Source: an uncultured Holophagaceae bacterium (lineage in GTDB: Bacteria > Acidobacteriota > Holophagae > Holophagales > Holophagaceae). Taken from it: a stretch of 64,000 bases of DNA. Made by a program: the position numbers and the translations under genes. The notes under the pieces were generated by a model. The model saw only the letters and a program-made list of their open reading frames with translations. It was not told where the DNA came from and did not search any database. Shown here piece by piece: positions 1 through 64,000 of the stretch. Where the stretch lies: NCBI GenBank assembly GCA_903913215.1, contig CAIWKE010000008.1:1-64000 (forward strand), in the 5' to 3' direction. Numbering within the stretch: position 1 is the stretch's first letter; the number at the start of each line of letters is the position of its first letter.

Positions 1-279
1 CTGGCCGCCCACCGTGGGCAGGATGGCATCGGGCTTCTCGGCCTCCAGCACCTTCTCCAGCACCGCGAGGGTGAGCGGCTCGATGTAGGTGGCGTCGGCG
101 CGGCCCGGGTCCGTCATGATGGACGCGGGGTTGGAGTTCAGCAGGCTGGTGCGGATGCCTTCTTCGCGAAGGGCCTTCAGGGCCGGGGTGCCCGAGTCGT
201 CGAACTCACAGGCCTGCCCGATCTGGATCGGCCCCGACCCCAGCACCAGCACACTTTTCAGATCCGTTCGCTTGGGCAT
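1..279 (-). CDS. carB: Carbamoyl-phosphate synthase large subunit, N-terminal part (cut by window edge)
   Basis: The reverse strand reads [20 protein letters not shown] and continues with [21 protein letters not shown] and, near the edge, AILPTVGGQ. This is the diagnostic start of the CarB ATP-grasp subunit, which builds carbamoyl phosphate from bicarbonate, ammonia and two ATP for pyrimidine and arginine synthesis in the cytoplasm. Only the first 93 codons are present; the gene runs off the left end. The ATG at 277-279 is the natural start because the conserved MPKR(T/R)D begins there. carA lies upstream on the same strand (378-1460), so the order is carA then carB, the common operon order, with about 100 bases of repeat-rich spacer between them. 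Confidence 0.95.
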
Positions 280-295
280 GTTCAAGATCCTTTGT

Positions 296-381
296 TTAAC
301 CGCAGAGAACGCAGAGAGCGCAGAGAACAACACAAGAAGGCGGGGTCTTTCCTCTGCGCTCTCTGCGTCCTCTGCGGTTAA
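296..381. repeat. Large imperfect inverted repeat built of CGCAGAG units between carA and carB
   Basis: The left arm (about 296-327) contains CGCAGAGAACGCAGAGAGCG and the right arm (about 349-381) is its near-perfect reverse complement, with a spacer of about 20 bases. Each arm is itself made of CGCAGAG-type heptad-like units spaced 9 bases apart. The stop codon of carA (378-380) lies inside the outer end of the right arm. Similar CCGCAGAG/CGCAGAG repeat families are known to me from intergenic regions of many environmental bacteria; whether this is a mobile REP-like element, a terminator or an attenuator between carA and carB cannot be decided here. Confidence 0.8.
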
Positions 382-1460
382 TCATTTTTTTGGCTTTCCA
401 TGAGTTTCACGAAGCGCTGGAAGGCGGGATGTGCGTCGTGGGGGCCGGGGCTGGCTTCGGGGTGGTGCTGCAGGCTGAACACCGGCAGCTGCTTGTGGCG
501 CAGGCCCTCCACGGTGCCGTCGCTGAGGTGCCGGTGGGTGACCTCGATCTCAGGGGGCAGGCTGGGTTCGTCCACGGCAAAGCCATGGTTCTGGGCGGTG
601 ATTTCGATGCGGCCCGTGGTGAGGTCGTGCACGGGCTGGTTGGCGCCACGGTGGCCGAACTTCAGCTTGAAGGTGCGGCCCCCGAAGGCCTGGCCCAGGA
701 GCTGGTGGCCCAGGCAGATGCCGAAGATGGGCAGCTTGCCGAGGCAGGCTTCGACTTCCTTCATCATGCCGGGCAGGGCCGCAGGGTCGCCGGGGCCGTT
801 GCTGAGGAAGAGGCCCTTAAAGCGCTTGTCCGCCAGCTCCGTGGCCGGGGTATCCCAGGGGAAGACCTCCAGGTGCAGGCCCACGCCCACCAGCTGATTC
901 AGGATGCTCAGCTTGATGCCGCCGTCCAGCACGGCCACCCGCAGAGCACCGCCCGCGTTCAGTTCGTAACGGTCCTTGCAGCTCACCTCGGCGCAGAGGG
1001 CCTGACCGGTCATGTCCGGCAGGGCCTTGGCTTTGGTGACCCCCGCCTCCAGGCTGCCGTCCGCCTCGGTCCAGATGAGCGAGGGCTGGGCGCCCTGGTC
1101 CCTCAGGTGCTGCGTGAGGGCCCGGGTGTCCAGGTCCGTGAGCACGGGGATGCGATGGCGCTTGAGCCAGCTGGGCAGATCCCCCTCGGCACGGTGGTGG
1201 TCCGGGGCGAAGGTGAGGCGGCGGGCCAGCAGGCCCGTGGCCCAGGGGCGCGTGCCCTCGTTGAGATCCGCGTGGATGCCGTAGATGCCCTGCTCGGGGA
1301 AGGTCATGCAGACCATCTGCCCCGCGAAACTGGGATCCGTGAGGATCTCCTGGTAGCCCGCCATGGCCGTGGTGAAGACCGCCTCACCGCTCCCGCCAAA
1401 ACCCAACGGCGCCCGCCCCCGGAAAATGGTCCCGTCTTTCAGGATCAGGTGCGCGCGCAT
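378..1460 (-). CDS. carA: Carbamoyl-phosphate synthase small (glutaminase) subunit
   Basis: The 360-residue product has the usual CarA length. The N-terminal CarA domain ([20 protein letters not shown]) is followed by a class I glutamine amidotransferase domain with the nucleophile loop [16 protein letters not shown] (about residues 246-261) and the His-Glu motif [12 protein letters not shown] near residue 335. It releases ammonia from glutamine and channels it to CarB for carbamoyl phosphate synthesis. It precedes carB in the same direction. The last codon and stop sit inside the 296-381 inverted repeat, so the repeat may have contributed the C-terminal tail (ESQKND). The region upstream (1461-1735) is divergent to tadA and holds only a weak GTTCTT/AAGAAC hairpin. 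Confidence 0.97.
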
Positions 1461-1735
1461 GGGCCTCCTCGGGGATGGACGTCGGCTTCAGGCCTGGCAA
1501 AAACCCCGCGACGGCCTGGCCAGCGCGGGGTCATGAGAATGAATTCGGTTCTTGCTGAACCTCCATCAGTGTAACGACCGGCAAAGACCGGTGGGAGCCT
1601 TGTTCTTCAAGCAAAGAACCGCCATACTGCTCCTTTGTTCCCCAGCTACGAAAGGTGGTTTTTTTAGCTAGGTAGAGCGAATTTTTTGCTTTGCGCGAGT
1701 GCCGGCCCCGGACTCCCGTCACACTATCCCAACCC

Positions 1736-2188
1736 ATGTTCTCTGGTGACGACATCTACTTCATGAAGCTCGCCCTCGAGGAGGCCGAGCGGGCGGAGTA
1801 TCTGGATGAGGTGCCGGTGGGCGCAGTGGTGGTCTCCGAGGGCATCCTGCTGGGTCGGGGGCACAACCAGCCTGTGAAGCTGAACGACCCCACGGCCCAC
1901 GCCGAGGTCATGGCCCTGCGCAGCGCCGGAGCCTGGACCAAGAACTACCGCCTCACTGGGGCCACCCTCTACGTGACCCTGGAGCCCTGCCTCATGTGCT
2001 TCGGGGCCCTCATCCACGCCCGGGTGGGTCGCGTGGTCTACGGCGCCACCGACCCCAAGGTGGGGGTCACCCGCTGGCTGGCCTCCCTGGAGGGCGCGGC
2101 CCTGAACCACCGCTTTCCCCTGGAGGGCGGCCTCCTGGAGCCCGAGTGCCGTGCCCAGATCCAAGGTTTCTTCCGGCGGCGCCGATGA
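1736..2188 (+). CDS. tadA: tRNA-specific adenosine deaminase
   Basis: This small cytidine-deaminase-fold protein carries the zinc and catalytic motifs HAEVMAL and LEPCLMCFGAL (H-A-E and P-C-x-x-C). TadA converts A34 to inosine in tRNA-Arg(ACG). The C-terminal part (VYGATDPKVGVTRWL) is also typical, as is the length of about 150 residues. I chose ATG 1736 (MFSGDDIYFMKLALEEA) because homologues start their first helix here; an earlier in-frame ATG at 1691 would add a 15-residue tail with no family support. The stop TGA overlaps the ATG of the next gene (ATGA at 2185-2188), so the two are probably translationally coupled. Confidence 0.93.
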   Translation: MFSGDDIYFMKLALEEAERAEYLDEVPVGAVVVSEGILLGRGHNQPVKLNDPTAHAEVMALRSAGAWTKNYRLTGATLYVTLEPCLMCFGALIHARVGRVVYGATDPKVGVTRWLASLEGAALNHRFPLEGGLLEPECRAQIQGFFRRRR

Positions 2189-4020
2189 CACTGGCAATGC
2201 TGCCCAACCTGGTCCTGCTTCAGCTGGAAACCCCACGGCCCCTCAACCTGGCCCTGGAATCCTTTGTGGCTGGCCTGCTGGTGGCCCTGGCCCTCCTGGT
2301 GGTGCTGTCCTACCGGCCCCTCCGGGACCGGGCCCTGGGGCTGGCGGGGCTCTTCGGCCTGGTGGCTGCCGGGGCCTGGATCGCCTTCAGCGGCATCGCC
2401 GCGGCCCTGCTGCCTGCGGCCTGTACGCCCTGGATCCGTCCCCTCTCCCTGGCCCTGGGGGCCCTCTGCCTGGCCCTCTGGCCCCTCATCGCCTCCCAAC
2501 TGCTGTCGGCCTCGCCTGGAGCCCGGGCCCTGGACCCCATTCAGCGAGTGGTGGGTCTCTGCTCCCTCCTGGCGACCGCCATGGCCCTGGTCCCATGGCC
2601 ACCCAGCCGGCACCTGGCGGAAATCCTGCTGGGCCTCATCGCCCCCCTCATGGCGGGCCTCACCCTCAGCGCAGGCTTTCGCGCCCGGCGGGACATGGTC
2701 GGCATCGCGAGTGCCCTGGGTGCGGCGACCGTGGCCCTCCTGGTGTGTTGCGCCACCCTCTGGGCCGTGGCTCTGGGCTGGCTGGGATCTGAGGCAGGCA
2801 TCGCCACGGTCGAGGTGGCCCTGGTGGCCCTGACCGCCCTCCTGGGCTGGTCCATGCTTCACCGCATGGCCGAACTGAACCTGACCACGCAGCAGGCCCG
2901 GGCCGCCCAGCTGGCCGCAGCGGAGCGGCAGGCGGAGGAATTGGAAGCCCTGGTGGAGAATCGGAACCTCGAGCTATCCACCCGCCTACGGGATCTCAAC
3001 GAAGCCAGGCAGACGGCCGAGCAGGCCAACCTGGGCCTCCAGCGGGCCATGGATCAGCTGGAACAGGCCGCTTCCACCGATCGGCTCACCGGGGCCTGGA
3101 ACCGCCGCCGCTTCGAGGAAGCCGTCCTGCCGGAGATCGCCCTGGCCCATCGCCGCCGCGAGCCGCTCTCCCTGCTCATGTTCGACCTGGACCACTTCAA
3201 GCGGGTCAATGACACCTATGGCCACGGCATGGGCGACCTGGTCCTGGTGGGCACCGTCCAGTGCATCCGGGAGCAGCTGCGGGCCTCAGACGCCCTCGTC
3301 CGCTGGGGCGGGGAGGAGTTCCTGGTCATGGCCCCCGCTACCCGCCTGGAAGGCGCCATGGGGCTGGCGGAGAAGCTGCGGGCCGCCCTGGCCGCCCGGG
3401 TCTTCCCTGGCGCGGGCCACGTCACCATGAGCCTGGGCGTGGCCGAGTACATGCTGGGTGAGGGGCTGCGGGAGTGGATCGACCGGGCTGATCAAGCGCT
3501 TTACCAGGCCAAGGCCGGGGGCCGAAACCAGGTTCAGGCCGCGCCCGCCGCCGACCCCAGCGAGGGGAGCGCCACCCTGAGCCGCTCTCTCTTCGAGGTG
3601 GTCTGGGAGAGTGCCTACGAAAGCGGCAACATCATCATCGACACCCAGCACAAGAAACTGTTCCGCCTGGCCAGCGCCCTCATGTCTGTCATCACGGAGG
3701 ACCGCCCCCTCGCGGACGTGGCCCTTTCCCTGGAGACCTTGCTGGCCCACACGGCCCAGCACTTCCACGACGAAGAGGCCCTGCTGCGGGAGGCCCACTA
3801 CCATGACCTGCCGCACCACGCCGCCATCCACGCCTCCCTCCTGACCAAAGCGCGGCAGCTGCAGGCCGACGTGGAGGCAAATAGGCTGGACTTTGGCAAG
3901 CTCGCCACGTTCCTCGCTCTGGACCTGGTGAAGGGGCACATCCTCACTGAAGACCAGAGCTACTTCGCCCACGTTCCCAGCACTGCGGGCCTGGACGAAA
4001 TCCCCCCGGCCGGGGCCTGA
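2185..4020 (+). CDS. Membrane diguanylate cyclase fused to a C-terminal bacteriohemerythrin domain
   Basis: The product has 611 residues. Residues about 25-235 form six to eight hydrophobic membrane segments. Residues 240-305 are a Glu/Gln/Ala-rich coiled coil. Residues about 310-455 are a GGDEF domain with the active-site signature RWGGEEF and the inhibitory I-site RASD exactly five residues before it, so c-di-GMP synthesis with product inhibition is expected. Residues about 465-600 are a hemerythrin domain with a full set of diiron ligands visible: H in IDTQHKKLF, H/E in HFHDEE, H/H in LPHHAAIH, and H/D in KGHILTEDQ. The family role is to bind O2 at a diiron site; coupling O2 or redox state to c-di-GMP is the inference. 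It overlaps tadA by four bases (ATGA) and ends one base before the convergent DUF2891 gene. Confidence 0.92.
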   Translation: MTLAMLPNLVLLQLETPRPLNLALESFVAGLLVALALLVVLSYRPLRDRALGLAGLFGLVAAGAWIAFSGIAAALLPAACTPWIRPLSLALGALCLALWPLIASQLLSASPGARALDPIQRVVGLCSLLATAMALVPWPPSRHLAEILLGLIAPLMAGLTLSAGFRARRDMVGIASALGAATVALLVCCATLWAVALGWLGSEAGIATVEVALVALTALLGWSMLHRMAELNLTTQQARAAQLAAAERQAEELEALVENRNLELSTRLRDLNEARQTAEQANLGLQRAMDQLEQAASTDRLTGAWNRRRFEEAVLPEIALAHRRREPLSLLMFDLDHFKRVNDTYGHGMGDLVLVGTVQCIREQLRASDALVRWGGEEFLVMAPATRLEGAMGLAEKLRAALAARVFPGAGHVTMSLGVAEYMLGEGLREWIDRADQALYQAKAGGRNQVQAAPAADPSEGSATLSRSLFEVVWESAYESGNIIIDTQHKKLFRLASALMSVITEDRPLADVALSLETLLAHTAQHFHDEEALLREAHYHDLPHHAAIHASLLTKARQLQADVEANRLDFGKLATFLALDLVKGHILTEDQSYFAHVPSTAGLDEIPPAGA

Positions 4021-4021
4021 G

Positions 4022-5089
4022 TCATCGCTCCGCCAGCATCCGCACGGCGTAGGTGGCCAGCCAGTGCTCCCCCTCGTAGCTGCCCGAGGCCAGGTGCGGC
4101 AGGGAGGCCCGGGCGTGGGCGTCACCCTGGCGACGGAAGGCTGCCGAGCGGGGGTCTTTGGGCCCCAGGGCCTTGGCCAGGCGGTAGAACTCCCGGGCCC
4201 GGCTGAGGTTCAGCCCATCCAGGTGGACGATCTTGGGATCCGTGCGATCCGACACGATGGCTGGGCTGAGCCCCCGCTCCAGCGTGGGCAGGAAGTGGCG
4301 CAGCCAGGGCCGGAACTCACGGGCCGGGAGCACCCGGGCCATGAGGGCTGCCTCCTCCAGGCACGGGGACAGGAAGTCTTCCCCACCGGGTTCCCAGGCC
4401 AGGGGGCCTGCCTGATCCTGGGCGAACCAGGTCCGGGCCCGCTCCACCAGCAGCGCCTCGAAGGGGGCATCCCCCACGGCCCGGGCATAGTCCAGGGCCA
4501 GGTCGAGGCTGAAAGCGGTGTTGGGGTGGACCCCCGTGCGGATGGGGTAGGTCTGCTTGGGCAGGAAGGCCCGGAACTCCACCACCATGGCATCCGTCAG
4601 GGGCTGCAGGGCCGCGGCCCAGCGCCGGGCGGAAGGGTCGTCCCAGGTGCGCAGCTCCGCCGAGAGCTTCAGCAGCCAGGCCCAGCCGTAGGTGCGCTCG
4701 AAGCTGCGCCGGTTCGGCTGCCCCAGGTAGGCCACCTCGAGACCGATGGACTCGGGATTCAGGTGTGCGTCCAGGAGGGCCCGGATCTCCGCCGCCCGCG
4801 CCATGCCCGGGTGCTCACGCAGCAGCTTCACCAGCATCCAGTGGCCATGGACGGAGGAGTGCCAGTCGAAGCAACCGTAGAAGGCCGGATGCAGGACGCG
4901 CGGCGACTGCAGCTCCTGGGGCCCGTTGATGACGTGGTCCAGCTTGTTGGGATACTCCTGGTCCGCGCAGCGCAGGGCCAGAGCGGCGAAACGGTCCGCC
5001 GCCGCGTCCGTCAAGGCCAGCTCCGGGGCCTGGGCCCTCACCGGAAGCACCACCACCAACCCTGCCAACATCCACCCCAAGGCCCGCAT
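4022..5089 (-). CDS. DUF2891 family secreted protein
   Basis: The 355-residue product begins MRALGWMLAGLVVVLPVRAQA, a clear Sec signal peptide with an A-x-A-type cleavage site near residue 21. The mature part matches my memory of DUF2891: H-rich motifs CFDWHSSVHGHWMLVKLL, YGWAWLLKL, HPNTAFSLDLALDYA and a C-terminal EGEHWLATYAVRML. The family is alpha-helical, probably alpha/alpha-toroid-like, with no established activity. I chose the ATG at 5087-5089 because the frame upstream of it crosses the tRNA-Ser gene and cannot be coding. The gene converges on the GGDEF-hemerythrin gene with a one-base gap and diverges from tRNA-Ser(CGA). Confidence 0.85.
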   Translation of the reverse strand: MRALGWMLAGLVVVLPVRAQAPELALTDAAADRFAALALRCADQEYPNKLDHVINGPQELQSPRVLHPAFYGCFDWHSSVHGHWMLVKLLREHPGMARAAEIRALLDAHLNPESIGLEVAYLGQPNRRSFERTYGWAWLLKLSAELRTWDDPSARRWAAALQPLTDAMVVEFRAFLPKQTYPIRTGVHPNTAFSLDLALDYARAVGDAPFEALLVERARTWFAQDQAGPLAWEPGGEDFLSPCLEEAALMARVLPAREFRPWLRHFLPTLERGLSPAIVSDRTDPKIVHLDGLNLSRAREFYRLAKALGPKDPRSAAFRRQGDAHARASLPHLASGSYEGEHWLATYAVRMLAER

Positions 5090-5142
5090 GGTCCACCCCT
5101 TGGACTGGATTCTAGCGGGCGACTTGGTAGAATGAGCGTTCT

Positions 5143-5232
5143 GGAGAGATGGCCGAGTGGTTGATGGCACCGCACTCGAAATGCGGAGACGGGGAAACCT
5201 GTTCGGGGGTTCGAATCCCTCTCTCTCCGCCA
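5143..5232 (+). tRNA. tRNA-Ser (anticodon CGA)
   Basis: Acceptor arm GGAGAGA (5143-5149) pairs with TCTCTCC (5222-5228), followed by discriminator G and encoded CCA (5230-5232). The anticodon stem CCGCA/TGCGG encloses loop CTCGAAA, anticodon CGA, reading UCG. A long variable arm (GACGGGGAAACCTGTTC region) is present, as expected for tRNA-Ser, and the T-arm reads GGGGTTCGAATCCCT. The A-D region GATGGCCGAGTGG is canonical. Confidence 0.97.
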
Positions 5233-5521
5233 GATAAGTCGAGCCCCACATGGGGCCCAACTTGTTGGTGGAATAGAAGTGGCGGGATTCGGGAAAAGGG
5301 ACTTCCTCGTCGCACTGGATTTCCATACCGTGATTACCCGGTTTCGAGGATGGTTCGCACGCTCTGAAGGCGCAAACTCGGAGCCTTCACGAATGTAGCA
5401 AGTGCCCCGATCAGGCCAGGCGGGGGGGGGGCGGCCCTCAGGTTCCCTGTGGGTTGCCTGGGCCATCCAAGCGAGTGTGCGGCCATCTCAAGCATTGCTG
5501 GTACCTGCCAGAGGAGTTGGT

Positions 5522-6007
5522 ATGTATACGTCCCAGACCCGCCAGACGATGCCCGCTGGAAGTGTGAGCCCGCACGTGGAAGTCCATGTCGCCGAAAGGC
5601 AATACTCGGTCCTGGTCGTGGATGACAACGACTGCCTCCGGACCACCCTGACCCTGTTATTGGAAACCTTGGGATACAACGCCGAGAACCGGTCAGACGG
5701 ATGGGACGGGTTGCGCTGGCTGGAGGGTCACCCCCGGGTGGACCTGGTCCTCCTTGACCAGACCATGCCCGGCATGACCGGGGTGCAGATGCTCCAACGC
5801 CTCCGACAGACCCGACCGCTACTGCCAGTGCTCTTCATCAGTGGGGATCTGGACTCCATCCCCCACTCCATCACCAGCGCGGACCCCAGGGTGGGGGTGT
5901 TGGCGAAACCGTTCACCCTCGCGGCCCTGACTCAGGCCATGGAAACCCTCCTTGGCGCTGCCCAACCCACAGGCCAGTCCGAAGCCATCCCAGCTCCCTG
6001 CCTGTGA
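5522..6007 (+). CDS. Single-domain (receiver-only) response regulator
   Basis: The 161-residue product is one CheY-like receiver domain with a short variable N-terminus. Acidic pocket VVDDND, phospho-acceptor D in LVLLDQTMPGM, the conserved S in LFISGD and K in VLAKPF are all present. It has no output domain, so it probably passes phosphate or binds a partner. The start ATG 5522 follows an AGAGGAG ribosome site about 8 bases upstream; the open frame extends further upstream but without similarity. The stand-alone histidine kinase at 6786-8501 or the hybrid kinase at 13504-15648 are possible partners, but nothing in the sequence proves this. Confidence 0.88.
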   Translation: MYTSQTRQTMPAGSVSPHVEVHVAERQYSVLVVDDNDCLRTTLTLLLETLGYNAENRSDGWDGLRWLEGHPRVDLVLLDQTMPGMTGVQMLQRLRQTRPLLPVLFISGDLDSIPHSITSADPRVGVLAKPFTLAALTQAMETLLGAAQPTGQSEAIPAPCL

Positions 6008-6138
6008 AAGGCACTGGTGAAGCGATGAGACACGCATAGCTGCGTCTCAAGTGTGTCTGGTTCCTGCACCCCAAATGAGCGCCGAGCCCCCACCTCAGGG
6101 GGCTGCTGGGGTGGCCGCAGGACCAGCCTCTGCCAGCT

Positions 6139-6789
6139 TCAGACCAGGAAGGAGGAGAGGCCTTCCCGGAGCGCATACCGAGTCAGCTCGGCCGTGGAGT
6201 GGATGTCGAGCTTGGCCTTGATGTTCCGTCGGTAGACCTCCACCGTGGCCAGTGAGATGCCCAGTTCCTCGGCGATCTCGCTGGAACGGCTGCCTTCGGC
6301 CAGCAGCTTCAGAACCTGCTGCTCCCGCCGGGAGAGGATGGTCACCGGGGGGCTCGACGGCGTGCCCGTAGGCTGCACGTGCCTCAGCATGGCCTGGGTG
6401 GCCTCCGTACAGAGATACCGCTGGCCTTCGGCCACAGTCCGAATGGACCGGAGCAGGTCCTCCGCCGAAGCCGACTTGGACACGTAGCCCAGGGCGCCGG
6501 ACTTCAGCATCTCCTCGATGAAGGCCTTGTCGAGGTACCCCGTGAGGGCGATCACCTTCACGGAGGGAAAGCCCACCACGACCTTCCGGGCCACCTGGAT
6601 GCCACTGCAGTCTGCGAGGGCGATGTCCAGCAGCAGGACATCCGGGACTTGCTCGGCCACCAGGGAGAGGGTCTCGGCGCCAGTGCTGGCCTCACCGACG
6701 ATGGTCAGGGCTGGATCCTTGGTCAGGATCGAGCGCAGGGCCTCCCGGAACAGGCGGTGGTCATCCGCAATGGCAATCCGGATGGTCAT
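6139..6789 (-). CDS. NarL/FixJ-family response regulator with LuxR-type HTH
   Basis: The 216-residue product has a receiver domain at residues 1-120 (IAIADDHRLFREAL, phospho-acceptor D in LLLDIALADCSG, T in VIALTGY, K in YVSKSAS) and a LuxR-type C-terminal helix-turn-helix (LSRREQQVLKLLAEG, then SSEIAEELGISLATVEVYRRN). It is a typical NarL/FixJ activator. The ATG at 6787-6789 overlaps the TGA of the upstream kinase gene (6786-6788), so the two are translationally coupled and form a cognate two-component pair. Confidence 0.94.
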   Translation of the reverse strand: MTIRIAIADDHRLFREALRSILTKDPALTIVGEASTGAETLSLVAEQVPDVLLLDIALADCSGIQVARKVVVGFPSVKVIALTGYLDKAFIEEMLKSGALGYVSKSASAEDLLRSIRTVAEGQRYLCTEATQAMLRHVQPTGTPSSPPVTILSRREQQVLKLLAEGSRSSEIAEELGISLATVEVYRRNIKAKLDIHSTAELTRYALREGLSSFLV

Positions 6790-8501
6790 GGCTGCACCTC
6801 TGCTTTCTTTGGTGGGAGGGGGATCCTCAAGGTGACGACCCACCCCTTGTCGGGGACACGCAGGGAGCTGAGGTCGCCGCCCATCTGGGTGATCCGCTCC
6901 CGGATGATCCTGAGTCCATGCGTGGTTGTGCGATTCAACAACACTTTGAGATCCTCGATGCCCGGGCCAGGATCCTCCACTTCCACGCAGAGGGTCTTGC
7001 CCTGAAGGTAGGTCCGGACCCGCGCGGTGCAGTGCCCCGAGTGCTTCGCGACGTTGATCAGGAGCTCCCGGACGGCCCGGTAGAAAAAGGTGCCCAGGCT
7101 CGGGTCGACGGCCTTGGGGGCCCTGTCATCCTCCAGGAGAACCTCCAAGCCAAAGCCCTGCTTCAGCTCTTCGACCACGGTCTGGAGGACTGCTGGGAAG
7201 GCGAGTCCTTCGATGGTGGGGGGACTCAGCTTGGTCGTAAGGCTCCGCACCGCCAGGATCGCGCTGCGAAGCAGACCCTCCAATTGACGGCAGAGCGCGA
7301 CCTGCTCCTCAGAGACTTCGGCATCGAGCAGCAGCTGCGTCTTCAGCTTGGCCGAATAGAGGAGCTGCCCCAGGTTGTCATGGAGTTCATGGGCGATGGC
7401 CCGGCGTTCCCGTTCCTCCACGAGGGTCGCCTCGAATGCCAGGCGCCGGACCGTCTTGGTGCGTTCCACCACGAGTTGTTCCAGCTCCTCCTGCCTGGCC
7501 CGCTGGTTCGCCTGGGCTTGGAAGCGAACGGCATCATCCACCACCGTGCTGAATGATTGAATGAAATTCCCCTGGGCGTCGTACTGGGAGTTGGCGCTCA
7601 CCAAGACTGGGAACTCCGAGCCATCCTTGCGCTTCAGGACCAACTCCACATTCCGGGTCACGCCCGTCTCCAGGAAGATCGGGAAATCGCGCTCAAACTG
7701 CTGCCTGCTCGCCTCGCTGAACAGCTCGCGGATGTTCATGCGCCCGACCACTTCCTCCCGGGTGAAGCCGAGCATCTGGAGTTCGGTGTCGTTCATGTTG
7801 GTGATCAACCCCTGGCTATCCAAGGAGTGGTAACCGCAGGGGGCGTGGTTGTAGAGGTCGGCGTAGTCCGCATTCCGCTGCTCCAGGTCCCGGGTCCGCT
7901 CCAGGACCAGTGTCTCAAGCTGAGCCTGGTGTTCTTTGAGCAGGCGGCTGAGCCGCCGAGCCTGGGTGACATCAACGAACGTGAGCCGGTGATCGTTCTT
8001 GCCCATGGTGGTCGAACTTTCGAGGCTGATCCAGGTCGACGCCGCCTTGGCGTGCTGGACCTCGACCTCGCAGGGTTCCGGTTGGCCATTCGCTTGGAGG
8101 CCCTTGAAGTAGTTCTGGAATAGGGGCTGGCTCGCGGGCATGAGCAGCCTGCCGAAAGCCAGGCCGACCAGGGCGGAAACCTCCCGCCCAAGCAGGGCGA
8201 CGGCCCGAGCATTGGCCCGGCGGATGATCCCATTCGCATCCAGCTGGAGGTAGCCCACGGGAGCCAGTTCGTAAAGGATGCTGTATTCCTCTAGCAGGGT
8301 GTTGAGCCTGGTTTGGGCCTCGCGCAGTTCCTCGTTCTGCACCTCGAGCTCGACCTGATGCACTTGCAACTCATGCTGGAGCCGCAGAGCCTCCTCCAGG
8401 CCCGAAGGCTGCGGGGGTGCCTTCGAATGGGCGGCCAGTCGCTGCTCAGCCTTCGAACTCAGGCTGGCCGCATCCTTGGAACTCAATGAAGCGCTGACCA
8501 T
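6786..8501 (-). CDS. Soluble PAS-PAS sensor histidine kinase (HisKA_3 / NarX-type)
   Basis: The 571-residue product has no membrane segment. Residues about 45-75 form a coiled coil; two PAS domains follow (about 75-195, with ILYELAPVGYLQLDANGIIR; and about 215-330, with YNHAPCGYHSLDSQGLITNMN). The HisKA_3 dimerisation helix carries the phosphorylated His in RAIAHELHDNLGQLLYSA, and the C-terminal HATPase domain has the N-box region RELLINVAKHSG and the G-box DPGPGIED. It should phosphorylate the regulator at 6139-6789. The ATG at 8501 has AGGTG six bases upstream; a GTG at 8510 is also in frame but would lie within that site. The palindrome at 8545-8560 sits 43 bases upstream. Confidence 0.93.
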   Translation of the reverse strand: MVSASLSSKDAASLSSKAEQRLAAHSKAPPQPSGLEEALRLQHELQVHQVELEVQNEELREAQTRLNTLLEEYSILYELAPVGYLQLDANGIIRRANARAVALLGREVSALVGLAFGRLLMPASQPLFQNYFKGLQANGQPEPCEVEVQHAKAASTWISLESSTTMGKNDHRLTFVDVTQARRLSRLLKEHQAQLETLVLERTRDLEQRNADYADLYNHAPCGYHSLDSQGLITNMNDTELQMLGFTREEVVGRMNIRELFSEASRQQFERDFPIFLETGVTRNVELVLKRKDGSEFPVLVSANSQYDAQGNFIQSFSTVVDDAVRFQAQANQRARQEELEQLVVERTKTVRRLAFEATLVEERERRAIAHELHDNLGQLLYSAKLKTQLLLDAEVSEEQVALCRQLEGLLRSAILAVRSLTTKLSPPTIEGLAFPAVLQTVVEELKQGFGLEVLLEDDRAPKAVDPSLGTFFYRAVRELLINVAKHSGHCTARVRTYLQGKTLCVEVEDPGPGIEDLKVLLNRTTTHGLRIIRERITQMGGDLSSLRVPDKGWVVTLRIPLPPKKAEVQP

Positions 8502-8544
8502 GGACGTCACCTCGGGTGTCGAACGGTCGAAACATCACGTAGAT

Positions 8545-8560
8545 AAAATCTATAGATTTT
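8545..8560. promoter_or_regulatory. 16-bp perfect palindrome upstream of the PAS kinase gene
   Basis: AAAATCTATAGATTTT is a perfect 16-bp palindrome in an AT-rich patch (8540-8600) that stands out from the GC-rich core. It is placed where an operator for the kinase-regulator operon would be. No regulator is identified; self-regulation by the NarL-type protein is only a guess. Confidence 0.5.
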
Positions 8561-9004
8561 TTTTATTGGTTTGTATTTACCTACTAAAGCATATTCAAAC
8601 CAAGTAAACCAACAAGGTTCGAATTAGGGGAAAGTTGCCCGAATAGTGCAGGTGTAGGGATATGCGGGACTTGGCTACCGGGAAACAGGTGGTGCCCATC
8701 TGGCACCCCCCGGCTGTTGTCGCCCCGTGGGGCTGGCCGCCATTCCAGAGCCAGGGTTCCTGACCTGGAAAAGACCAGCCCTCGGGGCTCTAACACCCTT
8801 ATTTCGATTCCTTAAACTACCTGTTTCCTGTAATGGCGGAGCTGTCTACAGCCGTTAACCTAGCTTGCAATGTCACAAGTGCAGCGATAGGTCGGTGATG
8901 AGGTCGACCTTTCGAGGCTGAAGTCTGGACGAGGTTCTACCCGTCCCAGGAGGGCTCTGCCCGCGCTGGGAACCGGTAGGCAAGCGATGGGGAGAGGTCT
9001 GCGC
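8561..9004. other. Intergenic region without a recognised gene
   Basis: About 440 bases between the divergent kinase operon and the DUF2934 gene. Open frames here (for example around 8584-8796) show no protein-like composition. The segment 8640-8800 is rich in short G/C complementary stretches, such as GGTGCC/GGCACC and CAGGGTTCCTGACCTGG, and could form a structured leader, but I do not recognise any riboswitch or small-RNA family. Confidence 0.5.
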
Positions 9005-9334
9005 ATGAGCCCGGTTCGCAACAAGGTCGACAACTCAGGCAGGGCGATGATGGAGGTGCCGCCGATTCCCACCAGGACCGTGCACCCCTTGGCAAGCACC
9101 CCCAGCGTGCGCCGGAAGGCCGAGGCAGACGTCAGGGAGATATTCCAGACCAGGACTCAGGTGGTCAAGCTCACCAAGGCCCCCCGCCCCACGCCTCCGC
9201 CGGTCAGCGCTGAGGACATCGCACTTCGCGCCTACGAGATTTTCGAGTCCCGTGGTGGGGGCCACGGTCAGGCCCTGGATGACTGGCTCCAGGCGGAGCA
9301 GGAGTTGTTCGGGTCCAAACCCCCACCAAGGTGA
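9005..9334 (+). CDS. DUF2934 domain protein
   Basis: The 109-residue product (from ATG 9005) ends with the short helical DUF2934 motif: IALRAYEIFESRGGGHGQAL followed by DDWLQAEQEL. DUF2934 is a small domain of unknown function common in environmental proteobacteria and acidobacteria. The N-terminal 70 residues are basic and Pro-rich (KAPRPTPPPVS), probably disordered. GGAGAGG seven bases before 9005 supports this ATG; the in-frame ATG at 8987 also has a weak GGTAGG upstream. It leads a same-strand row of small genes up to 10595. Confidence 0.72.
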   Translation: MSPVRNKVDNSGRAMMEVPPIPTRTVHPLASTPSVRRKAEADVREIFQTRTQVVKLTKAPRPTPPPVSAEDIALRAYEIFESRGGGHGQALDDWLQAEQELFGSKPPPR

Positions 9335-9375
9335 ATCCCTGACAGGGCTCTCCACAGGGGGGAAAGGAGCTGGAA

Positions 9376-9762
9376 ATGGTCTTCGACTTGGCAGTGATCA
9401 CTCAGCTTGAGTTTATGGATCGTTTGCTGGATTCCATCGACGGTGGCGCTGAACACCCGGATTTAGAGGGGATCCTGGAGGACTTTCGGACCGGATTCCT
9501 TAGCCAGTGGTTGGAGGATGGCGGTCAGGTCTACGCGCACCTGGATGAATTCCGGAGGCTGCGCTATCACCACGAGGATTTCATCCACTGTGTCTCCTGG
9601 GTGCTGCAGGACCTGAAGTGGGGGACCTCACCCAGCAGGAGACTGGTGCTTCGGCACGCCATCCAGGATGCCTCCGCCGCCACCATCAGCAGCCTCTGGC
9701 ACCTGAAGGCCAGGGTCAGAAGCTTGGGAGCCCATCTGGAGCCTCAACCCATGGCCATCTGA
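9376..9762 (+). CDS. Hypothetical protein, helical
   Basis: The 128-residue product is not recognised. The composition is natural for a GC-rich gene, with an acidic helical N-terminal half (AVITQLEFMDRLLDSIDG, then GILEDFRTGFLSQWLEDGG) and a basic C-terminal half. GGAAAGGAGC lies six bases before the ATG. It is 41 bases downstream of the DUF2934 gene and 16 bases upstream of the next small gene, so co-transcription is likely. Several His residues (RLRYHHEDFIH) could be metal ligands, but no hemerythrin or CZB pattern is complete. Confidence 0.65.
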   Translation: MVFDLAVITQLEFMDRLLDSIDGGAEHPDLEGILEDFRTGFLSQWLEDGGQVYAHLDEFRRLRYHHEDFIHCVSWVLQDLKWGTSPSRRLVLRHAIQDASAATISSLWHLKARVRSLGAHLEPQPMAI

Positions 9763-9778
9763 CCCCATGGAGGGCAGC

Positions 9779-10066
9779 ATGCAAGCCATCATCTTCGTGA
9801 ACACCCAGCCCATCGCCATGCTCGAAGTCAGGGACCGCTTTGATTTCGAGGACAATGTATTGCATCGGCTCGTCCCGGCCCGACCCTGCGAAACCTATCG
9901 CACACACGAGGCGAGCCCCCGGGGAATCCGAGTATTCAATCGGCCCGGGAGCGCGGCCTTTGAGGCAAGGCCCTACCTAGAGTTCGGGCAGCATGTGGAG
10001 AACCGGACCCGCTATCACGTGATGCAGGAGGGGCGCCCCACAGGGTTGGAGGTGGTCCTGCGCTGA
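9779..10066 (+). CDS. Hypothetical small protein
   Basis: The 95-residue product starts MQAIIFVNTQPIAMLEVRDR and has no recognised domain. Strand-rich spacing (alternating hydrophobics) suggests a small beta fold. GGAGG five bases before ATG 9779 favours this start over the in-frame ATG at 9767. It lies 16 bases after the previous gene in a possible operon. Confidence 0.6.
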   Translation: MQAIIFVNTQPIAMLEVRDRFDFEDNVLHRLVPARPCETYRTHEASPRGIRVFNRPGSAAFEARPYLEFGQHVENRTRYHVMQEGRPTGLEVVLR

Positions 10067-10229
10067 GGTTGGCGTCGAACCGCAGCCAGTGCGCCAGCAG
10101 CTTGGCCCGGGGCATCGGGGCCGCATGACTCACGAAGGTCGGCCACGGCAAGTCATTCACCCTATGGGATCCGGGAGCTGGAGCCAGTAGTGTAGAGGTC
10201 TGCGCGGCCCGGCCGCCATCGGCGGTCAA

Positions 10230-10595
10230 GTGATCCAGAAGGAAGACCTTCAGAGGGCCATCGGAATCCACCTGCTTTGGCGGACCCGCCTGAAGGTCGC
10301 CCTGGAGTCTGGGCTGGCCCACCCCGCTGCGGAGTCCCTCCGCAGAAAGGACCAGTGCGAGTTCGGCAAGTGGCTCCGCGCCCAGGTCACGAGTTCCGGG
10401 GGGTCGTCCGGCCATCTCCAGACCGTGGACCAGCTCCACGAAGCCTTTCATCAGGCCGCTGCCGAGGTGGTGGAGCAGGGCCTTGGAGACGAGACCACGG
10501 CGGCGTCCTCCCGGGGCTGCCCTGGGGGCGCCTTCCTAGAGACCTCCGAGCAGCTCATTCTGGCCATGAAGGCCTGGCACGAGAGCCTGTCCTAG
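10230..10595 (+). CDS. Stand-alone CZB (chemoreceptor zinc-binding) domain protein
   Basis: The 121-residue product carries the CZB pattern: AIGIHLLWRTRLKVALESG (first His), CEFGKWLRAQV (the Cys ligand) and QLHEAFHQAA (two His). CZB domains bind zinc through three His and one Cys and sense zinc or hypochlorous acid when attached to chemoreceptors or diguanylate cyclases; here the domain is alone. The start is uncertain: the frame opens with GTG 10230, and no ATG lies before the first conserved helix. Neighbouring Cache-only and hemerythrin-only proteins suggest a set of detached sensory modules. Confidence 0.78.
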   Translation: MIQKEDLQRAIGIHLLWRTRLKVALESGLAHPAAESLRRKDQCEFGKWLRAQVTSSGGSSGHLQTVDQLHEAFHQAAAEVVEQGLGDETTAASSRGCPGGAFLETSEQLILAMKAWHESLS

Positions 10596-10606
10596 CGTCA
10601 TCCAGG

Positions 10607-10783
10607 TCAGCCGGCGGCCTTGAGGGCCTTCTGGAGGGTTCTGGCGATCCGCACCGCATTCTCCAGCACAGCGCGGTCCGCTGGGCTGAGCTGGGTCTCG
10701 TTCAGCACCACCTTCACCGCCTCCTCCATGCGGATGGCATGGATGGCTTCCTGTCCCAGATCGTTGTAGTTGTCATGCGTCAT
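10607..10783 (-). CDS. 58-residue microprotein, paralogue of the one at 12150-12356
   Basis: This short frame reads MTHDNYNDLGQEAIHAIRME, continues EAVKVVLNETQLSPADRAVL and ends ENAVRIARTLQKALKAAG. The second half of the window's other microprotein (12150-12356) is clearly related: LGQ(E/G)A(I/M)HA(I/L)R, A.VVL.E..LS, RAVL.NAVRIART. Conservation of two diverged copies argues that both are translated. The products are predicted to be short helical hairpins of unknown function. This one converges on the CZB gene with an 11-base gap. Confidence 0.72.
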   Translation of the reverse strand: MTHDNYNDLGQEAIHAIRMEEAVKVVLNETQLSPADRAVLENAVRIARTLQKALKAAG

Positions 10784-10917
10784 CGCGGTGCAACCCCCAC
10801 GCTCTCCTGATCGTCCCGTGGGGAGAAAGGCGAAACTTTTGGCGACCCAGGCGTTGGGCTGGACCTCAAGCTTTGACTTTTCTGACCGATAAAGCTGAAA
10901 ATCCCCAAGGACACCCC

Positions 10918-11367
10918 ATGCGCCGATCGGCCCTCCTTCCCATCCTGGCCCTGCTTGTGGCCTTCCCGCTGGTCGCCCAGGACAAGGCCAAGGCTGAGGC
11001 CATGGTGAAGGAGGGCATCGCCTTCCTGAAGGCCAACGGCAAACCAGCCTTCTTCGGCGAGGTGAACAAGGCCAGCGGCCGCTTCCACGTGAAACCTGGC
11101 AGTTCCATCTATCTGTTCGTCTACGACCTGAAGGGCACCATCCTCGCCCACGGCGCCGAGCCCAATGCCATCGGTGTGAACCGCTTCAACGTCAAGGATC
11201 CGGACGGCAAGCAATACGTGAAGGAGAACCTGGCCATGGGCCAGCAGAAGGGCGGCGGCTGGGTGGACTACAAGCGGCCGAACCCCGAGACCCGGAAGGT
11301 CGAGCAGAAGACCTCGTACCTCCTGGCCGAGGGGGATGTGGTCGTGGGTTGCGGCGTCTACAAATAG
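10918..11367 (+). CDS. Secreted single Cache-domain protein
   Basis: The 149-residue product begins with a Sec signal peptide (MRRSALLPILALLVAFPLVAQ). The rest is one small periplasmic Cache (Cache_2/sCache) domain: AFLKANGKPAFFGEVNKASG, YLFVYDLKGTILAHG, GVNRFNVKDPDGK, GGGWVDYKRPNP and SYLLAEGDVVVGCGVYK are typical. Normally this domain senses small ligands in chemoreceptors and kinases; here it is free in the periplasm. ATG 10918 is preferred because the signal peptide starts there and AAGG precedes it. Confidence 0.88.
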   Translation: MRRSALLPILALLVAFPLVAQDKAKAEAMVKEGIAFLKANGKPAFFGEVNKASGRFHVKPGSSIYLFVYDLKGTILAHGAEPNAIGVNRFNVKDPDGKQYVKENLAMGQQKGGGWVDYKRPNPETRKVEQKTSYLLAEGDVVVGCGVYK

Positions 11368-11374
11368 GCCCAGG

Positions 11375-11392
11375 CCTCAGGCTATCCTGAGG
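11375..11392. terminator. Short perfect hairpin after the Cache gene
   Basis: CCTCAGG-CTAT-CCTGAGG forms a 7-bp perfect stem eight bases after the Cache stop codon. There is no T-tract, so termination is uncertain. Confidence 0.4.
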
Positions 11393-11603
11393 ACATGGCC
11401 GCTGGGTTCCCCGCATCGCTACCGTCCAGGCCCCAGGGCCCGAGGCCGCTCTGCGCCTGGACCTGTCGGGGCCACTGCCCCACCTGCCAGGCCTCGGCGG
11501 GGCCGGTCGTCGATCGGACCGAACTTCCCTCGCTGAGCACGGAGGAGCCCACCCTCGCTCACTGAGGATGGTAGCTTGGGAGTCAGTTCCCGGAGGTCCT
11601 CCC

Positions 11604-12143
11604 ATGAGGCAGTTTGTCGCCCCTTCCCTCCTCGCCCTGGCCCTGCTGGGCTGCGCCGAGCCGACCTTCGCGCCCGAGCGGGTGCAGCTGGGCATGACGG
11701 AAGAGCAGGTCCTGGGCCTCCTGGGCAAGCCCACGGCCACCACTCAGCTGGAACAGGCCCGCATCCTCGACTACGAGACCTTCGACCAGGACCGCTGGTT
11801 CGGAGTCGGCCGGAAGGAAAACATCAAAGTTTTTTCCGTGCGGCTGGTGGAGGGCCGGGTCAGCAGCGCCGGCCCCAAGGGCGGGACCTCCACGGCCCTG
11901 CCCGCCGCCCCGACTCCAGCGCCAGTCCCGACCCCGCAGGCCAAGCCCGTGGCGATGCCGGTCCAGACTTTGGCCCCGCTTGCGGCTCCCGCTGTGGCCC
12001 CGGTGCCACCCGTGGCTCCCAGCGGAACTTTCGACCTGAGGACCGAGCTGGAGAAACTCGAGAAGCTGAAGAAAGATGGCCTGCTCAGCGAGGCCGAGTA
12101 TCAGGATCTGCGCCAGAGCGTGCTGAAAAAGGCCCGGCAGTAG
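11604..12143 (+). CDS. Lipoprotein with BamE/OmlA-like domain and C-terminal SHOCT motif
   Basis: The 179-residue product starts MRQFVAPSLLALALLGCAEP, a lipoprotein signal with lipobox LALLGC. Residues about 25-85 resemble the small-protein A/OmlA (BamE-like) fold (VQLGMTEEQVLGLLGKPTAT). A long Pro/Ala linker (about 95-150) follows. The last 30 residues (LEKLEKLKKDGLLSEAEYQD) match the SHOCT short C-terminal domain. It should sit on the periplasmic face of a membrane; the role is unknown. GGAGG seven bases before ATG 11604 fixes the start. Confidence 0.82.
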   Translation: MRQFVAPSLLALALLGCAEPTFAPERVQLGMTEEQVLGLLGKPTATTQLEQARILDYETFDQDRWFGVGRKENIKVFSVRLVEGRVSSAGPKGGTSTALPAAPTPAPVPTPQAKPVAMPVQTLAPLAAPAVAPVPPVAPSGTFDLRTELEKLEKLKKDGLLSEAEYQDLRQSVLKKARQ

Positions 12144-12149
12144 GCTGAC

Positions 12150-12356
12150 TCAGCTCCCCAGTGAGCCAACGTCGTGGATGGTGCGGGCAATGCGGACCGC
12201 ATTCACCAGCACGGCCCGGTGGGCGGCACTGAGGTGAGCCTCCTGCAGCACCACTTCCGCGGCCTCCTGGAGCCGCAGGGCGTGCATGGCCCCCTGGCCC
12301 AGCTCGCGATAGTGGTCGACCCGATGGGTCTGCATTCCCTGCATGGATTCCCGCAT
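12150..12356 (-). CDS. 68-residue microprotein, paralogue of the one at 10607-10783
   Basis: The product contains HYRELGQGAMHALRLQEAAE, VVLQEAHLSAAHRAVL and VNAVRIARTIHDVG, matching the 58-residue protein 1.4 kb away over nearly its whole length. AAAGGTG lies about seven bases before the ATG at 12356; two further in-frame ATGs (12344, 12335) are alternatives, the last aligning best with the paralogue's start. Function unknown. It converges on the lipoprotein gene and diverges from the bacteriohemerythrin gene. Confidence 0.72.
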   Translation of the reverse strand: MRESMQGMQTHRVDHYRELGQGAMHALRLQEAAEVVLQEAHLSAAHRAVLVNAVRIARTIHDVGSLGS

Positions 12357-12537
12357 GACATCACCTTTGGGCCTGCGGTCCTGGAGCCAGCACCGCTTGA
12401 TCCCACCTGGAAAGTCTGGGGCTTCTGGACCGGGACACCATAGGCAATCGGCCCTATAGTCTTTCGCCTATGGACAAGTAGGCTGGGAGGGCGAGCCTCA
12501 CCGTCTGCATCTTCCCCCCTGCCCTGATCGGAATCCC

Positions 12538-12933
12538 ATGGCCCTCGTCAGCTGGAGTGATCAGTACCGGACCGGCATCGCCAGCATCGACGATGCCCAT
12601 GAGCAGCTCTTCAACCTCCTCAACCGGCTGCAGGAGAACCTGCGCCAGGGCGCCCCAGTGGCCCAGACCCTGACGGCCCTGAAGGAGCACGCCGGCAGGC
12701 ACTTCCAGGACGAGGAGGCCCACATGGCCGCCAGTGCCTACCCGGGCCTGGATGCCCACAAGGCCGAGCATGCCGAACTCCTGCAGCAGGTCCAGGCGTT
12801 CCAACAGCAGCACGCAGTCCAGCCCGAGGCCGCGAACCCAGGTGAACTGGGCGTCTTCCTGGTGGACTGGGTCCTGCACCACATCCTCGGCTTCGACAAG
12901 CAGTACGCGGATTCATTGAAGGCAGCTGACTAG
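12538..12933 (+). CDS. Bacteriohemerythrin (single domain)
   Basis: The 131-residue product is a stand-alone hemerythrin. It opens with VSWSDQYRTGIASIDDAHEQLF and carries the ligands H in DDAHEQLF, H/E in GRHFQDEEAHM, H/H in LDAHKAEHAEL and H/D in VLHHILGFDKQY. Such proteins bind O2 at a diiron centre for storage, delivery or sensing in bacteria living at oxic-anoxic boundaries. It resembles the domain fused to GGDEF at 2185-4020. The stop codon overlaps that of the convergent cyclophilin gene (12930-12933). Confidence 0.95.
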   Translation: MALVSWSDQYRTGIASIDDAHEQLFNLLNRLQENLRQGAPVAQTLTALKEHAGRHFQDEEAHMAASAYPGLDAHKAEHAELLQQVQAFQQQHAVQPEAANPGELGVFLVDWVLHHILGFDKQYADSLKAAD

Positions 12934-13493
12934 AGCCGCTTCACGAAAAGGATCTTCACGTGCGGGCTGAGCGTCTGCTCCTTAGCAGGTCGCCCCTGGA
13001 TCTTGCGCACTAGGCCCTGGCCCTTCACCACGCGGCCGAAGGCGGCGAAGCCCTGTCCATCAGGGTTGCGCCGGCCCCCGAAATCCAGCTCCGGCTGGTC
13101 GCCGATGCAGATGAAGAAGTCGCTGGTGGCGGAGCCCGGTGCCCCCCGGGCCATGGAGATGGCCCCATCCACGTGGCGCAGCCCCGTATCACGGGTGCGC
13201 TCCAACGGAATGGGCGGGAAGTCCCGGTCCTCCCGCGTGGCGCCGCCCTGGATCACTTCGATCTTCACGGGGCTCTGGGGCTGGTTGGCGGGGGTCACCG
13301 TGCGATGAAAGCGGCCGTCCCGGTAAATCCCCGCGTCTACGTAACGCAGGAAGTTGGCCACGGTGCGGGGGGCCCTGGCTTCTTCCAGCAGGACCTCGAT
13401 GGGCCCGAGTTCGGTCTGGATGAGAACCCTGACAGTCTGGGCAGCCAGGGGCAGGCCCAGAAGCAGGAGGAGCGGCAGGAGGCGACGGAGCAT
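12930..13493 (-). CDS. Periplasmic cyclophilin-type peptidyl-prolyl isomerase
   Basis: The 187-residue product has a signal peptide (MLRRLLPLLLLLGLPLAAQT) and a cyclophilin domain (TELGPIEVLLEEARAPRTVA, FLRYVDAGIYRDGRFHRTV, IEVIQGG, GAISMARGAPGSATSDFFIC, FAAFGRVVKGQGLVRKI). The catalytic-arginine region FHR and the SxFFI core are kept. It catalyses proline isomerisation during folding of exported proteins. It lies 10 bases downstream of the hybrid kinase gene on the same strand and is likely co-transcribed. Confidence 0.9.
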   Translation of the reverse strand: MLRRLLPLLLLLGLPLAAQTVRVLIQTELGPIEVLLEEARAPRTVANFLRYVDAGIYRDGRFHRTVTPANQPQSPVKIEVIQGGATREDRDFPPIPLERTRDTGLRHVDGAISMARGAPGSATSDFFICIGDQPELDFGGRRNPDGQGFAAFGRVVKGQGLVRKIQGRPAKEQTLSPHVKILFVKRL

Positions 13494-13503
13494 GTCTGCG
13501 ATT

Positions 13504-15648
13504 CTAGCCGAGCACTTGCTCCAGGACTGCGGTCATGGCCTGGAAGCTGAAGGGCTTCTGGATGAAGGCCGCGGGACGCAGGCCCTGCATGGAATCCACC
13601 GCCTCGCCCTGGCTGTAGCCACTGGCGAGGATCACGCACACCTCGGGATCCAGGGTCTTCATGCGCTGGAAGGCCTGGCGGCCGTCCATGCGGGGCATGG
13701 TGAGGTCCATGAACACCAGCACGAAGTGGCCCGCCTGGAAGCGCTCCAGAGCTTCGACACCGTCCTTTGCGGCCACCACCTGGAAGCCCAGATGCGCGAG
13801 CATGCTGCTGTAGCTGAAGCGAAGCTCCGGCTCGTCATCCACCAGCAGGATGCGTCCCTGGAAGCGGGGCTGGCGCGGCTCCAGGCTCAGCACCGGCGCG
13901 GGAACTTCAGCCTCGCTGGCCCGGAAGTGGACCTCAAAGCGGCTGCCCTGGCCGGGCTCTGATTGGATCTCGATGCCGGCCTGGTGCCCCCGCAAAATGC
14001 CGAGCATGGCGGACAGGCCCAGGCCCCGCCCTGAGCCCTTGGTGCTGAAGAAGGGATCGAAGATGCGGGACAGGATCCCGGGCTCCATGCCGCTGCCGGA
14101 GTCCTCCACCCACAGCGTGACGTAGGATCCGGGCTGGAGGTTCTGGCCCAGAAAGGTGGTCTCCAGATCGCGGGCCAGGATCTCCCGCCGCGACGTGCCC
14201 ACCGTGATGTGGCCATTGGACTCGCCGATGGACTCGGAGGCGTTGGTGACCAGGTTCATGATGATCTGCTGGATCTGGGCCGCGTCTGCCTCGATGGTGG
14301 GCAGGTCCGCATCCAGCTGGTAGTCCACTACGACGCGCTTGGAGATGGACACCGTGAGCAAGTGGGTGATCTCGCCCACCAGGCGGTTCAGATCCAGGGG
14401 CTCCACCACAAAGCGGCCCTTGCCCGAGTAGGCCAGCATCTGGCGGGTGAGCTCCGCGGCCTTGAGGATGGTGCCCTCCATGTTCTCCAGGTAGGGCCCC
14501 GAGGCCGCGCCGACGGGCTGCTTCATCTGGGCGAGGTTCAGGTTCCCCAGCATGGCGCTCAGCAGGTTGTTGAAGTCATGGGCGATGCCCCCAGCCAGCA
14601 CGCCCAGGCTCTCCAGCTTCTGGGTCTGGCGCATGGCCTCCTCGCTTCGGCGGCGCTCGGAGACATCCGTGAACATCACCAGCCACTGGCCGCCGATGTT
14701 GGCGGCCTGGATCTCAAGGTGCAGGGACCGTCCATCTCTGGCCGTGACCTGGTGCTCCTCGGGCCGCACTGATGCGCCCGTGGCCATGGCGCGGCGGATG
14801 AGCTCGGCCCAGTGGCTGGAGGCGCGCTCCCTCAGGGCCGCATCGGGGTAAGCCTTCTCCCACCAGGTCCGAACATCCGGCAAGTCCTCCAGGCTGTAGC
14901 CCAGCACCTGCTCAAAAGCCCGGTTGACGTACTCGATGCGACCCTGGGCCGAAGCCAGAGTGATGGGCACCGGGGCCTGCATGATCAGGGCCCGGAAACG
15001 GGCCTCGCTCTGGCCCTGGGCTTCCAGGGACTCGGCGAGGCGCTGCCGCTCCCGGTGGTAGGAGGCTAGCACCATCCACAGGATCACCACACACATCACA
15101 CTGCAGACGATGAAGCCCGTGCCCAGGTCTAGGACCCGGCTCCAGGGATTTGGGAAGGGCCAGATCCACCCTGGCCGGACCCACTCCAGCCACAGGAGCC
15201 CGAGCCCATTGGCCAGATAGAGGGACAGCAGGAACCAGCGGGTGAGGCCCTTGAAGAAGATCACCAGGTACATCGCCGCAGGGAAGAAGAAGAGCCCAAT
15301 GCTGCCCTGGCTCCCGCCGTTGTTGAACCAGCTCAGGTCCAAGTCAATCATGGCCAGGAGGAACAGCGTCTTCATCCCATAGAAGCCGTGCAGGGTGGCG
15401 AAGAAGAGCCCCAGCGCGATCAGCCCCAGGGCGCCAGCGGAGATCACCATCAGGGGGGGCAGCTTCTGGATGATGTTCAGAGGCACCACTACCAGCAGGC
15501 ACAGCAGGCCAGTGGTGAGGGTGATGCCCTGGAAGGTGCGCTGCTCGATGCTGTTGCTCCGGTCCCGGAACAGGCGCAAAAGGGGCGCCGCCCAGCGTTC
15601 GATCGCGTCGGGGAACCTGCTGTCAGCACCGCCGGGGCTCTGGGACAA
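13504..15648 (-). CDS. Membrane hybrid sensor histidine kinase (TM-PAS-HisKA-HATPase-REC)
   Basis: The 714-residue product has about six membrane segments at residues 40-200 (for example TFQGITLTTGLLCLLVVVPL and FIVCSVMCVVILWMVLA), a PAS domain (about 235-355), a HisKA domain with the phosphorylated His in LAGGIAHDFNNLLSAM, a HATPase domain (VTNASES, EDSGSGMEPGI, GSGRGLGLSAML) and a C-terminal receiver domain (LLVDDEPELRFSY; D in VFMDLTMPRMDG; K in FIQKPF). No DNA-binding output is present, so a phosphorelay to another protein is expected. The frame's only plausible start is the TTG at 15648, because an in-frame TGA lies just upstream; the start is therefore less certain than the rest. Confidence 0.9.
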   Translation of the reverse strand: MSQSPGGADSRFPDAIERWAAPLLRLFRDRSNSIEQRTFQGITLTTGLLCLLVVVPLNIIQKLPPLMVISAGALGLIALGLFFATLHGFYGMKTLFLLAMIDLDLSWFNNGGSQGSIGLFFFPAAMYLVIFFKGLTRWFLLSLYLANGLGLLWLEWVRPGWIWPFPNPWSRVLDLGTGFIVCSVMCVVILWMVLASYHRERQRLAESLEAQGQSEARFRALIMQAPVPITLASAQGRIEYVNRAFEQVLGYSLEDLPDVRTWWEKAYPDAALRERASSHWAELIRRAMATGASVRPEEHQVTARDGRSLHLEIQAANIGGQWLVMFTDVSERRRSEEAMRQTQKLESLGVLAGGIAHDFNNLLSAMLGNLNLAQMKQPVGAASGPYLENMEGTILKAAELTRQMLAYSGKGRFVVEPLDLNRLVGEITHLLTVSISKRVVVDYQLDADLPTIEADAAQIQQIIMNLVTNASESIGESNGHITVGTSRREILARDLETTFLGQNLQPGSYVTLWVEDSGSGMEPGILSRIFDPFFSTKGSGRGLGLSAMLGILRGHQAGIEIQSEPGQGSRFEVHFRASEAEVPAPVLSLEPRQPRFQGRILLVDDEPELRFSYSSMLAHLGFQVVAAKDGVEALERFQAGHFVLVFMDLTMPRMDGRQAFQRMKTLDPEVCVILASGYSQGEAVDSMQGLRPAAFIQKPFSFQAMTAVLEQVLG

Positions 15649-15848
15649 AGTGGGCTCGAAAAGGTCTATTTGGCAGGCTTTGCATGGAAAGTCAGTTGCT
15701 ACGAATCATAGGGTAAAGAATTGGAAAATACACATCCTGGTAAGAAAGGAGTTGTCCCGCCTTCGTGACCCCGGTCACGCCGAGCCGGAGGGCGCACCGG
15801 TACCCTGGGGGGGAGGGAGCCCCCCGGGGCCCGCCCATTGGAGGCACT

Positions 15849-17297
15849 GTGACTGCTTTGCTCGATACCCTTGAACCCAAGACTTTCTGGTCCTACTTCC
15901 TGGAACTGTCCAAGATCCCCCGGGGTTCCAAGAACGAGGCCGCTGCAGCCGCCTGGGTGGCGGACCAGGCGAAGGCCCTGGGCTGCGAGGTGGAGCTCGA
16001 TGCGGTGGGCAACGTCATCATCCGCAAGCAGGCCACGGCCGGCAAGGAAGGCCGCCCCACCCTCTGCATGCAGGCCCACGTGGACATGGTCTGCGAGAAG
16101 AATGAGGGCACCGAGCACGACTTCCTGAAGGACCCCATCCAGGTCTGGAAGGACGGGGACGTGCTGCGGGCCAAGGGCACCACCCTGGGCGCCGATAACG
16201 GCATCGGCGTGGCGGGTGCCCTGGCGGTGCTGGCGGACAAGACCATCGCCCACGGCCCCCTTGAAGTGCTCATCACCATCGACGAGGAGACGGGCCTCAC
16301 GGGCGCCAACGGCCTGCAGCCTGGGGTTCTCAAGGCCCAGTACCTCCTGAACCTCGACAGTGAGGAGGAGGGCTTCCTCACCATCGGCTGCGCCGGGGGC
16401 GAGGACACCATCGTCACCCGCCAGCTCCTTCGCAGCGCGGCTCCGGCCAGCACGAAGCCCTTCCGCCTGAAGGTCTTCGGCCTCAAGGGCGGCCACTCGG
16501 GCATCGACATCAACGCCGGCCGGGGGAACGCCATCCGGATCCTGGCCCAGGTGCTCAGCGCCCTCAAGCCCGCCTTCCCCTTCGCCCTGGCGGGCATCAA
16601 GGGTGGCAACAAGCGCAACGCCATCCCCCGCGAGGCCTCGGCCACGCTGCTGCTGGATCCTGCGCAGGAGCAGGCCTTCAAGACGGCCCTGGCGGGCCAC
16701 GAGGCCCACTGGCGCGCCGCCCTGGGCGCCCACGATCCGGGCCTGCACCTCAGCCTGGAGGCCGGTGAAGCCACCCAGGTCCTCGCCGCGGCCGATACGG
16801 ATGCCCTCCTCCGCCTCCTGCTGGCCCTGCCCCACGGCGTCGAAGCCATGAGCCCCGACATCGCAGGCCTGGTGCAGACCTCCACCAACATGGGCGTCAT
16901 CGACACCCGCGAGACCGAAGTGGAAGTGAACCTGCTCACCCGCAGCTCCATCAACGCCTCGCGCACGGCCCTCTCCGAGCGCATCGCCGCCACCTGCGCC
17001 CTGGGCGGCTTCCAGTCCCACGTGACCGGCGGCTACCCCGGCTGGAAGCCCGAGCCCAAGGCCTCCCTGGTGCAGATCGTCCAGGACGCCAACCAGAAGG
17101 TGTTCGGCAAGCCCCTGGAGATCATGGCCATCCACGCCGGCCTAGAGTGCGGCCTCATCGGCGAGAAGTACACCAGCATGGAGATGGTCTCCTTCGGCCC
17201 CAGCATGTGGGACGTCCACACCCCCGACGAGCACGTGAACGTGCCCTCCGTGGGCAACTTCTGGAAGCTGCTGGTGGCCGTCCTCGAGGCCGTGTAG
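15849..17297 (+). CDS. pepD: Aminoacyl-histidine dipeptidase (peptidase D)
   Basis: The product is 482 residues, close to Escherichia coli PepD (about 485). M20/M42-type metallopeptidase motifs are visible: MQAHVDMVCEKN (H and D ligands), TLGADNGIGVA (bridging D), TIDEETGLTGA (the catalytic E-E pair), GGHSGIDIN and, at the end, HAGLECG and GPSMWDVHTPDEHV. It hydrolyses Xaa-His dipeptides in the cytoplasm. The start is GTG 15849 (VTALLDTLEPKTFWSYF), with GGAGG at 15840-15844; upstream extension in the same frame would add a 28-residue low-complexity tail. Confidence 0.93.
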   Translation: MTALLDTLEPKTFWSYFLELSKIPRGSKNEAAAAAWVADQAKALGCEVELDAVGNVIIRKQATAGKEGRPTLCMQAHVDMVCEKNEGTEHDFLKDPIQVWKDGDVLRAKGTTLGADNGIGVAGALAVLADKTIAHGPLEVLITIDEETGLTGANGLQPGVLKAQYLLNLDSEEEGFLTIGCAGGEDTIVTRQLLRSAAPASTKPFRLKVFGLKGGHSGIDINAGRGNAIRILAQVLSALKPAFPFALAGIKGGNKRNAIPREASATLLLDPAQEQAFKTALAGHEAHWRAALGAHDPGLHLSLEAGEATQVLAAADTDALLRLLLALPHGVEAMSPDIAGLVQTSTNMGVIDTRETEVEVNLLTRSSINASRTALSERIAATCALGGFQSHVTGGYPGWKPEPKASLVQIVQDANQKVFGKPLEIMAIHAGLECGLIGEKYTSMEMVSFGPSMWDVHTPDEHVNVPSVGNFWKLLVAVLEAV

Positions 17298-17375
17298 GGT
17301 TCACCAAGACCGGCCCTTGGCGCAAGCCCAGGGCCGTGTTAACCTTGTCGCTTCCGCCTTGGCGCGGAAGCCATT

Positions 17376-17466
17376 GGAGAGTTGTCCGAGTGGTTTAAGG
17401 AGCACGCCTGGAAAGTGTGTGTAGGTCAAAAGCTTACCGAGGGTTCGAATCCCTCACTCTCCGCCA
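17376..17466 (+). tRNA. tRNA-Ser (anticodon GGA)
   Basis: Acceptor GGAGAGT (17376-17382) pairs with ACTCTCC (17456-17462); discriminator G and encoded CCA end at 17466. The anticodon loop CTGGAAA gives GGA. The long variable arm and T-arm GAGGGTTCGAATCCCTC are present. A second partial T-arm copy lies 88 bases downstream. Confidence 0.97.
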
Positions 17467-17470
17467 GAAG

Positions 17471-17503
17471 AAGCCCGCCGACATTGAGTCGACGGGCTTT
17501 TTT
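17471..17503 (+). terminator. Intrinsic terminator of tRNA-Ser(GGA)
   Basis: AAGCCCG-C-CGAC, loop ATTGA, GTCG-A-CGGGCTT, then TTTTT: an 11-bp stem with one mismatch followed by a T-run, starting four bases after the CCA end. Confidence 0.88.
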
Positions 17504-17529
17504 GCGTTTAGCGGTATCAATGGGAATTA

Positions 17530-17543
17530 GGTTCGAATCCCTC
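17530..17543 (+). repeat. Direct repeat of the tRNA-Ser T-arm; possible attachment-site remnant
   Basis: GGTTCGAATCCCTC here is identical to the T-arm of tRNA-Ser(GGA) at 17442-17455. No tRNA body precedes it. Such copies are left by tyrosine-recombinase elements that integrate into tRNA 3' ends. The compositional change to the accessory region begins here. The sequence between 17544 and 17965 holds no convincing gene; a G/C-rich run with several short hairpins (17585-17730) is followed by an AT-rich stretch. Confidence 0.55.
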
Positions 17544-17965
17544 TGCGGGTCTCACTCGGGTCTTGTTTGCACTGATTTTTGAATGACCCCGAAGGGGTTT
17601 GGGGGAAGTGCCCCCTACCCCACGGCTCAGCATTAGAGCACCGCCCAGGACTGACCGCAGAGACGGACCCGGGGTTAGCGAGAATTGATGGACCCCAAGA
17701 AGGCCACGGGGGGGCTGGCTGGGTGCGGAGGAATTCCGCCCCACCCCCGATGAGGCCAGGCAAGACCCAATGTGGCAAAGGTGCTGCTCAGCAATTACTA
17801 CGCACCGCTTATGAAGTCGTTAACTTGGCCATGGCTGGTAAACGTCCTCGGTTCTGGCAATAACTTGGTGTGAGTTAATTGATTGTTATTTATATTTTCA
17901 ATTTAGTAGTAAGCGTTTTGCCTTGTTTTTTCAATCACTTTTATCGCATGGAAGGCATTTTTTAA

Positions 17966-17995
17966 TTGACAGCATTTTGCCCAATTTCCTATACT
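17966..17995 (+). promoter_or_regulatory. Sigma-70-type promoter for the HTH gene
   Basis: TTGACA at 17966-17971 and TATACT at 17990-17995 are separated by 18 bases. The pair lies in an AT-rich segment 92 bases upstream of the HTH gene's ATG. It is the closest match to a housekeeping promoter I see in the window. Confidence 0.7.
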
Positions 17996-18086
17996 TCAAG
18001 AAATAGGGATTTCGCTTTCACCATGGCTCTGAACTCGCACAGAAAATCGGCTCCATAGATTGTTTTTGCAATACGGAGGTCATAGT

Positions 18087-18749
18087 ATGGCTAAAAAAAC
18101 ACGCACTGGTTACCAAACTGCAGGTAGCACTGACGGGCTCAAGAAAGACCTGAAACCACTCGGAGGATCCAAGGCTCCGCACGTCTGGCTGACTCCTGCA
18201 CAGATGGAAGAGAGGTACGGGCTGTCAAAAACCTACTGGTACCTGCTCAGAAAGGATGAAATCGGTCCCCCTTTCAGGCCGATGGGATACCGCACCGTCT
18301 TGTACCGCGAAGACCTTGTGGAAGAGTGGCTGGCGCAGGGGCTGGTGAAGAGCATCTCTGACCCGAAATACCGGGAGATGGCAGCGACTCGAAAGGCTTC
18401 GAAGGCCGGTGCCAAGGAAAGGGCATCGAAGCGGGCCAAGGCCCAGCCCAAGCCCCAGCCCGCCACCTTTGCTGATGTGTGCCTCTACCAGCGTCGGGTC
18501 AGTAGGTCAGCCAACCGGCCCAGGATCTTCCGAGGAGTTTTAGATCCCGTTGCATTGACTGGGCCAAGGACCTGCTCCCTGGTTGCCCAGGCGCTGGTTG
18601 GCAAGTTTTGCAAACCCTTGCCGACCGCTCCTGTCCCCCATGCTGTCTTCCTGAAGGAAGTGACTGCTCGGCAGGGGGCCGGAGGAATACCGTGCTCTAA
18701 AACCCTTCATTGGAACGACCACCTAGGGGGTCGACTCACGACCAATTGA
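18087..18749 (+). CDS. Helix-turn-helix (AlpA/excisionase-like) DNA-binding protein
   Basis: The 220-residue product has a winged-helix HTH_17-like segment at about residues 33-85: WLTPAQMEERYGLSKTYWYL, then PFRPMGYRTVLYREDLVEEWL, a pattern seen in AlpA regulators and excisionases of integrative elements. The following 35 residues are Lys/Ala-rich. The last 85 residues (CLYQRRVSRSANRPRIFRG onward) look less protein-like and may reflect a frameshift or fusion after about residue 135. GGAGG seven bases before ATG 18087 and the upstream promoter support expression. It probably controls excision or genes of the island. Confidence 0.72.
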   Translation: MAKKTRTGYQTAGSTDGLKKDLKPLGGSKAPHVWLTPAQMEERYGLSKTYWYLLRKDEIGPPFRPMGYRTVLYREDLVEEWLAQGLVKSISDPKYREMAATRKASKAGAKERASKRAKAQPKPQPATFADVCLYQRRVSRSANRPRIFRGVLDPVALTGPRTCSLVAQALVGKFCKPLPTAPVPHAVFLKEVTARQGAGGIPCSKTLHWNDHLGGRLTTN

Positions 18750-18845
18750 AATATTTCTGGGGATGAGAATCGGAAGAGACTTGCTCTCTCGGCAGGTGTT
18801 TTGTCTCGCTGGGGGGATTTGCCCTAAGGGAGTCAGCGAGTCGGC

Positions 18846-19328
18846 TCAACCTACACGCCTATTCCAGTGCTCATAGCCAGGAAAGGTTGCGATGAAATGG
18901 GCTCTTGCTTTCAGGATGCAGGCGATTTCAAGGCAGGAAAGGGTGGGCTTGTCTAAATCTGGATCCTTGAACAGACAGAGCTGGATGTTGAAATTATGGG
19001 CAATGGCCCTTCGAATTTCGTCATTCTTGCCTGACCCAGGATTCACCAACTCAGAGCCATTTTTATTCTCACAAAAAATATGGTGGCGAAGCCGATTGTC
19101 GTTCTCCGTTTTTCCGATGTAAGCGATAGCGCCTTTGTCTTCTTTCAACAGCCGAATTCCATATAGGCCACGATGGGTGAAAGCATCAGGTGGGTACCCT
19201 GCAAGCGTGCGATGACCGTCAAGAGGGTTGATATAGAGATCAAAATAAGAGCCAGGCGTCGAGTTCATCTGGCATAGGACCATATCGGCTACAACATCAA
19301 TGAGGATTCGAAGCTGTTGTACAGACAT
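18846..19328 (-). CDS. GIY-YIG-like domain protein
   Basis: The 160-residue product contains the GIY-YIG signature in the form GLYGIRLLKEDKGAIAYIGK followed by TENDNRLRHHI, with the expected Gly-Leu-Tyr, Tyr-Ile-Gly and downstream Arg. Later residues (SCLEIACILKARAHF) include a Glu that could be the metal ligand. The family comprises small nucleases (homing enzymes, UvrC, restriction enzymes). No specificity domain is recognised. The gene lies alone between the HTH gene and the unknown gene at 19469-19996. GC is lower than the core. Confidence 0.65.
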   Translation of the reverse strand: MSVQQLRILIDVVADMVLCQMNSTPGSYFDLYINPLDGHRTLAGYPPDAFTHRGLYGIRLLKEDKGAIAYIGKTENDNRLRHHIFCENKNGSELVNPGSGKNDEIRRAIAHNFNIQLCLFKDPDLDKPTLSCLEIACILKARAHFIATFPGYEHWNRRVG

Positions 19329-19468
19329 CGCTTTGCCTTATATAGGATTACGTTTTTTGTTCCAAACCCAATCACGATAGGAAAAGGCAAGGTGGGGGCG
19401 GAAGAAGATCAACGCGCACGGAATGCTCGTCAGGGATACCCCTTGAGCACTTAGGTTTCCCATCTATA

Positions 19469-19996
19469 TCAGGGAAGCTTACAGGTGATTCCAGAATTTG
19501 GACCACCCGGCACACCAAGAACCTCGCCAATCATTACAAAATCATTCCTTCTCAGCTCCTTCAACAAAGTCCCAACATCAACGGCTGTGCCTATTTTTGC
19601 CTCTGATTCGGGCCTTGGGCTATGGACCGCTTTACCTCGGTACACGATGAGGTGACCGATTCCGAGAGTCGCAGCATGCAGGCACAATGCACGAAGGTAA
19701 TATCGATTGAATTCACCTTCAGCGAGCTGTTCAGCCGCCTGTGGCTGATTGACCTTTCGAATACGTTGGGTTTCTTTTCGAACATAAGATTCTTGAGGTT
19801 GAACAAAATTCAATCCAAGCAACTGTTCCGCTAGCCAATCATCATCCAGATTTGCAGCAGCCTCCTCAAGTAAGGTCGGCCATTTAAGACGGCCCTCGAC
19901 CGAAAGCCGAGGGCTGACGTAGTGGTTCCCCGCTCGGATTTCGTCAACCATGAGCCGTCGAATTTCAGGACGAAGGTTGAGATAACTGATCCCCAT
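19469..19996 (-). CDS. Hypothetical mobile-region protein
   Basis: The 175-residue product begins MGISYLNLRPEIRRLMVDEI and contains YVSPRLSVEGRLKWPTLLEEA and GEFNRYYLRALCLHAA. I recall similar proteins (with a conserved FNRYY.RALC motif) from accessory regions but know no function or name for them. GAGGGGG six bases before the ATG at 19996 fixes the start; longer in-frame starts exist without support. It may belong with the downstream GIY-YIG gene or upstream PIN/OLD pair, all on the minus strand. Confidence 0.65.
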   Translation of the reverse strand: MGISYLNLRPEIRRLMVDEIRAGNHYVSPRLSVEGRLKWPTLLEEAAANLDDDWLAEQLLGLNFVQPQESYVRKETQRIRKVNQPQAAEQLAEGEFNRYYLRALCLHAATLGIGHLIVYRGKAVHSPRPESEAKIGTAVDVGTLLKELRRNDFVMIGEVLGVPGGPNSGITCKLP

Positions 19997-20230
19997 TGTG
20001 AGCCCCCTCAAAGGTGATCGGAGGCCTAGACCGACTAGGTTCCGATCCTTCATCCAACCGAGGCGGCTCAATTTCGTCCATCGAAGCCAACGGATCGGTG
20101 GATTATTAGTGCCCGAACGGGAGTATCAGGAGACTCAAAATTTGATCCACTGCCCGCGTTATCCCCTCCGAGCCTGACCCGCCCCAGTTTTCTATCGCAG
20201 GCACTGGGTGAGGATTCGAGCTAATTTAGC

Positions 20231-22159
20231 TCAGTAAACAGCATGGAACCGGTCAGCTATAGACTGAGCAATTTCCTCTAATTCAGTCCGACCAATCTCA
20301 GGAAGCAGTTCCCAAAAATCGGGGCGTTCAAGTAGACGAATGACCTTGGAGAGGTCCTTGGATTTATAGCCGTCAGGTAGGTAATCCTCAAGCGCCCCTA
20401 ACCTTAAAATGTAGATCGAATCATCACGCTCCCGTAGTAGGAAGTCATCAAGTAAGGCTCGCTCCTCGGTGGTCAACTCCGGTTTCAGCTTGCTTCGACG
20501 CCCCTTGATATATTCCCAAAGGATGCGCAATTGTTCATATTCCTTGGCGTTGATTGCATGTTCAAGGTTATCGACAAATGTCTGACCATCCGTGCTTGCA
20601 GGGTCCTCAAGAAGAGACGCCTTCACCTTCTTCTCGTTGAGAGTGAATAATCCTTTCAACTCAGAGGTCCCAACCTGATTGACATAGTCTAGATCAGCAA
20701 TAATCACATAGGGCACTTTTGCTGCATTCAAAACCTGTTCGTAAGCGCCAAAGAAGTTTTTTCCACCAACACTAATGATTTCATATGAACCGAGCGCTTC
20801 TGCTGCTTTCATTTTTGAGGAAAGCACTATCTCAAACAGGAGTCTGTCTGAAATTCCTTCAACTAGGACCACACGCTCCGTAAAGAACATCCGTTCATTA
20901 TTCTGACTGTTCACAATTCCGAACAGGTGTTTTGGTTCTGGAAGGGAGTCGTTCTTCAGCCGAACTATCCTGCTCTGTTGGTCATGGCTGAACACCCGAG
21001 AGACATATTGAATGGACGACGCGGAAACGAATACTGGTGAGTGGGTTGCCAGGAGGAATTGATTCCCCGTCTCTTTCGAAAGGGTTTCAAACAGGGCAAG
21101 TAGCGTTTTCTGCCACCTTGGATGTAAATGCAACTCTGGTTCGTCCACTACAACCAACGCATCTCGCACATTAAGAGCAAAGATCCCAAAGAGATAAGTA
21201 AGAAGCTCCTTCTCTCCAGAAGAAGCAGAGGACACAAAAAACGACTTCCCTTGCTTGGACAAACGAATGTCGTATTGATTGGCAAGAGGATTGACAGAGA
21301 CTAGCTCCCATCCATATCCAAGACTCTCCAAAATCCGAGTCAATGACTGCATTTGTGGGTCTTCAAGGAATACTCCCATCGCCCCGCCCAAGTCCTTATC
21401 AAGAAGCAATCTGTGCCTCAGGGCTATGCGTCCAACAGCTAACCCAACAATATTTGCACCTGATCGTGAATTCGCTGCATCCACCTGCTTCTTTAAATCA
21501 ATTTCGCTATGCCCAGAGAGTGAGATCGAGGACTGAAATCCGCTGGCGGCTCGATTGACCGGTAGTGAAAGCATCGGAGTTGAGAGTCGCGCTTCACCCT
21601 CGCACTCCCGCAGAATTCCGTCTGCCTCGAAGAGTGTTAGGTATCCATGAAATAGGCGGGCTGCTTCTGAACTTGGTGGCTGCAAGCTATTCTGACTAAT
21701 TCGATATGTGAATCGATCCTTTACGAGGATGGAAAGAAGGTCCCACGACAAAGCCTGTCGCAAATTAGTATTGAATCCATTCAATTCGGCGACGACCGCG
21801 AGTCTAGCCGCATCCGCTTGAATTTTCGCCATATTTACGATGTCTGTGAGGGTAACCTCGACTTCGAATTCGACCTCTTGTGGCAAGGCGCTACCACTAA
21901 AGTGAGGTTCGAACGGCGTGTTATTAATTACATCATTTCCAGTTACCTGTATTTGGTCCGGTCGGCTTTCCGATGGAGTCCGGCGATAAACCCATGAGCT
22001 AAGAAGATGCCGCCGGAGAAAGGTTGTAATGGTGTCCAACAGGTTAGTTTTACCACCACCATTGGGCCCAATGAGAATTGAAATATTCCCGTCAAGCAGC
22101 AACTCCTCTGCATGGAGAAAACTGCGAATATTCTGGATCCGGACCCGGCGAAGTTTCAT
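20231..22159 (-). CDS. OLD-family ATPase with C-terminal TOPRIM nuclease domain
   Basis: The 642-residue product has an ABC/SMC-like ATPase: Walker A GPNGGGKTN at residues 31-39, signature-like SSASSGEKELLTYLFG, Walker B ALVVVDEPELHLHP with the catalytic Glu, and H-loop LLATHSPVF. Residues about 425-500 form a TOPRIM domain with E in VVLVEGISDRLLF, the GG turn (SVGGKNFFGAY) and D-x-D in VIIADLDYV. This is the OLD/GajA architecture: ATP-dependent DNA nucleases active in phage defence. The start is ATG 22159 with an AGGTAGGT upstream. The PIN-like gene lies 46 bases upstream on the same strand, so the two form a probable operon. Confidence 0.9.
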   Translation of the reverse strand: MKLRRVRIQNIRSFLHAEELLLDGNISILIGPNGGGKTNLLDTITTFLRRHLLSSWVYRRTPSESRPDQIQVTGNDVINNTPFEPHFSGSALPQEVEFEVEVTLTDIVNMAKIQADAARLAVVAELNGFNTNLRQALSWDLLSILVKDRFTYRISQNSLQPPSSEAARLFHGYLTLFEADGILRECEGEARLSTPMLSLPVNRAASGFQSSISLSGHSEIDLKKQVDAANSRSGANIVGLAVGRIALRHRLLLDKDLGGAMGVFLEDPQMQSLTRILESLGYGWELVSVNPLANQYDIRLSKQGKSFFVSSASSGEKELLTYLFGIFALNVRDALVVVDEPELHLHPRWQKTLLALFETLSKETGNQFLLATHSPVFVSASSIQYVSRVFSHDQQSRIVRLKNDSLPEPKHLFGIVNSQNNERMFFTERVVLVEGISDRLLFEIVLSSKMKAAEALGSYEIISVGGKNFFGAYEQVLNAAKVPYVIIADLDYVNQVGTSELKGLFTLNEKKVKASLLEDPASTDGQTFVDNLEHAINAKEYEQLRILWEYIKGRRSKLKPELTTEERALLDDFLLRERDDSIYILRLGALEDYLPDGYKSKDLSKVIRLLERPDFWELLPEIGRTELEEIAQSIADRFHAVY

Positions 22160-22205
22160 TTTTCTACCTACCTCATCCTATTTGAACAATATCCGGGAAG
22201 CAGAA

Positions 22206-23033
22206 TTAACCGCCGCTCAATCGGCACTGGAACACCCTTCTGAGCCAGATTCGAGCCTGCTTGTGCACCTGGAGGCACTTTGCATCGCCACTCATCAAGC
22301 CATCAAAGAAAGTTCCGTAGGCAGCGAAGTTCATGTCGATCAAGTCGTTCTGAAGCCTTTCTGGCTTGGCGTCCTGGACTCCCCCATTGGCACCCCAGTC
22401 CAGGGCAAGAAGGAAGGTGCACAGCGCATGCCTAAAAATGAAGGTATTCAGCAACTCACCGTAAGTCGGGATTGCCGTAACCTTGGGATGACTCCCAAAC
22501 ATCTGGGCGGCAAGTTCGAGAATGAATTTCCCAGTCTTGTCGATTAACTCAGGCGTGTGGGATTGGTTCAAGCGGATGAGGGCGCGTTCTTCCTGCGAAT
22601 ACAGCTTTGCGATGCCCTGAATCCCTTCTCCAAGAGCCTTAGTGTCCTTTAGAATCCGACCCACCTGGACGGATGCCGCCGCCCCGTGGTCTAGTAGCTT
22701 CTGATGGGCTTCCCGATTCCCGGCTTGGGCAGACCGTAGGTCCTGAACATACTGACCAAACCCTACCGTCTGCCGCGAGTCGATGAGCCGCTTCTGAAGA
22801 CCAGCCGCCCGACCATTCAAGCCGCAAACCACGCTGGTTGCCTTCAAAATGACCACCTGATCCGAGAAGTCGGACAGGATGGACATGGACCGATAAATGC
22901 CCTCCAGTGAAGACCCCTTGTAAGCCTCTATCGCGCTGTAGTCAGTCAGGACCGCGATGTTGTGCCTGGATTGAGCCAGAAAGGCACGAAGCTCAAGTGA
23001 CCGCAGTTGGTTGCTGTCGATCACCTTGCGCAT
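22206..23033 (-). CDS. PIN-like nuclease-fold protein paired with the OLD ATPase
   Basis: The 275-residue product has PIN-like acidic positions at its ends: VIDSNQL at residue 4-10 (first Asp), IEAYKG near 36, and a C-terminal NDLIDMNFAAYGTFFDGLMS followed by GDAK, which matches the ND..D...AAY..FD...S.D pattern of PIN RNases. The middle is long and helical, with a cluster of charged residues. No other domain is recognised. GGAAGG precedes the ATG at 23033. The gene is immediately upstream of the OLD-family ATPase. A two-gene defence unit with an RNase effector is inferred. Confidence 0.6.
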   Translation of the reverse strand: MRKVIDSNQLRSLELRAFLAQSRHNIAVLTDYSAIEAYKGSSLEGIYRSMSILSDFSDQVVILKATSVVCGLNGRAAGLQKRLIDSRQTVGFGQYVQDLRSAQAGNREAHQKLLDHGAAASVQVGRILKDTKALGEGIQGIAKLYSQEERALIRLNQSHTPELIDKTGKFILELAAQMFGSHPKVTAIPTYGELLNTFIFRHALCTFLLALDWGANGGVQDAKPERLQNDLIDMNFAAYGTFFDGLMSGDAKCLQVHKQARIWLRRVFQCRLSGG

Positions 23034-23417
23034 CGTGCCTTCCGAGGTTGGGCTTGCAGGCTGGCTAGGGTACTAGGTTTACCTGCCCCATTAGACGGGG
23101 CCAAGCGTTCTCCGTCCATGGAAAACACCTGAACGGTATTTTATGTCTGTTCAACGGTATCAAGCCCATCACCACACAATGCAAAACCCAATATCCTGAT
23201 GGCGTCGAGTGATCGAAAAGAATCGTGATTTCCTGAATGCCACCCCTCATGAGATCCGAGATGCCATGCGAGCGCTGACGGGTGAAGCCAGTAAGCCGTC
23301 CAACGGGATTTCGAATTATCACGGTTTTCAGCTTCCCCTAGCTGCCGCGCCGAATCTAAGACCTGGGACCACTCACTGCCTTGGTGATGATCTCGATAGG
23401 CGTTGCGGGTCCCCCAT
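23034..23417 (-). other. Intergenic stretch; possible remains of an Rhs-tip end and a small downstream gene
   Basis: About 385 bases between the PIN-like gene and the IS3 element. On the minus strand the sequence next to the IS end reads GPATPIEIITKAVSGPRS then stop, which could be the displaced end of the orphan Rhs tip on the other side of the element. A short frame (23065-23322, starting GTG) follows about 20 bases later, in the place of an immunity gene, but its composition is only weakly protein-like. Confidence 0.3.
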
Positions 23418-23434
23418 TGACGTTCCCCCCATGA

Positions 23435-24280
23435 TTAGCCCGGTCTTTCAGTGGAATCAGGGTTGATTTGGGTGGTGTCGTTGGGCTGGGCGGAGGGAGC
23501 CGGAGGCGACCGGAGTTCAGCCCAACGACGCGCAAACTCCGCTGGGGGAAGGCCCCCGAGCGAGGTGTGTGGTCGATGGTGGTTGTAGTCACGTAGCCAT
23601 CCTCGGGCCACCTGCCGGGCCTCCGCAAGGTCCTTGAACCAATTTTCGTGTAGGCATTCATCCCGGAACCTCCCGTTGAAGCTTTCGCAGGTTCCGATCT
23701 GCATTGGCCTGCCGGGCTTGATCAGGTGATGCGTGATTCCCCGTCAGTGTCGCCATTGGTCGAAGGCCCTCGATGTGAACTCCGGCCCGTTGTCGCTCAC
23801 CACCACCTCCGGCATCCCCCGCCGTCGAATCAGGTCCGCCAGCACCCTAACCACCCTCAGGCTCGGGGAGGCTGAAATCCACCTCGATGGCCAGGCCCTC
23901 ACGAGTGAACACGTCCACCACGTTCAATGTCCGGATGGCCCGCCCTTCGGCCAGGGCGTCAGACACGAAGTCCATCGCCCATTGCTGTTTGGGCCGTATG
24001 GGTGGCTGCAGCGCCTGGCGCGGGGCGCCCTTCATACGCTTCCGAGTGCGCTTTCTCACCCAGAGGCCCTCATCGTTGTAAAGCCGCTCCACCCGCTTGT
24101 GATTCACCATGAACCCCTCCCGACGTAGCAACAGATAGAGCCTTGGAGATCCGAACCGCTTCCGCTCCGCCGCCAGTTCCAGGAACCGCTTCCGCAGACC
24201 AGGGACCTCCTTGCGGCGGCTTCGATACCGGCAAGTGTTCGCGGCATGTCCACCACCTGGCATGCCCGCCTTTCGCTCAC
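23435..24280 (-). pseudogene. IS3 transposase OrfB, disrupted
   Basis: The reading starts at GTG 24280 ([14 protein letters not shown]), then needs a frameshift to continue [12 protein letters not shown] and the DDE core start ([15 protein letters not shown], with the first catalytic Asp). A second frameshift near 23846 is needed to reach MPEVVVSDNGPEFTSRAF (second Asp), a TGA at 23744-23746 interrupts the frame, and the last part holds ESFNGRFRDECL (catalytic Glu) and YNHHRPHTSLGGLPPAEF. With two frameshifts and one nonsense codon the integrase-type transposase cannot be made, so the element is not autonomous. Confidence 0.88.
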
Positions 24281-24329
24281 TCGGAAGCCCGCCGCAATGA
24301 CACCACGGCCTTCCCGAGGTCGGCGGGCC

Positions 24330-24596
24330 TCAGATATTTTTTCGAAGGAGGAACCTCAGGGCCTCAATGGCTACGTCTCGCTGCCCCAACATCCGCAAGA
24401 GCTTGGCATTCTCGATCTCCAAATGCTTCAGGCGCCGAGCGTCTGAGACCTCCAGGCCCCCGAATTTCGCCTTCCATCGGTAAAAGGTCTGATCCGATAC
24501 GCCCAGGGGACGACAGATGTCCGCCGTCTTTGTCCCTGCCTCGTGCTCCTTCAGCGCGTGGATGATCTGCTCCTCGCTGAACCGGCTTGTCCTCAT
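24330..24596 (-). CDS. IS3 transposase OrfA
   Basis: The 88-residue product (MRTSRFSEEQIIHALKEHEA) is a typical OrfA: an N-terminal HTH (TADICRPLGVSDQTFYRWKAKFGG) and a C-terminal leucine-zipper-like helix (LKHLEIENAKLLRMLGQRDVAI) ending RKNI. It binds the terminal repeats. It is intact, but its OrfB partner is not. Confidence 0.88.
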   Translation of the reverse strand: MRTSRFSEEQIIHALKEHEAGTKTADICRPLGVSDQTFYRWKAKFGGLEVSDARRLKHLEIENAKLLRMLGQRDVAIEALRFLLRKNI

Positions 24597-24664
24597 GGCT
24601 CCTCCTCTGCTCGATTGAGGTGGATTCCACATTATGAACGGACTAATTTACGGGGAAAACGTCA

Positions 24665-25261
24665 GAATGCCTTCCCGTATGCTGCCGAAGCATTGAAGAG
24701 ATACGCCGCCGATTGTGTCGCCATAAATGTGTTGGCAGCCCCGTCTTTCACTTCGAAATTGGCCCCTGAGACTGAAGCCAAACTATTCAAATCAACGCGA
24801 CCGTTATTATTAGCTGAAACAAAAGTGCTACTCGCAAGATCCGCCCCCATAACAAACACTCCACCAGGTGCAGCAAAGGCTTGCCCATTCAAACCAGAGA
24901 GTGAGAAACCCGAGGCGATGATCCCGCTTGTTTGAGCCATCTTATTCTGCCAAACATCTGTTCCGCCGCTGATACCCCTTACAGAATTTGCATTGCCGGT
25001 CGTTCCTGGAGGGTCGATCGGCTGAGCCTTCCCACCAGTATCACTATTTGTGCCGCTCTCAATCATCCCCGTTGGGTCCGTACTCATGATCGGATTGTTC
25101 CGGACATAGCTGTAAATGTTCCAACTCTGCGTCATCTCAAAGTGCTGGTCCCGCGCAGGGTCTGGGCTGGCGAAGCGCCCGATCCAGGGGAGGTAGAACC
25201 GAGCCTGCATATAGGTGAGCCCAGATGGGTCGGTCTGCTCGTGATTAGTGAAGCCTTTGGC
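24665..25261 (-). pseudogene. Orphan Rhs C-terminal tip, cut at both ends
   Basis: The frame starts abruptly with AKGFTNHEQTDPSGLTYMQARF and SPDPARDQHFE, then NIYSYVRNNPIMSTDPTGM. This is nearly the same as the core end of the full Rhs protein at 31524-37070. After DPTGM the sequence is a different, 130-residue tip rich in Gly, Ala, Ser and Asn, of unknown activity. Upstream of KGFT the frame meets a stop and the core is missing. Downstream the tip is interrupted by the IS3 element, which supplies the stop codon. It is a displaced or replaced toxin cassette, as known for rhs loci. Confidence 0.8.
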
Positions 25262-25389
25262 GAACTTCTACCAACCCAATGACAATGCAGCCTTGATGGC
25301 TTGGACGATCCATCAGCACTGTCTTTTTCAATGAACTTGGTCTAAGTCTAGCGGTAGATATGCCCTGACGCGATTTCAGGAAGACACGA

Positions 25390-26325
25390 TCAATCGACAA
25401 AGGCGTTAATGTGCGCCCACATCCTGAGGCGTGATTCTCCCAGCTTCTTCGAGTGTGGCTCAAGAACCTTCGATCGTTCCTCCATCGTCACGACAGTTTG
25501 ACGAACATAGGCTGCGTTCACCGCCGAATATATTGCCTGCTTATGAAGGTAGTCAGATATGTCAGCCGACAATCCGGCATCATTGATCATCATTCGGAGT
25601 TTCATGGTTTGCTTCTGAACCCTGGAAAACTCTGAATCACGCTCCAGTTCTTTCAGACTCTGCTGTTGGTCTAGTTGTGGATTCAAAAATAAGTCATTCC
25701 ATGCCTTCTTTTCTTCTAACTCTTGGTTATTAAATGAATAATCCTCGATCATGGAGATCGTCTTCACCAGTTCTTGGATTTTCAGCTTGTTCAATTCTGA
25801 TCTCAGAATCTCCCGTTGTTTCATTGATTCAATTCTGCCAACAAAGAACACACCAACCACGATGGCTATCATTGGCATCAAGATGCCAGAGTTTCCAATC
25901 AGTCGCATACGCCACTTTTCTTCAGTCGGCGACTCCTTACCCTCCACCTTCTGTTGTGCCCGAGGGATTGCCTCCACGCAGTTTTTCTCCTCTTCCCGTG
26001 GCGTGGTTGGCTTCTCAATTTCAATCGTCACTTGTTCTTCAACCGATGCCGTGGCTTTATACTCAGTTCTGTCTTGGTCTTCCGAGATTTGAGGATTCGG
26101 AGTTTCGGTCCTGCATTGGTCTTCTGGGCTATGAGGATCGGTCGTTTCAGTTCCGCCTTGGTCTTCTGAGGTTTCCGACTGTAGGGGTTCAGCTCCGTTT
26201 TGATCTATTGAGATTTCAAGCTCTAGTGGTGCGGTTCCATCTTGGTCTCCTGGGTTTTCAGGGTCCGGAGCATTAGCACCCACCCCATCACCTGGAGCCA
26301 GGTTGGTCGGCATTTCGCTGTTCAT
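25390..26325 (-). CDS. Hypothetical single-pass membrane protein with repetitive acidic N-terminus
   Basis: The 311-residue product starts MNSEMPTNLAPGDGVGANAP. Residues about 20-95 are 16-17-residue degenerate repeats of the type (S)EDQ.(G/R)TE...P..., then a Glu/Lys-rich linker. One membrane segment (GILMPMIAIVVGVFFVG, about 145-163) is followed by about 150 helical residues. The expected topology is acidic N-terminal tail, one helix and a coiled C-terminal domain. AAGGAG five bases before ATG 26325 supports the start. No family is recognised. It lies between the orphan Rhs tip and the integrase remnant. Confidence 0.65.
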   Translation of the reverse strand: MNSEMPTNLAPGDGVGANAPDPENPGDQDGTAPLELEISIDQNGAEPLQSETSEDQGGTETTDPHSPEDQCRTETPNPQISEDQDRTEYKATASVEEQVTIEIEKPTTPREEEKNCVEAIPRAQQKVEGKESPTEEKWRMRLIGNSGILMPMIAIVVGVFFVGRIESMKQREILRSELNKLKIQELVKTISMIEDYSFNNQELEEKKAWNDLFLNPQLDQQQSLKELERDSEFSRVQKQTMKLRMMINDAGLSADISDYLHKQAIYSAVNAAYVRQTVVTMEERSKVLEPHSKKLGESRLRMWAHINAFVD

Positions 26326-26520
26326 ATGATCTCCTTCGGCATGAATCAAGAATATCAAAAAGTTGGAATTACGGCAGATACCATCTATGTGCGGAAAAAT
26401 TATCGGACGAATACCATTTGTCCTTTCAGCCATCTCCACCTGTGGCGGGTTCCCCTCCCATCGCTTCCCTCAAGTCCGATAATTCAGCCAAAGTGAGCCA
26501 GGATCGGTCATCCATAGCTC

Positions 26521-27525
26521 TTAAGCCCACGACTGGCATCCTTGATGGGTTGCCGTATGCAGTGCCTTCAATTTCCTGATGCTCACCCTCGTCTATATCT
26601 GAGTCGATTCCTAGCTGGCATGACCAAGGATTGCTTGGATGTATCGCGTATCCATACCGTTTTCCAGTAGCACCGTGGCGCAGGAATGCCTGAACAGGTG
26701 GCAGGCTCCTTCCTTGCCGATGCCTGACCTGGTGATGTAGTTCTTGGTCAGCATGGTCAGGTGGAAGGGTCTGAGTGGGTTCCCCAGGCTGTTGAGGAAC
26801 AGAGCGCCATCATCAGGTTTGTCTCCCAATAACTCAGGACGGGCACGATCCCGGTAGGCTGCGATCCACGCCAACGCCCTTTCACCGATGGGGATCATGC
26901 GATCCTTTTTCCCCTTCCCCTCACGGATCATCAGGGTTCCCCGGTCCCGATCCACATCCCGGATGAATAGCCGGGTCAGTTCCGTTCTACGGATACCCGT
27001 GCTGTAGAGGGTTTCCAGGATGGCTCGATCCCACAGTCCCACCGCTGTATTGATGTCAGGGACCGCCAGCACGGTTTCAGCTTCCTGGGGTGACAGGATG
27101 GCTTTGGGCAGCCTTCGGGGCACCTTGGGTAGCTCTAGCTCAGAAGCGGGGCTGAAAGGTAGATGCCCCTGCTTTACGAGCCAACTGAACCATTGGCGAA
27201 TAGGGATCAGAAGGAACTGCCTGCTTCGAGCCGTGAGGGGTTCCCCGTTCTTCCTGCGGTGGTAGAAGAGGGATTGCTGGAACCGCTCCACCGTTTGGCG
27301 GTCAATCTCGCTTGGGTGGAATAGGCTCCGTTCCTCGCACCATCGGATGAACCGGGTCAAGGCAGCCCGGCTGGATGCCGCTGTATGCTGGGACTGCCCT
27401 CGCACACCCAGGCTGAGCAGATACCGCTGCATGTGCTGATATAGGCTGTCGGGATCGTCCACGCCTCCCATCCGGGGAAGGACCGGCTTTCGTCCTCCAT
27501 GAGCCTTCATAAGCCCCCCTCGCAT
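26521..27525 (-). pseudogene. Tyrosine recombinase (XerC/D-like integrase) interrupted by two amber codons
   Basis: The N-terminal SAM-like domain (YLLSLGVRGQSQHTAASSRA) and catalytic domain are intact: R in LYSTGIRRTELTRL, K in GKGKKDRMIPIG, H-x-x-R in HLFRHSCATVLLENG and the HTRYIQ-like DTRYIQAILGHAS. The frame then stops with TAG at 26611-26613. Reading through, it continues ESTQI, a second TAG at 26593-26595 and TRVSIRKLKALHTATH, ending at TAA 26521-26523. Family comparison (LGHASLESTQIYTRV) shows that the second TAG replaces the catalytic tyrosine codon. The protein as written ends after 304 residues and lacks the nucleophile, so it should be inactive unless both ambers are suppressed. 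Confidence 0.85.
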
Positions 27526-27603
27526 GACTGGGACTGGATGGTTTCAGGCACCTCCTGATGCCCGTTTACAGGCTCGAACCCCGGAAAGCCAAGAAGACGC
27601 CCA

Positions 27604-28394
27604 TCAGTGCTGGCTTTGTCGGCTATGACCATAGCCCGACCACCCACCGACCGATCCCCGACCGTTCCCCGTGGAGTGCGTCATTGGTGCAAGTCGTGAG
27701 CAGTCGATCAGCCCCAGCAACTTCGCCCGACCTCCGGCATCATCACCCTGATACAGAAGCTCATAGGCATAGGATCGCCCCAGCTTGCCCCTGTGCGCGA
27801 CAAGGTATTCAAGCTCCGTGAGCCGCCCAAGATGGACCTTTAGCTGGGTATCGCCCCATCCAAGGGCTTCCCTGACCTGCCTGCGGGTGAAGCGGAAATC
27901 AGCCTGAGAGATGCCCTTCTGTCTGCATTCACCCCCTATCCACTCATGGAGCAGGAGCAGCAGCTTCCGGGTTTGGGGAAGCAGTTTATCCATCGTGCGC
28001 CCAAGAACTTCCTGAGGCAGTTCGTTTGCCAGGGTGATGTCCTGAGGGGTGACCTCGATGTATCGAAGCATCTCCCCCTGACCATCAGATTGACCTTGAG
28101 GGTTTCGGGGTTCAGGGGCTTCTGCCATCCACGGATACGATAGGTTCGACCTGACATGGACAACAACAAGTCCTGACACTGAACCTCATGAGGAAGGTCA
28201 TCACCTGGGGAAGGTGGCACGGTAGAGGCAGCCGGATCGATGGGCGTTTGTATAACCGATTGTTTGTCGGACGGTATAGAGGACGGTTTGACCGTTTGTA
28301 TAACGGGCTGAGCCGTGGTCTGCATGGAGGTTCCAAGGGGTTTAGAAGGTGCATGGGCTTCCGCCCCTGCCATCTCCGTCCACGGCGACACCAT
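27604..28394 (-). pseudogene. Remnant of a primase/replication-like mobile-element gene, frameshifted
   Basis: Two overlapping minus-strand frames make one gene. Frame one (28394 to about 28080) has Pro/Gln-rich repeats and LLSMSGRTYRIRGWQKPLNP with ETLKVNLMV, a motif I associate with CHC2/TOPRIM-type proteins of recombinase-bearing elements. After a shift in a G-run (near 28072-28079) frame two continues GEMLRYIEVTPQDITLANEL, LLLLLHEWIGGECRQKGI, DFRFTRRQVREALGWGDTQL (HTH-like) and EYLVAHRGKLGRSYAYELLY. Both parts are well conserved in style, so the frameshift and a likely internal deletion are decay. The neighbouring broken integrase fits a dead element. Confidence 0.6.
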
Positions 28395-28785
28395 CAGGTT
28401 TCATCGGGACCTCTACACCGCCATGCGCCGGTTTGGATTCTCCCATCCGGAAATCAAGGCAATGTCCCTCCGCCAAGCCCTTCTCCACTACTTCGGCTTT
28501 CCTGAAGCCGTAGACGCCAACATGGGCGAGGGCACTTATATCGGTGTCAAGCAGCGCTTCGACGGGCTCGGTTCATGGCGAAAACAGTGGAAGCTTGCCA
28601 CCGCTGAGCATGAGGACGAATACAAGGCACAATGCGCCGCCCTGGAGCATCTCCGTGAAGCCGCTCGTCACTGCCAGCAGCTCGCCGTCCGTGACCAAGA
28701 CATCAGTGTAGCCTTCCACACGGCGCTCACGCCCGCCCGCGTGGTCCCTTTCGATCCGCCGCATCACCTTCCGCAGGCGCAGTAA
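28315..28785 (+). CDS. Hypothetical protein, possibly 5'-truncated
   Basis: The frame gives up to 156 residues. The convincing part begins near ISVHGDTIRFHRDLYTAMRR and runs through FGFSHPEIKAMSLRQALLHY and LEHLREAARHCQQL. The first 20 residues overlap the opposite-strand remnant and look spurious, so the true start is unclear or lost. Function unknown. The 340 bases that follow (28786-29125) show no gene. Confidence 0.4.
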   Translation: MVCMEVPRGLEGAWASAPAISVHGDTIRFHRDLYTAMRRFGFSHPEIKAMSLRQALLHYFGFPEAVDANMGEGTYIGVKQRFDGLGSWRKQWKLATAEHEDEYKAQCAALEHLREAARHCQQLAVRDQDISVAFHTALTPARVVPFDPPHHLPQAQ

Positions 28786-29125
28786 CGCCGTTGGTCAACC
28801 ATAGCCCCAGGAGGACACGCGCCTTCTAGGGCTACTGGAGAGCCTAGGACTTCAATGGTGGCTGTTGGACACGATCATGACTTCCGAACCCCAATAGGAA
28901 AGAAGTGAGAAAAGGTCGAAGCCCTTACCTCAGTGGTCATCTCTCTGCATACAGCGCTTCTTCAGAGTGTGGAACACTTCCTGGCTCATGGAGAGCCCGT
29001 TTCATCAGCGATCTTGATGACAACCCTGTTCCCACCCCAGCCTTAGAACCCATCCCATCCAAACCCCAGCGCCAGACACCTCACCAGGAGCCCGTACAGA
29101 TCCAGGAGGAGCCATCTTCCTGGGG

Positions 29126-29782
29126 TTACGGAGTGATGCCCGCCTGCGTATGCACCTCGTTTGTATGGCGCATCACCCTGGCTGCTAGCTCAAATACATC
29201 TCTTGCCGCGATCTGATGGCTTTCTGAGAGAGTGAAGATTTCTTCCGCTTCTGAAACCCGACCTGAACCCGGATCAGGATAGCGACCCGCCCAGCGAGTG
29301 AAGAGGGTGAGTGCTTGAAGAATTGCCCTGTCTTTATCTGAGAGCCCAGGGATGAAGAAAGCGAGTTCTACAAGAGCGTGGTGCTTATAGGTCTTCTCTT
29401 CTTTGATGTAGGCATCAACCCCGCTCTTGAGGATGATCATCGCCTTTAGGTTGATCTCTAGGCTGTAACCCACCAGCATCAAGCCGACAGCACAATATTG
29501 AGAATCACACATCCCTCTTACCGGCTTCGGCATCGTCTCAAGATTTGGGGCGCCCTGGAAAAGGACACGGGCAGCCTCTGCCATGGCATGAGCCTGAGTA
29601 AGCCATAGAACTGGGTTTTTCAGGTCCTCCTTCGTTGGTGGCTTGGATATGTCGATGCCGTAGCCTTCGATGGTGCAAGCTAAACCGAACTTATGCCATG
29701 CCGAGGCACTGTATCCGAAGGGGTCTTCTCCGAAGGTCTTTCGGTTCGGCTGAATGAATTCATCTGGATGCTTCACCGACAC
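29126..29782 (-). CDS. HEPN-like protein downstream of the Abi gene
   Basis: The 218-residue product contains a helical HEPN-like core: AVGLMLVGYSLEINLKAMII, YKHHALVELAFFIPGLSDKD and LFTRWAGRYPDP, the pattern of MAE_28990/MAE_18760-type HEPN proteins (conserved Glu in the first helix, His-x-Leu in the second, GRYP later). The usual RxxxxH RNase motif is not obvious. The start is GTG 29782 with GAGG upstream. It follows the TIR-like gene by 17 bases on the same strand and may be its partner, antitoxin or second effector. Confidence 0.6.
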   Translation of the reverse strand: MSVKHPDEFIQPNRKTFGEDPFGYSASAWHKFGLACTIEGYGIDISKPPTKEDLKNPVLWLTQAHAMAEAARVLFQGAPNLETMPKPVRGMCDSQYCAVGLMLVGYSLEINLKAMIILKSGVDAYIKEEKTYKHHALVELAFFIPGLSDKDRAILQALTLFTRWAGRYPDPGSGRVSEAEEIFTLSESHQIAARDVFELAARVMRHTNEVHTQAGITP

Positions 29783-29799
29783 ACCATTACAACCTCGGG

Positions 29800-30708
29800 T
29801 TAGTGTTGTTCAGCCATACCGACAATAATTCGAATTCTGGTTACCAAGGCAGTTTCCAAATCACGATAGCCCTGCTCGTTTGGAAGGTAAATCAAGGCTC
29901 TGTGGTGACGAAGGTCAGAAGGGACATCCTGAATATTCTGGGTGAGAGGAATCACTTCCTTACCTAGCGTGTGTGCGATGCCCGTCTCATACATCACATT
30001 GGGATTCTTCCCACTGAAATCAACGATCACGATCCGAGCGGAGAAAATGATATCGAAAATGTCCTGCATGAAAGCGGAGCTATTCCAGATATCGTCTGCC
30101 CTCAGGCACCTCAATTCGCAGGTGGTTGATGCCCCCCTGATCGCTTCGTAGACAGGGCGAAACTCTGCCGAAAAGGGCATCATTACTCCAACCAAGGTCG
30201 GATCAGGCGCTCCTCTTGGAACATCAAAAACTGTTGGTGAGAAGGTGATTACTCTTGTCGTTTCGGTTTGCTCTAGAGCTGTTGAGATGAATGTCCCTTC
30301 AGGTGCAGCGACCAATCGCACCGTGCCGTGCCGGGTGTCCTCTGCTAGCGAAAGCTCGTAGCGCTGGAGAATGCCCTTAACCTTTGCTATCGCCGCTACG
30401 CGATCCAAACGATCAGAGGCTGTGCTTGGATTTTCAAAATAGTCCGCGTCAAGCAAAGACTCTATGGTTCTGCAAAGGCTTTCAGTCGGCAGACTGTCAT
30501 GGGTGCCGGGTTGAAGGTTTAGCTCAGCCAGTCTCTCCTTTACCCAGATAAATCGGGTCTGCCCATTGTGGGTTAAACCCAGTCCCAGGCTTGTAAAGAA
30601 CTGGGTCAGATACCAACTGCTGCGATAGGGGAACTCTGTATAGGGCGAGTCCCCGCAAATCATCTTTGCAAGTTGCTCAAGTGTGTTTGGGCGAAGTTCG
30701 ATGCTCAT
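29800..30708 (-). CDS. Abortive-infection-type protein: AbiJ-like N-terminus plus TIR/deoxyribosyltransferase-like effector domain
   Basis: The 302-residue product has two parts. The N-terminal 75 residues (SSWYLTQFFTSLGLGLTHNG, TRFIWVKERLAELN) resemble the N-terminal domains found in AbiJ-type proteins. Residues about 165-295 are a flavodoxin-like nucleotide-hydrolase fold: VGVMMPFSAEFRPVYEAI, LRCLRADDIWNSSAFMQDI, ARIVIVDFSGKNPNVMYETG and IAHTLGKEVIPLTQN. This pattern (MPF, RADD, I.D.SG.NPNV.YE.GIAH) belongs to TIR-like/N-deoxyribosyltransferase-like domains common in NAD-targeting defence proteins; the Glu in YETGIAH is the likely catalytic residue. NAD or nucleotide cleavage upon infection is inferred. 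Confidence 0.72.
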   Translation of the reverse strand: MSIELRPNTLEQLAKMICGDSPYTEFPYRSSWYLTQFFTSLGLGLTHNGQTRFIWVKERLAELNLQPGTHDSLPTESLCRTIESLLDADYFENPSTASDRLDRVAAIAKVKGILQRYELSLAEDTRHGTVRLVAAPEGTFISTALEQTETTRVITFSPTVFDVPRGAPDPTLVGVMMPFSAEFRPVYEAIRGASTTCELRCLRADDIWNSSAFMQDIFDIIFSARIVIVDFSGKNPNVMYETGIAHTLGKEVIPLTQNIQDVPSDLRHHRALIYLPNEQGYRDLETALVTRIRIIVGMAEQH

Positions 30709-30793
30709 TTCTTCAAAATCCCGGGGTAGTGGTCATCCGATGACTCCTAACTCAAGGCTCACCAACTCATACCGCTGGCACATCGCCCTGAAA

Positions 30794-31159
30794 CTAGCGT
30801 GGTCGCATCCAATCAGTGATGAAGGTTGAAGAGCCTTGAAGAAGGGGGAGGTTCTCCACTTTTCTCCCCGCGAGGTCGGTGCAGCTAAGATCAGGAGAGA
30901 TGATGAGCCGCAGATCATCCCACGCCCCATCAGCTTGCTTCTGATACAGATAGCCAAGCGCGAGGTGACCATCCTCTGCCCGAGGTTTTAGGATCAACAA
31001 CCATGCGTTAGTTGATGTGATGACCAAGACCGGGACCTCACTGATTACGCAGGTAGCCAGTGTTTGCAGACCTTCGTGAGGCGCATCTGGATTCACATTC
31101 CCCTGCACATACGCAAGTTGAGCTAACTGGCTAAGCTTGGTCACGATCAAGTGCTGCAT
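30794..31159 (-). CDS. Hypothetical protein upstream of the Abi-like gene, possibly frameshifted at its end
   Basis: The 121-residue product starts MQHLIVTKLSQLAQLAYVQG with GGAG eight bases before the ATG at 31159. It looks strand-rich (VISEVPVLVITSTNAWLLIL). Its end (GSSTFITDWMRPR) looks less natural than the neighbouring frame, which continues FFKALQPSSLIGCDHASFRA and LVSLELGVIG to 30737. A one-base change in the C5 run near 30848-30852 would join them into about 149 residues. Function unknown; 85 bases separate it from the Abi-like gene. Confidence 0.55.
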   Translation of the reverse strand: MQHLIVTKLSQLAQLAYVQGNVNPDAPHEGLQTLATCVISEVPVLVITSTNAWLLILKPRAEDGHLALGYLYQKQADGAWDDLRLIISPDLSCTDLAGRKVENLPLLQGSSTFITDWMRPR

Positions 31160-31273
31160 TTCGACACTCCTCGGTTTTGAAATCAGTTAACGGATCAGAC
31201 GATCAATGGATTCGTGTTCGTTCAACCTGCCCTGCTTCCTGGTGAGGATGGGAACTGGTCACTGAAATTCAAC

Positions 31274-31516
31274 CTACTGCCAGTCCACCTTCAATCCTTT
31301 CGACTCCAGGGACTGTCGCACATTCCCCAGGATTCTCGACTTCTCTTCCTCGGAGACAGGCGCATTAGAACCACCAGACCACCGCACGACAGAGTCTTGA
31401 TAAACAACCATGTCGTATATTCCATTCAGCAGCTCCGAATCGATCTCGATGCTGTTCTCCCCCTCCGAATATGTCATGCCAGCCCGACCGTGTATCTTGA
31501 TGCTGAAGTTTTCCAT
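31274..31516 (-). CDS. Probable immunity protein for the Rhs toxin
   Basis: The 80-residue product (MENFSIKIHGRAGMTYSEGE, ending GNVRQSLESKGLKVDWQ) starts seven bases after the rhs stop codon, with AGAGG six bases upstream of the ATG. Small acidic proteins directly after an rhs gene are almost always cognate immunity proteins. The pattern I.GRA.M.Y.EG, VRW, EEK..IL resembles, from memory, one of the short polymorphic-toxin immunity families (Imm74-like), but I cannot confirm the family. Confidence 0.72.
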   Translation of the reverse strand: MENFSIKIHGRAGMTYSEGENSIEIDSELLNGIYDMVVYQDSVVRWSGGSNAPVSEEEKSRILGNVRQSLESKGLKVDWQ

Positions 31517-31523
31517 AGATCCT

Positions 31524-34500
31524 CTAGGGTATGACATACCAGTTAATGGGATTCCCGCTCGATTTCAGTGTCGAGTATTCAATGGAACGCCAGATGCTGT
31601 CCACACGAACACCGCGAGACATCGACTGAACGGCAGTCACTGAACCTTCGGCACCATTTGCAAAGTTGCGAGATGCGAAGTTCCAAAGTGGTTTCATGTA
31701 TTTATAGTTTCCAGCAGTTGTCGCCTTATCCAGCAACCGACCACCAGCGGTCATTTCCAAAGTCACCCCACCCTCGGCTTTCGCCAGTGCTGCGGCAGCT
31801 TGCTTCGCGGGTGTTCCTCCTGACCAGAAGACATGGCTTGCAGACCCGCCGCTGGTTGAAAGTTGAGGAGCTGCCGTTAGGGCTAATTGCCCTAACGCAG
31901 TGGCACCGGCTATTGCCAAATCTTTGGTTGGAACATCTTCACCATTCTGAGCGCGTGCATTGACCTGGGATAAGCGATCACCTCCTGGGGTGAAGACTTG
32001 GTATGCAGCATTTAGGACCCCGAGACCAATCCACCCAGCGATATTGCCCTTTTCGTATGCCTCTTGCCCTTTACGGTCAAGCAACTGACTAACGGATTCC
32101 GCCCCCTTATTTACATCGTTCTGCCAAAGGTGGCTGTAGTCATCCGTGCCGGACATCGCGCCCTGAGGTCCCTGGGTTGCTGTGGTGTTTTTCTTCTCGT
32201 CCTCAGTCTCCATCCCCGTTGGGTCCGTGTTCATGATCGGATTGTTCCTCACGTAGCTGTAGATGTTCCAGCTTTGCGTTTCCTCGAAGTGTTGATCTCT
32301 CGCGGGATCGGGAGAGGCGAACCGCCCATAGCTCGGGAGATAAAATCTCGCCTGCATGTAGATCATCCCGCTGGAATCTGTCTGCTCGTGGCCTGTGTAG
32401 CCTTTGGCTGTCTTGATGTAGCCCGTTTGTTCAAGCAGTTCCCCGAAGGGAAGGTATTTTTGTCGGGTTTCAACCTGCCCACTGGGGCCTGTCACGACGC
32501 GGGGGCTCCCGAGCTGGTCGACCTGGGTGACGTGCATTCCCGCCGCATCCAGCTCGGCGGCTTCTCGGCTCCCCAAGTAAAGAATGTCCTTCTTCCACGT
32601 GATAGTCCCGCTGGTGTTCTTCTCGTACTGGCTCACGAGGCGCCGGGCGTCGTCGTAGATCTGGATGCGGGTCTTCTGGAAGGTGCCCCAGAGGTAGTCG
32701 TCGATGACGGTCCGCAGACCATCAGCCCGATACTGGTAGACCTCCCGGACCCCCTTGCCGCTATGAGCCACAGCAGTCACCCGACCCAGGGCATCGTAAA
32801 CCATCGTGATTGAATTGGCCGTATCGCCGGGCTTTGCATAAACCTGCGTCAGGTTTCCCTGGGCATCATACATTGCGCCGGTCGATGCCCCGTTCACCAT
32901 CTGGCTCGGGAGCTGATTGTGCAACCACAGTGCCTGATTGTTTGGATCCAGGCTCAAGGGCAAGGTGCTGGGCGCCACCGTTCCCGGACTCGTGGTGGAG
33001 GCTGAAATGCGGTTCCCGAAGGCGTCATAGTCGAAAATCTGGTGCTGAGCCCCATAGGTTGGACTCTGGATCACGGCTCCCACCAGCCGATTCAAGGCAT
33101 CAAACCCGTAGGTGTCGCTAAGCCCTGTCTGCTTGTCTAGCTCCTGAATCAGGTTTCCCACTCCGTCGTAGGAATACCCCCAACGCTCCAGGATCGCCCC
33201 ACCAGGACCGAAGTGGTCGAGCCCAGAGAGCCGAGACTGATCCGCACCGTAGGAGAACCCACTGTAGCTGCCGTTCCCGTAGAAGACCGCCTTAGGCATC
33301 CAACTGACAGCATCGTAACTGGCCTCCCAGGAGCTTGTGTCCGCAATGCTTTGTGCCCCGCAGGCCAGGCGACTCGGGAGTCCTGTGGCCAGATGGTAGG
33401 ATTGGGTCCACTGGGCGTGGCTTGTATGGCCACTCGTCCTGTTCCCATAGCCGTCCCCATAGCCGAAGGATTGAGTATAAGTCTGCCCTGCGGCGGTGGT
33501 GCTTAGACTGGTAAGGCGACCCGTTGCGGCGTCATAGCCATAAGTGGCGTTCACGGAGCCGTCCCAGTTCCAGGCGATATGGCCCCTGCCACCGGCACTG
33601 TCATAGCGGAAACCTTGGTTCACGGACCCATCGTCAGACCAGGTTTCCGTTGGACGTGCCATGTAATCGAAGGCATTGTTCACAACTCTGCCGTTGTAGT
33701 TCGTGGCCTGGGGTTTGCCATGAACCGTGAAATTGCTGTAGCTGGTGGTCCCGCTCTCAGGTTGGGTTAGGGAAGTGAGCCAACCCAGGCTGTTATAAGT
33801 CCAGGATCGCGGCTGAGCATGCCCAAGGGCATCCGACTGAGATACCGCCACGATGCGGTTGGATGCGTTGTAACTGTAGTTTGTCACTTGACTCTTGGCA
33901 TCCGTGACCCGCTTCAACCGTCCCGCCGAATCATTCAGGAAGGATGTGGTCTGAGTTCCACCTAGAACCACCACCTTCAGGAAGCCCGTGGAAACAGGAT
34001 AGCTGCTGGTCGAGGTCACCCCTGTGGCATCGACAACCTTCTGCACCCGACCACGAACATCGTAGGAAGTGGAAGTGCCGGTGTAGAGCGGGTTCAAAGT
34101 TGTCGTCTGGGTGGTATCTGGTGTGGTCTGCCACTGCACACATTCCCGTTCACCCGTGTCGGGATCGATGGGGCCCCACCGTTTGCAAACGGAGGTCCCG
34201 GGGATGGTCACGGTCTGATAGATCGTGGTCGTGAGGTTCGGCTCTTTCCATAAGGTCTCATGATCGTCACCCCGGTTGGGCAGCCACACCGTGACTCCGG
34301 TTCCCCGCCCTGCCCCATCAAAGCCGTAAATCCGGTGGGACCAGTTGCCACTGGGATCCTTACGCCTCTCCAGCACCAGCTCCCCGAACCCGTTGTAGCG
34401 GAATTCCTGAACTTGGGCGCCCCGCATGAGGGTGACCCCTCGATGGGTGGCATCGTCGTAGGTGACTGTCGTGACGATGTCACCTCCAGGTGGTGTGATC

Positions 34501-37070
34501 TGGTAGAGTCGGCCTCCTGTTTCCCAGGTAAAGAGGGTCGTTCGACCATCGGCGTCAGTTTGGGAAGTGGGCCGACCTAACGCATCCTGTGACTGCTGGG
34601 AACCAAGAATTGTGGTCGGGTTGGCCCTGATGTTGATGCTACTGAGGAAGCCATTGCTGTCGTAGCCGTAGCTGTCGACCCCCACCAGATTCGAGTGGGT
34701 CAATCCCTGAGGGCTGCTGATCTTGGCGTTTGCCGGCTGAGCCGCCGATAGACCGCTGCCGCCTTGGTAATTGATGGTGGTGATTACATACAAGTCTCCG
34801 CTTACCCCAGAGCTTGTTGTTTGCAGAGTATTAAAGACAGGATCAAGTGTTTTCGCCACTGCGGGTGGAGCACCTGCGGTTGTTCCATTCGAGGTGTTGT
34901 CGGCGACTCGGGTTGTGGTCTCCAGGCTCACCCGCCCATACAGCCATTCGGCTGGCAGATTGTCGAAGCTCCGGGTGATGAGATCCTCCGTTCCGACGCT
35001 AGCGCCGGGGGAGGAGAAGCTACCACCCTGCGATTGGAGGTTCATCATCTCGAATGCATAGGGAGGATTCGTCGTGAGGTTGGTCGTGCGATGGGTCTGG
35101 GTCCAACTGAGGCTGGTGGCACTCCAGTTGGTGATCTCTTCTGCCGTGAAGGTCCGGGAATCACGATCCCAGGTTCGGGTCCTGGTGGCATAGGGCACGG
35201 CGTAGCCATCAAAGGCTCCGCCCGGGTTCCCTACGGAATGGAGACTCAAACGGTCCTTCGCCACCCACTTATAGGCGCTGCTATAGGCCGGATCAGCCAC
35301 AGAGAGATCCGAACTCCAGCTTGCCCCTGGTTCGTAGTAGCGGACTTCACGCTCAAAGCCCTTGAGGAAGGCCAGGGTGCTCATGCTGCTATTGCCGGAG
35401 GTTCCATTGGCGCCCTCGGGTTCGGTGAACCGATGCACTTCGATACGCCAATCAGGGGTTGTGATGGCGGTGTAGAAGTCCTGGGAAACCCAGTATTCGG
35501 TCAGGTTGTCGCCTATGGCCGGGACCGAGGTGAACCAGTTCAGCTGAGGGACCACCCGGGCATAGCTGGTGGTTCGACCCACGCCTGCCACGGTATCCGT
35601 GTCGATCAGTTGCTTCACCCCGTAAGCCCAGGAGGGCCTGCGGGAGGTGGAGGGAAGGGCAGCCCAGGCGTTCGGATTGGTATTGGCCTTGTACTTGTAT
35701 GCATCCCAGGCAAGGCTGATGGTGCGGTTGGGAAAGCTCACCGAGCTGAGGATGGTGGGCGTCACACTGACAGACCCGCCCCACTGTGTGGTAGGCCCTG
35801 CTGCATAGGTAAACTGGATGGATTCTCCCGTGATCTCCTGGGTCACCTGCGAGGGCTGGACATTGAGAACGGCTTCACCCCACTGTCCGTCAAACAAGCG
35901 CTGGCCATGGAGAAGCGTGGTCAAGTAGGACCCAGGCGGGTTCCCGGAGTTCACGCCAAGGGTGGTGCCCGCCACCGGGGACCCAAGCTTCAGCAGAAGG
36001 CTGGAAACCGGTTGGCTGCTCCCCTCGTAGGCCACTCGAATCTGGGTCAAGGCCCCCATGTTGTAATCGGACCTCGTGAGGCAGGGCATGGCGGGCGCCG
36101 AGGCGGACCCAGCCGAGTGAACCTGAATCTTGACCGCAGTATTGGTGCTCCAGGTAGCGGTGTATCCGATCCCATCGCCATCATAGGCGAAGCTGATGTT
36201 CTCCCCGAATCGATTCAGAATGCGAGTAACGGCGTAGTGGGCAGCGTGGAGCACATCACGCTCACTGTTCACTAAGTAGGGCCGGTTCTGGGTCATGAAC
36301 AGGTGGCTGACGTAGGTGAACTCATAGGCCACATCCCCCTGGACCACGAGAAGTCGTCGTGGCCATCGCTGCTGGGAGGCAGTGGATCCAATCATGGTGG
36401 AGTACAACCAATCTTGGACCTCATCCGTTCCCTGGTCGGAAGGTCCGAGTTGATTCACACCCAGGATGAGGTGCCCTCCAGAGCCCATCTGGATGAAGGG
36501 TGCCGATCCCGTTTTTGAGTCGGCAGGAAGGGTTCCGATGGTGCCGGATACCCCAAAACGACTCAGAATCTGCTGGGCTGCAGTGGTCGTCATTCCCGAA
36601 GGAACGGTCCCAAGGATGGATCCGCCCCCTCCATCGGGCAGGGTGTAGTTGCTCTGTTTCCCGGCGGCTCCCCACAGGGCCAGGTCGAATGTCCCAGGGG
36701 AGAAACTCGCCGAGCCGTACCCTCTCTGATAGAGCGTGTCGACGGTCTGTGTTCCCCAATACTGGAATCCCGATGGTGAGGTGCTGATCAGGTATTGCTC
36801 ATTGACTGAACTGATGCCCACCTGTGGCGCCACACGCAGGCTCAGGTGCGGGCGAAATTTCAAACCGCGCTCACCGATTCCTGGACCCAAGGGGATGTCC
36901 ATGGAAGCCGCCCCCGTGGCGGCGTCGATCTGGACCCCTCCAGTGAGGGTGGCTGCCCCCTTGGCTCTGTCGAATTTCACATCTGCAAAGGTCGACTGAT
37001 AGCTCTGCGCCAGCCCTTGAATGCACGCAAGACCCATCAATGCCAATACTACCAATGTCTTTTTATTCAT
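31524..37070 (-). CDS. Secreted Rhs/YD-repeat polymorphic toxin protein
   Basis: The 1,848-residue product has a Sec signal peptide (MNKKTLVVLALMGLACIQGLAQ), an N-terminal extracellular region, and many YD repeats from about residue 800 (DALGRPTSQTDADGRTTLFT, YDVRGRVQKVVDATGV, YDALGRVTAVAHSG). The core ends with QARFYLPSYGRFASPDPARD, RNNPIMNTDPTGM at about residue 1,621, after which comes a tip of about 220 residues with ASHVFWSGG, TPAKQAAAALAKAEGGVTLE and PINWYVIP, a toxin domain of a type I do not name. YD repeats form a shell that encloses the tip. GAGG precedes ATG 37070. It is followed by the probable immunity gene. The same core end recurs in the orphan tip at 24665-25261. Confidence 0.93.
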   Translation of the reverse strand: MNKKTLVVLALMGLACIQGLAQSYQSTFADVKFDRAKGAATLTGGVQIDAATGAASMDIPLGPGIGERGLKFRPHLSLRVAPQVGISSVNEQYLISTSPSGFQYWGTQTVDTLYQRGYGSASFSPGTFDLALWGAAGKQSNYTLPDGGGGSILGTVPSGMTTTAAQQILSRFGVSGTIGTLPADSKTGSAPFIQMGSGGHLILGVNQLGPSDQGTDEVQDWLYSTMIGSTASQQRWPRRLLVVQGDVAYEFTYVSHLFMTQNRPYLVNSERDVLHAAHYAVTRILNRFGENISFAYDGDGIGYTATWSTNTAVKIQVHSAGSASAPAMPCLTRSDYNMGALTQIRVAYEGSSQPVSSLLLKLGSPVAGTTLGVNSGNPPGSYLTTLLHGQRLFDGQWGEAVLNVQPSQVTQEITGESIQFTYAAGPTTQWGGSVSVTPTILSSVSFPNRTISLAWDAYKYKANTNPNAWAALPSTSRRPSWAYGVKQLIDTDTVAGVGRTTSYARVVPQLNWFTSVPAIGDNLTEYWVSQDFYTAITTPDWRIEVHRFTEPEGANGTSGNSSMSTLAFLKGFEREVRYYEPGASWSSDLSVADPAYSSAYKWVAKDRLSLHSVGNPGGAFDGYAVPYATRTRTWDRDSRTFTAEEITNWSATSLSWTQTHRTTNLTTNPPYAFEMMNLQSQGGSFSSPGASVGTEDLITRSFDNLPAEWLYGRVSLETTTRVADNTSNGTTAGAPPAVAKTLDPVFNTLQTTSSGVSGDLYVITTINYQGGSGLSAAQPANAKISSPQGLTHSNLVGVDSYGYDSNGFLSSINIRANPTTILGSQQSQDALGRPTSQTDADGRTTLFTWETGGRLYQITPPGGDIVTTVTYDDATHRGVTLMRGAQVQEFRYNGFGELVLERRKDPSGNWSHRIYGFDGAGRGTGVTVWLPNRGDDHETLWKEPNLTTTIYQTVTIPGTSVCKRWGPIDPDTGERECVQWQTTPDTTQTTTLNPLYTGTSTSYDVRGRVQKVVDATGVTSTSSYPVSTGFLKVVVLGGTQTTSFLNDSAGRLKRVTDAKSQVTNYSYNASNRIVAVSQSDALGHAQPRSWTYNSLGWLTSLTQPESGTTSYSNFTVHGKPQATNYNGRVVNNAFDYMARPTETWSDDGSVNQGFRYDSAGGRGHIAWNWDGSVNATYGYDAATGRLTSLSTTAAGQTYTQSFGYGDGYGNRTSGHTSHAQWTQSYHLATGLPSRLACGAQSIADTSSWEASYDAVSWMPKAVFYGNGSYSGFSYGADQSRLSGLDHFGPGGAILERWGYSYDGVGNLIQELDKQTGLSDTYGFDALNRLVGAVIQSPTYGAQHQIFDYDAFGNRISASTTSPGTVAPSTLPLSLDPNNQALWLHNQLPSQMVNGASTGAMYDAQGNLTQVYAKPGDTANSITMVYDALGRVTAVAHSGKGVREVYQYRADGLRTVIDDYLWGTFQKTRIQIYDDARRLVSQYEKNTSGTITWKKDILYLGSREAAELDAAGMHVTQVDQLGSPRVVTGPSGQVETRQKYLPFGELLEQTGYIKTAKGYTGHEQTDSSGMIYMQARFYLPSYGRFASPDPARDQHFEETQSWNIYSYVRNNPIMNTDPTGMETEDEKKNTTATQGPQGAMSGTDDYSHLWQNDVNKGAESVSQLLDRKGQEAYEKGNIAGWIGLGVLNAAYQVFTPGGDRLSQVNARAQNGEDVPTKDLAIAGATALGQLALTAAPQLSTSGGSASHVFWSGGTPAKQAAAALAKAEGGVTLEMTAGGRLLDKATTAGNYKYMKPLWNFASRNFANGAEGSVTAVQSMSRGVRVDSIWRSIEYSTLKSSGNPINWYVIP

Positions 37071-37316
37071 GTACAGCCTCGATGTAATTGCGGTGTTGGC
37101 AGCCCAGGGCTGAGAGGAAATCGAATGTGGGCAGCGTATTAATTCGCGATCTAGTTGTCGTGAAAATCCTGCGAACGGGGTAATTTCCCCGCCGAACGGA
37201 TTAGCGGCGGAGGCTAGCGCCAGGGCAGCACCGCCGCCCCCGGACCCCCTACCCCTTACTCGGAATGGCCATTGGTGTGAGGAGCTGATTCTGGTCCCAT
37301 GCCCACGGTGTTGCTC

Positions 37317-40300
37317 TCATTCACAGGGCACCAAGCGCCTAGACCCGCCCCTCTGGGTTTCCCGGGCCAATTTGGACTCGTACAAACGATGGAGGAATTC
37401 CATCAGCACCCACTCCTGCTCCCGCTGATTGGTCTGGAGAAGGCGATTCAGGTGCATATGCGCGAGGCTACAGGCGATCGTACGGATGTCCTCCTGGAGC
37501 CAGCCCTGCTCCGAGGCCTTCCGCAGTTGGGCCAAGGGGCCATACAGATTGGCGACTGGCGAGGTCAGCTCACAGGGTATGGTTGTCTCGAACTCTCGTC
37601 GAAATCTTCGGAATTGCTGGCCGATTTGAGGAGGGACTCCCCCCATCCCAAGAAACTCATTTCGAAAGGAATCCAAGGATGACTTGGCCAAATCCACCCG
37701 TTGAGGCAGATCAAAGCCGAGCGCTGCCCAGATGGCATCCACCTCAACCAGGCCTGACTTCCATCGTTCCTTGGGTTCATGGTTCAATGCGATCTGTTCC
37801 AGGACCCGCTGGCTGTCGGCCTGGAACCACCCGGTGGCCAGATCGAAGCCAATGGTCCCTCCGTACCGCTCCAGCTCAGGTTCAAAGGTATCAATCTGCA
37901 CTTTCCACAGCAGGCCTTGGCTTAGGCTCGACTCCAGAGCCTGGGTGATCCGGGGGAGCAAAGCCGATAGCAACCTCCCTTGCTCCCCATGGAAGCGAAG
38001 CCTCAGGTGGTGCGATGGGTCCCAGTACCTGACAAAGTGCCATCGGTCCCAAAGGTGTTCAGCCCCCGTCATCCAGAGCAGTGGCTCCAACACCTGAAGC
38101 AAACGATCTGCCGAGGCAGTCCCACAGTACAGCTTTAGGTAAAGCCACTCCGATCCGGGTGGGAACCCTCGAAATCCCGCGGTCAACGAGATCTGTCCCA
38201 GGGGTGCCTTCTGCCGATGTGGGATAGCTGTCGCTTCAAATGGGACCACCAGCTCGTGGGCAAACCGCCCTTCTGGCGAAGTCACGAGGGCCTGACCTGG
38301 GTCGGGAAAGCATTCGGTCAGGTGGAACACTGGACGATTCGCGACGAGGTGGCATAGTGCTTCGACCCGAGTCACCTGATCCAGGTCCACCAGTAGGTGG
38401 TTGTCGGCATCGACCAGTACTACCAACCTTGGGAGTCCCCGACGTTCCCGCAAGAGTTGAAAGGCCTCCCATGGAAGGTCTTCGGATGCTGCAAGGGCGT
38501 CCTTCAATTCTCTCGCGTCGATCCTCCAGCGTGCCTTGCTGAGAACCTGCCTTCCGTAGACAACCCTGGGCAGGAAGGGGGATTCGGCCAGAGACCCCCA
38601 GGACCAGCCCCCCGGGCGGCCATCCTGATCTTGGAGATGGGATAGGAACCGATAGACAACCGGCCCTCGCCGAAAATTGTGTGCGGAGGACAGCCTGGGG
38701 ATGACCTCGCGACCAAGCCTTTTCGAGGCGAGGAACACCCTCCCCCGGCGGACAGTTACCAATAGGTCGTCAGGCCGAAGGGTGTGGTCCTCGGAAACAC
38801 CGGAGTTGGCAAGATAGGGAATCTCGTAGGCCCGGAGCACTGGACGGGCCAGCACATTTCCCATTCTTCCCTCTGGGCTATACGTCACCTCCGCGAAAAT
38901 GGCCTCAGGGAAGGCAGCTTCCTCCTTTTGCAAGTGGTCCCTGAGTGCATCCTCCAAGTTGCGGTCACCCCAGGCAAACCGACCTAGCCACCTGGCGGCG
39001 GTGGGTCCAGAGTACTGGTCCATGAAGAACTTGAATTCGCCTTGATCCAAGGCCCCCAGGCTGGAAGCGGAGAGGCAGGCGAGGGCTGCGAACGACTGAG
39101 CGAATGGTTCCGGGTTTGGGTTCTCCAACCCCGCCATATCCTCGTCGTTCAATTCCCAGATCAATGTCCCCTGCCAGCGGGGGCACTGTCCCAAAAGGAA
39201 TACATCCCGTTGAGACAGTGCCTTCGGACGCGATGAGGAATTGAAGGGCATTCCCTCCAGCAGGGTTGAGTCCATCGGGGGGGCCCCGTCGAACCCAATG
39301 CCGCTTTCCTCGTCGAGGGCCTCCAGGAGCGGTACCCAGCGATCGCCATATCGCTCCGTGAAGGCAGTCCCGAACCGATCCAGGGAGCCTTCCTGCGGCG
39401 CTGGTGTGAGCCTTCGGAGGGTTTCGGCTCCCTTCTCCAGCTCAGCGGAGACGGTCCGCGAAAGGGCAAGACCCGGAGCCGCTTTGAACCAATCCACCTG
39501 TACTTGGTTTCCAGATGCTGGTGCCAGCCCAAGGGAGGCCAATAATGCCGAAATCCCTTCGCCCCAGCCTTGACCTCCCGCGTCAGGTGACGTCTCGAAT
39601 CGCCTCAACTCCGCCCCCAGGAATTCAAGGGGCTTTGCGAGCAACCCCGCCTCCGGGGTTCGGAGCAGGGCATCAATCACGTGTCTTAAGGGATCCGGGC
39701 AGGATAGCGGGGGATGCAGGTCACTTTGCAGCACCTGGGCATCGATCAATGTGTCGAGGTATTCCCGGGCCTCCCGGTGTCCGACACCGGTAGAGGCAAC
39801 CAAGGCCTTTGTGAGTGGCTCCAGCCGCGCACCGGAGCGGCTCTCCTTCAAGATGAGATCCAGGTGCGTGGTGGCCTCGACTACTTCCAGGTGAAAGATC
39901 GCCTCGCTTCCCGGGAGGGTTCTCCGCTCCAGGTACCGATATCCCCGGCCTAGGCGGTAGAGGCTGGTGTTTGGGCGGTAAAGGGCACCGGAACGCACTG
40001 CCGGCTCCCGCTCGAGCTGGCCAACGATGGATTCAATCACCCCCCAATCCAAACGAGCGGCCTTCCGGCCTGCCGAGGCTGGGCCGAGGGTCAATTGGCC
40101 GTTTGCGCCCCATTCACCGATGGTGACCCCTGCAAAGAGGCCGAAGGGTGTCGATCGGCTGGACATTCGGCTCAGATATTTCACCAAGGATCGCTCGACT
40201 CCCTGGGCCGCCTTCCCTGTCAAGGATCCATCCAGCCAGGCTGGAATCCGAAGGTCCAGGTCTGGAGAGGCCAGGGCAATGGCAGTCCGCACCTCCTCGC

Positions 40301-40484
40301 AACGCACCAAGCCGCGAAGAATTTGGCGGAATTGCTCCCGGTTTCCCGGGGGAGGATCAGGAGCCAACCCTATTGCCCCCTGCCCCGCTTGCCCGCAGGA
40401 ACTCGAAGAGAGGCTGTCCACCGGCAGGCTCGGTGTGCGGAGCATAAAAAAGCCTGCGGTTCTGCATGTGGGCCGGAAGGACAT
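37317..40484 (-). CDS. Full-length LanB-type lantibiotic dehydratase
   Basis: The 1,055-residue product has the class I lanthipeptide dehydratase plan. The N-terminal glutamylation domain (about 15-710) has the start motif FFMLRTPSLPVDSL, LSRMSSRSTPFGLFAGV, a GRMGNVLARPVLRAYEIPYL region and RGRVFLASKRLGREVIPRLSS. The C-terminal elimination (SpaB_C/thiopeptide-type) domain (about 765-1,030) has SEWLYLKLYCGTASADRLL, WHFVRYWDPSHHLRLRFHG and DTFEPELERYGG. It would use glutamyl-tRNA to dehydrate Ser/Thr in a precursor peptide. No LanC cyclase, protease or transporter is nearby. The precursor candidate is divergent at 40686. A start at internal Met 14 is also possible, as neither ATG has a strong ribosome site. 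Confidence 0.9.
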   Translation of the reverse strand: MSFRPTCRTAGFFMLRTPSLPVDSLSSSSCGQAGQGAIGLAPDPPPGNREQFRQILRGLVRCEEVRTAIALASPDLDLRIPAWLDGSLTGKAAQGVERSLVKYLSRMSSRSTPFGLFAGVTIGEWGANGQLTLGPASAGRKAARLDWGVIESIVGQLEREPAVRSGALYRPNTSLYRLGRGYRYLERRTLPGSEAIFHLEVVEATTHLDLILKESRSGARLEPLTKALVASTGVGHREAREYLDTLIDAQVLQSDLHPPLSCPDPLRHVIDALLRTPEAGLLAKPLEFLGAELRRFETSPDAGGQGWGEGISALLASLGLAPASGNQVQVDWFKAAPGLALSRTVSAELEKGAETLRRLTPAPQEGSLDRFGTAFTERYGDRWVPLLEALDEESGIGFDGAPPMDSTLLEGMPFNSSSRPKALSQRDVFLLGQCPRWQGTLIWELNDEDMAGLENPNPEPFAQSFAALACLSASSLGALDQGEFKFFMDQYSGPTAARWLGRFAWGDRNLEDALRDHLQKEEAAFPEAIFAEVTYSPEGRMGNVLARPVLRAYEIPYLANSGVSEDHTLRPDDLLVTVRRGRVFLASKRLGREVIPRLSSAHNFRRGPVVYRFLSHLQDQDGRPGGWSWGSLAESPFLPRVVYGRQVLSKARWRIDARELKDALAASEDLPWEAFQLLRERRGLPRLVVLVDADNHLLVDLDQVTRVEALCHLVANRPVFHLTECFPDPGQALVTSPEGRFAHELVVPFEATAIPHRQKAPLGQISLTAGFRGFPPGSEWLYLKLYCGTASADRLLQVLEPLLWMTGAEHLWDRWHFVRYWDPSHHLRLRFHGEQGRLLSALLPRITQALESSLSQGLLWKVQIDTFEPELERYGGTIGFDLATGWFQADSQRVLEQIALNHEPKERWKSGLVEVDAIWAALGFDLPQRVDLAKSSLDSFRNEFLGMGGVPPQIGQQFRRFRREFETTIPCELTSPVANLYGPLAQLRKASEQGWLQEDIRTIACSLAHMHLNRLLQTNQREQEWVLMEFLHRLYESKLARETQRGGSRRLVPCE

Positions 40485-40649
40485 GGTGAGGGATTCCCTA
40501 GAAGTCAGTGAACTCAGGGGACCACTCAGGATCGGGCGAGGACCACTTTGAACCCTCGAACGGGGATTGCAGAACGCCCAACGGTTGGCAGTGTGGTTAT
40601 ATACCGTCTATGGAAATAAATTGGTCTCAAGGCGATTCGGTCCCAAAAC

Positions 40650-40679
40650 CAAGGTCGCGCCAGGTGGCGCCACCTTGGA
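40650..40679. promoter_or_regulatory. 30-bp dyad between LanB and the precursor peptide
   Basis: CCAAGGT-C-GCGCCA, spacer GG, TGGCGC-C-ACCTTGG: two 14-base arms with a single C/C mismatch. It ends at the GGAG ribosome site of the precursor gene, so it could be an operator for the LytTR-type regulator, or an RNA hairpin that controls translation of the peptide. Confidence 0.6.
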
Positions 40680-40685
40680 GTTCCA

Positions 40686-40850
40686 ATGAGCAACAGTCTT
40701 TCTTTCCGGAAGGAAACCATCCAGCACTCCAGCAGCACCTCAACCATTCCGAGCACGCAGGTGGATGTGACTCGGGACAGCAAGTTCGATGGCGGTGCCA
40801 ATGACCCGAAGGCGCCCATCACAACCATCCTCACGACCATCTACCCCTGA
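40686..40850 (+). CDS. Ser/Thr-rich, Cys-free RiPP precursor-like peptide
   Basis: The 54-residue product reads MSNSLSFRKETIQHSSSTST, IPSTQVDVTRDSKFDGGAND, PKAPITTILTTIYP. Eighteen of 54 residues are Ser or Thr and there is no Cys. The leader motif LSFRKETI matches the L.L.KETI leader common in class I lanthipeptide precursors of environmental bacteria. GGAG lies five bases before the ATG. The divergent LanB and the kinase/regulator genes that start 38 bases downstream in the same direction make this the likely substrate. Without Cys, dehydration would give dehydroalanine/dehydrobutyrine but no lanthionine rings. Confidence 0.72.
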   Translation: MSNSLSFRKETIQHSSSTSTIPSTQVDVTRDSKFDGGANDPKAPITTILTTIYP

Positions 40851-40887
40851 GTTACGGCTTGGGCTCGCCGAATCCAATCAGAATTCC

Positions 40888-41970
40888 ATGGGCTCTGCGA
40901 ACCCATGGAATTCTATGTTTCCTTTGGCGAAGTATTGGCGAGCCATGGGGGTCATCTATTCGATATGGATACTCTTCCTCCTCTATGAGAACTGGACCCA
41001 TGCCCAACTTTCTTCCCCATGGATATGGGGCAGCATGGTCACGGCGCCATTCAATCACATTGCGATTTTCGCCCTTGTTTCCCCATTGCCCTGGATTGTG
41101 GTTCGGAGGATCCGGCCACCTTGGCGCTTCTTCATCGGCTTGGTACTGTCAATACTCATATGTGAGGCCACAGCAAGCCTTCTTCCAATCGTCGATGGCT
41201 GGTTTTTCGTTCAAGCCAAGGTTCCATTCGAGCAAAAAAGGCTCCTATTGCTCTATGTCGCCTTGTTTGGACCAGTCATGACTGTTGTCGGCGGCTTGAT
41301 AGCTTCACGCGCTCTTTCAGAAGAGCGACGTCTGGCATCCGAGGCCGAGGCTTTAATCGCCAAGAACCGTCTGCTACAGAGCCAGATCCACCCTCATGTG
41401 CTGTTCAATGCATTGAATGGGCTGGCTGAACTCATTCACAAGAACCCAGCGGACGCGGAAACGGCTGTTCAACACCTCTCCGACCTGCTGCGGAGAATCA
41501 TGCAGGCCTCAGAACATGCACTGCTACCTCTTAAAGAGGAACGGCAGATCATCTCAGATTTCCTGGCTCTTGAAGGCATTCGCCTGGGAAAGCGTCTCCG
41601 GGTCTCCTGGGATTGGGACGATGCCCTTGACCGGGTCGAACTGCCGCCATTACTACTTCAGCCTCTGGTGGAAAACGCCATCAAACACGGCATCGCACCT
41701 AGCATTCCAGGTGGGGAAGTCCAAGTTAGAACACGGGTGTCTGCGGGCAATATATTCCTGGAGGTTTGGAACTCTGGAGCGCCATTCGATGAAATGGGCA
41801 AGCCTAGTGGCCTCGGTGTGAGAAACCTGCGCTCAAGGTTGTCCTTACATTTTGACGCTCAGGCCGAGCTTTGGATCGGTTCCAGTGAATCCGGGACGCT
41901 TGCCAGCATCCGCATTATGGCAAAGCAAGTAGACTACTCGGATGAAGCCCCTAAGGACCCTGGTCGTTGA
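40888..41970 (+). CDS. LytS/YehU-type membrane sensor histidine kinase
   Basis: The 360-residue product has four membrane segments (about residues 18-35, 50-70, 80-105 and 125-150), then a His_kinase domain with QIHPHVLFNALNGLAELI (phosphorylated His; the usual QINPHFLFN) and a HATPase domain with LLLQPLVENAIKHGI and KPSGLGVRNLRSRL. It pairs with the overlapping LytTR regulator (29-base overlap). The start is uncertain; ATG 40888 and ATG 40915 both precede the first helix. Its place directly after the peptide gene suggests that it senses the modified peptide, or that it controls its production. Confidence 0.88.
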   Translation: MGSANPWNSMFPLAKYWRAMGVIYSIWILFLLYENWTHAQLSSPWIWGSMVTAPFNHIAIFALVSPLPWIVVRRIRPPWRFFIGLVLSILICEATASLLPIVDGWFFVQAKVPFEQKRLLLLYVALFGPVMTVVGGLIASRALSEERRLASEAEALIAKNRLLQSQIHPHVLFNALNGLAELIHKNPADAETAVQHLSDLLRRIMQASEHALLPLKEERQIISDFLALEGIRLGKRLRVSWDWDDALDRVELPPLLLQPLVENAIKHGIAPSIPGGEVQVRTRVSAGNIFLEVWNSGAPFDEMGKPSGLGVRNLRSRLSLHFDAQAELWIGSSESGTLASIRIMAKQVDYSDEAPKDPGR

Positions 41971-42682
41971 TGACGAGCCGCTGGCAAGAGAGCGACTGTC
42001 CCGACTTCTTCAGGAAGCCGGTTGTACGGTGGTCGATGAACTGGAAGATGGCGTGGCCTTGCTTCAATGGTTGAACCAGGCCCATGAAGTGGATGTCATA
42101 TTCCTGGACATTCAGATGCCAGGGCTGAATGGGATGGAGGCCTTGGCCGAAGCCGCTACCTACCCACCTGTGGTCTTTGTCACGGCCTACTCCGAATACG
42201 CCGTGCGGGCGTTCGAACTGGCAGCTCACGACTATCTGCTGAAGCCAGTATTTGCAGATCGGCTGGCGAAGTGCCTGGATCGCCTAAAAGGCGCCTTGGT
42301 GCGCAGGCTCAGCCCAACTGAAATCAAAAGTTTGCTTCCCCCAAAGGCCAGGTTTCCAGTGAAGGCGGGCGTGGGCGAGCTGTTCATGGACCTCGAGGCC
42401 ATGACCCATTTCGAGTTGAAGGACGATCACGTCATCGCATGCAGGGGACAGAACCAATACAAGACACGCTGGACGGCCCTATCCGAGGTCGAACAAGCCT
42501 TTCCCGATGACGGCATGATGCGGATTCAACGTCATCTGCTTCTACGCCCCAGGGCCGTGATCGGAACCCACCCGGCTGGCATAGGTCGAATGAAGGTGTT
42601 GGTAGCCCAGGGAGTTCATCTGCCGGTTAGCAGAGCGATGACTCCAAGGCTTAGAGAATTGCTTAAAATGAAGCCTGTTTAA
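41942..42682 (+). CDS. LytTR-family response regulator
   Basis: The 246-residue product has a receiver domain (TLVVDDEPLARERL; D in VIFLDIQMPGLNG; K in YLLKPV) and a C-terminal LytTR DNA-binding domain (YKTRWTALSEVEQAF, MRIQRHLLLRPRAV, LPVSRAMTPRLREL). LytTR proteins bind imperfect direct repeats and often control bacteriocin, virulence or quorum-sensing genes. It overlaps the kinase gene. The dyad at 40650-40679 is a candidate target. No gene is seen in the 280 bases that follow. Confidence 0.92.
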   Translation: MKPLRTLVVDDEPLARERLSRLLQEAGCTVVDELEDGVALLQWLNQAHEVDVIFLDIQMPGLNGMEALAEAATYPPVVFVTAYSEYAVRAFELAAHDYLLKPVFADRLAKCLDRLKGALVRRLSPTEIKSLLPPKARFPVKAGVGELFMDLEAMTHFELKDDHVIACRGQNQYKTRWTALSEVEQAFPDDGMMRIQRHLLLRPRAVIGTHPAGIGRMKVLVAQGVHLPVSRAMTPRLRELLKMKPV

Positions 42683-42961
42683 GGACTTCGTATCAAAAAA
42701 AATGAGCAGCCGAGTACATCTTAACGGCCCGTGCCATGCGCTTTCCGCCATATACGCCTTTAGAGCGGCACTCTGTAACCCTGGTCAGAAATCCGCCAAG
42801 CCGGACACGCACGATAGACTTCAGCATTAGGAAGTCTCATCTGCCTTAGTAAACCGCAGAGGCTCGTGTCTCTTGAATCCCCTTCAAGGACGATCATCTA
42901 ACCAATCAAGCCGGGCGTTCTCACTAATCGGTATCAGGGGTTACCAATAAAAGATGAACAA

Positions 42962-44320
42962 TCAGCCCTTTCTGGACAAGTACCACACCCTGAGACTCTC
43001 GAAACTAATTGCCGACCGCCGCAGCCAATGGTCATCCTTCATTTGCACATATGAGGTGAACCGTGCCAGATGTGGCTTGAGTTGTTTCCGGATTGCCTTG
43101 CTCCCCATTATTTCTGCAGCTCGATGTGCGTATGACAGGAAGTTCCGGCGCCCTAAATAGGTGTACCGCCGATGCAAAGCCTTGGTCCTCATTTTCGTCT
43201 GAGTACCAGCCTCCAGATCGGCCCCTTTCCGCGCCCGATCCACGGCGCGCACACCACGGCGCATCTTGGCGTAATAGCGGCTTAACGCGACGGTCCGGAG
43301 GCGAATCGACTTCCCATCGAAAAGGAACCCAAGGTATTGAACTGGTCTCTGCTCCTTGCAGACCAGCGCCCCATTGACACGTCTGAATTGATGAATGGTC
43401 GATTTCGTGGAATGAATCTCAAGTTTCAGTTTGGCGATTTCCACCTTGATGAGTGCTTCTATGTCCACCCCACTCCCATCAGGAACCACACAGACAATGT
43501 CATCGCAGTAGCGACGGTAAATCCCACCAAGGTTCCGAACCGCAGCCGCAACTGCCAGGTCGAAGTCCATCATGTACAGGTTAGATAGAAGGGCGCTGAT
43601 AGGACTCCCTTGTGGGATACCTTTTGTTTCCCATTCGGCAGAATTGGAGTCTGTATGCCTATGAATCAAGCCTGCGTCGCGGATACGTTCTCGGAATTCA
43701 TCGGCTTCACAGATATGTCTGCGCTTGAAGGCTCCACCTTCGGGTGAGCTTATCTCAAATGCGAGAAATGCGGCAACTCGGTCCACATACGAATATCGGG
43801 TAATGGACTTGAAGATGCTGTAGTGATCGACTGGGAGCCCCTGGGTTCCAAGAAGACGCTCCCACAACCGCTTGAGAATCTTGTGATCTAGGTTCTCAAA
43901 GAACGAACTGACATCGAAGGTGTGCACGGTGCACTGCTCGTGCTTTCCGATTTCTTGAAAGACCTCATGGGCAAAATGGATATTGCACATGCCCCGGCTC
44001 TTCCTGAAGGCAGTCACGCACTCGGAGATGCCAAGCCGATCTAGGAGCGACTCATAAATGCTCCCCAGCTTCTCCGAGTAATAGAAATACAACGCGGCGT
44101 CTTTATGAGCCGCGTAATAAATCGGACGCTTCTTTGTATCGGGTACCAACGATCCGTCCACCTGCCGCTTCACCCGAACTTTCTCTAGATCTATGTGCAG
44201 GAAGGGCATGAAGGACCATCGCGCAACCCTGTCCGGATCGGACACCATTGCTAACGCCACATCGCCAAAGAAGGGGCGATCAAAGTGCAGATACCTACGC
44301 TCTTGGATTTCGAGCTTCAT
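42962..44320 (-). CDS. Defence-type (unknown-group) reverse transcriptase, DRT2-like
   Basis: The 452-residue product has reverse transcriptase motifs: TVHTFDVSSFFENLDH (motif A Asp), GIPQGSPISALLSNLYM (motif B), IYRRYCDDIVCVV (motif C as Y-C-D-D, not Y-A-D-D) and QRPVQYLGFLFDG (motif D/E). The N-terminal region (RPIYYAAHKDAALYFYYSEK, GMCNIHFAHEVFQEI) and LPVDHYSIFKSITRYSYVDR look like the single-gene antiviral RTs of the UG2/DRT2 group as I remember them. There is no maturase or endonuclease domain, so it is not a group II intron, and no retron msr/msd layout is obvious. A strong hairpin and a stop-free frame lie just upstream. Confidence 0.82.
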   Translation of the reverse strand: MKLEIQERRYLHFDRPFFGDVALAMVSDPDRVARWSFMPFLHIDLEKVRVKRQVDGSLVPDTKKRPIYYAAHKDAALYFYYSEKLGSIYESLLDRLGISECVTAFRKSRGMCNIHFAHEVFQEIGKHEQCTVHTFDVSSFFENLDHKILKRLWERLLGTQGLPVDHYSIFKSITRYSYVDRVAAFLAFEISSPEGGAFKRRHICEADEFRERIRDAGLIHRHTDSNSAEWETKGIPQGSPISALLSNLYMMDFDLAVAAAVRNLGGIYRRYCDDIVCVVPDGSGVDIEALIKVEIAKLKLEIHSTKSTIHQFRRVNGALVCKEQRPVQYLGFLFDGKSIRLRTVALSRYYAKMRRGVRAVDRARKGADLEAGTQTKMRTKALHRRYTYLGRRNFLSYAHRAAEIMGSKAIRKQLKPHLARFTSYVQMKDDHWLRRSAISFESLRVWYLSRKG

Positions 44321-44640
44321 GGCGATAAATTCCGATCGCCTAGGGCTGAACTGAGGAGGGTAGGTGGCGGCCGTCCATGGGACCCTCCTCAGTTACTACT
44401 TCCTCTCGGAAGTTGATGACTACGCACAAAGTTAAACCCTGAACGCAGTGCCGCAGTGCAAGCCTGATGCGGTATCTTTGCTCTCAGGTGGAGGTCTCGA
44501 TGAGCCCGAAGGTCCATGGTCCCGGCTCCTGGGTGGCAGTCCTCGCGGCGTGTGCCGGGAGGGTTGCCTTTGCAAAAATCCCCCTCCATCCAAGTCGATG
44601 AAGGCAGTGTAAGCCTATTCCTGACCTTTAGGGCTTGCAA
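44321..44640 (-). ncRNA. Candidate structured RNA/template region upstream of the reverse transcriptase
   Basis: On the minus strand this leader holds, in order toward the RT gene: a tandem GCACTGCG-GCACTGCG, a CTTCC-GAGA-GGAAG tetraloop hairpin, and a 13-bp perfect stem AACTGAGGAGGGT/ACCCTCCTCAGTT (44382-44394 with 44349-44361) around a 20-base loop, ending 28 bases before the RT start. One minus-strand frame (44389-44640) has no stop codon. DRT2 systems use such an upstream RNA as a template for a concatemeric, stop-free gene; the match here is by layout only. Confidence 0.45.
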
Positions 44641-44797
44641 GCAGATTCAACTTCACAGGCCCTGCCTATACCCTTTTAGTGACGCCAATGCCGCGCCACT
44701 GCTCAGATACAATCCGTCGTGCTCCAATTCAAACCTCGCCAAAGCCTCTCTCAATGCCCATTCCCAAATCAAAGCCCCAGCCGCTATGGTGTCGGTC

Positions 44798-44938
44798 GCG
44801 CCCGGTCATGAACCCCTCGATGGAGGGAGTTCACGATCGGGACAAACGGCAAGGTGAAAATCAGAAGTGGCCGAGGCCCCGTTCTTTCATTACCAAAAAG
44901 CAGGCAGGATCTTCTCTCAAACAGAGGCAGAGGAGAAG
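44798..44938. repeat. About 140-bp repeat, copy A
   Basis: Starts GCGCCCGGTCATGAACCCC and runs through GGGACAAACGGCAAGGTGAA and CTTCTCTCAAACAGAGGCAG. It matches copy B (45524-45664) over its length with scattered changes and a few small gaps. The rest of 44641-45671 shows no gene; open frames there are short and not protein-like. Confidence 0.7.
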
Positions 44939-45523
44939 GGAAAGCAACATCACAACAGTCAGTAACGGCAAACTCCACATGGGCTCATGCCACAGTTAGA
45001 TGCCTCATCTAGCCTGCCACCCAAGGGGTCCTTGTTACAGGATCACCCCAGGTTCGACTTGGTCTGGATCCTCAAGCCCGTTCACGGTTAATTACTCCCA
45101 GACCGGAGCCCTTTACAACTCTGCCCCCTTCTTGACCGACTTCCAATCTTCCTTTGGATTCCGCTTCAACTCCATTTCCGGAAACCCATATTGACGGCTC
45201 TTCGGTCGGACAGGGAGATGACTTTAGAGGAAAAGGAAAGAAGCACCCTACGCCCACCCCCTATCGGGGTCGGTCTTTGGGTCTCAATACCACCTCGGAA
45301 ACGCATCCGTTGCGCCTCCAAACTAGAAACTGGCGGACGCTCTTCGAGCGCCCTTGTTTCCCTTCAGCCCCATCGATCACTGACCAGAAAACACCCAAAT
45401 GGCCCCACTTTGAATACACCGGACCGGCCCACCCCTCCGGCATCGCGCCAGGAAATGCGCCTTGGCACGCTCCCGAATCGCGGGGTGTCCGTGGAAGGAT
45501 TCGCACAACCCAGCGTATCACTT

Positions 45524-45664
45524 GCGCCCGGCCATGAGCCCCCGCGATGACGGGGGGGCTCACGACCGGGACAAACGGCAGGGTGAAAAACAGAAAGGGG
45601 CCGAGGCCCCTTTCTTGAATTGCCGAAAAGAGGGAGGGTCTTCTCTCGAACTCCGGCAGAGAAG
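45524..45664. repeat. About 140-bp repeat, copy B, containing the terminator of the Sel1 gene
   Basis: Starts GCGCCCGGCCATGAGCCCC, contains GGGACAAACGGCAGGGTGAA and ends CTTCTCTCGAACTCCGGCAG. It lies directly after the Sel1-like gene on the minus strand. It includes the perfect stem at 45594-45613 and another stem TGAGCCCCC/GGGGGCTCA (45535-45562). Copy A seems a decayed duplicate of this gene end. Confidence 0.7.
45594..45613 (-). terminator. Intrinsic terminator after the Ig-protein/Sel1 operon
   Basis: AAAGGGGCC-TC-GGCCCCTTT (read on the minus strand) is a perfect 9-bp stem followed by CTGTTTTT. It lies about 58 bases after the Sel1 stop codon. Confidence 0.8.
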
Positions 45665-45671
45665 TGTTTTC

Positions 45672-46589
45672 TCAGAACGGGGGTAGGCCGTTGGGGCGCG
45701 GCGGCAATTGGCCACTTTCTTGGAGGTCTTCCAGGAGTTCCATAACTTCCTGTTTACCAATTCGAACAATGGCCCTATCCCACCATTGCCAAGCCATCGT
45801 TGGATCGTAATGGATAAAGGTCAGAAGAACCCGCTGTCCATCCTTCGTTGCGTACTCCCTTCCGATCCTCACCAGGCTTGAAGGATCTCCGGCATTCCCG
45901 GCCACTTGAAGCCACTTCCATGCTTCACGCTGTTCATCTTCGGTCCTTCTTGTCGAGTCAGTCAGGAGGCTACCTAAGGCCGCAGCAGCGGGGATGTGTC
46001 CTCTTTCCGCAGCCATCCTTAACCAGTACTCGGTGGTATGGGTGCCTTGTATAGATGGTTGTGAATCACCGGTGCGCCCACCGCTCCACATCCCAGCTAA
46101 ATACATAGCCTCCACATCCCCTTGGCCTGCTCTCGATTCAAAACCCTCCACAGCCTTGGTGTGCCAGTGCTGGGATTCCTTTGCATCCTGTTGCTTTAGT
46201 AACACGACTTCTGACCATTTAGCCTGCGCTTCTGCATACCCTAGGTTTGCCGCCCTTCGTATCAACTCTTCACCACGAATCTTCATCACGGGGTCCGTCA
46301 GTTGGTGATAATCCCGACTCCCCAAAAACAAGATGGCTCGTGGGTCTCCGGCCTTTGCCAAAGTGCCCATCTCCTTCATGAGAGCCTTTTCACCCATTTG
46401 AAATGGTTCAGGCAAGCGCAATTTCTGCGCATGATCATTCGCTTTGAGCCTGTCGAAGATGTCGCCCTTTGCCCCCTTTTCAATGGCTTTTTGGAGGTAG
46501 GGAGGCTTCGATTCCCCAGGGCTTGGAGATTGGCAGAAAGCCATCGATGAAATAACCAGGACTAAGACACTTTCAAGTTGATTTGACAT
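45672..46589 (-). CDS. Secreted Sel1-repeat (TPR-like) protein
   Basis: The 305-residue product starts MSNQLESVLVLVISSMAFCQ, a signal peptide with possible lipid-free cleavage after FCQ. At least four Sel1-type repeats follow: RRAANLGYAEAQAKW, RAGQGDVEAMYLAG, RMAAERGHIPAAAALGSLL and QVAGNAGDPSSLVRIG. Sel1 repeats make a solenoid for protein-protein contacts. GGAG six bases before ATG 46589 sets the start. It is 34 bases downstream of the giant Ig-protein gene, so the two are probably co-expressed and may interact in the periplasm or outside. Confidence 0.82.
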   Translation of the reverse strand: MSNQLESVLVLVISSMAFCQSPSPGESKPPYLQKAIEKGAKGDIFDRLKANDHAQKLRLPEPFQMGEKALMKEMGTLAKAGDPRAILFLGSRDYHQLTDPVMKIRGEELIRRAANLGYAEAQAKWSEVVLLKQQDAKESQHWHTKAVEGFESRAGQGDVEAMYLAGMWSGGRTGDSQPSIQGTHTTEYWLRMAAERGHIPAAAALGSLLTDSTRRTEDEQREAWKWLQVAGNAGDPSSLVRIGREYATKDGQRVLLTFIHYDPTMAWQWWDRAIVRIGKQEVMELLEDLQESGQLPPRPNGLPPF

Positions 46590-46623
46590 TAGAAGCTCCA
46601 TGCAATCATACGAACCACTCAAA

Positions 46624-49600
46624 TTAAGGGGCAATTTTTAAATGTAAATGATCACTATGGTTAGTTATGGACCAAGGTTGAAAACGGGTTGCATACTGAG
46701 ATGCCCATCCACCAACGCCATCTAAATCCACGGAGCCTGACTGCTGAAGGACATTCCCTTGTGCGTCCTTTCTCGCATAGGCGTCACAACGGCCTAGCGT
46801 AAGCAACTGATATAGCTGGAAACTATCGCAATAGAGTTCGGTCCCTTGCGGGTTTGGGCTGGTAATCATGTAGATCATCGCTTGACTTCGATTTCCTGCT
46901 GGTAGGGCCCCCAAAATCGATACCGACCGAGTCCGCGCTGCATTGACCCAACCACTGAGGAGTTGAATCGCTTGGGCCGGTGTAGTCTTCGGATCTGTAT
47001 AGTCCTTTCGGGCGATTTGCAGGTATGGAATCAAGTACTGATCTCTAAAACCTCCCCCGCTCACGCCAGGGGAATCTGGGCCTGTGAATGCTTGGTATCC
47101 GGGATGAAACATGTCAATTCGATCCCCGGTGAAATGTTCCCCTCCGTGGCCGGTATTTCTTCCGTGCTCAAGCGTGATGTCATTCACTGGTCCAAGTGAG
47201 CTTCGATGACTAGGGTCCGAGAGCCAGTCAAAGGTGGCCTTGTTGACCCACTTATCGTTATTCCAGCTCCCAAACCAACTGTTCCGGAAAAACTGAGCAG
47301 TCGACCAGTGTGCTTGAAGGCGGGGGTGGTCCACTGGGATTTCAAAGGGCTGGGAAATGGGCAACCCTAGGAAACTGTAATGAAGCTTGAATTTGTAGGT
47401 CACGGTATCCGATGGCGGAGAAACAACCACGCCGCCGATCATTCCATAGTTGATGGTTGACGGGCGATTTGCATCAAATGTCACGCGGACCCGATAGTAC
47501 TCAATCAAGTTATTTCGTTGCGAATTTAGAGTGCCAATATCCACAGGTCGCCACCCTCCCTGCTGGATCCACTGCTTTCGAGAAGCCTCAAAGGCCTTCT
47601 CTTGGCCCCAATCATTTAGCGAAAATTGGTCCTCGGGGAGAAGCGCGTCCAGTTGAATCTCAGGTTCTTGAAGTGGGATGACTTCTGGGGGGAGAACTTG
47701 CTCAGCACCATCGAACCCATTCCCTAATCCGAACTTCACGGGCTCGTTCACAAGCACATCTTGGGTTTGCCCCCCGGTCTGTATCGACACAGTCACACCA
47801 GTGACCATGTGGTTCTTTGATGGCTTTTGAACCTTTAAAATGAAATACCTATGACGCCTGTTCACCCCCGCCCAAAGGCTTTGGGTCCCTGGTGTCTGGT
47901 CAGCGCCAACAGGTAGCGGGACGCTGATTCGCGCACTGGCAGGCATAGTCAAGTTCGGGGTTCCGGATATCTGAGTAACATCCGGAAATGGGATTAGATC
48001 CCCTGCGGGTGTAGTTGTGACAGACCTTAAAGCGGCTTCTTCAGGTTCGGGCTGCCAAACTCGCCAAGCAGAGTTCAGCACACCAAATACAGTGGTCGGC
48101 GTTGCCGAAGGCGCAGCTGCTGCCGCAGTCGTAGCGCCGAGTTTGCCCGCAGCCATCTTTAACTTTCCATTTCCGACTAGAGATGCCTGAGCAGCGGGTG
48201 CATCAGAAGTGATCTGAGTTCCGGCAATAAACACGCTCCCATCTGGCAGTAATGCAAGTTTTGGATCTTGGAGTCCATAGCCGAGATCATCCATGACGGA
48301 CCATGAATTTGTATCCGGATCAAAGAGTTCCGTCTCAGGATTCCAATCAATGACAGCAGAACCATCAGCATTGACGGTTTGTGATGCATAACCACCAACG
48401 ACTAAGACTTTGCCAGTTGGTAGCAGAATCGCATCATGGCCGCTTCTTGGCGACTTCATACCCGGAATCGGAGCCACCAACCCAGTATTTGCATCGAAAA
48501 AGGTTGAACTGAACAGCCCAGTGGCCGGGTCAAAAATTTCAACTGTATTTGTCGGCTTGAAAAAATATTTCCCGTTGATTTTTGTGTAGGTGGTTGAACT
48601 TCCACCAGCCACCAACACTCGTCCATCGGCTAACCGTGTTGCGGTCGCCTCGACTCGCTTGGTGCCCATGGGCCCAACGGGGCTGAACCCTGTCTGAGGA
48701 TTGTAGATAGTCGCGGATGAATCGATACAGGAGTCTGGATTGGGCCCCATAGGGCCTGGCACGAACCCTCCAACGACGAGGGCCCTACCATCACTAAGGG
48801 TTGTCGCGGCGGGCCACTGTCCAATACCTACCCCATATGATGGACTTGCAGGATCCGGCATGCCGACATTGGCAATCAGATCACTCAGCAATCCGGTAGC
48901 AGGGGTAAATAAGGTTTGTTTAGTGAAATCTACCATTCCTCCGACTAACAGCGCTGTCCCATCACCCAGGGCCACTCCAACACCACCTTCATGGTAGGTG
49001 GTTGCTCCCATCCCGCCCGGAATAAGGGAATCTGGCAGTCGTCCCGGGAGGAGTTGGAAGGCTCCCAGCAGAGGGTTATATATCTGGGCAAAAGACAGTT
49101 TGTTCGAGATCAGAGAGCCATCTTCCCGAGTGAGTTTGCCCACACCGTTTGCAATGAGCACCCGTCCATCATTCAGCTTGGTGGCTATATGCCAGGCTCT
49201 TCCTGCTGAAACAATGCAGGACACTCCAAGCACGGAATACCTGGTCTCCAGCATGGATCCAGTCTGGGTGAAGGCTTTGGTGGTTGGATCATATAAATAG
49301 CAATCACTCAGGTAGGACGAGCCATCCCAGCCACCTGCGATGAGGAGTTTGCCACTGTTGAGGGCTGTGACAGTGTACCCCTGGCGTTGCAGGGCCACCG
49401 GGGTTGCGTCAGCCAACGTATCCACACTTGATAACACCACGACGACGGCAGAACCCCAGGATGTCCCGTCAGCCACACTTGTCGCAACCACCTGATATTG
49501 ACCGCTCCTGGAAGCGACAAAGATTCCCTGGCCATCTACAAAAGCTGTCGATGGATTCCCAGCCACCTTCCAGGTGACGGCCTGGTTGTCTGATATTCCA

Positions 49601-52600
49601 ACAGTTGCATTGAAGGACTGGAAGGAGCCAGCCTTAACATTAACCAAGGCGGGGGAAACCTGAACGCCCACCATTTGAGGTGGCGACGAAATACCGCCCC
49701 CGCTGCCGCCTCCACTTCCACCTGTTGTATTCACGATTACTACAGCCGTGGCCACAACGGTATTATCAAGTGAACTGACGGCCTTCACGGTGTAGGTTCC
49801 CTGGACCGTCGGAGCCGAGTACAGGCCAGTACTATTAACTGATCCACCGCCTGATTCGATAACTGACCAAATCAAGGTGCCACCCGTCGTTGCCCATTGG
49901 AACTGATACGTGGAGGACATGGCAACCACGGCCTTTGACGGGGCTATCATGATCTGCGGCGACAGTACCGTAAGGCTTACCGATACCGATACGTTGGGGT
50001 TCAAGATGCTCGTAGCCGTGAGGATATAGGTTCCGGCCCGGGTCGGAGCTGTATAGATTGAACCACTGAAGGTTCCGCCAGTGGCGCTCCAGGTCACATC
50101 TCCAGTGGAAGACTGGTAACCCATCTGAATCGTCTGCCCAGGGAACAGATTTGGAATGGGTGTGACTGTGAGCGTGACGTCAGGGTATATAACCGTTACG
50201 GTTGAAATTATTGAAAGATTTGGATTGTCTACACCCGTGACTGTGACGAAATAAGTTCCAGGAACAAGCGGTGCGGTATAGGTGCCATCGGCTCCAATGG
50301 TTCCCCCTGATGCTGACCAAGTGACTTGATTGGTTTGGGCGATGATGGTGTAGCCGAATTTCTGGGTAGCCCCGGTTGGCATCGTGAGGGTGCTGGGTGT
50401 GATCGTTATTGGAAACCCAACCACGACTGTGAATTGACCAAACAGGCTTGCATTTACGTAGGACGATGCCACAACAGTGTAGGTACCAGGTGTTTGAGGT
50501 GCAGTATAGACACCGCCAGAGCTCATTCCATTAGGATTGGTAATGGTCCCGCCACCGGGTTCGAGTACCGACCAGATCACGCCAACCAAGTACGAAGAGC
50601 TAAAGGTGGTGGTACTCCCCGTGGTGACCGTGATGGAAGAGTTCGCTGGGAGGCTAGATCCGACCACCGTAATGGGCACACCGGGTCCGACAAAAATTCT
50701 CAGGCTATCGGTCAATGCAGGATTCCCCGCTATAACCGCCACAATGGTGAAGTAGCCTGAGGTCAAGGGAGCCGTATAGAGGCCTGTTTGGGTAATGGAT
50801 CCACCATTAGCCTCAAGCACGCTCCAGATGACCCCAGTTGCGCCATTGGTCACCGCAGATAACTGAAGTGTGCCGCCCTCTGAAACCGTGGCAATGGGCT
50901 GTTGAATGCCTACGCCGATCGATACAGGAACCTGGATCACTTGCGAGACTGAGCCGAGGGAATTTGACGCCAGAAGCGTGTATGAAGTCGTCCCGATCGG
51001 CGTAACAGAAATACCGCCGCTGCCCGCTATGCAGGATTGACTTACATCCCAGCGATCACCTGCACTCGAAGTCAAGATGAGGCTTGTTGCAGAAGAAGTG
51101 GTCCAGGAAAGGTTTGCCGTCGCTCCAGGCTTCAATGGAAGAGCTCCACCGGTAGAGAAGGTATTAATAAGTGGAGATATTCTGGGCACGACAGTGATGC
51201 TGGCTGTCGAGGGCTGGAGGGTAGGAGTATCCAGGTTGGACACCTGGAGCGTGGTCGACCCCACTGCCGTGGAACTGAACAGACCCCCAGCCGAAATCGA
51301 CCCAACAATGCTCGGAGACTGTGACCAAGAAAGGTTGTTAACCGCTTGGCCTGTCGCCCAATTGGTTACCGCGAACTGCTGAGTATCTCCAAGCAGCATT
51401 ACGGCGGTTGGCGGTGTTAGTTGAATGGCCTGCGGATCAACAACATTGATGGAAATGGATTTAGATGAATTTCCATAACCATCCCCAACTACCAGCGTAA
51501 AGGTCTGATTTTCAATAGGGGCATTAGTATTCTTGATTGAGACGTATGTGAGGGTGTTTTGGGTCCAAGGCAACCCGCTTAACTCCCCGCTAGGAGTTAA
51601 CATATACATCTCGAAGGCGACTAAATCATCTAGCTGGAGATTCCAATTGAATGTGATTGGTGCTCCAGCCACAACGTAGGTTTTGTCAGCAGTGAATTGG
51701 GTAATCACGGGTGGAAGCTTGGAAGGAACCTGGATCAGACAAGTGGCTGATTTTGTGGGATCTGCAATGCTAGTGGCAACCACATGATAGAGCCCTGGGG
51801 TGGTTCCTGCCGTAAAAAGACCAGATTGAGTAATGCTTCCGGCTGCCGCACCCTCAAGAACGGACCAGATCAACGAAGGATTAGCTGCTCCGGTTATGTT
51901 CGCTTTCAGTGACCATTGCGCGCCCTTCGTGACCACAACTGACGAAGGCGAAAACGCAAGATCGATCGGACGAACGCGGTACAGGACAGCAGCCTTGACT
52001 GTTGCATCAGTTTGGCTAGTAGCCTTGATCCAGTAGAGCCCTGGATTCATCGGGGCCGACCATCGACCAGAAGCATCGATGGTTCCTCCGGTGCATGTCC
52101 ACGCCACAGGCTGAGTTGCCAACGCCCCAGTTAAAGTGAAGGGTATTACTGCACCCTCATCGGCGATTCCACCATTTCCAGATATGTTGAGCTGGTTTTG
52201 GGGATCAAAAATTTCCGCCTTCCCATTGGTGATCCAGATGCCATTGGGATAGTCGTAGCTTCTACCTCCAGCAATCAATAATCGTCCATCTTGGAGGAGT
52301 GTTGTTGTTGGGCCAACCAGGGACACCAAAGCCGAAGGAATCGCCAACCCCGTGCCATTGCTTGGATCGAACAACATGGGATATAGAGAGGGTGGAAAGT
52401 CAGAAGACTGCAAATAACCTGTTAAAACATTTCCGTTTTCAAGAAGGGTCGGCGGGATATCCGACGGGTAGAAAGCAATTGCTAAAAAACTCAAGGTCTG
52501 AGTATCCAACACTTGGTTACCACATAAGACTCGACCGTCTGACAATAATACTAACTGCCCTAATTGCGTGCCTTCAGGCACTGGAAGTGTTGTAAATTTT

Positions 52601-55600
52601 TGGGTGCTCGGATCGAATAGTTCCGCCGTCGATAAGAAGGCGATGAGAACCCGCCCATCCGGGAGCAGTAGAGCTGTATTTGGGCCAGAATCCGAGACCA
52701 GTGACCCCACCGGAGATTGGCTCAAGTCCTTAGGATCAAAAATAAAAGCCGTAGAATCCGAGTCAATATACAGAGACTGATAATGGCAGGTGTAGCCACC
52801 AACAATCAGAACCCTCCCATCCAGCAAAAGGGTTGCCGAATGTTTCATTCGTTGGAACCCACCTATTACGGTGTTCAATCCCGTGAGGGGGTCCCAAATC
52901 GTAAAGTTTCCACTGGCAAGCCCCATAATGCCGGGGTACATGGACCCACCCGCCAATAGGACCTTTCCATCTAGAAGGAGGGTTGCCGATTGCCCCATTC
53001 CTGGTTTAAATTCAGGCGGCGAAAATGTACCTGTTGACGGATCAAAGACATCGGCGTCGAGGGTGCTGCTGGTGCCGGATGAATCGCTCCCACCCGATAG
53101 AAGGACTCTGCCATCCAAGAGACGTGTGGCGACGTGTCCGACCCTGGGCTCATCCATATCACCCGTAAGGGTGAATGTTCCAAGAGGGATCCTTGGCGTC
53201 ACAGTCACTGTTGAAGTCGACGACACCCCCAATGAGTTCGTCACAGTCAATGTATAAACGGTCCGAGTTGTCGGTGAGGCCGAAACGGCGAACCCGGAAG
53301 CCACGCTTCCAAATCCAGGCTGAAGAGTCGCTGTTCCGTTGTGGAATGATCCGCGCAGGGTGGTTCCAGTTCCGAGAGTCAGGATGAGTTGATCCGCAGA
53401 AAAACTGTCAACAACCGGTGCGGTGACTCCGACACTGATCGTTTTCTGGTCGGTCCCAGTGTCATTGGAAAAGCTTAGAACGTAATTGGTGTTTTCATGC
53501 GGAGATAGCGTGAGGGTTGAAACTGTTGTTGGATCGACGAGTGAAACCACGCCCCCACTGATTTGAGGATTGGCGGTAAGGTCCCCCGAAGTGGCTCCCG
53601 TCGCCGCCCAGGAAAGGATAATGGCTTGGCCCGCTGTAATTTGCAGGGCCGAAGCAGTGAAGGCCGAAATGGCGGGCGAGCCAGAGGCATGAACCCAGAT
53701 GTTGATGGGGGCACTCTTCGAGGGGTCAATGGTGCTTGTGGCTGTGAGTATTTCAGGCCCTGTCGACGAGGAAGGCGCAGTATAGGTAGCCTGGGTGGTT
53801 GTACGGCTCATGCTTCCACCAATGCCACTGGTGAATGCCCAGGTAACCGGGGTGTTTGAGTTAAAGGTTGCCTTGCCACCTGGCAGGAGGTCGGCGCTAG
53901 CCGGGGTGATCGTCACTATGATCGGCGCAACCACAGTAACTGTGGCTGTAGCCTTGGCAGTTGGATTGGACTGACTCGTGGCTACGACATGATAGGTACC
54001 GGCTGTTGCTGGCGTCGTGTAGTTTCCATTCTGGTCAACCGAACCACCTGCTCCTTCAGTGACAGACCAATTGATATTCGAGGTAGTTCCACCGGTGACA
54101 GTGGCCGTAAAGCTAGCCCCCATCCCTGCAGCCAAGGTGATGCTGGTCGGCGAGATCGTGACGGTAACGGCTTTGACGGTCACTGTGGCTGAGGCTGTTT
54201 TTGTCGTGTCTGCGACACTCTTGGCAATTACGGTATCGTTGACTGCGATGGATGGGGCAGTGTAGAGCCCGGATGAGTTGATGGTTCCCTTGGTCGAACC
54301 ACCGGTAACTGACCAAGTCACCGAAGTATTTACCGCGCCTGTCACGGAGGCGGTAAAGGTTTGAGTCGTACCAGTGGTAGTTTGAACGGATGTGGGCGAG
54401 ACGGTCACCACAACGGGGTTGACCGTGAGGATCGCAGCTGAGCTGGTTACATTCCCGTAGGTGTTGGTTACCTTTACAGTGAACGAGGCCCCGTTATCTG
54501 TGGTTGCTGCTGCGGGTGTCGTATAAGACGCCGAGGTTGCCCCAGAGATATTCGAGCCATTCTTCAACCACTGATAGGTCAGGGTTCCGGTCCCACTTGC
54601 TACCACCGAGAAGGTGGCAGTCGCACCAAGGTTCACCGTTTGCCCGACAGGCGGCGTAGAAATTGAAGCGGGTAGATTCAAAGTCAGGGTAGCTGAGTTA
54701 CTGGTGACGTTCCCATATGTGTTTGTCACCTTAACCGTAAAGCTGGCTCCATTGTCACTGACAACTGTTGCCGGGGTCGTATAGGAAGCAGAGGTGGCCC
54801 CGGAAATGGCGCCCCCATTCTTCGACCACTGATAAGTCAAGGTTCCGGTTCCACTGGCCACCACCGAGAAGGTGGCGGTCGCCCCAAGCGTGACGGTCTG
54901 GCTGGAGGGCTGAGTTGTGATGCTGGGGGGAATGTTCAGGGTCAATGTGACAGTAGCGCTGGTCACATTCCCATATGAATTCGTGACCTTCACGTAGAAG
55001 GTCGCGCCGTTGTCGGTGCTCACCGTCGCAGGTGTCGTATACGAGGCTGAGGTAGCCCCTGAGAGTTGTGCGCCGTTCTTCGACCATTGATAGGTCAAGG
55101 CCCCGGTTCCGGTCGCCGCCACAGAGAAGGTCACGGTAGCCCCAAGGATTACCGTCTGGTTGGTAGGCTGGGTCGAGATGGTCGGAGGGAGGTTTACCGT
55201 CAAGGTTGCTGGATTGCTGGTGATGTTCCCAGCAGCATTGGTTACTTGAACGGTGAAGGCAGCCCCATTGTCTCCAGCGACGGTAGCGGGCGTTGTATAG
55301 GATGCGGAGGTGGCTCCCGAAACGGAGGTTCCATTCTTGAACCACTGGTAACTGAGGGGAGCTGTCCCAGCCGCAACGGATGAGAAGGTTGCTGCCGAGC
55401 CAAGGGTGACCGTTTGCCCTAATGGCTGGGTCGTGATGGTCGGGGCCACCGGCGCGGTCACTGTCAGGGTCGCGGCGGAGCTTGTCACATTTCCATAGGT
55501 ATTGGTCACCTTCACCGTGAAGATGGCCCCGCTGTCCCCCAGGACAGTGGTTGGTGTGGTGTATGAAGTGGAGGTGGCCCCTGAAATTGAACCGCCGTTC

Positions 55601-56523
55601 TTGAACCATTTGTAGGTGAGGGTCCCGGTTCCCGATGCCGCAACAGAGAAGGTTGCTGTGGCCCCCACCAAGACACTCTGGTTGGTTGGTTGGCTTGTAA
55701 TAGTTGGAGGTAGATTCACTGCCAACGTCACGGTATTGCTGGTTGCAGTTCCACCGGAGTTGGAGACCTTCACCGAGAAGGTGGAGCCACTATCAGTACC
55801 CACCGTTGCAGGAGTTGTGTACGAAGAGGCTATGGCCCCTGAGATCGCTGATCCATTTTTCGACCACTGGTAAGCCAGGGGAGCCGTACCAGTGGCGACC
55901 ACGGAGAATGTTGCAGTTGAACCAAGGGTCACGGTCTGACTGGATGGCTGGGTGGTGATGGCTGGTGGGGTGACAGCCGTAAAACTGGTAGAACTGGTCG
56001 CCGTGCCGCCAGGGGTCGTCACACTGAGGGTGCCGGTGGTGATCCCTGAGGGGGCTACTGCCGTCATCGAGGAGGCACTCGTCACGTTAAAGCTAGCGGC
56101 GGAAGTTCCATTGAACTTGGCTGCTGAAGCCCCCGTAAAGTTGGTTCCCGTGAGTGTCACAGTTGTCCCAGCCACCCCGCTGGTTGGGCTGAAGCTTGTG
56201 ATGGTCGGTGGGGCAACCACAGTGAAGCTGCTAGAACTGGTGGCGGTGCCACCTGAGGTGGTCACGCTGATCTTCCCGGTCGTCACTCCAGTTGGAGCTG
56301 CGGCTGTGATCTTGGTGGCGCTATTTACGGTATAACTCCCCGCTGCGGTGCCATTGAACTTCACCGCAGTGGCGCCCGAAAAATTCGTTCCAGTGAGCAC
56401 CACCGAGGTCCCGACCGTCCCGGTCAAAGGGGTAAAGCTACTTATAGTTGGTGCCGCCCCGAAAAGGCTCGTGGCCATCAGAAGGGAAATGGCCCAGAAA
56501 ATCCGTTGGGTTATGCGGCCCAT
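46624..56523 (-). CDS. Giant secreted protein: TIG, Ig-like, BIG2 and kelch repeats with a C-terminal peptidase-like domain
   Basis: The 3,299-residue product starts MGRITQRIFWAISLLMATSL (signal peptide; ATG 56523 with AGAGG upstream). It has two TIG domains (PTISSFTPLTGTVGTSVVL; residues about 25-190); a tandem array of about seven Ig-like domains of 88 residues (TTQPSSQTVTLGSTATFSV) to about 720; BIG2-like repeats (VTISPTSITLAAG); a first kelch cluster (LLDGRVLLSGGSD; about 1,110-1,440); more BIG2/Ig domains; a second kelch cluster (GKLLIAGGWDG; about 2,370-2,790); and a C-terminal region with TLEHGRNTGHGGEHFTGDRI and HSDHLHLKI, which resembles the H...D and H-x-H zinc motifs of M15/MepA-type peptidases. 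It is probably a cell-surface or released adhesin or enzyme. Confidence 0.88.
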   Translation of the reverse strand: MGRITQRIFWAISLLMATSLFGAAPTISSFTPLTGTVGTSVVLTGTNFSGATAVKFNGTAAGSYTVNSATKITAAAPTGVTTGKISVTTSGGTATSSSSFTVVAPPTITSFSPTSGVAGTTVTLTGTNFTGASAAKFNGTSAASFNVTSASSMTAVAPSGITTGTLSVTTPGGTATSSTSFTAVTPPAITTQPSSQTVTLGSTATFSVVATGTAPLAYQWSKNGSAISGAIASSYTTPATVGTDSGSTFSVKVSNSGGTATSNTVTLAVNLPPTITSQPTNQSVLVGATATFSVAASGTGTLTYKWFKNGGSISGATSTSYTTPTTVLGDSGAIFTVKVTNTYGNVTSSAATLTVTAPVAPTITTQPLGQTVTLGSAATFSSVAAGTAPLSYQWFKNGTSVSGATSASYTTPATVAGDNGAAFTVQVTNAAGNITSNPATLTVNLPPTISTQPTNQTVILGATVTFSVAATGTGALTYQWSKNGAQLSGATSASYTTPATVSTDNGATFYVKVTNSYGNVTSATVTLTLNIPPSITTQPSSQTVTLGATATFSVVASGTGTLTYQWSKNGGAISGATSASYTTPATVVSDNGASFTVKVTNTYGNVTSNSATLTLNLPASISTPPVGQTVNLGATATFSVVASGTGTLTYQWLKNGSNISGATSASYTTPAAATTDNGASFTVKVTNTYGNVTSSAAILTVNPVVVTVSPTSVQTTTGTTQTFTASVTGAVNTSVTWSVTGGSTKGTINSSGLYTAPSIAVNDTVIAKSVADTTKTASATVTVKAVTVTISPTSITLAAGMGASFTATVTGGTTSNINWSVTEGAGGSVDQNGNYTTPATAGTYHVVATSQSNPTAKATATVTVVAPIIVTITPASADLLPGGKATFNSNTPVTWAFTSGIGGSMSRTTTQATYTAPSSSTGPEILTATSTIDPSKSAPINIWVHASGSPAISAFTASALQITAGQAIILSWAATGATSGDLTANPQISGGVVSLVDPTTVSTLTLSPHENTNYVLSFSNDTGTDQKTISVGVTAPVVDSFSADQLILTLGTGTTLRGSFHNGTATLQPGFGSVASGFAVSASPTTRTVYTLTVTNSLGVSSTSTVTVTPRIPLGTFTLTGDMDEPRVGHVATRLLDGRVLLSGGSDSSGTSSTLDADVFDPSTGTFSPPEFKPGMGQSATLLLDGKVLLAGGSMYPGIMGLASGNFTIWDPLTGLNTVIGGFQRMKHSATLLLDGRVLIVGGYTCHYQSLYIDSDSTAFIFDPKDLSQSPVGSLVSDSGPNTALLLPDGRVLIAFLSTAELFDPSTQKFTTLPVPEGTQLGQLVLLSDGRVLCGNQVLDTQTLSFLAIAFYPSDIPPTLLENGNVLTGYLQSSDFPPSLYPMLFDPSNGTGLAIPSALVSLVGPTTTLLQDGRLLIAGGRSYDYPNGIWITNGKAEIFDPQNQLNISGNGGIADEGAVIPFTLTGALATQPVAWTCTGGTIDASGRWSAPMNPGLYWIKATSQTDATVKAAVLYRVRPIDLAFSPSSVVVTKGAQWSLKANITGAANPSLIWSVLEGAAAGSITQSGLFTAGTTPGLYHVVATSIADPTKSATCLIQVPSKLPPVITQFTADKTYVVAGAPITFNWNLQLDDLVAFEMYMLTPSGELSGLPWTQNTLTYVSIKNTNAPIENQTFTLVVGDGYGNSSKSISINVVDPQAIQLTPPTAVMLLGDTQQFAVTNWATGQAVNNLSWSQSPSIVGSISAGGLFSSTAVGSTTLQVSNLDTPTLQPSTASITVVPRISPLINTFSTGGALPLKPGATANLSWTTSSATSLILTSSAGDRWDVSQSCIAGSGGISVTPIGTTSYTLLASNSLGSVSQVIQVPVSIGVGIQQPIATVSEGGTLQLSAVTNGATGVIWSVLEANGGSITQTGLYTAPLTSGYFTIVAVIAGNPALTDSLRIFVGPGVPITVVGSSLPANSSITVTTGSTTTFSSSYLVGVIWSVLEPGGGTITNPNGMSSGGVYTAPQTPGTYTVVASSYVNASLFGQFTVVVGFPITITPSTLTMPTGATQKFGYTIIAQTNQVTWSASGGTIGADGTYTAPLVPGTYFVTVTGVDNPNLSIISTVTVIYPDVTLTVTPIPNLFPGQTIQMGYQSSTGDVTWSATGGTFSGSIYTAPTRAGTYILTATSILNPNVSVSVSLTVLSPQIMIAPSKAVVAMSSTYQFQWATTGGTLIWSVIESGGGSVNSTGLYSAPTVQGTYTVKAVSSLDNTVVATAVVIVNTTGGSGGGSGGGISSPPQMVGVQVSPALVNVKAGSFQSFNATVGISDNQAVTWKVAGNPSTAFVDGQGIFVASRSGQYQVVATSVADGTSWGSAVVVVLSSVDTLADATPVALQRQGYTVTALNSGKLLIAGGWDGSSYLSDCYLYDPTTKAFTQTGSMLETRYSVLGVSCIVSAGRAWHIATKLNDGRVLIANGVGKLTREDGSLISNKLSFAQIYNPLLGAFQLLPGRLPDSLIPGGMGATTYHEGGVGVALGDGTALLVGGMVDFTKQTLFTPATGLLSDLIANVGMPDPASPSYGVGIGQWPAATTLSDGRALVVGGFVPGPMGPNPDSCIDSSATIYNPQTGFSPVGPMGTKRVEATATRLADGRVLVAGGSSTTYTKINGKYFFKPTNTVEIFDPATGLFSSTFFDANTGLVAPIPGMKSPRSGHDAILLPTGKVLVVGGYASQTVNADGSAVIDWNPETELFDPDTNSWSVMDDLGYGLQDPKLALLPDGSVFIAGTQITSDAPAAQASLVGNGKLKMAAGKLGATTAAAAAPSATPTTVFGVLNSAWRVWQPEPEEAALRSVTTTPAGDLIPFPDVTQISGTPNLTMPASARISVPLPVGADQTPGTQSLWAGVNRRHRYFILKVQKPSKNHMVTGVTVSIQTGGQTQDVLVNEPVKFGLGNGFDGAEQVLPPEVIPLQEPEIQLDALLPEDQFSLNDWGQEKAFEASRKQWIQQGGWRPVDIGTLNSQRNNLIEYYRVRVTFDANRPSTINYGMIGGVVVSPPSDTVTYKFKLHYSFLGLPISQPFEIPVDHPRLQAHWSTAQFFRNSWFGSWNNDKWVNKATFDWLSDPSHRSSLGPVNDITLEHGRNTGHGGEHFTGDRIDMFHPGYQAFTGPDSPGVSGGGFRDQYLIPYLQIARKDYTDPKTTPAQAIQLLSGWVNAARTRSVSILGALPAGNRSQAMIYMITSPNPQGTELYCDSFQLYQLLTLGRCDAYARKDAQGNVLQQSGSVDLDGVGGWASQYATRFQPWSITNHSDHLHLKIAP
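54420..55960 (-). repeat. DNA-level tandem array of Ig-domain units of about 265 bp
   Basis: Segments such as GCTACCACCGAGAAGGTGGC and GACCACTGATAGGTCAAGGT recur about every 264-267 bases with a few changes across this interval, one per encoded Ig-like domain. The similarity between units at DNA level points to recent expansion or gene conversion, and predicts length variation between strains. Confidence 0.75.
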
Positions 56524-56574
56524 GGGCAACCTCTTGAAGAGACGAGCAATGAAATCGAGGCAATAGGGAGTGTT

Positions 56575-56607
56575 TATAAGTGATATAAAATGGTGTTTTC
56601 ACTTATA
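56575..56607. promoter_or_regulatory. Inverted repeat in the AT-rich leader of the giant gene
   Basis: TATAAGTGA (56575-56583) and TCACTTATA (56599-56607) are perfect 9-bp arms with a 15-base spacer, 52 bases upstream of the ATG. It is a candidate operator or mRNA hairpin. The rest of 56608-57497 is AT-rich and shows no convincing gene on either strand. Confidence 0.45.
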
Positions 56608-57497
56608 TATAATTGCTTTAGCATTTATCACTGTTTCTAAAAAATTGGGATCCACTTAATCGGATGGACTGCCTGCTTAACCACACGAGGTCGGTTTGCA
56701 CACTAAATCCCTTATTTGCTTTCCCCTTTCAAATACCTGTGAACGGTAGAATCCAACCCTCCAAACGGTTAAATTCGTCTATAGTAAAAAGATTGTTTTG
56801 CATTTGTTTATCGATTTTTTATTTATGAACAGATGCCTCCACTGGCCCATAAACCAAGTGTTCCAAATGGCCCATAGCCTGCGTCAGGCTCCTTTATCGT
56901 GCTTTTGGAACCAATGGTTCTACGGAATGGGACATCCATTTTCGGTTCGTTCAGGGAATGCCCTTCGAACACGAACTTCGAAAATCAAGAAGTCACCTTT
57001 ATCGGGTAATTTCGCAGCATGTGATAGCGATTGGTTGTAGTGGCCGGTTCAAAATAAATGCAGGAACCTCCGACACTGCACCTAACAAAACGATGCGAGC
57101 CCTATCTGAGCATCGCTGCATGGAGAAAGCCCGAGCGCCCGCAGAGAGGTCCTATCAGCGCTCTTTCAGAATGGGAAGTTCATTCATAGCACTTGGGATT
57201 CTGGGATCTGCTTCATCCAGCACTTCTCGATGTTTGAGTCGTTGTAACGGAGGCTACAGCATCTATGCTCTTGAAACTCAGTGGCTCGCCCTAATTCTAC
57301 GATTTTGTTACATCCCTTTTAATAACACTTTTTAGAATATGCAACAAGTTAAGGTGCGAGCCCAGCAGCACATAAAAGAATCTCGAAAGTGGTGACATTG
57401 GAACACTGCGACGAATCGATTCTTGAATCCGAGTCGCTCTGAACCTTTTATATCGAAGGCGACTATGATGCAGTGAAGTCCTTCAACGGAGCTTGGT

Positions 57498-57953
57498 ATG
57501 GCAAATGTTGCATCCGTCATTAAAGAAGAAATTCTTCGCCTCGCCCGCAAGGAGGTCCGGCTAGAGACTGAAAAGTTGAGAAAGGCTTCGGCTCATTACC
57601 GAACTGAGATCTCTGCTCTCAAGCGGAGAGTGGAGTCCCTTGAAAAACAGGTATCTAAGGTCGAAGGAAAATCCACACGGGAATCCAGCACTTCAGGTCC
57701 GAACCAAACATCCACTGGGATTCGATTCAGCGCCAAGAGGTTGGCATCTCAGCGCGAAAAACTTGGATTGACCGCAGCCCAAATGGCAATGCTCGTCGGG
57801 GTGTCCGCCCAGACCATTTATAACTGGGAAGCCGAAAAGTCTCGCCCAAGGCAGACTCAATTGGTAGCCATCGCGTCAGTACGTAGGCTCGGCAAGAAGC
57901 AGGTGAAGGCCCTGCTGGCATCCCAGATCTCTAATGAGGGCACCTCAAACTAG
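57498..57953 (+). CDS. XRE-type HTH protein with N-terminal coiled coil
   Basis: The 151-residue product starts MANVASVIKEEILRLARKEV, then a Lys/Glu-rich coiled coil (SALKRRVESLEKQVSKVEGK), a linker, and an XRE-type helix-turn-helix (KRLASQREKLGLTAAQMAML, VGVSAQTIYNWEAEKSRPRQ). A common family of small regulators begins with the same NVASV.KEEI.RLARKE motif. GGAG lies seven bases before the ATG. Its target is unknown; no toxin gene is adjacent in the same operon. Confidence 0.82.
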   Translation: MANVASVIKEEILRLARKEVRLETEKLRKASAHYRTEISALKRRVESLEKQVSKVEGKSTRESSTSGPNQTSTGIRFSAKRLASQREKLGLTAAQMAMLVGVSAQTIYNWEAEKSRPRQTQLVAIASVRRLGKKQVKALLASQISNEGTSN

Positions 57954-57988
57954 GGGGTCCGACCTGAAGAGGCAGGACCCTATTGACC

Positions 57989-58342
57989 CTAAACATCTTC
58001 ACCTTCAAATCGAGATTCGCGATTCTTGGCACGGTGCCGCTCTAGCCAAAGAACTGCCCATCGCTGCTGAATGAGGTAGGCATCCAGGTATTCCCTCTCC
58101 CCCTCGGTGAGCAGCGCTTCGTATTCTGGGGTCGCAGTTGCCTCCCCGTAGTGAAGCATCGCCATAAGACGGCGGTACCGGATTTCTTCGGATTCCGTCA
58201 TCACGGAACCAGCCCCGGAATGGGTCACCAATTCTGGGTCATCGCCTTTCGGGCAAGGGCCGCGAAGCCGTGCCTCGGTTTCAGCTAGAAGCAGTGCTTC
58301 TCTCAACTTCCTTTTTGCCTGAAATTGAAGCAACATCTTCAT
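57989..58342 (-). CDS. Hypothetical small protein
   Basis: The 117-residue product (MKMLLQFQAKRKLREALLLA) is acidic and helical with no recognised domain; Leu, Glu and Arg are frequent (EYLDAYLIQQRWAVLWLERH). AGGAG five bases before the ATG at 58342 supports translation. It is 123 bases downstream of the next minus-strand gene and belongs to the cargo side of the mobilisation module. Confidence 0.58.
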   Translation of the reverse strand: MKMLLQFQAKRKLREALLLAETEARLRGPCPKGDDPELVTHSGAGSVMTESEEIRYRRLMAMLHYGEATATPEYEALLTEGEREYLDAYLIQQRWAVLWLERHRAKNRESRFEGEDV

Positions 58343-58465
58343 CAACTCTCCTAAGGTTGGTCACTTGTCGGGTTTTCGAGCTCACCCCTAAGGAGAGCCC
58401 GATTGTCGGGGGTGGCACCACCCGTGGCAAGAGCCACCCCCGTTGGTAATCGAATGAACCGGAGC

Positions 58466-59662
58466 CTAGTTGCAGCTTGGAATCCAGCGGTGGGCGACCC
58501 ACTCCTGGACCTTCTTCGGGACAGGTCGTCCAGCCATGGCCAGGACGCCTGCCGCCTTTGCCACACGCTCCCACATGGACCCCACACACAGAGGAAGGGT
58601 GAAGTCCTGGATACGCAGGCCCTGCTCAGAGCAGTGCTTCAGCCCCAACCAGAAGCGGATCCCGGGGAGGTCCTCCGGGTACTGCAGGATGGTGGGGTAG
58701 AGGTCCAGCGGCAGAGGCGCACGGACACCCAGGCCTTCGTAGAGGCAATACTCGTCGTACTTCCCACCGAGCAACCCGAGTGCCGCCAGATGCTCCGGTG
58801 AGAGCCTGACCTCATCCGGCCTGTCCTTCACGGGGGGAAGAAACGAGTTCTGGAACTCCATCTGCTCCAGGTTTGAACCCAGCAACAGGGTCATCGCGTA
58901 GGGCTCCACCGGGATCTGCTCCAGAGAAGTGGGGCAAGCGCTGAAGCTGGTGGTCGAGGCCAGATTGAGGTCCACCTCGGCCTGTGCCTCGAAGAGGGCG
59001 GCCTCCAGGCACGTAGGGTAGATCTTGAGGTTTCCACCCCTGTATAGGGGCACCTGGATGAATTCCAGGTCGGTTCCCACGGCCAGATCCCGGAGCAGGT
59101 AGCCCAGGGCCAGGACATTTCGAACGTGGTTCCGGGGTCGGGCGAGGGCGACCATGCCCTGAGGCGTCTGGCACTGCTTTTCCAACCAGGCGTTGTAGGG
59201 GCAGACACTCCGCCCCTGCTTGCCTTTGCGGAGTTTCTGCCAGGTTCTGCTATTCAGCTCTTGGGCCCGGGCTTGCAAGGCGGCGATGTCCAGAGCCGTG
59301 AATCGATACCCAAGCCGAACAAGTGCCTGTTCAACTAGGCGAGCCAGCAGCGTCATGCTGCCATCAGGAGCGGGAAAGTTCTCGCCGAACTTTGCGAGGC
59401 CCATGCCTTGGAGATGCAAGTGAACCATCGTTTCAACATCATCAATGGATACATTGGCCGGAAGCTCGATCGCGAACGCGGCCTCCAGCACGAAGTGGAA
59501 GATCCGGTCCGCCACCCGGTAAGAGACGGCCCTCTGTCCAAGATATTCAGGATTTTCGACCCTTCCGACCTTCCCGAGGACGGTCGCAAGCTCCCCTTCG
59601 GTGCGTCCGACATAAATGACGCCAGGGAGAGTCGGATTGGGGTTTTGGAGATTCTGGTCCAT
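58466..59662 (-). CDS. Hypothetical protein of the mobilisation region
   Basis: The 398-residue product begins MDQNLQNPNPTLPGVIYVGR, with AAGGAG six bases before the ATG at 59662; the longer frame upstream to 59896 is Pro/Gln-rich and includes a strong hairpin, so I reject it. No domain is recognised. The sequence is soluble and well mixed, with four Cys in the middle and end (VCPYNAW, KQCQ, YPTCLEAAL, LKHCSEQG) that could bind metal. Context suggests a plasmid or ICE passenger gene. Confidence 0.62.
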   Translation of the reverse strand: MDQNLQNPNPTLPGVIYVGRTEGELATVLGKVGRVENPEYLGQRAVSYRVADRIFHFVLEAAFAIELPANVSIDDVETMVHLHLQGMGLAKFGENFPAPDGSMTLLARLVEQALVRLGYRFTALDIAALQARAQELNSRTWQKLRKGKQGRSVCPYNAWLEKQCQTPQGMVALARPRNHVRNVLALGYLLRDLAVGTDLEFIQVPLYRGGNLKIYPTCLEAALFEAQAEVDLNLASTTSFSACPTSLEQIPVEPYAMTLLLGSNLEQMEFQNSFLPPVKDRPDEVRLSPEHLAALGLLGGKYDEYCLYEGLGVRAPLPLDLYPTILQYPEDLPGIRFWLGLKHCSEQGLRIQDFTLPLCVGSMWERVAKAAGVLAMAGRPVPKKVQEWVAHRWIPSCN

Positions 59663-59891
59663 GTGGACTCCTTGTTTGGTGTGGAAATGAACTGATCCTT
59701 GCGGTGTTCCTGGTCTGATCGTTGCTTCGATGCCTGAGTGCCCAGGCCAAACTGGGTCTGGGATTGGCTCCCGCCCTGGGTCTTGTGGTGGTGCTCTTTG
59801 CCCACTGCATGTCAGAGCCTGGAGGGCCTTCTCCCGCTTTTGGGCACTTTGCGGAGGTGCAACCTTCGTGATTTTCTCTTTGCCTGATGTC

Positions 59892-59938
59892 GTCACCTAT
59901 CGGACCCCCCCGCCAGAGGTGGGGGTCCGTTAGGTGAC
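59892..59938. terminator. Long inverted repeat (18-bp arms), possible bidirectional terminator
   Basis: GTCACCTATCGGACCCCC (59892-59909) and GGGGGTCCGTTAGGTGAC (59921-59938) pair with one mismatch around an 11-base loop. No long T-run follows on either strand. It lies between two minus-strand genes. The rest of 59663-60208 holds only a smaller stem (CAGGGG/CCCCTG near 60020) and no gene. Confidence 0.55.
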
Positions 59939-60208
59939 GTGGAGTGGTCTAGAAGCCCACAACCTTTTTAGCGACTGGTTGGTCTGGCACATCTCCGGGC
60001 CCCTCGTAGCCGATGGCATGACAGGGGCGCTTTGTCCCCTGGCGTGACATCGGCGAGGGGCACCGGCGCCTGGGCCTCGAGCGTGGAGATTTCGCCCTTG
60101 GTCGGATTCGGATCTCGTTGCGTGATCCACGGTCCTAAGTTGAATCGGCTAGATGAGCCTCTCGGGATGGGTTTGGCGGCAGCTCAGCACTGACTTCATG
60201 CACCAAGG

Positions 60209-61003
60209 TCAACTCTGGTGCGGGACAATTGGGGCGACGAAATGGAGCACTCCCGCTTCCAGTGCACCGAAGGCATAGTAGTCCCACCATGACCGAGGAA
60301 CTCGTAACACCAAGGCATCCAAACGAACGACGAAGAATTCACCATAGGGCCCCCGCAGTGTTTCTCGCAATCCTGGAGCCCAGTCCCGAGGTGCAGCGAT
60401 CATGAGTAAGGAGGTGTGACCACGACTGGTCTGCTGTGGCCCAGGGTCCATCCCAGCCGAAACGAACCACGGGAGGTAACCCTCGGGGAGGTCCGGCCCA
60501 GTCACCTTGATGTGTTCAAATCGGTCCTTGGTCACCTTGTAGGGTAGGTTCGACTTTGAACCCTTTGTGGATTTGGCCCATGCAGCCAAGGTCACGCCCC
60601 ACGGACGAAGGCCGATGGGCAGGGCCGGCATCTCTTCAGGGATAGAGATGATCCTGCTGGGTAGCCCACCCAGGTCTAGCGGAAGCTGGGTGTCGCGGGC
60701 GATCCGCACCTTGTCCAGGATGGACGCCACGATCTCGGGCGGATCACCAAAGAGGCAACTCCGCACCTGGGTTGCCGTCAACCTGGGAGAGTGGACCTCC
60801 GTAGAGGCCGTCAGCAATCCCTCTCCCCCGATGACACCGAGATCGAGGGCGACATCCAATGAGGATGGGTTATCGATGACGGGGAGTCCCTCCTCGTCCA
60901 CGGAGGCGCGGGTCTTGTGGGCCCGGAGAACCTCCGCGGGGGGCCTGAAGGCCGGAAAGACGACGCCTCCGTTCTTCTCGGGTTGCTGCGCTGAATCGCG
61001 CAT
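60209..61003 (-). CDS. Hypothetical protein overlapping the relaxase gene
   Basis: The 264-residue product starts MRDSAQQPEKNGGVVFPAFR; GGAGGATACCT before the ATG at 61003 is a good ribosome site. It overlaps the 3' end of the relaxase gene by 134 bases in another frame. No domain is recognised. The C-terminal half (PEGYLPWFVSAGMDPGPQQ, VVRLDALVLRVPRSWWDYYA) looks globular. It may be a mobilisation accessory gene. Confidence 0.58.
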   Translation of the reverse strand: MRDSAQQPEKNGGVVFPAFRPPAEVLRAHKTRASVDEEGLPVIDNPSSLDVALDLGVIGGEGLLTASTEVHSPRLTATQVRSCLFGDPPEIVASILDKVRIARDTQLPLDLGGLPSRIISIPEEMPALPIGLRPWGVTLAAWAKSTKGSKSNLPYKVTKDRFEHIKVTGPDLPEGYLPWFVSAGMDPGPQQTSRGHTSLLMIAAPRDWAPGLRETLRGPYGEFFVVRLDALVLRVPRSWWDYYAFGALEAGVLHFVAPIVPHQS

Positions 61004-62000
61004 AGGTATCCTCCATGAGGGCTAAAAGGTTCACTTCAACGAGGGGCTTTTTGCGCAGTTGAGATGGCTCTGGAACCGCTAAGGGAATGGCACTCTGTTC
61101 TGGCATTCGCTCCGACATGGGTGCCAGGTTGTCCCTTTTCTTCCCTGGGCGAATCGACCTGATCGCTGCGATATCTCCGGTAGTGATGTCTGTTGAGATA
61201 TGAGGAGACAGGGCTTGCCATTGGAATTGTTTCCCTAGTTCGGAGGCTTTTTTCCGCTGCCCATCAATTTCATAGACCACCCCGACCCGATTTCCCTTCC
61301 GGCAAACCTCGATCCGAATGCCACAATCCATCCACGTCTTGGTGAGTGCCTCAAAGGAGATCACTTCATTAGGACCTGGCCAGGCCTCGGTTAAACGGGT
61401 TCTGAACTGTTCCTTCTCTGGAATCACCCCGCGCTTTGTCATCTCGAATTCCGCCCGTGTTGGCCTCTTACGCTTTCGGGCCCCGCTGGAAGTAACCGTT
61501 CCAGGTAGTTCCGAAATACTGCTCTGCAGCCGCCTGAGGCCATATTTGACTTCCATCTGCCTACAGACCTTCTGAGTCACGGCACCATCACCCAATCGAT
61601 CCCTGATAAGGGATCCATCTAAACCGATGCGACACCAGAACAGGTGAATGTGATCGTGAGGGCGGTCCTGATGTTGAATTGCAATGTAGTCGTGCTTACT
61701 TAAATCAACGCCATGTGCTAGCAACATGTATTTCACTACCGCTTCCCACCTGGCACCAAGGTCCTCGCCCGGAGGAACTGATATCGCCAGGTGGCGGTAA
61801 GGATTTGGAACACGAATCCTGAGCACTCTGTTCTTGGCAAGGTAATCGGCAACCAGCCTCGCCCCAGAAAGGCTTGCTGGATCGGCAGGAAGGCTTGCCA
61901 GAATTCGGGGGCTCAATAAAACAATTGTGGCCTTACGGCCCTTGAGAGCGTACTGGATGGCCTGATGGATATCAGGACAGTCGACAGGGTTCCCAATCAT
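60870..62000 (-). CDS. Relaxase of the MOBP/VirD2-like type
   Basis: The 376-residue product has N-terminal MIGNPVDCPDIHQAIQYALK, then HLAISVPPGEDLGARWEAVV and the metal-binding histidines in YIAIQHQDRPHDHIHLFWCR (H..H.H). These are the motifs of mobilisation relaxases that nick oriT and stay bound to the transferred strand; the catalytic Tyr is probably in the first 60 residues (YALKG). The C-terminal part is basic and Arg-rich. The start ATG overlaps the mobC stop (ATGA at 61997-62000). The far C-terminus overlaps the next gene by 134 bases, which may indicate a recent frameshift. Confidence 0.78.
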   Translation of the reverse strand: MIGNPVDCPDIHQAIQYALKGRKATIVLLSPRILASLPADPASLSGARLVADYLAKNRVLRIRVPNPYRHLAISVPPGEDLGARWEAVVKYMLLAHGVDLSKHDYIAIQHQDRPHDHIHLFWCRIGLDGSLIRDRLGDGAVTQKVCRQMEVKYGLRRLQSSISELPGTVTSSGARKRKRPTRAEFEMTKRGVIPEKEQFRTRLTEAWPGPNEVISFEALTKTWMDCGIRIEVCRKGNRVGVVYEIDGQRKKASELGKQFQWQALSPHISTDITTGDIAAIRSIRPGKKRDNLAPMSERMPEQSAIPLAVPEPSQLRKKPLVEVNLLALMEDTYARFSAATREERRRRLSGLQAPRGGSPGPQDPRLRGRGGTPRHR

Positions 62001-62362
62001 GGCTCGAGATCCTCAAGGATCCTCTGATAGATCTCCTGAATTTGGACAAGAAGAACAATGACCTCCGCCTGTTCAGGCGCTCCGTAGACCATCTGTCGGA
62101 GAAGCAGACTGAGGTTCGCCCCGACCTTATGCAGTTCTGACAGCACCTCACCGTCCATACGAGTGGGAGGAACAGCATCAATCGCCGCCCTGAGGATCGT
62201 TGATATCTCACACCCCCGCTCTCTCGCCATGGATAGAAGGCAGCCTTTTTCTGGTCGTGACACGAGCATCACAACCCTCTCTGTACGCCGCTCCAGCGCA
62301 GGCCGGATCCTTTTGTAGGTTGCGTCAGGCAGGAATTTGACGAGTGGATGGGGTGTCTCCAT
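61997..62362 (-). CDS. MobC-like relaxosome accessory protein
   Basis: The 121-residue product (METPHPLVKFLPDATYKRIR) has a ribbon-helix-helix-like N-terminal part (ERVVMLVSRPEKGCLLSMAR) and the MobC signature near its end (VLSELHKVGANLSLLLRQM). MobC proteins help melt oriT and recruit the relaxase. AGGAG seven bases before ATG 62362 sets the start. It is translationally coupled to the relaxase gene. The oriT candidate is directly upstream. Confidence 0.75.
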   Translation of the reverse strand: METPHPLVKFLPDATYKRIRPALERRTERVVMLVSRPEKGCLLSMARERGCEISTILRAAIDAVPPTRMDGEVLSELHKVGANLSLLLRQMVYGAPEQAEVIVLLVQIQEIYQRILEDLEP

Positions 62363-62414
62363 TTGTCTGCTCCTGGAGTGATGTGGGATGAATGGATCAG
62401 GGTTGAGAGGAAGT

Positions 62415-62520
62415 CCAGGGGCACGCCCCTGGCCAGTCGCGTCCAGGCACATCGAAGCGAGATCCGCAGGATCGACCTGAGATGTGCATGGATGCCCAGC
62501 TGGCCAGCCTGTCGCTGAGC
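62415..62520. other. Candidate origin of transfer (oriT)
   Basis: Upstream of mobC lie a perfect hairpin CCAGGGG-CACG-CCCCTGG (62415-62432), an inverted repeat GCACATC/GATGTGC (about 62447-62487) and, between its arms, GATCC-GCA-GGATC (62461-62473). The bottom strand ATCCTGC is like the nic core (YATCCTGY) of MOBP plasmids. Two CTGGCCAG copies flank the block. The evidence is positional and motif-based only. Confidence 0.5.
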
Positions 62521-62809
62521 GTTATTTTGCCTTCGGCCATACCATCGGCAATCTGAGCTATCGCTTAAATGCACCCTTTAGCTTCGTTGACGTTAGGCTG
62601 TTCATTGTTAAACGATAGCAAACAGGCATCATCGCAGATAAAGGTGGAACCAAAAGATGACCTTGCGATGTGTTTAGCTGTATCCATACTTTTTAGGCGT
62701 TCACAAACGTCAATCGAAATTCATTTTTAGACTAAATTATAGAGCCATGCCAACATCCCTTTTCTCAACTTTCTTGAGTGATACTTTGCATCCACCATGA
62801 GGAGGATGT

Positions 62810-63034
62810 ATGCGCTTCAACCCCACTGCCGCATCGACGAAGATGACGGTCGTCCGTTTCCGCATCCCAGCAGGCCTTGAGGCGAAGTACCAGGCCGTTG
62901 CTGAGCAGTCCGGTGTGGATATCCAGACCGTCTACCGCCAGGCGCTGGAATACGCAGCAACCGATGAACCGGCCCCAACGGTTCAGGCCGACCAACCAAG
63001 TCCGAAACGAGGAAGGAAGCCAACTGAAGCCTAG
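62810..63034 (+). CDS. Small ribbon-helix-helix-like DNA-binding protein
   Basis: The 74-residue product contains VVRFRIPAGLEAKYQAVAEQ and SGVDIQTVYRQALEYAA, the strand-helix-helix pattern of CopG/Arc-type regulators; the tail is Pro/Lys/Arg-rich. GGAGG seven bases before ATG 62810 is strong. It diverges from mobC and probably regulates the mobilisation genes or copy maintenance. An intrinsic terminator follows. Confidence 0.75.
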   Translation: MRFNPTAASTKMTVVRFRIPAGLEAKYQAVAEQSGVDIQTVYRQALEYAATDEPAPTVQADQPSPKRGRKPTEA

Positions 63035-63051
63035 CTGAGCACGGATTGTTC

Positions 63052-63091
63052 GCACCACCTGCCCGAATCATGGAACAGGTGGTGCTTTTTT
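63052..63091 (+). terminator. Intrinsic terminator of the small RHH gene
   Basis: GCACCACCTG (63052-63061) and CAGGTGGTGC (63076-63085) form a perfect 10-bp stem followed by TTTTTT. Confidence 0.9.
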
Positions 63092-63131
63092 GTGCCAATT
63101 CATCGATGAGTCGCCCGTTGGGCTTCCATCG

Positions 63132-63161
63132 CTTCCCCGGCTGAAACAGAAGCCGGGGAAG
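63132..63161. repeat. Perfect 11-bp hairpin in the gene-free stretch 63092-63572
   Basis: CTTCCCCGGCT (63132-63142) and AGCCGGGGAAG (63151-63161) pair fully around an 8-base loop. It has no T-run. The surrounding 480 bases show no convincing gene. Confidence 0.55.
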
Positions 63162-63572
63162 GTCCTCGTCGCTGGGCGCGACTGCGGCGGAGGAGGCCTA
63201 ATCAAGAGTCGGAGTCAGCCAGTGACCCCATATCATCCAAGTTCATCAATGAGGGTTTCGATAAACGATGAAATTTCTACTGGTTCAATTGGTGCGTCCG
63301 ATAGTTAAATGGCCTGCCTGATGAATCGTTATAGGACGATCGAATAATGGTCGCTGTCCTCACCTGAAGTATTAACTGGAAACGCTCGGGCTCGTTTTCT
63401 CGAGGTTCACCGCGCTAAAAGCGACGAAAGGAGCCCGCGACTCGGTGGCATTCCAAGAATTTCAAGACATGAAGTTCTCATTCTTCATGGAATGGAATCC
63501 CCACTCTGAATGCCCGTGGCACAAAATTGCTTTCTTTGCTATTCATACCACTGAGCCTAGATCATTCACCAG

Positions 63573-64000
63573 TCAGGGATGAACTAAGACTGTGGAGGCT
63601 TTTGCGAGTTCACCTAGGTAGGAGGTCAACCCTTCATGAATTGACGAGGCTGACGCGCTGCAAACAGGAGGAACGATGCAGTCTGTGGCCTTGTCCCGCC
63701 CCCTTGCTTGGTCGACACCGGTTGAAAGAGCGACGGGACCTCTCGATACAAGCACATGACGGATAAGATGCTCGCGGCAGAGTACCCTTCCTCTGAGCAT
63801 GGCCGCGATATCTGAAATGCCTGGATGAGCCAGTGCACGCAACGCCCTCTTATCACCAGTCAGGAGCAGACCCTCGCCCTTGGAGAGCCAGAAAGCCAAG
63901 GATGAAATCAGGATGATCTCACCACCATCCAATCCAGGCATTTCCTCAAGCCGACTCAGGACTGCCAAGTCAAGGCCCGGGGCAGGAGCAGTCAATTGGA
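63573..64000 (-). CDS. PIN-like domain protein, 5' part beyond the window
   Basis: The open frame reaches the right edge, so the N-terminus is missing. The visible part has GLDGGEIILISSLAFWLSKG and LLLTGDKRALRALA, the C-terminal core of PIN/PIN-like nucleases (D-G-E in one helix, then T-G-D-K-R-A-L). About 100 further residues follow (LCREHLIRHVLVSRGPVALS), longer than a minimal VapC toxin. It may belong to the accessory region or to its far flank. No antitoxin is visible. Confidence 0.55.
   Translation of the reverse strand, partial: QLTAPAPGLDLAVLSRLEEMPGLDGGEIILISSLAFWLSKGEGLLLTGDKRALRALAHPGISDIAAMLRGRVLCREHLIRHVLVSRGPVALSTGVDQARGRDKATDCIVPPVCSASASSIHEGLTSYLGELAKASTVLVHP

What the first reader, a model, noticed from the sequence alone, without database searches (positions are those of the whole stretch)
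42962..44640. DRT2-like reverse transcriptase with a structured, stop-free leader
The RT has the Y-C-D-D motif and N-terminal features of single-gene antiviral RTs. Its leader has a 13-bp perfect hairpin, a tetraloop hairpin, a tandem octamer and a 250-base frame without stop codons. In DRT2 an upstream RNA is copied by rolling-circle into a concatemer with an endless frame; the layout here fits that idea in a new lineage.
Basis: partly seen in the sequence, partly recalled or inferred. Interest (0 to 1): 0.8.

Follow-up and report, generated by a model that had tools for sequence, protein, structure and literature searches.

The report
DRT2 defence with altered jump motif
This is a bacterial anti-phage reverse transcriptase of the known DRT2 kind, whose guide RNA very probably makes a hidden repeating toxin gene (114-base units) by rolling-circle copying, but with a different three-base 'jump' signal (TTG) from the ACA described for studied systems.

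Summary
The RT (42962-44320, minus) is a full-length Drt2: 494.8 bits against the 390-bit NCBIfam cut-off, E about 1e-96 to solved DRT2 structures. Retron and group II intron models score far lower. The leader is the DRT2 ncRNA. The tetraloop hairpin sits where the 'buttress' should.

Aligned to canonical DRT2s, the template is bracketed by TTG/TTG instead of ACA/ACA, exactly 114 nt (38 codons) apart. Joining the ends puts -35-like and -10-like hexamers 17 bp apart, then GGAGG and ATG, and opens one frame across the junction in the canonical phase.

All seven clade members keep a length divisible by 3 and that open frame; one has TTA/TTA. Family-wide the two motifs co-vary. All is inferred from sequence; no RNA, cDNA or protein was measured. 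Verdict: a DRT2 member with a variant template-jump motif, from outside the clade studied so far.

The parts
42962..44320 (-). drt2: antiviral reverse transcriptase, 452 aa
   Evidence: NCBIfam NF041746 494.8 bits, cut-off 390; PADLOC Drt2; solved DRT2 chains E about 1e-96
44345..44611 (-). DRT2-type ncRNA (ends approximate)
   Evidence: tower hit of a covariance model built without this clade; fold z -3.57; alignment to relatives
44612..44640 (-). possible ncRNA promoter: TTGCAA, 17 nt, TAGGCT (weak, inferred)
   Evidence: read from sequence by alignment with L108; below the threshold of the promoter scan
44583..44604 (-). 5' handle hairpin, 8 bp
   Evidence: fold, stem-loop, same place in relatives
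44573..44575 (-). motif 1 (TTG), in the place of ACA-1; last bases copied
   Evidence: geometry scan, clade comparison
44459..44461 (-). motif 2 (TTG), in the place of ACA-2; where the cDNA end is proposed to re-pair
44462..44575 (+). template / neo repeat unit, 114 bp = 38 codons, no stop in the frame starting at 44464 when joined head to tail
44564..44569 (+). -35-like TTGCCT (works only with the -10 of the next repeat)
44473..44478 (+). -10-like TATCTT, 17 bp after the -35 across the junction
44490..44502 (+). GGAGG ribosome-binding site and ATG start of neo
44419..44449 (-). scaffold hairpin 3' of motif 2
   Evidence: fold only
44398..44413 (-). GAGA-loop hairpin, buttress position
   Evidence: fold, short hairpins in the same place in relatives
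44349..44394 (-). tower hairpin, 13 bp, GCCGC in the loop

Best explanation
This is a DRT2 anti-phage system. The ncRNA (about 44611 to 44345, minus) is bound by the Drt2 RT through its 5' handle and 3' hairpins (shown by homology and fold, not by binding). The RT copies the 114-nt template (44575 to 44462 read in the RNA), and the cDNA's terminal CAA re-pairs with the second TTG beside the template start, so copying begins again and yields tandem 114-bp repeats (inferred). Each repeat junction brings -35-like TTGCCT and -10-like TATCTT to 17 bp spacing and joins one reading frame, so that the double-stranded concatemer is transcribed and translated into a Neo protein of 38-residue repeats that arrests infected cells (inferred from the studied Klebsiella system). 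The difference from studied DRT2s is the jump motif: TTG/TTG instead of ACA/ACA, shared with a small clade.
For: RT over the Drt2 cut-off. Tower found by a model trained without this clade, only hit in 64 kb, E = 0.01. Motif spacing 114 = 3 x 38; junction spacer 17 bp split 6+11 exactly as in canonical loci; GGAGG and ATG follow; the frame is open in the family's phase. The combined score is unmatched in 3000 shuffles and 1256 other stretches. Seven of seven clade members have lengths divisible by 3 and the same phase open; L022 TTG/TTG against its sister L052 TTA/TTA. Control scan that ignored motif, length and frame recovers matching motifs only at the right register across the family. Motif co-variation: 167 of 186 positions match, permutation maximum 135.
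Against: Nothing was measured. The junction promoter is weak (4 of 6 in each hexamer). An open antisense frame alone is poor evidence in GC-rich DNA (44% of shuffled units open in this phase). The score was put together after seeing the family geometry, and with promoter anchors alone the window has four tied solutions. L108, the nearest relative, has TTG/TTA, and its best-scoring alternative is a 131-nt unit that is not divisible by 3. The pseudoknot was not tested.
Confidence: 0.82

Rival explanations
1. A DRT2 RT and ncRNA that make concatemeric cDNA, but with another boundary or without an endless Neo, as left open by Tang et al. for divergent DRT2 clades.
For: Tang et al. report Neo annotation as more challenging in divergent clades. 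Weak junction promoter. Four Pseudomonas loci have a 125-nt unit whose frame ends, so an endless frame is not universal.
Against: Unit divisible by 3 with the family's phase open in seven of seven clade members, and paired motif changes.
Confidence: 0.12
2. The jump uses the longer near-repeat AGGCTTACACTGC / AGGCTTGCACTGC (44616-44604 and 44465-44453, minus), giving a 151-nt unit.
For: 12 of 13 bases match; it is the second-best candidate in the scan, unit 151.
Against: The first copy lies 5' of the handle hairpin, at the predicted RNA start; 151 is not divisible by 3; L108 lacks the repeat.
Confidence: 0.03
3. A decayed or silent DRT2 copy.
For: Only this genome of 47 searched in the genus carries it; weak promoter elements.
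Against: Intact full-length ORF and catalytic residues, tower, matching motifs and open neo frame.
Confidence: 0.03

Closest known systems
Klebsiella pneumoniae DRT2 (UG2 RT; Wilkinson et al. 2024, PMC12039810; Tang et al. 2024, PMC11100668)
   Same: Single RT gene with an upstream ncRNA of similar size; tower hairpin; template flanked by two short matching motifs; -35 and -10 permuted so that they meet at 17 bp only across a junction; unit divisible by 3; neo antisense to the ncRNA.
   Different: Motif TTG instead of ACA; unit 114 instead of 120 nt; weaker promoter hexamers; RTs of the sampled family are only about 40-48% identical to this one (42-43% to the nearest gammaproteobacterial ones).
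DRT2 loci L108, L011, L018, L022, L052, L123 (same clade)
   Same: TTG-type motif pair, same geometry and reading phase, GCCGC tower loop.
   Different: Units of 123-129 nt; L052 TTA/TTA; L108 TTG/TTA.
Telomerase RNA alignment region (analogy, drawn in PMC12039810)
   Same: The nascent DNA end re-pairs with a short second copy of the template edge to start the next repeat.
   Different: Works-like only, not a relative: different RT lineage, much longer template, and a product that codes for a protein.

Membership tests
DRT2 (UG2) | RT over the curated Drt2 model cut-off | tested here: met
   494.8 bits against 390
DRT2 (UG2) | Catalytic aspartates and YCDD | tested here: met
   D136, D273 and D274 invariant in the alignment
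DRT2 (UG2) | Upstream ncRNA with tower hairpin | tested here: met
   only hit of an independent model, 44351-44392 (-), E 0.01; 10 of 11 model pairs show two-sided changes in 30 loci
DRT2 (UG2) | 5' handle and buttress hairpins | tested here: inconclusive
   present by fold and position; not covered by the model hit
DRT2 (UG2) | Pseudoknot around the thumb | not tested
   no pseudoknot-aware comparison was made
DRT2 (UG2) | Two matching motifs bracketing the template | tested here: met
   TTG/TTG, followed by CA/CA
DRT2 (UG2) | The motif is ACA (typical of the studied clade) | tested here: not met
   TTG; other loci also differ: GCA, ATA, TTA. Taken as a feature of the studied clade, not as defining the family
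DRT2 (UG2) | Promoter rebuilt across the junction at 17 bp | tested here: inconclusive
   spacing exact, hexamers only 4 of 6 each
DRT2 (UG2) | Unit divisible by 3 with an open antisense frame | tested here: met
   114 nt, same phase as the family
DRT2 (UG2) | Concatemeric cDNA, Neo toxicity and phage defence | not testable with these tools
   needs experiments
Retron or group II intron RT | Best match, over cut-off, to retron or maturase models | tested here: not met
   70.9 bits against 300 (group II), 53.5 against 235 (retron St85)

The most novel reading that the evidence does not exclude
The DRT2 template-jump signal is not a fixed ACA but a pair of short alignment motifs that drift together (ACA, GCA, ATA, TTG, TTA, perhaps TAA and CTT), like the alignment region of telomerase RNA. 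This locus belongs to a clade that switched both copies to TTG while keeping the promoter spacing and the reading phase of neo, so the endless-ORF mechanism extends to clades in which Neo was hard to annotate.
Probability: 0.7. Interest if true: 0.6.

Novelty: new variant of a known kind. Interest (0 to 1): 0.5.

Why it matters
It separates what DRT2 seems to need (two matching motifs at fixed positions, 17-bp promoter spacing, unit divisible by 3) from what is only typical of the studied clade (ACA). That gives a simple rule for finding hidden neo genes in divergent DRT2 systems, and a clean test of the re-pairing model: change both motifs together.

Tried and rejected
Single-protein scans of the genome and viral collections found no relative; an alignment query did. 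Rfam gave only tRNAs. The tandem octamer and the 151-nt near-repeat were considered as jump sites and rejected (not conserved, outside the handle, not divisible by 3). A scan with promoter anchors alone did not decide the window (four ties). The L072/L067/L084 and L051/L059/L077 subclades and several remote DRT2s could not be resolved with this geometry. The final Science version of Tang et al. is not held and supplements could not be opened, so an earlier description of non-ACA motifs there cannot be excluded. Structure prediction of a concatenated Neo was not attempted because a concatemer is not the window's own sequence; the RT was not modelled because solved DRT2 structures match it directly.

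Full report
Observation. The minus-strand ORF 42962-44320 encodes 452 residues with YCDD. As RNA, 44340-44612 (-) folds with z = -3.57. The sense-strand open frame (44389-44640) and the tandem octamer are present but carry little weight: long chance ORFs abound here, and a shuffled 114-nt unit is open in some frame 87% of the time.

What the RT is. NCBIfam Drt2 scores 494.8 bits against a curated 390; group II and retron models are far below their cut-offs. PADLOC agrees, and solved DRT2 chains match residues 6-425 at about 1e-96. In a tree of 98 Drt2 proteins it pairs with L108, from a genome of the same family (about 48% identity), then L011 and three Dyella proteins, with moderate support (SH-aLRT 90-92, a quick tree). 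It is rare nearby: 1 of 47 genomes searched in the genus, 2 of 93 in the class, and 1 of 396 in an even draw from the phylum (the window's own genome counted each time).

What the leader is. The published DRT2 architecture (PMC12039810; PMC11100668) is: a 280-nt ncRNA upstream of the RT; a 120-nt template flanked by ACA motifs; a 5' handle; a 3' tower, buttress and pseudoknot; neo antisense to the ncRNA; and -35 and -10 elements that meet at 17 bp only across a repeat junction. I aligned the scaffolds of 30 canonical DRT2s, leaving out this clade. RNAalifold finds the tower and its inner helix, with 10 of 11 pairs showing two-sided changes that keep pairing. The model built from it hits once in the 64-kb window: 44351-44392 (-), 17.5 bits, E = 0.01. 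The rest of the scaffold is too diverged for that model; a 5' handle (44583-44604) and a short hairpin in the buttress position are seen by folding and by place.

The hidden gene. In canonical loci motif 1 lies 3 nt before the reverse complement of the -35, and motif 2 lies 11 nt after the reverse complement of the -10 and just before a GCGGC-like block. Applied to the window this gives TTG (44575-44573) and TTG (44461-44459), 114 nt apart. The joined junction reads TTGCCT-TTGCAA|GCCTGATGCGG-TATCTT: the 17-bp spacer is split 6+11 exactly as in canonical systems (for example L012: TTGACA-ACCTGT|TAGAAATGACG-TATCAT). GGAGG and ATG follow at 44490-44502 (+), and the frame runs on through the junction: LMRYLCSQVEVSMSPKVHGPGSWVAVLAACAGRVAFAS per repeat. 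On the chromosome no promoter-like pair is found, as expected for a permuted promoter.

Controls. The window's score (24) is reached by 0 of 3000 dinucleotide shuffles and by 0 of 1256 other 400-base stretches of the window; I put the score together after seeing the family geometry, so this is supportive rather than formal. A cleaner test ignores motif identity, length and frame: among 54 well-scored loci, 46 have a length divisible by 3 and the same phase open, and across 68 loci the motif match appears only at register 0 (mean 2.0 of 3, against 0.4-1.1 at other registers). In that stripped-down scan the window itself has four tied solutions, 114 among them.

The variant. Six relatives share the TTG-type motif: L011, L018, L022 and L123 TTG/TTG; L052 TTA/TTA; L108 TTG/TTA. 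Their units are 123-129 nt, all divisible by 3 and open in the family's phase. L108 was placed by alignment with the window, as its top-scoring candidate was a 131-nt unit; L123 was read by eye from the same landmarks. L022 and L052 are sisters that differ by a paired change in both motifs. Across 62 loci the two motifs match at 167 of 186 positions (permutation mean 112, maximum 135); motif identity entered the choice of some of these loci, and related loci are not independent. Where motif 1 is ACA and motif 2 differs at position 1 or 2, motif 2 is GCA or ATA, which still pairs with the TGT end of the cDNA by a G-T wobble; the reverse arrangement, which would not pair, was not seen. Third-position mismatches occur (L108, L046, L049, L081, L101), and one related pair (L029, L071: TGA/TAA) breaks the rule. 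On the whole this is what the published re-pairing model predicts for the end of the nascent cDNA.

How it most likely works. Shown by sequence: Drt2 RT, ncRNA tower, paired motifs, divisible unit, open frame. Inferred from the Klebsiella system: RNP formation, RNA-primed copying, repeated jumping from TTG to TTG, second strand, transcription from the junction promoter, translation of a hydrophobic repeat protein (GRAVY 0.67 here, mean of 61 predicted Neo repeats 0.77, shuffled 0.06 +/- 0.38, 7% of shuffles as high) and growth arrest. The promoter hexamers are weak (8 of 12), which is the main soft spot.

Novelty. It belongs to DRT2 by its RT and ncRNA, while the ACA feature is not met. Tang et al. 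(preprint) report ACA motifs as strongly conserved and Neo annotation as more challenging in divergent clades. I found no paper in the library that describes non-ACA motifs, but the final Science article and the supplements could not be read. I therefore call it a new variant of a known kind.

Noticed in passing
L042, L044, L055, L056 (Pseudomonas; ncRNA at about -244 to -118 from the RT start): The same geometry gives a 125-nt unit, not divisible by 3, in all four related loci. The frame starting at the ATG crosses the junction (WLDNLLELTY.VSITIT.GGSQ) and then meets a stop, so these systems may encode a finite, junction-spanning Neo of about 40 residues instead of an endless one.
   Followed up: partly
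L073, L085, L081, L101, L046, L029, L071: Further candidate jump motifs outside ACA (CTT/CTT, TAA/TAA, TTA/TTC, TAA/TAC, GCT/GCC, TGA/TAA), all with units divisible by 3 and the family's phase open.
   Followed up: partly
44825-44935 and 45554-45664: A 111-nt direct repeat (73% identical, 729 bases apart) just upstream of the ncRNA, with diverged copies elsewhere in the genome (contigs 27 and 13); the nature of the repeat is unknown.
   Followed up: partly
45672-46634 (-): The neighbouring gene (320 aa, weak Sel1/TPR match) is found in no other searched genome of the genus at E <= 1e-40, while the LytTR response regulator on the other side has relatives in most of them; this stretch looks strain-specific.
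   Followed up: partly
37317-40484 (-): A lantibiotic dehydratase-like protein (Pfam Lant_dehydr_N and _C) of 1055 aa.
   Followed up: no
G000 contig 11, 262848-263279 (+), locus L002: A second RT-like ORF in the same genome (457-aa open frame, 53.5 bits to Drt2, below the cut-off), so another kind of RT.
   Followed up: no
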